Shown here: one piece after another, positions 1 to 33,771 of the stretch | Position numbering within the stretch: the first letter of the stretch is position 1 | Layout of the letters: every line of letters begins with the position of its first letter | Source of the DNA: a bacterium | GTDB lineage: Bacteria > DRYD01 | Assembly (NCBI GenBank): GCA_030549815.1 | Contig: JAUQQQ010000013.1 | Location: forward strand, 1 to 33,771 | DNA length: 33,771 bases | Direction: 5' to 3' | Notes under the pieces: model-generated | Seen by the model: the letters and a program-made list of their open reading frames with translations, nothing else | What the model was told of the DNA's origin: nothing | Databases searched by the model: none | Translations under genes and position numbers: made by a program

Positions 1-226
1 TTATTTTATGTGTTGTTAGTAGCAAGTGGTTTGAAAGTAATAGCAGAGGATGTAACAAGTGTAGGTCGGATAGATATGACAGTGATAGAAAAGGGAAGAG
101 TGTATGTGGTGGAATTTTAATATGAGAAATATGAGGAATATGGAGAGATATACTTGGTATGATATAGTAGTAGATAGTAAAGAAAGAAAAATGAAGGATT
201 TAGAGATAGGGAGATATCAAAAATAA
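1..226 (+). pseudogene. Decayed C-terminal fragment of a PD-(D/E)XK nuclease / AAA-ATPase family protein
   Basis: Frame 1 is open from the window edge and reads GRIDMTVIEKGRVYVVEF before a stop at 118-120. This resembles the C-terminal nuclease domain of the AAA-ATPase-like/PDDEXK_9 (DUF1703) family, which usually reads GRIDL......VYIIEFK. Beyond the stop the same frame gives YEKYEEYGEIYLV, the segment that normally follows some 20 residues later. A shift of frame then gives DSKERKMKDLEIGRYQK and a stop at 224-226. Family-like sequence therefore continues through a stop, a deletion and a frameshift, which points to a broken gene. The 5' part lies outside the window. The family assignment is from memory of the motif, not from a search. 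Confidence 0.5.
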
Positions 227-229
227 AAA

Positions 230-252
230 ATAAAGGGGGGAAATTTCCCCCT
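230..252 (-). terminator. Rho-independent terminator of the pseudopilin genes
   Basis: Read on the minus strand, a GGGGG-AAATTT-CCCCC inverted repeat (247-251 pairing with 235-240) is followed by TTTATTTTTTATTTTTG. A G/C stem followed by a T-run is the classic intrinsic terminator, and it starts about 25 bases after the stop of the 278-877 gene. Confidence 0.75.
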
Positions 253-277
253 AATATTTAAGTAATTTAAAAATTCA

Positions 278-877
278 CTATCTTAAGCCTTGAAGTAAAA
301 CATATAGAGATACACCTGCTGTGGTATAAGCTGCTGGTGTTATACTTGCTATGTCTGAAGCTCCTGCCTGTCCACCTACGATTAATCCTGTTGTGTCAAC
401 TCCATTATCCAATTCGGTATCTATTTTGGTTAAACTTGATGGGTGTATTGTGTTACCACTACCAACTGCAGGGTTTTTTACTTCTAATGCTACTGCTTTC
501 GTAAATGGATATTGTGTTTGACCTGCGAAATAGATATTAGTTGTACTGTATTGAACTAAAATCCTGAAATCTGTTTTCCATGGGCTTGCTTGTGTCCATA
601 CTTGACTATTTGAATTTGGTATTTTTTCGATATATGGTCCTTTCCAGCGAGGATTTGTTGGCCCGTTACTAACTAAATCATCCCAACTATCAGGGAATAC
701 ACTTAAATCGTTATAATAAAGTAGCATAGCGGTTTTCAAACTTCGGATTTCTCCTGTCATTCTACTTATCCTTGATTCTTCCACTCTGTTAATAATGTAT
801 GGTAATAATATTGCTGCTAAAATTATGATTATGGCAATGACTACTAATAATTCTATTAGTGTAAAACCTTTCTTCAT
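278..877 (-). CDS. Type II secretion / type IV pilin-like major pseudopilin (GspG-like)
   Basis: The 199-residue protein begins MKKG|FTLIELLVVIAII, a class III prepilin signal with cleavage expected after Gly4 and methylation of Phe. Glu at mature position 5 is present, followed by one hydrophobic helix. The body carries WKGPYIEKIPN and SPWKTDF, which correspond to the GPYL..P and DPWG.PY landmarks of GspG. Near the C-terminus is KIDTELDNGVDTTG, an acidic loop at the place where GspG binds calcium. The likely site is the inner membrane and periplasm, as part of a secretion pseudopilus or a type IV pilus. A strong AGGAGGTG ribosome binding site lies 6 bases upstream of the ATG. The protein is a paralogue of the gene at 935-1573. 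No assembly ATPase or secretin lies in the window, so secretion and piliation cannot be told apart. Confidence 0.85.
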   Translation of the reverse strand: MKKGFTLIELLVVIAIIIILAAILLPYIINRVEESRISRMTGEIRSLKTAMLLYYNDLSVFPDSWDDLVSNGPTNPRWKGPYIEKIPNSNSQVWTQASPWKTDFRILVQYSTTNIYFAGQTQYPFTKAVALEVKNPAVGSGNTIHPSSLTKIDTELDNGVDTTGLIVGGQAGASDIASITPAAYTTAGVSLYVLLQGLR

Positions 878-934
878 TTTTTCACCTCCTTTTTTGTTAT
901 TGGTTTTACATTACGATGGTGCCAAATTCTGAAA

Positions 935-1573
935 TTAGTAAGTAAATATAAGAACATACATTGATTTTCCTCCACCTTGGTAAGCTCCACCTGTTGATAA
1001 ACCTGCCATTTGTGTTGTTGTACTGGGATTTATTAGTGGAGTAGTACCGTTATTTGCTTCGACGATGAAACCTGTACCTGCATTTCCATCATCCAGATCC
1101 GTATCTATTTTTGCTAAAGAAGTTAATGGTATAGTAGGTGATGTACCTACCATCGGGTTAGCTATTTCAATAGCAAATCCATTTCCAAATGGGTAAAGGT
1201 TAGTGGAGCTAGCAAACCTGTAATTTGTTCCTCCAGTTTGCGTGCGAATAACATAATTTGTTTTCCAGGGGGATGCTTGGTTCCATGTAGCAGTAGCTGT
1301 ATTTGGTGCTTTTTGTATGTAAGGGCCTCTCCAGTTTGGAAAACCTGTATTGACTACAAAATTATTCCAAATTGATGGGAGTGTAGAATTATCATTAAAA
1401 AACATAGTTACTGCACTTCTAATTGATTTTATTTCTTCTTCCATCCTTGATATTCTTGAATCTTCTGTTCTATTCATTACATATGGAAGTAATATAGCGG
1501 CAAGGATGGCAATAATAGCGACAACGACGAGCAATTCGATCAAAGTTAAACCTCTTCTATATTTTTTTTTCAT
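935..1573 (-). CDS. Type II secretion / type IV pilin-like major pseudopilin (GspG-like), paralogue 2
   Basis: The 212-residue protein starts MKKKYRRG|LTLIELLVVVAII, a class III prepilin signal with a longer basic leader (8 residues) than the downstream gene. It shares landmarks with its neighbour: ESRIS/DSRIS after the helix, WRGPYIQKAPN, SPWKTNY and KIDTDLDDGNAGTGFIV. The two therefore arose by tandem duplication and have diverged in the surface regions and at the C-terminus (MYVLIFTY here, LYVLLQGLR there). The gap to the next gene is 57 bases with no terminator, so the two are probably co-transcribed. The start is preceded by AAGGGGGGGATGTAA, a G-run ribosome binding site. Exact function (subunit of a pseudopilus, adhesin or DNA-uptake pilin) cannot be decided here. 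Confidence 0.85.
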   Translation of the reverse strand: MKKKYRRGLTLIELLVVVAIIAILAAILLPYVMNRTEDSRISRMEEEIKSIRSAVTMFFNDNSTLPSIWNNFVVNTGFPNWRGPYIQKAPNTATATWNQASPWKTNYVIRTQTGGTNYRFASSTNLYPFGNGFAIEIANPMVGTSPTIPLTSLAKIDTDLDDGNAGTGFIVEANNGTTPLINPSTTTQMAGLSTGGAYQGGGKSMYVLIFTY

Positions 1574-1604
1574 TTACATCCCCCCCTTCTCTTTATTATA
1601 TTAT

Positions 1605-1610
1605 CTTTTT
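1605..1610 (-). promoter_or_regulatory. Possible -10 element for the pseudopilin genes
   Basis: The minus strand reads TATAAT about 32 bases before the ATG of the 935-1573 gene. The sequence 17 bases further upstream (GAATTC) is a poor -35, so this is only a candidate. Confidence 0.35.
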
Positions 1611-1739
1611 TTCTCAAGAATTCCTTTCAAAAATTTTTTTATTTTTGTTTCTTTTCTCAATAGGAGGATTTTGGGATAAATACGAGAATAAGTTTTAGTG
1701 GGATGGAGGGGGAAAATAAAAAACCGGAGGTGTGATTGA

Positions 1740-2015
1740 GTGAAAAAAATAATAATAACGGTTAGCTTCGGTGCATTAATAGCCGTTTTAGGATTGGGTG
1801 GTCTTATAGCAAAAGACTGCCCGAACTGTCCGGATGACGGGCTGATTATATCCAAGGACTGTCCTAACTGCCCAGATGACGGGTACTTGGCAAAAGATTG
1901 CCCAAATTGCCCTGATGATGGGTATTTAGCAAAAGATTGCCCTGACTGCCCTGATGACGACGGGTACTTAGCAAAGGACTGTCCTGACTGCCCTGACGAC
2001 GGAATGGTTGCTTAA
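1740..2015 (+). CDS. Small exported-looking CPxCPDDG tandem-repeat protein
   Basis: I do not recognise a family. The 91-residue product starts at a GTG preceded by CCGGAGGTG. Residues 1-23 (MKKIIITVSFGALIAVLGLG) form a lysine-led hydrophobic segment that could be a signal peptide or membrane anchor. There is no lipobox. The rest is five tandem copies of about 13 residues with the core KDCP[ND]CPDDG followed by YLA, giving ten cysteines in five CxxC pairs, each next to two aspartates. The fourth copy has an additional Asp. CxxC pairs with carboxylates suggest metal binding or redox activity, but this is inference. Repeat copies differ mostly at synonymous positions, so the peptide sequence seems selected. 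The gene stands alone, is more G+C-rich than its surroundings, and is followed by a possible hairpin. Confidence 0.75.
   Translation: MKKIIITVSFGALIAVLGLGGLIAKDCPNCPDDGLIISKDCPNCPDDGYLAKDCPNCPDDGYLAKDCPDCPDDDGYLAKDCPDCPDDGMVA
1811..2003 (+). repeat. Coding tandem repeat, five units of about 39 bases
   Basis: Five in-frame units encode KDCP[ND]CPDDG plus a short linker (LIIS, YLA, YLA, YLA, MVA). Codons vary between units (for example GACTGC, GACTGT, GATTGC for Asp-Cys), so the units are old or have been held at the protein level. Confidence 0.8.
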
Positions 2016-2049
2016 TTGCCTGAAACGGTGCTGTATTCCCCTCTGTCCC

Positions 2050-2172
2050 TTATTCAAAATTGAATCGCTTTTCGCTTATAGAGCACGCAACTTTATGTTT
2101 CATCTGAGCTTCTAAAGCTTCCATACTATTCTTACCTACAGTTCCTATCTTATCAATAATAAATATTCCCAT
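2050..2172 (-). other. Unconfirmed 40-codon open frame, possible gene fragment
   Basis: On the minus strand an ATG at 2172 opens a 40-residue frame, MGIFIIDKIGTVGKNSMEAL and onward, ending KRFNFE. The stretch DKIGTVGKNSMEALEAQMK faintly recalls the C-terminal helix region of MazF/PemK toxins (..IGKVSKEKMKEVEEAL..). It has no evident ribosome binding site, and it overlaps the hairpin at 2142-2182. It is probably a fragment or chance, and is recorded because the rest of 2016-2230 has no other coding signal. Confidence 0.2.
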
Positions 2173-2186
2173 AAGGTAGGAATTTT
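2142..2186 (+). terminator. Possible terminator after the repeat-protein gene
   Basis: TTCCTATCTTAT (2142-2153) pairs with ATAAGGTAGGAA (2171-2182), 12 pairs with one G-T wobble, around a 17-base loop. TTTT and then more T-rich sequence follow. The long loop and the 127-base distance from the stop at 2015 lower confidence. Confidence 0.4.
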
Positions 2187-2230
2187 ACATATTTTTGTCT
2201 AAATTAAAAATAGGAATCATTGATTTTCTC

Positions 2231-2259
2231 TTTACTTTTTTCCAAAAAAGTCCTATAAG
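2231..2259 (+). promoter_or_regulatory. Promoter of the small membrane protein gene
   Basis: TTTACT (2231-2236) and TATAAG (2254-2259) are separated by exactly 17 bases, a good sigma-70 type layout. Transcription would start near 2266, about 45 bases before the ATG. Confidence 0.5.
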
Positions 2260-2310
2260 TTGTTTTCTATCGGTTTTTCAAAAAAATAAAACTAACAGGA
2301 GGTGTTTGGT

Positions 2311-2736
2311 ATGTCTAATTTTATCTCTTTAATTGAAAAAGAAATAGAACACAAGAAGGACAAGAAAAAAATTTTAAAAGACTTGCATTATCAGGATATA
2401 CAAAATAAACCTGAAAATTCAAATGAAGAAGAAAGTAAAAATTCGGAAAATGAACAAAATAAATATTCAAAATTATACACAGCTATTGCTATTGTTTATT
2501 GCTTGGTTGGCTTTATTAAATTTTTGATCGAGTTATTAAATAATCCTGAATTACTTGGAGTTTTATTCGAGGTTTTGTTTATATTGGTTGGTATCTTTCT
2601 ATTTGTATTCGTTGGGTTGATTGGAATTTTCGGGATAATAATGGTTATTGGCATTCTATTCGCTATGATTGATCTTCCTAATACAAATAGAAAAATACAA
2701 AATCATAAATACTACGATTACAAATTTAGTAGATAG
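2311..2736 (+). CDS. Hypothetical two- or three-segment membrane protein
   Basis: I do not recognise a family. The ATG at 2311 is chosen over an in-frame GTG at 2302 because AGGAGGTG (2297-2304) lies 6 bases before the ATG and covers the GTG. The product is 141 residues. Residues 1-55 are hydrophilic and rich in Lys, Glu and Asn, probably a cytoplasmic helix or a disordered tail. Two long hydrophobic stretches follow, about 60-82 (AIAIVYCLVGFIKFLIELL) and about 87-130, the second long enough for two passes. The C-terminus is basic and short. It has its own promoter and is convergent with pntB, so its role cannot be read from context. Confidence 0.7.
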   Translation: MSNFISLIEKEIEHKKDKKKILKDLHYQDIQNKPENSNEEESKNSENEQNKYSKLYTAIAIVYCLVGFIKFLIELLNNPELLGVLFEVLFILVGIFLFVFVGLIGIFGIIMVIGILFAMIDLPNTNRKIQNHKYYDYKFSR

Positions 2737-2772
2737 TTGTTATGAATAGGGTTAAAAGGGCTTTTTGATAAT

Positions 2773-4158
2773 CTATAGATTTTGGATTTCTGAGATTAAT
2801 TTTTTAAGAGTTTCTTTTGCATCTCCGAATAACATTCTGGTTTTGGGGTTATAGAAAAGTTCATTTTCGACACCTGCGAATCCTGGCCTTAAACTCCTTT
2901 TCATAAAAATAATATTCTGTGCCTGATCTACTTCAAGGATGGGCATACCATACAAAGGACTGTTGGGATTATTTTTAGCCGCAGGATTGACAATATCATT
3001 TGCACCAACTACTAATACGACATCGGTATTCTTGAATTCAGGATTTATTTCATTCATTTCATACAGCTTCGAATAATCTACTTTAGCTTCAGCTAATAAA
3101 ACGTTCATATGTCCTGGCATTCTGCCTGCAACCGGATGTATCGCATACTTTACCTCTACACCTTTACTTTCTAACAATTGTTCTAATTCATGGACTTCAT
3201 TTTGTGCGTTAGAGACGGCCATACCATAACCAGGTACGATTATAACTTTCTTTGAATAGGCAAGCAATACTGCAGCATCTTGAACACTAATTTCTTGGAC
3301 ATTACCCTTAACGTTTGAAGCTGCTTCTTTTGTCCCACCAAACCCACCTAAAATAACCCCTAATACTGTCCTATTCATTGCTTTTGCCATCAGTATAGTT
3401 AAGATTGTTCCTGAGGCACCTACTAAGGTTCCAGAAACAATCATTGCATTGTTGTTAATTGCGAAACCTGCAATCGATGCAGCTAACCCCGTAAAAGCAT
3501 TCAAGAGAGCAATCACAACAGGCATGTCCGCACCACCTATTGGAAAGACGCCACTGAAACCCAAAACACCACCCATTATAAACAAAAATACCAATAAATA
3601 GGGAGAAGGATTTATGATTAACAAAACATAAATAATAAGTATCGATAATAAGACAAGAGCGTTGAAAACACGAATAAAAATAGACCTTTTTGAACTTTCA
3701 AAAATTCCCCATAACTTAGCCATTGCTAACATACTACCAACAAAAGAAATACTGCCGACAACACCACTAAAAGCTGAACTTGCAACAAAAAACCAATCGA
3801 AACCACCTTCAACTTCACTAACGATTCCTCGTGTGAAAAACTCTACGATGGAAATCAATGCAATTGTAAGTCCTCCCATTCCGTTGAAAAATGAAACCAT
3901 CTGCGGCATCTCTGTAAATTTTACAACACCAGCTAAATATAAACCAATAACGGTCCCTAAAACTATAGCCAACAAAATGAACCACAAATTCTCGAAATGA
4001 ACAGAGGGATGAAAAAAAGTGAATAAAACAGCAATGAGCATTCCAATTGCAGAGATCCAATTGCCTCTAATTGCAGTTGCTGGATGCCCCATATATTTTA
4101 TTCCCAAAATAAATAGAAAAGCACTAACTAAATAACCTACCTCAGTAATGTATCCCAC
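2773..4158 (-). CDS. pntB: NAD(P) transhydrogenase subunit beta
   Basis: PntB is the membrane and NADP(H)-binding subunit of proton-translocating transhydrogenase, which couples hydride transfer between NADH and NADP+ to proton movement across the inner membrane. At 461 residues it matches family length (about 460). The first ~270 residues are a bundle of hydrophobic segments. The C-terminal domain III shows VIIVPGYGMAVSNAQ (NADP fold), HPVAGRMPGHMNVLLAEAKV and VVGANDIVNPAAKNNPNSPL, all hallmarks of PntB, and ends with MKRSLRPGFAGVENELFY. Its ATG overlaps the stop of the pntAb gene (4158), so the two are translationally coupled. It is the last gene of a six-gene minus-strand chain. Confidence 0.95.
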   Translation of the reverse strand: MGYITEVGYLVSAFLFILGIKYMGHPATAIRGNWISAIGMLIAVLFTFFHPSVHFENLWFILLAIVLGTVIGLYLAGVVKFTEMPQMVSFFNGMGGLTIALISIVEFFTRGIVSEVEGGFDWFFVASSAFSGVVGSISFVGSMLAMAKLWGIFESSKRSIFIRVFNALVLLSILIIYVLLIINPSPYLLVFLFIMGGVLGFSGVFPIGGADMPVVIALLNAFTGLAASIAGFAINNNAMIVSGTLVGASGTILTILMAKAMNRTVLGVILGGFGGTKEAASNVKGNVQEISVQDAAVLLAYSKKVIIVPGYGMAVSNAQNEVHELEQLLESKGVEVKYAIHPVAGRMPGHMNVLLAEAKVDYSKLYEMNEINPEFKNTDVVLVVGANDIVNPAAKNNPNSPLYGMPILEVDQAQNIIFMKRSLRPGFAGVENELFYNPKTRMLFGDAKETLKKLISEIQNL

Positions 4159-4469
4159 TACTTATCACCACTTTTTTCTTTAATATCAGAAGAATTGCGC
4201 TTGAATTTTTCTAACATCCTGTTTGTAACTGCATATCCACCTACGACATTAAGAGTTCCTACTAATACTGCAAAGAAGCTAATGATTTTCAGGACAGGAT
4301 CATGGGCATGTAAAGCAACTATGCAAGCACCAACAACAACAATCCCATGGATTGCATTCGTCGCAGACATTAAAGGAGTATGTAATAAACTCGGCACTTT
4401 GTTTATTAATTCAAAACCTAAAATTATCGCCAAAATAAAGATATAAGCCTTTGCAAAGATTAACTCCAT
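4158..4469 (-). CDS. pntAB: NAD(P) transhydrogenase subunit alpha, membrane part (PntA2/PntAB)
   Basis: This is the short membrane subunit (domain II of the alpha chain) found separately in three-subunit transhydrogenases. The protein has 103 residues with three to four hydrophobic helices. It contains the conserved VPSLLHTPLMSATNAIHGIVVVGA segment and FFAVLVGTLNVVGGYAVTNRML. It lies between pntAa (1 base away) and pntB (overlapping start/stop), the expected order. The C-terminal tail after RMLEKFK is a charged extension typical of the family. Confidence 0.93.
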   Translation of the reverse strand: MELIFAKAYIFILAIILGFELINKVPSLLHTPLMSATNAIHGIVVVGACIVALHAHDPVLKIISFFAVLVGTLNVVGGYAVTNRMLEKFKRNSSDIKEKSGDK

Positions 4470-4470
4470 A

Positions 4471-5565
4471 CTAACCCTCCACCAACTTCCTTATATTCTC
4501 ATTTATAATTTGCTTATTAAAAATAACAATCACATTCTTATCGATTTCATCATTTAGATCAGGACTAATTTTATCTGAATTTTTTAAGAGATGAACTAAT
4601 AAGTTAAAGACGTTCCTGGAGTAAAGTTTACTTGCATCAAAGGGAACTAAGCTTGGCAAATTGGAGTATCCTATTATGGTTTTATTATGATAGTTTATGA
4701 TTTGATTTTTTTGTGTTAATTCGCAATTTCCTCCTACTAAATCAACAATAACAGCTCCTGTTTTCATATTTTCGACCATATCTTTGGTAATCAGAATAGG
4801 TGGTTTTTTACCCATAACAGCAGCGGTGCTAATTATTACATCACTATCCTTAACATATGGATAAAGGATTTCTCTTTCTTTTTTTATGATTTCTTCGGTT
4901 GCTTCTTTGGCGTATCCGGATTTATCTTCAAAGTCAGAAATAGAGAATTCTATGTAATTTCCTCCGACGCTTTTTATTTGATCTTTGGTAGCTGGCCTTG
5001 GATCGAACCCCCAAACATTGGCACCTAATCTTTTTGCAGTTGCTATTGCTTGCAGTCCTGCCACACCTGCACCTATAACCAAAACTTTCGCAGGTGTTAT
5101 TGTCCCCCCTGCTGTCATAAGTAAAGGGAACATCTTTATGGAATACGAAGCTCCTAATAGAACAGCCTTATAACCTGCTACAGTAGCCATAGAACTAAGA
5201 ATATCCATACTCTGTGCTCTTGAAATACGAGGTATTAACTCCAAACCTATATAGTTGATATTACTTGTCATTAATTTCTTTATAAAATCGACATCGAAGG
5301 GATTATACAACCCCACAATCCAACCGTTAACATCAAAGATTTCATCGAACCTATTGATTGCTAAAATTATGTCTGATTTTAAAACTTCTTCTCTGTTTTT
5401 GATTTCTGCACCTGCTTCTAAATAATCTTGATTAGTAAAACCCGCATTAATACCGGCACTTTCCTCAATAATTACTTTAAAACCCTTACCTACAAATCCT
5501 TTAACTTCCTGTGGAACTAAAGATACTCTATTATCGTTTTTTTCTTTTAATACCCCTATTATCAT
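4471..5565 (-). CDS. pntAA: NAD(P) transhydrogenase subunit alpha, NAD-binding part (PntA1/PntAA)
   Basis: This is the soluble domain I of transhydrogenase, related to alanine dehydrogenase, which binds NAD(H). At 364 residues it has the length of the separated subunit. Landmarks are NDNRVSLVPQEVKGF near the N-terminus, the Rossmann motif VIGAGVAGLQAIATAKRLGA followed by FDPRPATKDQ, and the late AAVMGKKPPILITKDMVENM and IVDLVGGNCELT. It is nearly adjacent to the membrane subunit gene (1-base gap) and begins 3 bases after the PLP enzyme gene. Domain I in this arrangement lacks fused membrane helices, as expected for the split form. Confidence 0.93.
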   Translation of the reverse strand: MIIGVLKEKNDNRVSLVPQEVKGFVGKGFKVIIEESAGINAGFTNQDYLEAGAEIKNREEVLKSDIILAINRFDEIFDVNGWIVGLYNPFDVDFIKKLMTSNINYIGLELIPRISRAQSMDILSSMATVAGYKAVLLGASYSIKMFPLLMTAGGTITPAKVLVIGAGVAGLQAIATAKRLGANVWGFDPRPATKDQIKSVGGNYIEFSISDFEDKSGYAKEATEEIIKKEREILYPYVKDSDVIISTAAVMGKKPPILITKDMVENMKTGAVIVDLVGGNCELTQKNQIINYHNKTIIGYSNLPSLVPFDASKLYSRNVFNLLVHLLKNSDKISPDLNDEIDKNVIVIFNKQIINENIRKLVEG

Positions 5566-5568
5566 CTG

Positions 5569-6690
5569 CTAATACACTTTGATCTGAATTTTAGAGAAAG
5601 CATTTTCTAAGTCTTGGATAATATCTTCAACATTCTCAATCCCAACTGACAACCTTACCAAATTGTAAGGTATTCCTTCTATACCTTTGTGCGTTGAAAA
5701 ATGAGGAAGACAAATAAGTGATTCAACTCCACCTAAACTAACACCATAATTTATTATCTTTAAGCTCTTGAAAAATAATCTCAAATTATCAATATCTAAA
5801 TCAACTAAAAAGCTAACTGTTCCGCCAAAGCCCCTAACATTTGGACTAATAAAGGAAGAGAAGGAAGGATAGAATATCTCTTTTACGAAAGATTTTGTTT
5901 TCAAATACTCTATAACTTTAAGACAATTTTGTTGATGTTTTTCCATTCTTACTGGTAGAGTTTTCAACCCTCTTAAGACGAGATAACTATCAAATGGGCT
6001 TAATGCATTACCAAATGTATTTCTATATTCTTTTATTTTTTGATAAATTTGATCGTTATTTGTCATTACAGCTCCACCTAAACAATCACTGTGCCCGTTA
6101 ATGTATTTTGTTAGGCTATGCACGACTACATCTACACCATCATCAACAGGATTATAAAAATACGGACTTAAAAAGGTATTATCAAAAACTATTATACATT
6201 CACTATTTTCGGATTTTATCTTTTTAACAACTTCCCTTACATTAACCATTTTCATCATTGGATTAGTTGGAGATTCTAACCAAACCATAGTTACGTTTTT
6301 GTCAATTTTGAAATCTTTGGAGAAATCTACATATTCGGTTGTGATATTGTATTTAGGTAAGAAATAATTGAAAACTTTTTTGGTTACTGAATATAGGTCA
6401 TCAAAAGCCAAGATCTTTGAGTTTTGATTGAGTAAAGAAAAAATAACAGAGGTAATAGCGGCCATACCACTTGAAAAAACCAAACAATATTTACATTTTT
6501 CAGCATACGCTAACTTTTCTTCTAAAGCCAATCGAGTTTGATTATCATACCTTTGATAAAATAAACCTTCGACTTCAATATCTTGTAAGCTGTAAGTAGA
6601 TGTTAAATGTATGGATTTTACGACATCACCTTCCAAATTATCTTTGAAAGGTTTTTCTTTGATATGGATTATTGCGGTTTCAAATTTCAT
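5569..6690 (-). CDS. Cys/Met-metabolism PLP-dependent enzyme (cystathionine gamma-synthase / lyase family)
   Basis: The protein is a fold-type I PLP enzyme of the trans-sulfuration family, cytosolic. It shows YQRYDNQTR (phosphate-binding Tyr/Arg of the neighbouring subunit), FSSGMAAITSV, WLESPTNPMMKM, FDNTFLSPYF and the PLP lysine in VHSLTKYINGHSDCLGG. SLGGVESLICLP and LVRLSVGIEN close the C-terminal domain. At 373 residues it is full length. I chose the ATG at 6690 (MKFETAIIH, the usual family start), although a TTG at 6702 in frame overlaps the mnmA stop and may be the start. Sequence alone does not separate gamma-synthase, gamma-lyase and beta-lyase activity. Overlap with mnmA suggests co-translation. 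Confidence 0.88.
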   Translation of the reverse strand: MKFETAIIHIKEKPFKDNLEGDVVKSIHLTSTYSLQDIEVEGLFYQRYDNQTRLALEEKLAYAEKCKYCLVFSSGMAAITSVIFSLLNQNSKILAFDDLYSVTKKVFNYFLPKYNITTEYVDFSKDFKIDKNVTMVWLESPTNPMMKMVNVREVVKKIKSENSECIIVFDNTFLSPYFYNPVDDGVDVVVHSLTKYINGHSDCLGGAVMTNNDQIYQKIKEYRNTFGNALSPFDSYLVLRGLKTLPVRMEKHQQNCLKVIEYLKTKSFVKEIFYPSFSSFISPNVRGFGGTVSFLVDLDIDNLRLFFKSLKIINYGVSLGGVESLICLPHFSTHKGIEGIPYNLVRLSVGIENVEDIIQDLENAFSKIQIKVY

Positions 6691-6694
6691 TGAT

Positions 6695-7864
6695 TTAATC
6701 AAGTAAAACTTTCTTTATTATTGCTCCACCAAGTAAGATATCATTATGGTAAAAAGCAACTACTTGCCCAGGAGTTATTGCCATTTGTTTTTCTTCGAAT
6801 TCAACTTCCACATTATTTTCATCGATTTCTTTTACTTTACATTTTGCTTCTTCATGAGTGTATCTTATTTTAGCATAAATGTTTTGAGTTTGTTTTACTA
6901 TCCAGTTAACATTTTGTGCTATGAATTTTCTTTGGTAAAGGTCTTCTTTATCGCCCACAATTATCGTGTTGTTTTCAGAGTTTATGGATAATACATATAG
7001 GGGTTTTGAATGGCTAACTCCAATTCCTTTTCTTTGTCCTACTGTATAAAGATGTATCCCTTTGTGTTTTCCCAATATATTACCAAATTTGTCTACTATT
7101 AATCCATCTTTAATTTTTTGAGATTTAAATATTTCGATGTACCTTGTGGATATAAAATTCTGGCTGTCGGGTTTATTGAAAACATGTAAATTATACTTCA
7201 TTGCTATTTGTCTTGTGAATTCTTTATTTTCAACGAAACCCAATGGGAAAACTGCTTTTTCTATGTGCTTACTATTCAAAAATGACAGGTAATAAGTTTG
7301 ATCTTTTTTTAAGTAATTAGCTTTAGCAAGGGTATGAGTACCTTTAAAAATAGTTCTTTTAACATAATGACCGGTTGCAAAGTAATCGAAATATAAGTTT
7401 GATTCGATAGCTTTACTAAGCAGATACTCGAATTTCATTTTCCAATTACACATTACACATGGGTTTGGTGTTTTGCCGTTTAGGTATTCTTCTTTAAAAT
7501 AATTAAGGATTATTTCTTCATATTCTTTTGTTAAATCTATGCAATAGAAAGGGGTTTTAAGTTGATGACAGATGATTTGGGCATCTTTTATATCTTCATA
7601 TTCTTCAGGACCGAAACAACCATGTATTTTTGAATTATAATTACCGAATAATTCAGAATATTTTTCATTCCAAATTTTCATTGTAATACCAAAGACATCA
7701 TACCCTAATTCTTTTAATATTGCTAAAGTAGAGGATGAGTCAACGCCTCCACTTAGCCCTACAGCAATTTTAGAATTTCTCTTAACACCTATATTATCCA
7801 AATTTTGTTGAACTTCTTCTAAAAAATTTTGATAAGTTTTTTCAAAATTTGTTGTTACTATCAT
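6695..7864 (-). CDS. mnmA: tRNA-specific 2-thiouridylase MnmA
   Basis: MnmA activates wobble uridine 34 of Lys, Glu and Gln tRNAs with ATP and replaces O2 with sulfur. The 389-residue protein has the PP-loop SGGVDSS (residues 38-44), [35 protein letters not shown] with catalytic-type Cys136 and Cys139, ATGHYVKR (163-) and [10 protein letters not shown]. The second catalytic cysteine, in E. coli within TGICFIGER, is missing: the matching segment is [12 protein letters not shown] (232-). I believe a known MnmA subgroup has DFI or similar here, so this may be a variant and not a defect. An N-terminal extension of about 28 residues precedes the PP-loop strand. The ATG overlaps the clpP stop (ATGA). 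Confidence 0.93.
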
Positions 7865-8499
7865 AATATATCTTGGGTAAGTGGGGTGACGTTTCTATTT
7901 TCGGGGGTTATGATTTCATCGATTATTCCGTATTCTTTGGCTTCTTCTGCTGACATATAGTAATCTCGGTCGGTATCTTTTTCTATTTTTTCGATAGGTT
8001 GGCCAGTATGTTTTGAAAGTATTTCGTTGATTATTCTTTTTAGTCTTGATATTTCTCGTGCGTGGATTTCTATATCTGTTGCTTGTCCTCCGATTCCTTT
8101 GATCCATGGCTGATGGATCATTATTCTTGAATAGGGAAGAGCGAATCTTTTCCCTTTTGCTCCGCCGGCTAATAAGACTGCTGCTGCGCTTGCTGCCATA
8201 CCTACACAAATGGTTGAAACATCTGGTTTTATAACTCTCATTGTATCATATATGGCTAATGCTGCGGATATGCTTCCACCTGGGCTATTTATGTATAGAT
8301 CGATATCTTTATCTGGATCTTCTTTTTCAAGGAATAATAACTGAGCAATGATTAAATTAGCCAAATGATCTTCTATAGCGTCCCCTAAAAATATAATCCT
8401 TTCCTTTAGTAATCTTGAGAATATGTCGTAAGATCTTTCTCCTCTTGGAGTTTGTTCGACAACTATTGGTACTAATGTATTTCTAATGATTTCTTTCAT
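7861..8499 (-). CDS. clpP: ATP-dependent Clp protease proteolytic subunit
   Basis: ClpP is the tetradecameric serine peptidase that degrades proteins unfolded by ClpX, ClpA or ClpC. The protein has 212 residues. The catalytic triad is visible as Ser104 in [15 protein letters not shown], His129 in RIMIHQP and Asp179 in [28 protein letters not shown] is the oxyanion/handle region, and [20 protein letters not shown] at the N-terminus is typical. AAGGAGGG lies 8 bases before the ATG. It heads the minus-strand chain, and no clpX follows, which is unusual since clpP-clpX pairing is common. The upstream 223 bases are shared with the divergent plus-strand gene at 8723. Confidence 0.97.
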
Positions 8500-8673
8500 A
8501 AGTATGCCCTCCTTATTTAATAGATTTGATAAGGAAAAAGTAAAATCCTTCTAAAGATTTATATTTTAACTTTACCTTTAGGTATAACGATTCTGAGAAC
8601 TTGTTTTTTATGGTCTGATTTGCTTTACTGATAGATTCAAAATTGTAGAAAAATTCTTATCAATTTTTTTAGT

Positions 8674-8702
8674 TTGCAAAGTTTGTAAAGGTAATTTATT
8701 GT
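8674..8702 (+). promoter_or_regulatory. Candidate promoter of the long plus-strand gene run
   Basis: TTGCAA (8674-8679) and TATTGT (8697-8702) are 17 bases apart. The -35 is good and the -10 is weak. Transcription would start near 8709, leaving about 14 bases before the GTG at 8723. Confidence 0.4.
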
Positions 8703-8722
8703 GTTTTGTGTAATATAAAAAT

Positions 8723-9076
8723 GTGGAGGAATTTGAAAAAGTAAAAAGGGTTCATTCTAAGGCTGAGTCTAAACAGAGGGCTTTAGAACCGCAAGAGCTA
8801 TTCTGTAAAATACTGCAGAAGAAAGTTATAGTGGTTATTGAGCACCTTGATTACAAAGGTGTATATCATCCATCAGTCAAAGGAGAAATATTTTGTTCTA
8901 ATATGTTAGAATGTTATCAAAACAATATCAAATGCAAATACAGTGGTATAAGTAAATTCTTTCCTGACCCTTTTGATAAAAACTTTAACGACGAATTCTA
9001 TAAAGAATACGTAGGAACCAAAGAGTTTAAAAAAATACTTAAATTAAGAAAAGAACAAGGGAAAAACAAGAAGTAA
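8723..9076 (+). CDS. Conserved-looking hypothetical protein with four cysteines
   Basis: I recognise the sequence type but no function. The 117-residue protein has Cys in ELFCKILQKKV, EIFCSNMLECYQNN and IKCKYSGISKFFPDPFD. Small proteins with the phrase CKYSGISPLYPDPF occur in varied bacteria and are usually annotated as hypothetical. The spaced cysteines could bind zinc. Ends are strongly basic (KLRKEQGKNKK). The only in-frame start is GTG at 8723, and there is no ribosome binding site in front of it, so translation may be leaderless or nearly so. It is the first gene of the plus-strand run, 14 bases before the DUF721-like gene. Confidence 0.6.
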   Translation: MEEFEKVKRVHSKAESKQRALEPQELFCKILQKKVIVVIEHLDYKGVYHPSVKGEIFCSNMLECYQNNIKCKYSGISKFFPDPFDKNFNDEFYKEYVGTKEFKKILKLRKEQGKNKK

Positions 9077-9090
9077 AGACAAATATTATA

Positions 9091-9450
9091 ATGGAAGGAT
9101 TTAAAAGCACCCTAAAAAGAATAATAAAAGAATACCCACCCTTATTTAGAGCTATACTAACCATAAAAAGAAACAAACTATTTAAAAATGCCACGATAAA
9201 AAAGATAACAAACGATACAATTATAATATCAACAACTAATTATACTACGTTTAGTATCCTTAATTCCAACAAAGAAAAAGTAAAAGAGTATATTAATGAA
9301 ATATTGAAAACAGTAGATTCAAATATGTGTATTAAAAATGTTAAGATAGTTAATAATCCCCAGATAACGAATAAACTGAATAAAAGGGTAAATATAGAGT
9401 TGCTTGAAAAAATTAGAGAAGTAAGGGAAAGATTGTATGGATATAAATGA
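9091..9450 (+). CDS. DUF721 / DciA-like protein (tentative)
   Basis: The 119-residue basic protein starts with a helical segment (FKSTLKRIIKEYPPLFRAIL). It then has alternating strands, ATIKKITNDTIIISTTNYTTFSIL, and a helix NKEKVKEYINEILK followed by IKNVKIVNN. This resembles DUF721 (pattern: L.V.V.s..w...L......ll..iN......V..i.f), whose best-known member DciA loads the replicative helicase. The usual tryptophan and the N-terminal LG..W..IVG motif are not clear, so the assignment is weak. Its stop codon overlaps the start of the FliG-like gene by 14 bases. The cysteine at SNMCIKN is single. Alternative: unrelated small RNA- or DNA-binding protein. Confidence 0.5.
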   Translation: MEGFKSTLKRIIKEYPPLFRAILTIKRNKLFKNATIKKITNDTIIISTTNYTTFSILNSNKEKVKEYINEILKTVDSNMCIKNVKIVNNPQITNKLNKRVNIELLEKIREVRERLYGYK

Positions 9451-10435
9451 ACTTACACCGAGACAAAAAACTGCGATAATATTAACAAGCTTACCTCAGG
9501 AAGTAGCTAACTCAATTCTAATGGGTTTTAGTCCTGAGGAAAGACGCGCAATAAATGCAGAGTTTCCCAAAGTTAGAAATATTCCTGATAATATAAAGCA
9601 ACAAGTCCTAAACGAATTCTTACAAAAAAACAGACAAACTATTTCCAAACCAGTAGAGGAAAATAAGCAACAGGAAGAACAACCTGTTTCTATTGCGCAA
9701 AATCTTGATAGATTATTGGGAAAGCCTAATGCATCTGTTTCTCCTCCTTTTACTACTACATCAAAATCTTCTAAACCGTTGGATTTTTTAGCTGCTGTCA
9801 ACCCTAAAAAAGTTTATTGGGTCTTAAGGAATGAAAGTAGCGGAACGATAGCATTTATACTATCTCAATTACCACCAGCTGTATCTCAAAGAATCCTTAC
9901 GGTTTTTCCAACTTCACAACAAACTGAAATAAACAAATACTTGGTGGGGATAAGACAAGCAGATAACAGAGTAGTAGAGGTTGTTGCTAAATTCCTGAAA
10001 CAGGAATTGGATGAAATAGATATACCTGTAGGTGGAGAAACAGTGGTTTCTAATACTGCTTCTGTTGGAAGTATCTCTAACACTTCGATTAATTCTTCTG
10101 CAAGTCAAAATATTGATAAAACATCACAAACGACTGCCTCGATTATAATATCCAATAAGAAAATAGATTTTGCTGATGTATCTTTATTAAAGCCTCAAGA
10201 TATGGAACATTTACTGAAGCTAACAAATAAGAATGATTGGGTTTGTGCTCTTAAAGGCGTTGCCCCTGAAATAGCAGATAAAATATTATCTTTAATGCCT
10301 CAAGTGCAAGCAAAAATGATAAAGAAAGAATTGGAAACATCTACCGTATCCAAAGAAGAAATAATTAAAGCTCAAAGAGATATACTATTTAAAATTAAAG
10401 GGTTGGTTACAATCGGAAAAGTTAAAATAGTATAA
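9437..10435 (+). CDS. fliG: FliG-like flagellar rotor protein
   Basis: FliG sits on the cytoplasmic face of the MS ring, binding FliF by its N-terminal domain and the stator MotA by its C-terminal domain. Three helical units are visible: residues 1-65 (LTPRQKTAIILTSLPQEVAN), 115-190 (GTIAFILSQLPPAVSQRIL, matching the middle-domain EHPQ.IA.IL..L) and 245-330. The last unit reads ALKGVAPEIADKILSLMP and KEEIIKAQRDILFKIKGLV, close to FliG-C. The EHPQ motif is replaced by NESS, and the usual acidic pair of the torque helix (RDDL) is KKEL. Linkers of Ser/Thr/Gln-rich sequence separate the units. At 332 residues it is normal in length. It is encoded in a housekeeping run, apart from fliF (25405). 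Confidence 0.75.
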   Translation: MDINELTPRQKTAIILTSLPQEVANSILMGFSPEERRAINAEFPKVRNIPDNIKQQVLNEFLQKNRQTISKPVEENKQQEEQPVSIAQNLDRLLGKPNASVSPPFTTTSKSSKPLDFLAAVNPKKVYWVLRNESSGTIAFILSQLPPAVSQRILTVFPTSQQTEINKYLVGIRQADNRVVEVVAKFLKQELDEIDIPVGGETVVSNTASVGSISNTSINSSASQNIDKTSQTTASIIISNKKIDFADVSLLKPQDMEHLLKLTNKNDWVCALKGVAPEIADKILSLMPQVQAKMIKKELETSTVSKEEIIKAQRDILFKIKGLVTIGKVKIV

Positions 10436-10437
10436 TC

Positions 10438-11088
10438 GTGAATATTTTTTTAGTTGCAAATGGAAAAGTATCTAATTTAAAGGAACTTAAGGATATCATA
10501 AATCCAGAATTAATTATTTCTGTTGATGGTGGAACAAATAAAGCACTTAAAAATAAGGTTAAACCTGATGTAATAATAGGGGATCATGATTCTATAAGAA
10601 AAAAAATAGATGCTAAGAAGGTAAAATTTCCCAAAGATAAAGACCAAAATGACCTCGATTTAGCAATAGATTATATACTCTCAGAATATAAAGATCATAA
10701 AGTTAAACTTTTTTGTTTTGGAATAATTGGTAATAGACTTGATCATACTTTGGCTAATATATATTCGATAATAAAAATAAACCAAGAAAATTATCCACCT
10801 GTAATCGTATCAAGTAAAGAGACAGTAATTTTACTAATAGAGCAGCAATCAATTAGAAATATACCTGCTAACATTAGGGTTTCTGTTTTATCATTAACTA
10901 CATATTCTTTGGTTCAAATGCAAGGGCTAAAATACAGTGGGACTTTTGAAATCCCATTTTTGTCATCCTTAGGTATATCTAATTTTTCTTTATCTGATGA
11001 GAATCAAATTTTATGTAAGGACGGAAAAATAATGGTCATCGTTTATGAAAAATTTCAAAATATAAGGAGTATTAAAATTGAAAGATAG
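10438..11088 (+). CDS. thiN: Thiamine pyrophosphokinase
   Basis: ThiN transfers pyrophosphate from ATP to thiamine, forming thiamine diphosphate in the cytosol. The 216-residue protein shows VDGGTNKAL (residues 29-), IIGDHDSI (46-, family GDFDS with Phe replaced by His), FPKDKDQNDLDLAIDY (64-) and GIIGNRLDHTLANI (95-), the four landmark segments in the right order. Length fits the family (about 210). The start is a GTG two bases after the FliG-like stop. Its end overlaps the start of hflX by 11 bases. Confidence 0.93.
   Translation: MNIFLVANGKVSNLKELKDIINPELIISVDGGTNKALKNKVKPDVIIGDHDSIRKKIDAKKVKFPKDKDQNDLDLAIDYILSEYKDHKVKLFCFGIIGNRLDHTLANIYSIIKINQENYPPVIVSSKETVILLIEQQSIRNIPANIRVSVLSLTTYSLVQMQGLKYSGTFEIPFLSSLGISNFSLSDENQILCKDGKIMVIVYEKFQNIRSIKIER
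11064..11069 (+). promoter_or_regulatory. Ribosome binding site fixing the TTG start of hflX
   Basis: AAGGAG lies 8 bases before the TTG at 11078. No in-frame ATG occurs near, so this supports the rare start codon inside the end of thiN. Confidence 0.6.
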
Positions 11089-12175
11089 AGCAATTATTGT
11101 TGCTGTTAGAGACAAAAATAATTACAAATATTTCGATGAAACATTAGAAGAATTAAAAGATTTATTGAGTTTTGCGGGGGCTGAACTTAAATTTGTTGTA
11201 ATTCAGAAAGCACACGAAATAAACCCTTCTACCCTTATCGGTAAAGGAAAAATTCAAGAAATTAAAAACTTGGCAGATCATTTCGATGTAAATCTAATCG
11301 TATTCCTTAACCATCTTACACCTGCGCAATTTAAGAACTTAGAAAAAGAATTTCAAAATATTAAGCTCATAGACAGAGTTGGATTAATACTCGATATTTT
11401 TGCTCAACGAGCAAGGACTATTGAAGGTAAATTGCAAGTGGAATTGGCTCAACTTAACTATCTCCTGCCAAGGATTGTAGGATATGGAAAGATGCTTTCA
11501 AGATTGGGAGGTGGAATCGGAACAAGAGGACCTGGTGAAAAACAACTTACTATCGAAAAAAGAAAAATATTGAAAAGAATAAACTACATTAGAAAAAGGC
11601 TTGAAATGGTCCAAAAAAATAGAAGTATTCAAAGAAAAGGAAGACTAAGATCAAACTACCCCATAGTTTCTATCGTAGGATATACAAATGCTGGTAAATC
11701 AACTCTTTTCAACGTTTTGACCAAATCAAACGTGGATGTTGATCGAAGAGCTTTTACAACTTTAGATCCCAAAACCGAACTTGCATACATTGATGATAAA
11801 ACTCAAGTATTACTCATAGATACAGTTGGTTTTGTAAGAAACTTACCTAAAGAACTAATGGATGCGTTTAAAGCTACTTTTGAAGAATTAATCTATAGTG
11901 ACCTTCATATACTTCTATTTGATGTTTCTAATCCAAATTTTGAAAGTCATATATCTTACACGAATAAACTATTGGATGATTTAGGTGCTTCTTTTATACC
12001 TAAAATAAATGTTTTTAATAAGATAGATAAATTAAGTGAAGAGGAAATAAATAAAATAAAAGAGAAGTATCCTGATTTTATAATGATATCTGCTAAAAAT
12101 AAACAAAATGTTGATATTTTGAAAAAACAGATAAAAAGAAAAATCTTGGAAGTAACTAATGAATATAAAAATTAG
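11078..12175 (+). CDS. hflX: Ribosome-associated GTPase HflX
   Basis: HflX binds the 50S subunit and splits or rescues stalled ribosomes under stress. The 365-residue protein begins at TTG (AAGGAG 8 bases before). The N-terminal HflX domain has LIGKGKIQEIKNLA and DRVGLILDIFAQRARTIEGK, followed by SRLGGGIGTRGPGEKQL. The G domain has G1 GYTNAGKS (201-208), G2 FTTLDP, G3 DTVGF (248-), G4 NKID (314-317) and a late SAKN. Only a short C-terminal tail follows, the compact form seen in many bacteria. It overlaps thiN upstream by 11 bases and the ABC ATPase gene downstream by 17 bases. Confidence 0.96.
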   Translation: MKDRAIIVAVRDKNNYKYFDETLEELKDLLSFAGAELKFVVIQKAHEINPSTLIGKGKIQEIKNLADHFDVNLIVFLNHLTPAQFKNLEKEFQNIKLIDRVGLILDIFAQRARTIEGKLQVELAQLNYLLPRIVGYGKMLSRLGGGIGTRGPGEKQLTIEKRKILKRINYIRKRLEMVQKNRSIQRKGRLRSNYPIVSIVGYTNAGKSTLFNVLTKSNVDVDRRAFTTLDPKTELAYIDDKTQVLLIDTVGFVRNLPKELMDAFKATFEELIYSDLHILLFDVSNPNFESHISYTNKLLDDLGASFIPKINVFNKIDKLSEEEINKIKEKYPDFIMISAKNKQNVDILKKQIKRKILEVTNEYKN

Positions 12176-12848
12176 GCTAAAGAATATTACAAAATTCTAT
12201 AAGTCAGGAGAAGAAAAAATAATAGTATTAAACAATGTTAATTTGGATATTTATGAGGGTGATTTTATTGTTTTAATGGGGCCGAGTGGTGCGGGTAAAA
12301 CAACTCTGCTTTTCATAATTTCTGGCCTTGAACAACCTTCCTTAGGAAATGTCTACTGGGACGACGTACCTATTGAAACACTTGGCGATCAAGAAATGCA
12401 AAATTATAAACTTAGAAAAATAGGATTGGTTTTCCAAAACTATTATTTGATTCCATCTTTAACTGCTTTGGAAAATGTTTGTTTACCAATGTGGTTATTG
12501 GGAGAATTGAGTGAAAGTCAAGCAAAATTAAGAGCTCAAAAACTTTTAGAATTAGTCGGAATAGAGAAAAACAGGTTCAATGATGGAGTTTCTAAATTTT
12601 CTGGTGGACAGATGCAAAGGATTGCTATCGCTCGTGCTTTGGCTAATAACCCAGATATAATCATTGCTGATGAACCTACCGGAAATTTAGATACGAAAAA
12701 CTCCAAAAATATAATGGAACTATTCAATAGAATAAATAAAGAATTTGGAAAAACTATTATAATAGCTACTCATGATCCTAAAATTGCTGCATTCTCTGAC
12801 AAAGTTATCTTTATCCAGGACGGAAAAATAACTCTAAATTATGTATAA
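12159..12848 (+). CDS. ABC transporter ATP-binding protein, LolD/MacB/FtsE-like
   Basis: The 229-residue ATPase subunit has Walker A GPSGAGKTT (41-), the Q-loop LVFQNYYLIPSLTALENV (Gln93), signature FSGGQMQRIAIARAL (147-), Walker B IIIADEPTGNLD (167-) and switch His in IIATHD. ALENV and GNLDTKNS are typical of the MacB/LolD/FtsE group, which powers export of lipoproteins, peptides or drugs at the inner membrane. No permease gene is adjacent, so the partner is elsewhere. A LolA-like protein is encoded at 30648-31457, which makes a LolD role possible but unproven. Its ATG lies inside the end of hflX. Confidence 0.9.
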   Translation: MNIKIRLKNITKFYKSGEEKIIVLNNVNLDIYEGDFIVLMGPSGAGKTTLLFIISGLEQPSLGNVYWDDVPIETLGDQEMQNYKLRKIGLVFQNYYLIPSLTALENVCLPMWLLGELSESQAKLRAQKLLELVGIEKNRFNDGVSKFSGGQMQRIAIARALANNPDIIIADEPTGNLDTKNSKNIMELFNRINKEFGKTIIIATHDPKIAAFSDKVIFIQDGKITLNYV

Positions 12849-12850
12849 TT

Positions 12851-15010
12851 ATGGAAGAAAGAACGATATCGGATAAGACTGTAAGTTATCAAGAAAGCAA
12901 AATATACTTTACGATACCAGAAATAAAAAAGTGGAAAGATTATGAAGTAGAGAGAAAAATAAGAGATAATAATCAATGTGTTTTGTATTTGATAAAGGAT
13001 GGAAAAGGAAGAAAGTATGTATTGAAAATATTCTATCCTTTTTCTCCGTTCAATGTAGAAGTAGTTGAGAGGATATACAATTTATCAAGAATGGGAGATT
13101 TTCCGAAATATTTAACAAAGGTGCAAGAGTGGGGTTATGATCAAGATTTAAGGAGCTATTATATAGTTGAGGAATACATAGAGGGGGGAGATTTAGGAGA
13201 GTATATAAAAAAGAGAAGATTAAGTAAGGAGGAATTGAAGGAATTTGTAAGGCAAATAAATGAGGGTTTAAGGTATTTACATATAAACGAGGTAGTGCAT
13301 AGCGATATAAAACCATCAAACATATTGGTAAGGTCCGAGAACCCGTTGGTATTTAGTATAAGTGATTATAATATAGGAAGTATAAAACCAAGAGGAGCGG
13401 ATATAAAGGCTACAACGTTTAAATTAACACCTGCGTATGCAGCACCTGAGAGATTTACAAACATAATAACAGAAAAAGCAGATTACTGGTCGTTAGGTAT
13501 AAGTTTATTGGAAATAATAACAGGTAAAAACCCATTCGAAAAAATAGATGCAAATTTAATAGTATATAAGATTTTAACCCAAGGAGTTGAGATTCCGAAA
13601 GACATAGAAGAATACTATAAAATTCTTTGTGAAAATCTTTTAAATCCAAACCCTGATAAAAGATGGGGATATAATGAGGTAAAAGAATATTTAGAGGGAA
13701 AATTAAAGATAAGGCAAGAAGAAAAGGGAACAACAGAACAAAAAGAAGAATTTAAGATAACTTTTAATAATAAAGAATACAGAAATTTAGAGGAGTTGTT
13801 ATTGAGTTTTTTGAGAAGTAGCGAGGATTTTCGAAGCGGAGTTAAATTATTTAAATCGAAGAGTATAGAGAAGTTGCTTAGCGATGAGGATAGGAAGAAA
13901 TTAGAGGAGATAAGGGAAAAAACGAATGATGAAGACTTAATTTTAAACCTTTTCATTAATTATAAATTTCCTTCATTACCTGTATATGTTGGTAGTAAGA
14001 AGCTATCATATGAGACAGTTATTAATGTGTTAAGAAAAATAAGAGACGGGAGTGTATTAGATTACGAAGATAAGAAGATAGCGGAGTTAATAAGAAATTA
14101 TTTGGAGAATAGAGGGAACAATATAGCAGAATATTATAGTATGTTTAGAGAGAGTTATGAGGATATGGAGTTGGAGAGATTACTGATAAATTTCAAGAAT
14201 TTCATAGTGCCAAGTAAGTTAAATGAGGAAGCGATGTATAAATTTGCGTTTACGGTTTTGGCGTTGGTTGAGAAGAATTATTACTTACCCCAAAGTTTGC
14301 AAAATTTCAGAATAGATAGAGATGTAATAGAAGCACCGAATTTTATTCCAATAGTAGGTAATTTATTAACAGTTGAGGAATTTAACAATTTAAGAGTTAA
14401 TTTAAGACCTAACAATCCGTATTACTCTCGTTTTATTGCTTTACAAAATTCCGATATTTCAGGATTTTTTCATATATCTGAGTATTTAAAAATTAGCTAT
14501 TCGAAGATATTAAATCAGAGGGTAGTTGATGAGAATTCGAGATTCGTTAAAATTTTGATGGTTTTGAATAGATATTTATCCTACTATAAGATAAGAAATC
14601 CTGAGGTTGAGTATTATCTAAGGAATACTCAACTTCTTAATATCCAAAATTTTGCGAAGGTTTATAACAATGCTCTTGAGCAGTTGGTCTATGAAATTAA
14701 TAGAGATAAATACCAAGGTTCATTTCCATTTATTGGCATTTTATTCTGGTTATTTTTATTAATTGTTGCCCTTTCATCTATATTTGGAGCATGTTCTCTT
14801 TATTACTCAATGAGCTACGTATATAGGATTATGTATGGAGAATATTTGATGATATGTTTTGTTTTTGGAATTATCTTACTTATATTATCTTTTTTTGTTG
14901 GTGGATTTTTAACTCTTTTGCAAAGAATATTGGGAATTTTTAGAAGAGGAAGATTGATAACAAAAGAGGAATTAAGAAGAAAAATTGAATATGAAGCATC
15001 TCTGATCTAA
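12851..15010 (+). CDS. Ser/Thr protein kinase-like membrane protein, copy 1
   Basis: The 719-residue protein has an N-terminal eukaryotic-like kinase domain (about 30-285). Visible are the ATP lysine in YVLKIF (Lys59), EEYIEGGDLGEYI, HSDIKPSNIL (His150, Asp152, Lys154, Asn157), AYAAPERF (198-) and DYWSLGISLLEIITGKNPF. The glycine-rich loop is absent, HRD is HSD and DFG is DYN (172-174). The catalytic Asp and metal-binding Asp remain, so activity is possible but not assured. Residues about 301-420 hold a region (FNNKEYRNLEELLLSFLRS) like an extension seen in other bacterial kinases. Two hydrophobic segments lie near 622-650 and 660-695, so it is probably anchored at the C-terminus. Copy 2 follows directly at 15015. 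No ribosome binding site is seen, and the start is 2 bases past the ABC gene stop. Confidence 0.8.
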   Translation: MEERTISDKTVSYQESKIYFTIPEIKKWKDYEVERKIRDNNQCVLYLIKDGKGRKYVLKIFYPFSPFNVEVVERIYNLSRMGDFPKYLTKVQEWGYDQDLRSYYIVEEYIEGGDLGEYIKKRRLSKEELKEFVRQINEGLRYLHINEVVHSDIKPSNILVRSENPLVFSISDYNIGSIKPRGADIKATTFKLTPAYAAPERFTNIITEKADYWSLGISLLEIITGKNPFEKIDANLIVYKILTQGVEIPKDIEEYYKILCENLLNPNPDKRWGYNEVKEYLEGKLKIRQEEKGTTEQKEEFKITFNNKEYRNLEELLLSFLRSSEDFRSGVKLFKSKSIEKLLSDEDRKKLEEIREKTNDEDLILNLFINYKFPSLPVYVGSKKLSYETVINVLRKIRDGSVLDYEDKKIAELIRNYLENRGNNIAEYYSMFRESYEDMELERLLINFKNFIVPSKLNEEAMYKFAFTVLALVEKNYYLPQSLQNFRIDRDVIEAPNFIPIVGNLLTVEEFNNLRVNLRPNNPYYSRFIALQNSDISGFFHISEYLKISYSKILNQRVVDENSRFVKILMVLNRYLSYYKIRNPEVEYYLRNTQLLNIQNFAKVYNNALEQLVYEINRDKYQGSFPFIGILFWLFLLIVALSSIFGACSLYYSMSYVYRIMYGEYLMICFVFGIILLILSFFVGGFLTLLQRILGIFRRGRLITKEELRRKIEYEASLI

Positions 15011-15014
15011 GTGT

Positions 15015-17189
15015 ATGGAAGAAAGGACGATATCAGATAAGACTGTAAGTTATCAAGAAAGTAAAATATACTTTACGATACCAGAAATAAAAAAGTGGAA
15101 AGATTATGAAGTAGAGAGAAAAATAAGAGAAAATAATCAATGTGTTTTGTATTTGATAAAGGATGGAAAAGGAAGAAAATATGTATTGAAAATATTCTAT
15201 CCTTTTTCTCCGTTCAATGTAGAAGTAGTTGAGAGGATATACAATTTATCAAGAATGGGAGATTTTCCGAAATATTTAACAAAGGTGCAAGAGTGGGGTT
15301 ATGATCAAGATTTAAGGAGCTATTATATAGTTGAGGAATACATAGAAGGGGGAGATTTAGGAGAGTATATAAAAAAGAGAAGATTAAGTAAGGAGGAATT
15401 GAAGGAATTTGTAAGGCAAATAAATGAGGGATTAAGGTATTTACATATAAACGAGGTAGTGCATAGCGATATAAAACCATCAAACATATTGGTAAGGTCC
15501 GAGAACCCGTTGGTATTTAGTATAAGTGATTATAATATAGGAAGTATAAAGCCAAGGGGAGCGGATATAAAGGCTACAACGTTTAAATTAACACCTGCGT
15601 ATGCATCACCTGAAAGATTTACAAACATAATAACAGAAAAAGCAGATTACTGGTCGTTAGGAATAAGTTTATTAGAAATAATAACAGGTAAAAATCCATT
15701 TGAGAAAATAGATGCAAATTTAATAGTATATAAGATTTTAACCCAAGGAGTTGAGATTCCGAAAGACATAGAGGAATACTATAAAATTCTTTGTGAAAAT
15801 CTTTTAAATCCAAACCCTGACAAGCGCTGGGGATATAATGAAGTAAAAGAGTATTTGGAAGGAAAATTAAAGATAAGGCAAGAAGAAAAGGGAACAACAG
15901 AACAAAAACAAAAATTTAAGATAGTTTTTAATAATAAAGAATACAGAAATTTAGAGGAGTTATTATTGAGTTTTTTGAGAAGTACCGAAGATTTCAGAAG
16001 TGGAGTTAATTTATTTAAATCAGGAAGTATAGAGAAGTTGCTTAGTGATGAGGATAAGAAAAAATTAAAGGAGATAAGGGAAAAAACGAATGATGAAGAC
16101 TTAATTTTAAACCTTTTTATTAACTACAAATTTCCCTCATTACCTGTATATATTGGTAGTAAGAAGCTCTCATATGAGACAGTTATTAATGTATTAAGAA
16201 AGATAAGGGATAAAGATGTATTGGATTATGAAGATAAAAAGATAGCGGAGTTAATAAGGAATTATTTGGAGAATAGAGGGAACAATATAGCGGAATATTA
16301 TAGTATGTTTAAAGAGAGTTATGAGGATATGGAATTGGAGAGATTATTGATAAATTTGAAGAATTTCATAGTGCCAAGTAAGTTAAACGAGGAAGCGATG
16401 TATAAATTTGCATTTACGGTTTTGGCGTTGGTTGAGAAGAATTATTACTTACCCCAAAGTTTGCAAAATTTCAAAATAGAAAGGGATATAATCGAAGTAG
16501 CAAATTTTATTCCAATAGTTGGGAATTTATTAACTATTGAGGAGTATAACAATCTGAGAGTTAATATAAGACCTAATAATCCATATTATTCCCGTTTTAT
16601 TGCTTTGCAGACTGCAGATATTACGGAGTTTTTTCATATATCTGAGTATTTAAAGAATAACTATTCGAAGATATTAAATCAGAGGATAATAGATGAGAAT
16701 TCAAGGTTCGTTAAAATTTTGATAGTTTTGAATAGATATTTATCCCACTACAGGATAAAGAATCCAGAAGTTGAGTATTATCTAAAGAATACTGAGCTTC
16801 TTAATAGCCAAAATTTTGCGAAGGTTTATAATAATTCTCTTGATCAGTTGGTTTATGAAATTAATAGAGGTAATAAACACCAAGGTTCATTTCCATTTAT
16901 TGGTATTTTATTCTGGTTATTTTTATTAATTTTATTAATTCTTGCCCTTTCATATATATTCGTATCATGTTTTTTTTATAATTCAATGAGCGATGCATTA
17001 TATAGGATTATGTATGGGGAATATTTAACGATATGTTTTGTTTGTGGAATTATCTTGCTTATATTATCTCTTTTTGTTTATGAATTTTTAACTTTTTTAC
17101 AAGAAATATTGGGGATTTTTAAAGGAGGAAGAGTAATCACAAAAGAGGAATTAAGAAGAAAAATCGAGGAAGAGGCTGAGAAATTATGA
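15015..17189 (+). CDS. Ser/Thr protein kinase-like membrane protein, copy 2
   Basis: The 724-residue protein is a tandem paralogue of the preceding gene, with the same layout: kinase domain, middle helical region, two C-terminal membrane segments. Residues 1-298 differ from copy 1 at only two places that I see (Asp39 to Glu, Ala198 to Ser in AYASPERF). From about residue 299 differences become frequent and reach their highest density around the membrane segments. The same deviations from kinase consensus (no Gly loop, HSD, DYN) are present. Its TGA overlaps the ATG of nadE (ATGA). The contrast between near-identical and diverged halves suggests gene conversion of the kinase half or selection on it. 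Confidence 0.8.
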   Translation: MEERTISDKTVSYQESKIYFTIPEIKKWKDYEVERKIRENNQCVLYLIKDGKGRKYVLKIFYPFSPFNVEVVERIYNLSRMGDFPKYLTKVQEWGYDQDLRSYYIVEEYIEGGDLGEYIKKRRLSKEELKEFVRQINEGLRYLHINEVVHSDIKPSNILVRSENPLVFSISDYNIGSIKPRGADIKATTFKLTPAYASPERFTNIITEKADYWSLGISLLEIITGKNPFEKIDANLIVYKILTQGVEIPKDIEEYYKILCENLLNPNPDKRWGYNEVKEYLEGKLKIRQEEKGTTEQKQKFKIVFNNKEYRNLEELLLSFLRSTEDFRSGVNLFKSGSIEKLLSDEDKKKLKEIREKTNDEDLILNLFINYKFPSLPVYIGSKKLSYETVINVLRKIRDKDVLDYEDKKIAELIRNYLENRGNNIAEYYSMFKESYEDMELERLLINLKNFIVPSKLNEEAMYKFAFTVLALVEKNYYLPQSLQNFKIERDIIEVANFIPIVGNLLTIEEYNNLRVNIRPNNPYYSRFIALQTADITEFFHISEYLKNNYSKILNQRIIDENSRFVKILIVLNRYLSHYRIKNPEVEYYLKNTELLNSQNFAKVYNNSLDQLVYEINRGNKHQGSFPFIGILFWLFLLILLILALSYIFVSCFFYNSMSDALYRIMYGEYLTICFVCGIILLILSLFVYEFLTFLQEILGIFKGGRVITKEELRRKIEEEAEKL

Positions 17190-18892
17190 ATGTAAAAATT
17201 GCACTGTGCCAAATAAATACCATTGTTGGAGATTTACAATATAACTTTGAAAGAATATGTGGGTTTATTGAGGAAGCGAAGAGTAAAGGTGCTAAGATTA
17301 TATGTTTTCCTGAACTTTCTTTACTTGGTTACCCTCCTGAAGACATACTGTTTTATCCTTACATACTTGAAAAACAATTCGATTATCTTGAAGGAATAAA
17401 AAAATATTCTGAAGATAGCCTAATAGTTATTGGTTTTGCTAATTTTGATGATTATCTTTATAATTCTGCAGCAGTATTCTGCCAAAACCAAATGTTTGTT
17501 TATAACAAAATTAACCTTCCCAATTATGGGGTATTTGACGAAGATAGATATTTCAAAAAAGGAAACTATTCCTTAATCATTGATGCTAATAAAATAAGGA
17601 TAGGTTTTACGATCTGTGAAGATTTATGGTATCCAAATGAACCTATTCTTAGTTTAGTTAATAATGATGTAGATATTGTAGTAAACATTTCTGCTTCACC
17701 TTACCATGTTTTAAAACCCAAATTAAGGGAAGAGATTTTTAAAGTTAGAGCAATCGATTACTCAGTTTTCATTTTGTTCTGTAATTCTGTTGGGGGACAA
17801 GATGAATTAATATTCGACGGAACTTCATCGATCATCAAAAATGACGGAAAAACATTGTTTAGGGCACCCTCGTTTAAAGAAAAAATTTTAATTGGATCAA
17901 TTTCTGTTGAAGATTTGAAATTAGCTAAACTCAATCCACTACGAAAGAATCAACCTAAATCAAATTTGGAATGTAAAATAATAAATACAACCATAGATCT
18001 TTTAAGTAAAGATTATACTGAGGATGATCTTTCAGATTTCTATGACTTTGAAGAAGAAATATTCAATGCTTTAGTTTTAGGAACAAGGGATTACATTTTT
18101 AAAAATAAATTTAATAAAGTATTAGTTGCTATGTCTGGCGGCATTGATTCTTCTCTGGTTAGTTGTATTGCTGCTGAAGCAGTGGGACATAAGAATGTTT
18201 TAGGGGTTTCTATGCCAAGTATGTTTTCTTCATCCCATTCTGTCGAAGATGCTCGAATATTAGCAAAAAACTTAGGTATAGACTTTGTTATAATACCAAT
18301 CTCTAAAATTTATGATACGTTTATTAATTCATTAGACGACGTTTATAGTAGATTGGGAAATAAGGAATTCACGGTTGCTGAGGAAAATTTACAAGCAAGA
18401 ATAAGAGGAAATATTATAATGACGATTTCTAACAAATTCAATTATTTGGTTTTGGCTTGTGGGAATAAAAGCGAAATGAGTATGGGCTATGCTACATTGT
18501 ATGGAGATTTGGCAGGAGGTTTTGCTCCAATAAAAGATATATACAAAAGTGATGTTTATAGAATAGCAAGATGGTATAACACGAAAAAGAATGTTATTCC
18601 TGAAAGGGTATTTATCAAGGCGCCTTCTGCTGAACTTAGGCCAAATCAAACTGATCAAGACACTTTGCCTCCTTACAACATACTTGATAAAATCTTAAAA
18701 CTATACCTTGAAAATAATTACTCTCCTGAATATATTTCTCAAATTTGTAATTTGGATAAAGAATTTGTTAAAAAAGTAATAAAACAGGTAGAGATTTCGG
18801 AGTATAAAAGGAGGCAAGCTCCACCAGGAATAAAAGTGTCAGTAAGAGCATTTGGTAAAGACCGCAGGTTACCAATAACTAAAAATATCTAA
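17186..18892 (+). CDS. nadE: Glutamine-dependent NAD+ synthetase
   Basis: NadE amidates nicotinic acid adenine dinucleotide to NAD+, taking ammonia from glutamine. The 568-residue protein has an N-terminal nitrilase-type amidase domain with the triad Glu43 (FPELSLLGYPPED), Lys108 (VYNKINLPNYGVFDE) and Cys144 (FTICEDLWYP). The C-terminal synthetase has the PP-loop SGGIDSS (317-323), ACGNKSEMSMGYATLYGDLAG and the late PPGIKVSVRAFGKDRRLP. It is full length for the two-domain form. The ATG overlaps the stop of kinase copy 2, and the next gene starts one base after its stop. Confidence 0.97.
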   Translation: MNVKIALCQINTIVGDLQYNFERICGFIEEAKSKGAKIICFPELSLLGYPPEDILFYPYILEKQFDYLEGIKKYSEDSLIVIGFANFDDYLYNSAAVFCQNQMFVYNKINLPNYGVFDEDRYFKKGNYSLIIDANKIRIGFTICEDLWYPNEPILSLVNNDVDIVVNISASPYHVLKPKLREEIFKVRAIDYSVFILFCNSVGGQDELIFDGTSSIIKNDGKTLFRAPSFKEKILIGSISVEDLKLAKLNPLRKNQPKSNLECKIINTTIDLLSKDYTEDDLSDFYDFEEEIFNALVLGTRDYIFKNKFNKVLVAMSGGIDSSLVSCIAAEAVGHKNVLGVSMPSMFSSSHSVEDARILAKNLGIDFVIIPISKIYDTFINSLDDVYSRLGNKEFTVAEENLQARIRGNIIMTISNKFNYLVLACGNKSEMSMGYATLYGDLAGGFAPIKDIYKSDVYRIARWYNTKKNVIPERVFIKAPSAELRPNQTDQDTLPPYNILDKILKLYLENNYSPEYISQICNLDKEFVKKVIKQVEISEYKRRQAPPGIKVSVRAFGKDRRLPITKNI

Positions 18893-18893
18893 A

Positions 18894-19652
18894 ATGGAAA
18901 CTAAGGTTTTTACTATTTTTCATACTACTGATATACACGGAAATTTTAGTCAAAGTAAAGTGAAAAAACTTCAGGATTTGCTCAAAAATTGTGATACTCC
19001 TAAGATACTTGTTGATAGTGGGGACATCTTGAAAGGTGGTAACATCCTATTTTATCCCGTTGAAAATACTTTTAAATACATTGAACTTTTAAATTACACT
19101 GCAATATGCCTTGGTAATAGGGAATTTAATTACATAAGACCTGTATTTTACAACAGATTGAAAAAATTCCCTTTTATTGCATGTAATCTAATCGATAAAA
19201 AATTGAAAAATCAAATCATTCAACCTTCGGTTCATATTGTTATAGAATGGTTAAGAATTACGATAATAGGCATAACTAAACCTCAGTATAAGCCTGATCA
19301 TTTTTGGGAGAAGGTAACAAATTTTAGGTTTGAGTATGTAAATAATTCTGTAAAAAAAGAAATAGAAAAATACTACAAAGTTACAGATGTTTTTATAATT
19401 TTGTCTCATTTAGGTATAGATGATGATATGCTTTTGGCAGATTACATTTTTAAAGAATTTAGTAATATAAGGAACAAGATTATAATTCTTGGGGGGCACG
19501 ATCACAAAGAGTTCTTTGATGACCAAAAAATACCTATCATTCATTCTCACCCTTTCCTACAAAAAATAACAACCTTGGAATTGTTTTTTAAAGTAAATAA
19601 AAATATCAAGATTTTTGAAACAATGGAAATTTCTAAAGTAGAATTGAATTGA
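18894..19652 (+). CDS. Calcineurin-like metallophosphoesterase, 5'-nucleotidase type
   Basis: The 252-residue protein has the metallophosphatase series in order: TTDIHGN (Asp13, His15), LVDSGDILKGGN (Asp41), CLGNREFNY (74-78), ILSHLG (His172) and ILGGHDHKE (201-204). It resembles the N-terminal catalytic domain of UshA-type 5'-nucleotidases but lacks the C-terminal substrate domain and a signal peptide, so it is probably cytosolic. The GNHE motif has Arg in place of the usual catalytic His, which would weaken or change activity. Its place after nadE allows a link to NAD or nucleotide turnover, but that is inference only. Confidence 0.85.
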   Translation: METKVFTIFHTTDIHGNFSQSKVKKLQDLLKNCDTPKILVDSGDILKGGNILFYPVENTFKYIELLNYTAICLGNREFNYIRPVFYNRLKKFPFIACNLIDKKLKNQIIQPSVHIVIEWLRITIIGITKPQYKPDHFWEKVTNFRFEYVNNSVKKEIEKYYKVTDVFIILSHLGIDDDMLLADYIFKEFSNIRNKIIILGGHDHKEFFDDQKIPIIHSHPFLQKITTLELFFKVNKNIKIFETMEISKVELN

Positions 19653-19695
19653 AGGATAAAATTAAAAAAGTTTTGAAAATTATCATTGAAGGATT

Positions 19696-20040
19696 ATGTC
19701 TCAAAAAATTAAGGTAAGAATAATAGAATCTTTACTTTTATTTAACAGTTATAATTTGGATGAGTGTAAGGAGCACTTGAAATATTGGATTCAAGAAGAG
19801 GATTTGGCACACTCAAAGATATTAATGAAAATCATTGAAATTATTGAAAGCATAAGAGATGAAAATTTTGAAAGCGAAGAAATTGAAGTATTATTAGATA
19901 TGTTGAGTAAGATGGAAGATACTATATTTAACAATAAATTTAAAGAGATGATAAATCAGGTGTTAGAAGATTTTAGGAGACCTCTACTAATGGGTTTCCC
20001 AAAGAAAAAAATTATTCTCAATTGGCAAGAAATTATATAG
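19696..20040 (+). CDS. Hypothetical helical protein
   Basis: I do not recognise it. The 114-residue product is largely helical and acidic in its middle (SIRDENFESEEIEVLLDMLSKM) with a more basic C-terminus (GFPKKKIILNW). It has one cysteine, and no signal peptide or membrane segment. An AAGGA-type ribosome binding site lies just before the ATG. It sits between the metallophosphoesterase and the carbinolamine dehydratase with short gaps (43 and 9 bases), so it probably belongs to the same transcript. Confidence 0.65.
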   Translation: MSQKIKVRIIESLLLFNSYNLDECKEHLKYWIQEEDLAHSKILMKIIEIIESIRDENFESEEIEVLLDMLSKMEDTIFNNKFKEMINQVLEDFRRPLLMGFPKKKIILNWQEII

Positions 20041-20049
20041 GAGGAAAAT

Positions 20050-20307
20050 ATGGAAGAGTTAATTTCAAAAGGATGGAAAATAGAAGAAGGAAAACTAAGC
20101 AAAACATTTGAGTTCAATAATTTTAAGGAGGTGGTGATGTTTTTCAATGCGGTAGCATGGGAAGCAGAAAAAATGAACCATCACCCAGATACTTTTATAA
20201 CTTACAAAAAATGCCATATAAACATTTTCACTCATTCTGAAGGAAAAATAACAAACAAAGATGTAGAATTGGGAAGGAGAATAGAAAATATATTTGAAAG
20301 GAATTGA
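20050..20307 (+). CDS. Pterin-4a-carbinolamine dehydratase (PCD/DCoH)
   Basis: The enzyme dehydrates 4a-hydroxytetrahydropterin, and in bacteria it serves pterin recycling or molybdopterin/folate side reactions. At 85 residues it is slightly short of the usual 95-105. It shows the core motif: GWKIEEGKLSKTFEFNNF, AEKMNHHPDTFITYKKCHI with His44, His45 and Pro46, then IFTHSEGKITNKDVELG with His62. AGGAGGAAAAT provides a strong ribosome binding site right after the previous stop. No phenylalanine hydroxylase is in the window. It ends the plus-strand run. Confidence 0.92.
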   Translation: MEELISKGWKIEEGKLSKTFEFNNFKEVVMFFNAVAWEAEKMNHHPDTFITYKKCHINIFTHSEGKITNKDVELGRRIENIFERN

Positions 20308-20372
20308 AGAGAAAGATTTTTGGAAAAATGTGTATTAGTATTTGTATGTATTGAGGATTTTCTTGTTTCAGT

Positions 20373-20617
20373 GTTTCTACAGAAGGATGTTTTTATTGCT
20401 GTACCTATTGCCCAAGCCCATATTTGTCACCTTCGTATAGTAAGCAAAGCAATAATTGCAAAAGAGTATTGAAGGATTAATAACGGAAGAAAGACACCAT
20501 AATTCGTTGTTTGCTAAAGGTTATGGATAGGATTATGGGATAAAGGTTTGTTTTCAATGTTCGAGGATAAAGAAGCTAGATTACGTTCCAGAGTCATTAG
20601 CTGTTTTTTGATAGCTT
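20373..20617 (+). pseudogene. Possible remains of a radical SAM gene
   Basis: From 20373 a frame reads VSTEGCFYCCTYCPSPYLSP and stops after KRVLKD. In spacing and content it looks like the TxGCP..C.YCPSPYL region of B12-binding-type radical SAM proteins. After a frame change the text continues ITEERHHNSLFAKGYG, a stop, then DYGIKVCFQCSRIKKLDYVP and ESLAVF before another stop near 20610. No single frame is open, and there is no start with a ribosome binding site. It could be chance in T/G-rich sequence, but the run of Cys, Pro and Tyr is striking. Confidence 0.3.
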
Positions 20618-20644
20618 TGAACTTAGTTTAGGTATATGTTTCTC

Positions 20645-20662
20645 AAAATACCTTATTAGGTA
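20645..20662 (-). terminator. Weak terminator-like hairpin after the radical SAM gene
   Basis: On the minus strand TACCT-AATA-AGGTA (20649-20662) is followed by TTTTGAG. The stem is only 5 pairs, but it is the only such structure downstream of the maturase gene. Confidence 0.3.
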
Positions 20663-20737
20663 GCTTTTTGGTAGCATTTGTTGTCTTTGTTGTATTTACC
20701 TGTTAGAAAAGTTTTGTTTAGTATGCAAAGCGGATTA

Positions 20738-21820
20738 CTATGTTTTAATTAACTGTGAGTACTCTTTATGAAATATTTTATAGTCGCAGCAAGGGATGTA
20801 TTTATCTTTGATAGTTTGTAAAGGACAGCTTAAACCAAAACAATTTTCAAGAAAACTACAAGATTGACATTTACTTTCATTCATTGCATTTCTTTCATAC
20901 CAAATCTTATGTTTGTTTTGGTCTATAAAAATTTCTCCGTTTTGATTAATGTATCCTACTGTGTTTAATTCGTCATCCTCAAGTATTATTGTGCATTTTT
21001 GTATTTTACCATTGGCTCTTATGACAAAGTGGTTAGGTTTGCCTGCATAGCAAACAGTTCCTAATTTTCCAGACATATCGTAAATGGATAGTCCTTTTTT
21101 AATTGCGTAATTGTAGATATCGAATATTTGTTTTTTATTTATTAAATTTATTTTTCCTTGTTTTATATTTTCAGATCCGTAACCGCCCCAATCTTTAACT
21201 TGGTACAAAAGTAGTTTATATCTAATATCTTTTGAGAAATGGATTGATAGTTGGTCAATAAGTTGAAAAACACTTTCGAAATTTTCTTTTGTTACATTAA
21301 CCCTTATTATTATTTCAAAGTTTTGATTGAATTTTTTAGTATTAAGAATATTATTGAATATTCTGGAGAAGGTATCGATTTTTTTTGTGGATAAATTGCG
21401 TTGGTTATTATGGAATTCTTTTGTACCATCCAGTGTTATTTGGAAAGAGATGATGTTATTATTTATTAGATAAGAGAAGTAGTTTTCGCTTAGGAGAAAT
21501 CCGTTTGTTGTAATAGATCCTGTGATTTTACAATCCAAGTTTTTTATTTCCTCTATTATTTTTTGGATATATCTAAATCCTAATAGAGGTTCCCCTCCAA
21601 AGAAGGACAACTTTATTGAGGAAGGACTGAATTTTCTTACAAGATTTTTTATACCTTCAATGACATATGGTTTTATGAAAATTTTTCTAAATGTTTCGTA
21701 GCAATAGACACATCTGAAATTACAATCTTCGGTTGGGAATATTATCAACCCCAATTCATTAGACAAAAAAATTTCTTTGAAGGTTTGTATTAATGCATCT
21801 ATTCTTTTGTTTTGGCTCAT
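20738..21820 (-). CDS. Radical SAM/SPASM peptide-maturase-like protein
   Basis: The protein has 360 residues from the ATG at 21820. This ATG overlaps the stop of the peptide gene (ATGA), which favours it over an in-frame TTG at 21829. The radical SAM cluster motif is CNFRCVYC (Cys33, Cys37, Cys40), followed by SFFGGEPLL (72-80), TTNGFLL and ITLDGTKEFHN. The C-terminal SPASM domain has CYAGKPNHFVIRANGKIQKC (C-x13-G-x4-C), then CQSCSFLENCFGLSC (C-x2-C-x5-C-x4-C) and a final CC in PCCDYKIF, enough to bind two further Fe-S clusters. This layout is that of enzymes that modify ribosomal peptides by thioether or C-C bonds, or of sulfatase-maturase relatives. Coupling to a small peptide gene ending in two cysteines supports the peptide role. 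No transporter or protease is adjacent. Confidence 0.85.
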   Translation of the reverse strand: MSQNKRIDALIQTFKEIFLSNELGLIIFPTEDCNFRCVYCYETFRKIFIKPYVIEGIKNLVRKFSPSSIKLSFFGGEPLLGFRYIQKIIEEIKNLDCKITGSITTNGFLLSENYFSYLINNNIISFQITLDGTKEFHNNQRNLSTKKIDTFSRIFNNILNTKKFNQNFEIIIRVNVTKENFESVFQLIDQLSIHFSKDIRYKLLLYQVKDWGGYGSENIKQGKINLINKKQIFDIYNYAIKKGLSIYDMSGKLGTVCYAGKPNHFVIRANGKIQKCTIILEDDELNTVGYINQNGEIFIDQNKHKIWYERNAMNESKCQSCSFLENCFGLSCPLQTIKDKYIPCCDYKIFHKEYSQLIKT

Positions 21821-22050
21821 TGAGGACAATTTGAATTACATCTATAAATGTTAATTTCTGAACGACTATCTTTATTTTTCTCATCCGTTTGTTGATTTTC
21901 TTCTTTTGCTTGGAGTTTATTAACTAAGTTTTCCAAATCTAAATCAAGACCAGATAGGGTAACATCAAAGTTTTCCCCTTTTTCATTGGTAACCGTGATT
22001 TTAAATTGTTTTTCTCCTACTTTTTCTATATGAACTTTAGGATTTTCCAT
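21817..22050 (-). CDS. Putative RiPP precursor peptide
   Basis: The product has 77 residues. Residues 1-45 look folded: alternating KVHIEKVGEKQFKITVTNEK strands and the acidic LSGLDLDLENLVNKLQ helix. Residues 46-66 are a hydrophilic Lys/Glu/Gln/Asp linker. The tail IYRCNSNCPQ (68-77) carries the only two cysteines (71, 75). A conserved-looking leader, a spacer and a short Cys-bearing core is the build of a peptide modified by the overlapping radical SAM/SPASM gene. A strong GGAGGTG ribosome binding site precedes the ATG. No double-Gly or other cleavage site is evident. I do not recognise the family. The alternative is a small partner protein of the enzyme that is not itself modified. Confidence 0.6.
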   Translation of the reverse strand: MENPKVHIEKVGEKQFKITVTNEKGENFDVTLSGLDLDLENLVNKLQAKEENQQTDEKNKDSRSEINIYRCNSNCPQ

Positions 22051-22227
22051 TATTAATTCACCTCCCTCTACTGTATATATATTAGTGTTAAAAAATTTTT
22101 TTCCTTTTTTTAAAAAGTTTTGTTCTTTTATGAGTTGCTAATTGTGAAATTGGTTTATAACGAGGAGGATAATTTATATCAAGAAAAAACTATCTAAGTA
22201 GGTAAATGAGTAGAAGGGGGGTAGGAA

Positions 22228-23625
22228 ATGCCAAAAACGATAATTGAAAAGATATGGGATGAGCATCTTGTTTATGAGATCGATGGATGGTATGGTTTAT
22301 ACGTAGATATGCACTTTATTCATGAGGTTACTTCTCCACAAGCTTTTGAAGGTTTGGAATTGGCAGGTAGGAAAGTTAGAAGACCAGATTTAATCGTGGC
22401 AACTGTTGATCATAACGTTCCGACCACTCCTAACCACCTCCCTATAACTGACCCAATAGCTAAAAAGCAAATAGAAACTCTGTATAAAAATGCAGAAAAA
22501 TGGGGATTATTATTTTTTGGTTTAGATTCACCTTACCAAGGAATTGTTCACGTTATAGGGCCTGAGTTAGGACTAACTCAACCTGGAATGGTTATAGTGT
22601 GCGGAGATTCACATACATCAACACATGGAGCTTTAGGTGCTATGGCTTTCGGAATAGGAACATCGGAAGTAGAATTAGTGTTAGCCACGCAAACAATAAA
22701 AGCTAAAAAACCTAAAACTATGGAGGTAAGGTTTGAAGGCCAATTACAGAAAGGAGTATATTCAAAAGATGTTATATTGGCACTGATTGGCAAAATAGGT
22801 GTCGGTGGAGGAACTGGATATGCTATAGAATATACGGGATCATTTATACGAAATTTATCGATAGAAGGAAGATTAACTATTTGTAACATGAGTATTGAGG
22901 CTGGTGCGAGAGTAGGTATTATATCGCCTGACGAAAAAACTTTTCAGTATTTGGAAAATAAACCATTTGCTCCTAAGGGTAGGGAATGGGAAAAAGCTCT
23001 TGATTATTGGCAGAAAATAAAAACTGATGAAGATGCAAAATATGATAAAACAGTTATTCTGGATGTGAGTTCTGTAGAACCTATGGTTACTTGGGGGACT
23101 AACCCTTCACAAGTGCAGCCAATAACGGGTAGAATACCTTACCTTAGTGAAATAGAGGATGAATTTAGTAGGAATGCTGCTAAAAAGGCTCTTCAATATA
23201 TGGGATTAGAAGAAGGGATGAAAATAACAGATATAAAAATTGATGTGGTTTTTATAGGTTCTTGTACGAATGCGAGAATAGAGGATTTACGAGAAGCTGC
23301 AAAGGTTGTTAAGGGTAAAAAGGTTCACCCGAATGTTAGAGCAATGGTTGTTCCAGGTTCGACTCAAGTAAAATTGCAAGCAGAAAAGGAAGGATTGGAT
23401 AAAATATTTAAGGATGCAGGGTTTGAGTGGAGAGAATCTGGTTGTTCTATGTGTTTAGGAATGAATCCTGATGTATTGGGAGAAGGGCAAAGATGTGCTT
23501 CTACTTCAAATAGAAACTTTGAAAATAGGCAAGGAAAAGGAGGTAGGACACATTTGGTTAGCCCCGCTATGGCAGCAGCTGCTGCTATAGCAGGCAGGTT
23601 TATCGATGTTAGAGAAATCCTGTAG
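22228..23625 (+). CDS. leuC: 3-isopropylmalate dehydratase large subunit
   Basis: LeuC, with LeuD, isomerises 2-isopropylmalate to 3-isopropylmalate in leucine synthesis using a [4Fe-4S] cluster. The 465-residue protein has [20 protein letters not shown], cluster ligands Cys346 ([13 protein letters not shown]), Cys406 and Cys409 ([12 protein letters not shown]), and the substrate loop [20 protein letters not shown]. Length and sequence match the long bacterial type (E. coli LeuC about 466). GGGGGG before the ATG is the ribosome binding site. leuD starts 14 bases after its stop. No leuA or leuB is in the window. Confidence 0.97.
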
Positions 23626-23639
23626 AGAGGTGTTGTAAA

Positions 23640-24275
23640 ATGAGTAAAGGAATAACAATTTATAAGGGAAAAGTTGCTTACTTGGATAGAAGTGATGTTG
23701 ATACTGATCAAATCATGCCAAAGCAATTTTTAAAAAGGGTTGAAAGAACAGGTTTTGGCCAATTTGTATTCTATGAATGGAGATACTTGAAAAATGGAGA
23801 GCCAAATCCTGATTTTGAATTAAATCAATTTCCAGGGGCTACAATATTGGTTACAGGACCTAATTTTGGATGTGGATCCTCAAGAGAACACGCAGTATGG
23901 GGATTGAAAGAATACGGATTTAAAGTTATCATTGCTCCATCCTTCGGAGATATTTTCTATTTTAATTCTGTTGAAAATATGATCTTACCTTGTATTGTAG
24001 AGATGGAAAATGTTAAGGTTTTAATGCAGAAAACAAAGGAAAGAAAAGAATACTACTTAACAGTTGATTTGCCTAATCAGAAAATATACGATGATGAGGG
24101 ATTAGTTGTGGATTTTAAAATAGACCAAGAATCAAAAGATAAGTTGATTAAGGGATGGGATAGCATAGATTTGGTTCTGAAGTTTGAAGACAAAATTAAA
24201 GAATATGAATTAAGAAGGCCGTCGTTTTTCCCTTCTACAAAAATGGGAAGTTTAACAGGGTATGATAAAAAGTGA
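23640..24275 (+). CDS. leuD: 3-isopropylmalate dehydratase small subunit
   Basis: LeuD is the swivelling subunit that forms the active site with LeuC. The 211-residue protein shows DRSDVDTDQIMPKQFLKRVERTGFG, GPNFGCGSSREHAVWGLKEYG and APSFGDIFYFNSVENMILP, all standard. Its length suits the bacterial form that pairs with the long LeuC. An AGAGGTG ribosome binding site precedes the ATG. Its last codons overlap the start of the dehydrogenase gene by 14 bases. Confidence 0.97.
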   Translation: MSKGITIYKGKVAYLDRSDVDTDQIMPKQFLKRVERTGFGQFVFYEWRYLKNGEPNPDFELNQFPGATILVTGPNFGCGSSREHAVWGLKEYGFKVIIAPSFGDIFYFNSVENMILPCIVEMENVKVLMQKTKERKEYYLTVDLPNQKIYDDEGLVVDFKIDQESKDKLIKGWDSIDLVLKFEDKIKEYELRRPSFFPSTKMGSLTGYDKK

Positions 24276-25272
24276 AGGATATTTTGTAGAAGTTGGAAAA
24301 ATTTACAAAGGTATAAATGAAATCGAAAATGTAGGTAATGATGAGGTTTTAGTGAAAATAGAAGTATGTGGACTTTGTAGGACAGATTTGCATATATTGG
24401 ATGGAGAAATTCCTTTTACGAAGTATCCGATTATTCCAGGACATCAAATTATTGGCAGAGTGTTGCAAAAAGGTGAAAATGTAGAAAATATTGATGTTGG
24501 TAATAGGGTGGGAATATATTGGCTTTATTCTTCTTGTCAAAATTGTGAATATTGTAGGAGGGGGAAGGAAAATTTATGTGATAAGGCAGAATTTACAGGT
24601 TGTACTGTTCATGGTGGTTTTCAGGAATTGATCGTAGCTAAAAAAGATTACTTTGTTAAAATACCTGATTTTTACGATAACTATGAGGCTGCTCCACTTA
24701 TGTGTGCTGGAATTATTGGATATAGAGCTTTCTATTTTGTCAAAGATTTTGATAGTATTGGGATCTATGGATTTGGAAGTGCAGGACATATTATAGCACA
24801 AGTAGCACTTAGTTTAGACAAAAAGGTTTTAGCATTCATTAAAAGGGAAGATAAAGATACTGCAAACTTGGCTTACAATCTTGGGTGCAAAGTTTATTAT
24901 AGTGACGAAGTAATAGAAGAAAAGCATTGGGGAAGCATTATTTTTGCTCCCGTTGGAGAATTAGTTAAATTTGCTTTGCAAAATACGAAGAAAGGTGGAA
25001 TAGTTGTATGTGGAGGAATACATATGTCAGATATACCTCCGTTAAAATACGAATGGTTGTGGAATGAAAGAATATTAATGTCTGTTGCCAATGTTACCAG
25101 GAAAGATGCTATTGATTTTTGGGATTTGATTTCACAAATTTACCGTGATAAGAAAAATAAAATAAAATTGGACCTTGATATTTTCAAAATTGATGAATTT
25201 GAAAAAGTAATTGAGAAATATAGAAAAGGACAAACTAAAAAATCTGTTGTTTTTGAAATGAAAATAGTGTAG
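24262..25272 (+). CDS. Zinc-dependent alcohol dehydrogenase family protein
   Basis: The 336-residue medium-chain dehydrogenase has catalytic zinc ligands Cys36 (VCGLCRTDLHILDG), His61 (IPGHQIIGRV) and Cys148 (APLMCAGIIGYRA). The structural zinc set is Cys92, Cys95, Cys98 and Cys106 (CQNCEYCRRGKENLC). The Rossmann motif is GIYGFGSAGH (167-176). GHE is GHQ here, so the Glu next to the catalytic His is changed. ENLCDKAEFTG and CAGIIGYRAF are typical of the AdhA-like subgroup. Substrate is unknown. Overlap with leuD suggests a shared transcript, though a leucine-pathway role is only inference. The ATG at 24262 is the first start in frame. Confidence 0.9.
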   Translation: MIKSEGYFVEVGKIYKGINEIENVGNDEVLVKIEVCGLCRTDLHILDGEIPFTKYPIIPGHQIIGRVLQKGENVENIDVGNRVGIYWLYSSCQNCEYCRRGKENLCDKAEFTGCTVHGGFQELIVAKKDYFVKIPDFYDNYEAAPLMCAGIIGYRAFYFVKDFDSIGIYGFGSAGHIIAQVALSLDKKVLAFIKREDKDTANLAYNLGCKVYYSDEVIEEKHWGSIIFAPVGELVKFALQNTKKGGIVVCGGIHMSDIPPLKYEWLWNERILMSVANVTRKDAIDFWDLISQIYRDKKNKIKLDLDIFKIDEFEKVIEKYRKGQTKKSVVFEMKIV

Positions 25273-25335
25273 TTTAGAAGATTTAATGAAGATTTTTCTT
25301 TTTATAGGGAATGGGAAATATTAATTTCCGAAATT

Positions 25336-25374
25336 GGGTATTTTTACCCTGGAACTTCTTTTTTTGATCCAGGG
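25336..25374. terminator. Hairpins between convergent genes, possible 3' end structure
   Basis: CCCTGGA (25347-25353) pairs with TCCAGGG (25368-25374), and GGGTA (25336-25340) pairs with TACCC (25345-25349). The two hairpins share the CCC bases and cannot form together. Neither is followed by a T-run, so a rho-independent role is unsure. The position between two convergent gene ends suits 3'-end formation. Confidence 0.4.
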
Positions 25375-25404
25375 AGCCTATTAATGAGGGATGATTCGCA
25401 GGTA

Positions 25405-27021
25405 CTATTTGTTTTCATTAAACCATGTTTGTTTTAATAAATTAGCTACTTCATTTGGATTAGTTTTTGCGATATTTTCTATTTCATTGACTACGGTTTT
25501 CATTTCCTTATTTTCTTGTGGTATTTCGGTTTTGTTACCCATTTTATCAGTTGTTAGATCTACGACGTTTGTATCGGTGGATATTGTATTACTTAGATTT
25601 GAATCGAATGCTATAGCGCTTCTATCTACGTGTGCTTTATTTTGTTTCATAAAGAATATTATTGCTAATCCTAATCCTGCTATACCTATTGCTGCTGTTA
25701 ATGATAGTATAATTGTACCAATCGGGAAGGGTTCTTTTATTGGTGCTGTAGGGATTACTGTTGGTGTTGGGTTAGCATTATTGACTGCACTTGCTATGTA
25801 TGCGTGTGGTATGTTGGTTACTACAATTGCGTCTCCTCTTTCTTCTCTTAATCCTACTGCATTTTTGACATAAGCTTGTATTTGTGAGATTGTTGATGGG
25901 CTTGCGTTAGATACATTAACTGCTACAGATATTCTATCTACGCTTTCTCCAGGGTTTTGTTGGATTTTTGTAACAACCATATCTACTTTTCTATTTTCTA
26001 TAATTTGTCGTTGATTTTCTTCTGCTGATTCTTTATTTTTGTCAAGAGCCCCTCCTTCATATTGTTTCGATTTTTCTGTGGTTTGTTTTGATAATATTTT
26101 AGATTGTGGGTCTGCCATGTTACCGTAAGTTTCTGCGTATTTTTCTATTTTGTCCCATTTTAACTGAACGTCTATTGTGAATGTATAATTATTAGGTCCA
26201 AGGATTTGATCTAAAGCTGCTCTAACTTTATTTGCATATTGCTCTTCTATTTTACTTTTGATTAAGAAAGCGCTTTCAGCTGGTTCTTCTTCAAATGGTC
26301 TTACTAACCTGCCGTTAATTATGAGTGATATGTTTTGAGGCTCTAAACCTTTAACTGCACCTGCTACTGCACTAATTACCCCTTTAGCTTCGTCATTACT
26401 TAATGATTGCCCTCCGAAAGTATTTATACTTACAGTAGCTTTAGTTGGTTCCTGGTTTTCAGAAAAAGGATTGTTTTCAGGATATGTTATAAATACATTG
26501 ACTTCATTAACTTTACCTTGGTAGTTTCTTTTTATCATATTGGCCAAGGCATATTGTAGGAGGGATTTTTGATATTCCATCCAAGCTTCTTTTGTTGTTC
26601 CTGGTGGCAAACTTTCTAATTTGGGTTTAATATCGGGTTTAACAAATCCTTCTGTTATAACATCTACATAAACGGTGTTGTGATATCTTGGGTGTATATA
26701 AACTTGACCTATTGCATCGTCTATTCTATATTCTTTTATTCCTCTTTGTTCCAAATATTGTTTAACTTTAGATAGTTGATTTGCGTCGAGTTTTCCTCCA
26801 GGGACTAATGGTACATATTCATTGTTTTTATTATAAAAATAAATTCCAATTCCTAATATTAAAATAATAGCGATTATAGCCATTATAAGCATTTTTTGTT
26901 TATTATCTAAGTTTTTAATTGTTTCTAAGAAGTTTGGTGTTTGTGAAGGTTGTGCTCCTTGTGTTATTCTTGTTCCTGTGGTTGGTCTTGTAGGTCTTGT
27001 TGTTCCGGGTCTAACTGTCAT
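25405..27021 (-). CDS. fliF: Flagellar MS-ring protein FliF
   Basis: FliF forms the inner-membrane MS ring of the flagellar basal body, which also houses the export gate. The 538-residue protein (family about 550) has a Pro/Thr-rich start, membrane segment 1 at about 43-63 (MLIMAIIAIILILGIGIYF), the FliF/YscJ ring-building modules (YVPLVPGGKLDANQLSKVKQ, VNEVNVFITYP, ATVSINTFGGQSLS, ISLIINGRLVRP) and membrane segment 2 at about 435-458. The C-terminal helix NEIENIAKTNPNEVANLLKQ is the FliG-binding motif. It has its own promoter, and no other flagellar gene is next to it in the window. Its FliG partner may be the protein at 9437-10435. Confidence 0.95.
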   Translation of the reverse strand: MTVRPGTTRPTRPTTGTRITQGAQPSQTPNFLETIKNLDNKQKMLIMAIIAIILILGIGIYFYNKNNEYVPLVPGGKLDANQLSKVKQYLEQRGIKEYRIDDAIGQVYIHPRYHNTVYVDVITEGFVKPDIKPKLESLPPGTTKEAWMEYQKSLLQYALANMIKRNYQGKVNEVNVFITYPENNPFSENQEPTKATVSINTFGGQSLSNDEAKGVISAVAGAVKGLEPQNISLIINGRLVRPFEEEPAESAFLIKSKIEEQYANKVRAALDQILGPNNYTFTIDVQLKWDKIEKYAETYGNMADPQSKILSKQTTEKSKQYEGGALDKNKESAEENQRQIIENRKVDMVVTKIQQNPGESVDRISVAVNVSNASPSTISQIQAYVKNAVGLREERGDAIVVTNIPHAYIASAVNNANPTPTVIPTAPIKEPFPIGTIILSLTAAIGIAGLGLAIIFFMKQNKAHVDRSAIAFDSNLSNTISTDTNVVDLTTDKMGNKTEIPQENKEMKTVVNEIENIAKTNPNEVANLLKQTWFNENK

Positions 27022-27040
27022 ACTACCCCCCTCATTTTTT

Positions 27041-27068
27041 ATTATACCCCTATTTTATTTTTAAACAA
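27041..27068 (-). promoter_or_regulatory. Promoter of fliF
   Basis: On the minus strand TTGTTT (27063-27068) and a perfect TATAAT (27041-27046) are 16 bases apart. The start of transcription would fall near 27034, giving a very short leader of about 12 bases that holds GAGGGGGG before the ATG. It looks like a housekeeping-sigma promoter and not a flagellar sigma-28 or sigma-54 one. Confidence 0.65.
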
Positions 27069-27094
27069 AAATTACAATTTTTCCTCAATTTTTT

Positions 27095-27116
27095 CATTTA
27101 TTTAACATTTATTTAA
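27095..27116 (-). repeat. Two 11-base direct repeats upstream of the fliF promoter
   Basis: CATTTATTTAA occurs at 27095-27105 and again directly at 27106-27116, with a partial third copy from 27117. The 11-base period is one DNA turn, and the pair sits about 26 bases upstream of the -35. It could be an activator site or an AT-rich UP-like element, or simple-sequence chance. Confidence 0.4.
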
Positions 27117-27127
27117 CATTTAAATTT

Positions 27128-28321
27128 CTATGCAGTGCTTTCAACTTTTGATATTGTTGGATATTCTTGTGAAATTAAATCCGATATTTTGAATGAGAAA
27201 TATTTGTTGTATTGTTCTAATTTATCTTTAATAAAAATTTTTGATATGTCGTGAACAGCTTGAATTATTAATTTACTAATGTTTTCATATGTATTTATCA
27301 ATTCTACTTTTATTCCTTTTTGACTAATGTAATCTTTTATTATAGAAGCACTATTAGATAAAGTAACTAAGATAACATAATTAGTTTTGTAATTTGATAA
27401 GTATATATCGAGCAGGAATACATCATGAATTTTGAAATTTTCTTTTAAAATAAAGATTGCCAATGGTTCTGAAAGATGGGAAGAAATTATAACTTTACCA
27501 ACTTCTACTGAATCTATTGCTAACTCTGTAATTCCGTTATCGATTAATGATTTGTATATAACTGCTGCTAACCACATGTTATCTTTTACCATTTCCATAG
27601 ATATCGAAGACAAAGAAATTATTTCTTCCATTATCTCATCTTTTAGATTTTTCCCACAGTAGAAACATTTTACTGCGTCGGGGTTGGTTTGTAAAATATC
27701 CAAGTTAGCCAATTGTATTATTTGCCTACCAGTTTCTTTGCATAAAAATACATATTCTTTTTGCAAGAAATTTAGACTAACCAATTCTTCTATTAGATTA
27801 AAATCAATGTTTAATAGTTTGGATATATCTTTTTTATAAACCTTAGTTCCAACGCTATTTATACTTTTTAAAGCATTATAACCTTGATTTGATAATTTGT
27901 TAAATATACTTAAGTCAGAGTTTAAGAATGAGGAAATATCAGCTGGTAGAAAAAGATTAATCTGTGGTTTTTCCTCTATTATCTCAAAAGATATGTTTTT
28001 TGTTTGCAAATATTTCTCGATAACTCTTTTAAACATTTCTATTATTTTTTCAAATTCATTACTGTAAATGATAAATCCAACTTTTATAAAGTTTGATTTT
28101 TCAAAATCTACAACACAGAGGACTTTTTCTTTTACAAATATTTCAAAGTTTTCATTAAACAAATATTTTTTATCTTCTTGTTGGGAGAAAAATAATTTGT
28201 ATATATCATTTTTTATCGAATTTATTATTGGGCTACCCACTTTAGAAATGATGCTTAGTAATTCTCCTTTGTTTATAAAATCAGTATTCAAGTTTATTTT
28301 GTATTCTAAGTATTTAATCAT
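27128..28321 (-). CDS. Hypothetical protein with a CxxC element
   Basis: I do not recognise it. The 397-residue protein has no signal peptide or clear membrane segment. The N-terminal half is mixed alpha/beta. Residues about 165-195 (KKDISKLLNIDFNLIEELVS) look like a helical, HTH-like piece. A CxxC knuckle occurs in AVKCFYCGKNLKDE at about 218. The C-terminal third has SEPLAIFILKENFKIHDVFLLDIYLSNYK and NYVILVTLSNSASIIKDYIS, a strand-rich pattern that could be a small receiver- or nuclease-like fold. AAGGAG precedes the ATG. It is 13 bases after aspS, so it is probably co-transcribed with it. Confidence 0.65.
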   Translation of the reverse strand: MIKYLEYKINLNTDFINKGELLSIISKVGSPIINSIKNDIYKLFFSQQEDKKYLFNENFEIFVKEKVLCVVDFEKSNFIKVGFIIYSNEFEKIIEMFKRVIEKYLQTKNISFEIIEEKPQINLFLPADISSFLNSDLSIFNKLSNQGYNALKSINSVGTKVYKKDISKLLNIDFNLIEELVSLNFLQKEYVFLCKETGRQIIQLANLDILQTNPDAVKCFYCGKNLKDEIMEEIISLSSISMEMVKDNMWLAAVIYKSLIDNGITELAIDSVEVGKVIISSHLSEPLAIFILKENFKIHDVFLLDIYLSNYKTNYVILVTLSNSASIIKDYISQKGIKVELINTYENISKLIIQAVHDISKIFIKDKLEQYNKYFSFKISDLISQEYPTISKVESTA

Positions 28322-28334
28322 ATTTCTCCTTTTT

Positions 28335-30125
28335 TTATAGCTCAGTTTTTATATACCGCTCCTGAGCAAGCGGTAATAATTGTATTCCTAACTCTCTTAA
28401 CTGTTCTTCGTCTACAAAGGATGGTGAAGAAGTTAGTAAGCAACTTCCACTTTGAGTTTTTGGAAAAGCTATAACATCTCTTATACTACTTGCACCACTA
28501 AATATTGAAACTATCCTATCTATTCCTAATGCTATTCCTCCATGTGGAGGAACTCCGTACTTGAACGAGTTTAATAAAAATCCAAATTTTATATGGACTT
28601 CTTCCTCCGTTAAACCAATAATTTTAAATATTATTTTTTGTAATTCTGGATCACTTATTCTTATACTTCCGCTACCTATCTCTGAACCGTTTAAAACTAA
28701 ATCATAAGCCAATGACCTAATGGATAGCAATTCTTCTTTATACTTTTGTACATCTTCTTTGGAGTTTATATTTTTTGATATATCGATTAATTTTTGTTTA
28801 TGGTTTGGTTCTACATTAGTAAAAGGATGATGCTCAGGGCTGATACTTCCATCTTCTTCTAATTTGAACAAGGGGAAGTTATCAACCCATAGGAAATAAA
28901 AACTAACGGACGGCATTATTACTTTCCTATCTATTAATACTTGCTTGATTTCATTTAATTTTTCTTTCTCTTGATTTGATATTATAAAGATTGTATAGGT
29001 TCTATTTCCAGCCAATTCATTAAATTTTTCAACATCTACGTATTTAGCTAAGTTACCTTTATAATTTTCTTCATCCTTTACTAAATACATAAATTTATAA
29101 CCCATGTTATAAAGGTTGTCTATCTCTTTTCTTGTCACAGGAATAGGTATACAAAGATAATATACATTACCAGAGATGTTTTCATTATTAATAGGGTATT
29201 TTTGTAAATCTAATTTTTTTACAGGATATGGATACCTAAGATCAGGTTTATCTGAACAATATTCTTCCACTGCTTGTTTATAATCCATTACAGGAAATGG
29301 TGTATTTATTTCTATTCCTAATGTTTCACTTAAACAATATTTTAACATTGATTCTATTAATTTAAAGATATCATTTTTTTGGATAAATGACATTTCTAAA
29401 TCTAATTGAGTGAATTCTGGTTGTCTATCTGCTCTTAGGTCTTCATCTCTTAAACATTTTGCTATTTGGAAATATCTATCTATACCTGAAACCATTAGTA
29501 TTTGTTTGTAAAGTTGAGGTGATTGCGGAAGAGCATAGAATTTACCTTTTTGTAATCTTGATGGGACTAAGAAATCTCTTGCTCCTTCAGGAGTAGGTTT
29601 TGAAAGAATGGGAGTTTCTATTTCTAAAAACTCGTTTTCATCAAGAAAATCTCTTATTTTTTTTATTAATTTATGCCTAAAATATAAATTCTTAAACATT
29701 TTAGGTCTTCTTAAATCTAAAAATCTATATTTTAACCTTAAAGTCTCATCTACTGATATTTCTTTGTAGTCTTCTTCATTTATTGGAAATGGTAAAGGAT
29801 CACTTTTGGATAGAATAATAATTTCTTGTGCTTCAACTTCAAATTCTCCTGTTGGGATCTTTAAATTTACCTTATCTTTTGGTCTTTGTTTTACTACTCC
29901 TTTAACTTTTATAACATCTTCATTGGATAATTTTGAGATTTCTTCAAAGTTTGAAATTTTCTGTTCATCAGCTACTACTTGTACAATCCCAGTTCTATCT
30001 CTTAAATCTATAAATAGGATTCCTCCCATGTTTCTTGCTCTGTTAACCCATCCAAATAGATCTACCTCTTGATTAATATATCTTATATTTATTGTTCCGC
30101 ACCATATTCTGTTTTCATAACTCAT
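28335..30125 (-). CDS. aspS: Aspartate-tRNA ligase
   Basis: AspS charges tRNA-Asp (or also tRNA-Asn in the non-discriminating form). The 596-residue protein is of bacterial type: N-terminal OB domain (EVDLFGWVNRARNMGG, FIDLRDRTGIVQVV), class II motif 1 and loop (YRFLDLRRPKMFKNL, LEIETPILSKPTPEGARDFL), motif 2 FQIAKCLRDEDLRADRQPEF, the inserted GAD domain (about 290-420), HHPFT, and motif 3 GGIALGIDRIV. The gene lies 2 bases after the HIT gene, with a GAGGGAT ribosome binding site. Whether it is discriminating cannot be told without knowing if asnS or gatCAB are present. Confidence 0.96.
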   Translation of the reverse strand: MSYENRIWCGTINIRYINQEVDLFGWVNRARNMGGILFIDLRDRTGIVQVVADEQKISNFEEISKLSNEDVIKVKGVVKQRPKDKVNLKIPTGEFEVEAQEIIILSKSDPLPFPINEEDYKEISVDETLRLKYRFLDLRRPKMFKNLYFRHKLIKKIRDFLDENEFLEIETPILSKPTPEGARDFLVPSRLQKGKFYALPQSPQLYKQILMVSGIDRYFQIAKCLRDEDLRADRQPEFTQLDLEMSFIQKNDIFKLIESMLKYCLSETLGIEINTPFPVMDYKQAVEEYCSDKPDLRYPYPVKKLDLQKYPINNENISGNVYYLCIPIPVTRKEIDNLYNMGYKFMYLVKDEENYKGNLAKYVDVEKFNELAGNRTYTIFIISNQEKEKLNEIKQVLIDRKVIMPSVSFYFLWVDNFPLFKLEEDGSISPEHHPFTNVEPNHKQKLIDISKNINSKEDVQKYKEELLSIRSLAYDLVLNGSEIGSGSIRISDPELQKIIFKIIGLTEEEVHIKFGFLLNSFKYGVPPHGGIALGIDRIVSIFSGASSIRDVIAFPKTQSGSCLLTSSPSFVDEEQLRELGIQLLPLAQERYIKTEL

Positions 30126-30127
30126 AT

Positions 30128-30646
30128 CTATCCCTCTTTCTTTTTTGTTTTTATAGCATTGTATAAATCTTGATAAGTTTCTTCTAAACAGAAGTTTATT
30201 ATTCTACAGTTTGATACTGTTGTCATAAAATTATGATCCGCATTGAAGCGAGGAACTATATGAAAATGTATATGCTGATCTATTCCTGCTCCTGCAACTT
30301 TTCCCAAGTTTATACCAATATTAAAACCATCTGGCTTATAGACATTATATAAGATTTGGACACAAAACTGAATAATGCTAAAAATATCATTTTTTTCATC
30401 ATCTTCTAATTCCAAAATATTATCTGTATGCTTGTAAGGAATAACCATTAGATGTCCATTTATATAAGGGTATTTATTCATCATTATGAAGCAGTGTTTA
30501 GATTTGTGAAGAATAAGGTTTTCTATAGATGGCTCTAAATCTATTATTTTCTTATTATTAAAAACACAGAATATACAATCCTTTTTCTTATCCATAAAAT
30601 GTGTTTTTATGTAATTTCCTCTCCATGGTGCCCAAATTATTTCCAT
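30128..30646 (-). CDS. HIT family hydrolase/phosphorylase
   Basis: The 172-residue protein carries the histidine triad QHIHFHIVPR (His125, 127, 129) and NGHLMVIPYKHT. Its N-terminus, IIWAPWRGNYI....DCIFC, with Cys24 and Cys27, and RFNADHNFM after the triad match the subgroup that includes mycobacterial Rv2613c, a diadenosine tetraphosphate phosphorylase. The likely substrate is therefore a dinucleoside polyphosphate or related nucleotide, in the cytosol. It begins one base after the LolA-like gene and ends 2 bases before aspS. AspRS can produce Ap4A, so the pairing is suggestive. Confidence 0.9.
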   Translation of the reverse strand: MEIIWAPWRGNYIKTHFMDKKKDCIFCVFNNKKIIDLEPSIENLILHKSKHCFIMMNKYPYINGHLMVIPYKHTDNILELEDDEKNDIFSIIQFCVQILYNVYKPDGFNIGINLGKVAGAGIDQHIHFHIVPRFNADHNFMTTVSNCRIINFCLEETYQDLYNAIKTKKKEG

Positions 30647-30647
30647 C

Positions 30648-31457
30648 TTATTTTGGGATTACAGGAATGTCAGTATTAGTATTTGTTTGAAATACATCTT
30701 CACCTAAGCCTACGTTTATTGAAATGTTTTTGAAATATACTACCCATGCTAAATATTTCTTTTTACTATTAAAATAGTAAATCAATATTTTTTGGGGCCA
30801 TATTCTTCCATCCCCTACATAAGAAAAATTTCTATAGATTACCTCTATTCCATCTTTATCTTTCTCAAATGGATAGAAAACTGTCTTTACAGGGAAATAT
30901 GTTTGTGTATCAAGGTATATCCTGTATCTTTCATACATTTTGCTTTTATCGATAACACTTATAACTGCGACTCTTCTACCTTTTAATTCGCCTGACCCAA
31001 TATCCTCGTAAGCAACTACAACAGGATGAAGCATTTTTTCTATTTCTTCATATCTTAATAAATAAAGAAATGGAAAATTAACGAGTAAAGGATAGCGAGG
31101 ATCTTTCTCTATTTTTAATGGTTTTATAAAATCTTCCTTAAAAATAAAGCTTTTTTCTCCATCCTTTATTGTTATTAATTTAGTTCCTTGTAGAGAAGGA
31201 TGAAATAAAAACTCAGTCTCTATCCTTAAATAATAAGGACTTTTATAAAATATCTTACCTTGACCTATTAATGGAATATCTTCTTCTTTTGCAGACCTAA
31301 TGTCTTTTCCTTCTTGTGCTCTAAATTCATAATCAATTACCATATCATTTATAGTTGCATATTTTCCACCTTCATTATACATTCCTTTTAAGTATGTTTT
31401 TGCTGTATTTGCAAATACCGGGATAAGTATAAATATCAATATTAAAAATATTCTCAT
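30648..31457 (-). CDS. LolA-like periplasmic lipoprotein-carrier family protein
   Basis: The 269-residue protein has a signal peptide, MRIFLILIFILIPVFA, with cleavage likely after Ala16 or near it, and no lipobox Cys. The mature part is strand-rich, with features of the LolA/LolB/outer-membrane lipoprotein-sorting fold: GQGKIFYKSPYYLRIETEF, KLITIKDGEKSFIFKED, RRVAVISVIDKS and YRIYLDTQTYFPVKTVFYP. This last piece resembles the D..T..P.K......G segment of LolA-type proteins. The role would be carrying lipoprotein or another lipid-bearing load across the periplasm. It is longer than E. coli LolA (about 200). It lies in a compact run with DUF4912 and HIT genes. Confidence 0.7.
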   Translation of the reverse strand: MRIFLILIFILIPVFANTAKTYLKGMYNEGGKYATINDMVIDYEFRAQEGKDIRSAKEEDIPLIGQGKIFYKSPYYLRIETEFLFHPSLQGTKLITIKDGEKSFIFKEDFIKPLKIEKDPRYPLLVNFPFLYLLRYEEIEKMLHPVVVAYEDIGSGELKGRRVAVISVIDKSKMYERYRIYLDTQTYFPVKTVFYPFEKDKDGIEVIYRNFSYVGDGRIWPQKILIYYFNSKKKYLAWVVYFKNISINVGLGEDVFQTNTNTDIPVIPK

Positions 31458-31464
31458 ACTTACC

Positions 31465-32163
31465 TCACATCTTATTTATTATAAATGAGGAAATGCTAAA
31501 CATAGTTTGGTCTATGTTATACCAATCGTATAAGCTTAGTATTTCAGAGGAGGCTGGAGAATTTCTTGGAGTCCTTACTTTATTCGTCCTGACTATAAAC
31601 TTTTCTTTCCCATCTTCTAAAACAAAAATATCTGCAAAATATAATCTATCTGGAACTCCAACAGGAACATACATATTACTAACGGGATACTTTGAAGTTA
31701 AAATCATATGCAATAGTTTCTCTCCCTCTGTATCATCAAAAATTTTTATCATTATCTCTTTGTTTTCTAATATTTCCCAGTAAATGAATATCCTATAAGG
31801 GTCTAAAGGTAAGGCAAAAGCATAATTGAACCCGTACCTTTCTGGTAAATCTACAGGTTTTGAAAAACTTTCTTCCTTGTTCACATCAAAGCTACTTTTA
31901 AAATACTCCTTTGGTAAAATATTCTCCCCCATAAATAAGTAATCACCGATAATGTCTGAACCTATGGAATCTAAATCAAATTTGATATAACTTTCATCAA
32001 TATCTTCATCTTTGAAATTTTTAAACCATCTGTATATGGTGCTTTTGGAAATATTGTAAATTTCTGATATTTTTTTTATTGGCCATTTATCGACTTTATG
32101 TCTATACCATAAAATTTTTGCTATTTCGGGAGCATTAGATTTATCCTTTGGTTTTTTACTCAT
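31465..32163 (-). CDS. HTH plus DUF4912 protein
   Basis: The 232-residue protein has a helix-turn-helix near residues 20-50 (WPIKKISEIYNISKSTIYRWFKNF), like resolvase/transposase or ParB-type HTHs. A DUF4912 domain follows from about residue 105: PVDLPERYGFNYAFALPLDP, YRIFIYWEI, then PVGVPDRLYFADIFVLEDGK and VRTPR. DUF4912 has the LP..YG..R..LL..DPYW.YAYWEI signature and no agreed function, though it often occurs with glycogen or cell-envelope genes. The fused HTH hints at regulation, but that is inference. GAGGGGG precedes the ATG. It directly follows the Glu-rich protein gene (3-base gap). Confidence 0.78.
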   Translation of the reverse strand: MSKKPKDKSNAPEIAKILWYRHKVDKWPIKKISEIYNISKSTIYRWFKNFKDEDIDESYIKFDLDSIGSDIIGDYLFMGENILPKEYFKSSFDVNKEESFSKPVDLPERYGFNYAFALPLDPYRIFIYWEILENKEIMIKIFDDTEGEKLLHMILTSKYPVSNMYVPVGVPDRLYFADIFVLEDGKEKFIVRTNKVRTPRNSPASSEILSLYDWYNIDQTMFSISSFIINKM

Positions 32164-32166
32164 TTC

Positions 32167-33771
32167 TTACCCCCTCAATTTTATGTTTTTTATCTTTATC
32201 TTAATTGCTCCTACTGCTACATTCCCTCCAAATATCATTAATAAAATAACATTATCTTCTTTTAGAACAAAACCAAATCCCTTTCCTTTTTCAAAATATA
32301 AACTACTAATATTATATGGCATAAGGCTACTTAATACCTCTATTTCATTTTCTTCTACTTTCATATTTGCGGCGTATTCATCTCCTTTTATATAAACTAT
32401 TTTTTCAATATTTTGATTGCCAAATATACTCTGTATTTCTTGAACCTTTAGATCCAGTTGATTGTTATATCTTATTTTTTCTTCTTGTTTTTCCTTAATT
32501 TCAATTTCTTTTTTTTCTATTGTTAATTTTTCTTTATTTTCTATGGGCATAGATTTTAAATCAAGTTCAGAATCTTTTGAAATATTTTGGGATAATTCAA
32601 GTGTATCTTGGGATAGAGTATTATCTGTATCAATATTAATATCTCCTATATCCCCTATATCAATATTTTCTAATCCTGACAAATCTATATCTATACCCGA
32701 TAAATCAATATTATCTATGCCTGCTAAATCTATTTCTGCCTCTAATGGAGAAATTTCTTTTTGATGTTCCTCAAGGATTGCAGCTAATTCATCTATTCTA
32801 CCTACTTGTATAATTTCGTTTTGAACATTTATTAATTGTTCTTTTTCTTTGGATTTATCTGAAGGTTTATCTAATACTTCTTCTTTTTTTTCTACTATAG
32901 TTTCCTCTTTTTTGATGATAATGTCGGGTTGGATATCAAAATTATCTATTTCTATTTTCTCTTGTTTTTCTTCAACTTCTTCTATTTTTACTATTTCCTG
33001 ATCTTCTTCTATTTTATTTTCTTCTATTTCTACTTTTTCAAGTTCTATCAAGATATTATCGAATTTACCTAAAATATTCAGGGATTCACTTTGATCAATT
33101 TCTTTGCTACTATCTTTTATTTCTTTTTGATCTTTTATATCATCGAAAGCTTTAGTTTTTTCTAAGGTATCCTTATCTTCTGTTTCAATTTCTGTAAATA
33201 TAGATTTTTCTATTTCTTTTTGCTGTTTTTCTTCTATTCCTTTTATTTTTTCTATTCCTACTTCTAATTCTTTAGAAATTTCTAATTCTTTGGAAAGATC
33301 TAATGTTTCAATTGATTGGGAATCCACATCATTAAATTCAACATCACCAAAGTTAATAGTTGATATATTTTCTATTTCTAATAAATTTGGTATTTCAGAA
33401 GTTTGGGAAATAAAAGTAGTATTTATATCTATAGTTTCCCTTTCTTTGCTAATTTCTTCAGGAAAAAGTTCATCTATATTATTTAGTAAATTTAATTGAT
33501 TTTCTTCCGTAATTTGAGGTATATCAACAATTTGTGTTGATTCCACAGGTTGAGTGGATTCAACAATTTGTGTTGATTCTACAGGTTGAGTTGATTCAAC
33601 AATTTGTGTTGATTCCACAGGTTGAATTGATTCAAGAATTTGCGTTGATTCCACAGGTTGAGTTGATTCAAGAATTTGCGTTGATTCTACAGGTTGAGTT
33701 GATTCAAGAATTTGCGTTGATTCCACAGGTTGAGTGGATTCGAGAATTTGTGTTGATTCTACAGGTTGAGT
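32167..33771 (-). CDS. Glu-rich repeat protein with possible roadblock-like C-terminus (5' end outside window)
   Basis: The frame is open to the window edge (residues T-Q-P-V at 33771 and on), so the start lies beyond, and the apparent GTG at 33726 is only an internal Val codon. The visible N-terminal part is a 12-residue repeat, ESTQPVESTQIL, in six or more copies. A long acidic, Glu/Lys/Ile-rich region follows, presumably disordered or coiled, with IDLSGIDIDLSGLENIDIGD as a second, short repeat. The last ~100 residues (from about QLDLKVQEIQSIFGNQNIEK) are ordered, and the pattern of strand pairs (FVLKEDNVILLMIFGGNVAVG) resembles roadblock/LC7 domains, but weakly. No signal peptide is visible. 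The next gene is the DUF4912 protein. Confidence 0.65.
   Translation of the reverse strand, partial: TQPVESTQILESTQPVESTQILESTQPVESTQILESTQPVESTQILESIQPVESTQIVESTQPVESTQIVESTQPVESTQIVDIPQITEENQLNLLNNIDELFPEEISKERETIDINTTFISQTSEIPNLLEIENISTINFGDVEFNDVDSQSIETLDLSKELEISKELEVGIEKIKGIEEKQQKEIEKSIFTEIETEDKDTLEKTKAFDDIKDQKEIKDSSKEIDQSESLNILGKFDNILIELEKVEIEENKIEEDQEIVKIEEVEEKQEKIEIDNFDIQPDIIIKKEETIVEKKEEVLDKPSDKSKEKEQLINVQNEIIQVGRIDELAAILEEHQKEISPLEAEIDLAGIDNIDLSGIDIDLSGLENIDIGDIGDINIDTDNTLSQDTLELSQNISKDSELDLKSMPIENKEKLTIEKKEIEIKEKQEEKIRYNNQLDLKVQEIQSIFGNQNIEKIVYIKGDEYAANMKVEENEIEVLSSLMPYNISSLYFEKGKGFGFVLKEDNVILLMIFGGNVAVGAIKIKIKNIKLRG
33525..33771 (-). repeat. 36-base coding tandem repeat
   Basis: About seven units of 36 bases encode ESTQPVESTQ(I/V)(L/V). 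Several units are identical, with a few synonymous changes (TCA/TCC). The array continues past the window end. The array could vary in copy number by slippage. Confidence 0.8.

Follow-up and report, generated by a model that had tools for sequence, protein, structure and literature searches.

A radical SAM/SPASM gene pair with a Cys-tailed peptide as a predicted divergent member of a broad, mostly undescribed peptide-modification family

In a 33,771-nucleotide stretch of bacterial DNA (hereafter the window), we detected a reverse-strand gene pair that probably forms a minimal two-gene RiPP cassette, with a product predicted to carry two Asn-Cys non-alpha thioether rings and to be 4 Da lighter than the unmodified peptide. 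The gene of the 77-residue precursor peptide (21817-22050), preceded by its ribosome-binding site region (GGAGGTGA, 22051-22067), is coupled to that of a radical SAM/SPASM maturase (20738-21820) through an ATGA stop/start overlap (21817-21820). The first-pass annotation had described such an overlapping unit as a RiPP candidate; open reading frames and motifs confirm the unit, and because homologous loci show this pairing too, its reading as a putative RiPP precursor with a SPASM maturase is well supported. The cassette is predicted to be a divergent member of a broad, mostly undescribed peptide-modification family that spans about 11 phyla.

The maturase frame opens at a TTG (21829), and the ATG at 21820 is the likely start, giving a protein of 360 residues. 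It matches the Pfam model Radical_SAM (4.3e-15) and contains the CX3CX2C motif of the radical SAM fold (C33/C37/C40), an auxiliary motif C257-x13-G-x4-C276 and a CX2CX5CX4C motif (318/321/327/332; CQSCSFLENCFGLSC) that is followed by a CC pair (344/345). The SPASM cysteine set is complete, with both auxiliary-cluster motifs, and the x4 of the last gap is the same in relatives that bear an N-terminal domain. An AlphaFold2 model built on a 37-row alignment (pLDDT 87, pTM 0.88) has CteB as the nearest solved fold, along with anSME, and SkfB is among both the sequence and the structural matches. The enzyme has no N-terminal recognition (RRE) domain, as CX3CX2C begins 32 residues from the start, and none of the neighbouring genes in the window was recognised as a separate RRE gene. 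An RRE within the enzyme or nearby is common for RiPP pairs but not universal. Judged from the motifs, the lack of a recognition domain next to a full SPASM domain is an unusual combination.

The precursor peptide consists of a predicted folded leader (residues 1-54), a hydrophilic spacer and the core EINIYRCNSNCPQ. Its only two cysteines, C71 and C75, are within IYRCNSNCPQ, and the tail has both Asn spacings, N67-IYR-C71 (Asn at -4) and N72-SN-C75 (Asn at -3); these are the proposed thioether pairs (codons at 21820-21858, reverse strand). The folded look that had been ascribed to the N-terminus is borne out by a single-sequence model, which predicts strands at 5-12, 15-21 and 27-33 and a helix at 39-54, with block-mean pLDDT of 82-91 for residues 1-30 and a low-confidence tail. 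The model had no significant match among solved structures in the PDB, and a view of the leader as half of an RRE remains speculation. Sequence searches found no homologues of the peptide among relatives, viral contigs and plasmids; one match (G001, E 0.03) was discarded because it is inside a 1069-residue frame.

Both genes are single-copy in the 1.59 Mb assembly of the window. The cassette was not found in three genomes of the same genus, two of the same family and one of the same order, in which single absences are weak evidence because the genomes are 71-88% complete. To the left of the cassette are genes for NAD synthase, a phosphoesterase, a small hypothetical protein and a pterin dehydratase, and to the right is leuC. 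In the sister genome G002, leuC is on a different contig from the left-side genes and has a different gene upstream; together with the absences in the sister genomes, this gives the cassette the look of an accessory pair of genes at a site of rearrangement. Approximately 430 bp without a convincing gene (20308-20737) separate the pterin dehydratase gene from the end of the maturase gene and, taken with the split synteny in G002, look like a rearrangement scar. Before the NAD synthase gene, the forward strand encodes two consecutive proteins of about 720 residues (12851-17189), each with a Ser/Thr kinase domain at residues 98-279, that look like a tandem duplication. The first-pass annotation had noted no transporter, protease or immunity gene nearby. 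This holds for the genes adjoining the cassette; a gene for an ABC ATPase (12159-12848) is about 8 kb off on the opposite strand. Export of the C39 type was rejected, as the assembly yielded no C39 peptidase.

Using tblastn against plasmids, we found homologues of the maturase in Deinococcus (34-35% identity) as well as in Sinorhizobium, Acetobacter, Streptomyces and Bradyrhizobium, each adjoined by small Cys-tailed peptide genes. The linkage of a small peptide gene to the maturase thus recurs in homologues. In 84,980 scanned species genomes there were 269 relatives of the enzyme, the best 80 of which were used, and a single-sequence search of viral contigs found no maturase. A Thermaceae homologue with about 34% identity to the window enzyme is paired with a peptide that ends FLPNIGCNTNCNSNC (compared with EINIYRCNSNCPQ in the window) and has the segment NIGCNTNCNSNC. 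Two Deinococcus peptides end DINIYRCGSAAL and DVNIYKCGASAL, and a Truepera peptide ends ISFNFKCNVTG.

These tails bear on the earlier statement that no family with the window tail was known, which no longer stands. The window-type motif occurs as INIYRC and VNIYKC in the two Deinococcus peptides beside homologous enzymes, and CN[ST]NC ends both the window and the Thermaceae peptides. Across 1.35 million residues of six-frame short open reading frames, [IV]N[IV]Y[RK]C was found only in the window and these two Deinococcus peptides. Homologues without both cysteines had been named as grounds for giving up the RiPP reading, and such homologues do exist in part: the Deinococcus tails keep a single Cys, the first, and this counts against two rings. 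The first Cys itself is kept, and one ring would therefore be the conserved minimum.

Several related loci have further features. On Deinococcus megaplasmids (L032 and L033) the maturase is joined to a gene for an LLM-class oxidoreductase, with two divergent peptide genes; the peptide tails of L032 are INIYRCGSAAL and IIIDIMCRG, and a lantibiotic dehydratase homologue adjoins the peptide genes of L032. These clusters are more elaborate versions within this family. Peptides from Planctomycetota, Pseudomonas and viral contigs (L115, L117, L119 and L120) have several NxxC-like repeats per tail. Those of Nocardiopsis-type and Longirhabdus loci (L049, L063 and L056) end exactly in IDFGC or INIIAC, with a single C-terminal Cys that follows Asp or Asn by three or four residues, and the adjoining enzymes are longer relatives. 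Related maturases are also encoded on viral-classed contigs (L126 and L119-L123), with a leader/Cys-tail peptide adjoining the maturase in L126 (tail SFIDTNCSCNV) and L119. In Clostridia/Lachnospiraceae (L088, 5086-5689, and L101, 3526-5299), short Cys-rich peptides, e.g., NNCTNKTC, adjoin the maturase, as does an acyl-carrier-like small protein.

An IQ-TREE phylogeny of 104 enzymes placed the window maturase within a clade of 39 rows (SH-aLRT 96) that includes about 11 phyla. Deinococcus and Thermaceae enzymes are near the base of this clade, and the rest are short enzymes of Bacteroidota, Chlorobiota, Cyanobacteriota, Pseudomonadota, Actinomycetota, Acidobacteriota, Planctomycetota, Myxococcota, Eisenbacteria and one archaeon. 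The exact place of the window enzyme inside the clade is unsure because its branch is long, which also counts against the two-ring reading. Most members of the clade likewise have no RRE. Among the clade enzymes that could be parsed, those of Thermaceae and one Deinococcus locus (L033) combine an N-terminal extension with the full SPASM cysteines, the short enzymes have no CX2CX5CX3-4C and mostly no extension, and the window enzyme differs from these in that the extension is gone and the full cysteine set is kept. The neighbours of its nearest relatives have no transporter in common, which fits a minimal unit of two genes. We found no description of the clade in the openly readable literature, nor any literature behind the names of the family models.

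For the spacing of Asn and Cys, peptides were selected with an HMM of the leader (VxxDexGkVVIxNPE-type) so as not to pick them by their tails; an earlier hand-picked set was dropped because it was biased by the motif itself. In 30 distinct tails, which are related sequences retrieved with seeds chosen by eye with the Asn-Cys marks in view, Asn was found at -3 from Cys in 38 cases, a count that none of 2000 shuffles reached (10.7 expected), and at -4 in 21 cases, a count reached by 1 of 2000 (9.9 expected). No other Asn offset in these tails reached this level, and HMM matches from outside the seed set have Asn at -3 or -4 as well. When one peptide was kept per locus, Asn at -3 or -4 was present in 22 of 22 loci (shuffle mean 11.8, maximum 19) and for 43 of 55 cysteines (shuffle mean 15.7, maximum 26); 21 of these loci belong to the 39-row clade, and the Truepera locus is outside the tree set. 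The predicted beta-beta-beta-alpha leader of the window peptide, a second unusual feature, had no match to the family leader HMM, which counts against two rings in the window peptide. The window tail alone gave a shuffle value of 0.087 for Asn at -3 or -4 of both cysteines, i.e., it is not improbable by composition, and so the case for Asn-Cys pairing in the window rests on the homologues. The window would thus join the family via its enzyme, gene order and tail rather than via its leader.

The first-pass annotation had expected thioether or C-C crosslinks. The Asn spacing favours the thioether part and narrows the likely bond to one between Cys and Asn, and a C-C bond is less likely. In NxxcB of Streptococcus orisratti, Cys23 is joined to the beta-carbon of Asn20, with Asn at -3 (PMC8326336; PMC13361665). 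PapB makes the reverse arrangement, from Cys to a downstream Asp or Glu; each ring takes off 2 Da, and the enzyme is tolerant of the spacing (PMC9413430). Given these precedents, a two-ring peptide with Asn-Cys non-alpha thioethers is the most likely reading. The maturase would cleave SAM and take a hydrogen, probably that on the beta-carbon, from the side chains of Asn67 and Asn72. An auxiliary 4Fe-4S cluster probably holds Cys71 and Cys75, which would close onto the Asn carbons and leave two small thioether rings (N67-C71 and N72-C75) at a cost of 2 Da each. Because the maturase has no recognition domain, the predicted beta-beta-beta-alpha leader probably binds to the enzyme itself.

The same cassette might instead make a sactipeptide, a product with its Cys sulfurs bonded to alpha-carbons. 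SkfB, itself a match of the window enzyme, is one of the SPASM maturases that form such bonds, and short sactionine rings exist in QmpB and streptosactin (PMC13361665), yet the known acceptors need not be Asn, whereas Asn at -3 or -4 is strongly enriched here, and we regard a sactipeptide as unlikely. We give a lower probability to another crosslink or edit of the tail, either a C-C or C-O ring built on Tyr or, with free cysteines, chemistry on Asn or the backbone such as epimerisation or splicing: Tyr69 is part of NIYRC and persists in the Deinococcus tails, but most tails of the family (NIGC, NIFC, NVNC and NGNC) have no Tyr while Cys and Asn are constant.

It is highly improbable that the Cys tail serves as a metal or Fe-S ligand or a redox handle, with the peptide an accessory subunit of an enzyme that acts on another substrate. 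The folded N-terminal mini-domain and the lack of export genes would suit such a subunit, but the Asn spacing bias and the recurrent multi-Cys repeat tails fit a substrate better, and no gene for another substrate is linked.

An intracellular or signalling role for the product would be more likely than that of a bacteriocin, since the cassette comes with no protease, exporter or immunity gene of its own. We tentatively extend this to a wider proposal, possible but short of probable, in which the window would belong to an unnamed class of Asn-x2-3-Cys thioether peptides, horizontally scattered over about 11 phyla (an archaeon among them), with intracellular or signalling roles in place of export. 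Its maturases, mostly without a recognition domain, would read a folded beta-rich leader directly, and the window enzyme would be an intermediate in which the recognition domain is lost and both auxiliary clusters are kept. An orphan two-gene cassette becomes a specific prediction of two Asn-Cys rings and -4 Da, with a core rule (Asn three to four residues before Cys) that could be read from sequence across a wide family. A compact maturase with both auxiliary clusters and no recognition domain could help to show why that domain and the second auxiliary cluster are needed, and could be put to use as a small enzyme for making thioether-stapled peptides.

Among known systems, the anaerobic sulfatase maturase anSME resembles the window enzyme as a compact SPASM protein of about 370 residues without a recognition domain and is a close structural match, but it acts on Cys or Ser of sulfatases and has no linked peptide gene, and its model matches the window enzyme weakly in sequence (66.6 compared with 349 bits). 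The best NCBIfam match of the window and Deinococcus enzymes is TIGR04463 (rSAM_vs_C_rich). At 139 bits the window enzyme is below the cut-off of 525 for this equivalog, and the match starts at model position 78, the first 77 positions (an N-terminal domain of about 75 residues) being missing. The ranthipeptide systems PapA/PapB (freyrasin) and CteA/CteB (SCIFF) also have SPASM enzymes that make non-alpha thioethers, and CteB is the nearest solved fold. CteB, however, has an N-terminal recognition domain that the window maturase lacks, and the PapB model matches the window enzyme (6e-29, 101 bits) far under its cut-off of 340. In both systems the acceptor (Asp/Glu or Thr) is downstream of Cys, whereas neither Cys of the window peptide is followed by Asp, Glu or Thr; with no acidic residue after C71 or C75, a freyrasin-type CX3D/E bond was ruled out. 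NxxcA/NxxcB, from the NxxC subfamily of RaS-RiPPs, share with the window a Cys with Asn at -3 and a SPASM enzyme, which in NxxcB makes a Cys-Asn beta-thioether (PMC8326336, PMC13361665). They differ in being streptococcal and Rgg-linked, with no Streptococcus among the best 80 of the 269 window homologues, and the window has two candidate rings and an additional NxxxC spacing. N72-S-N-C75 has the NxxC motif, with Asn three residues before Cys, and N67-C71 is one residue longer. By the shared motif, the window peptide may work like an NxxC peptide rather than be one.
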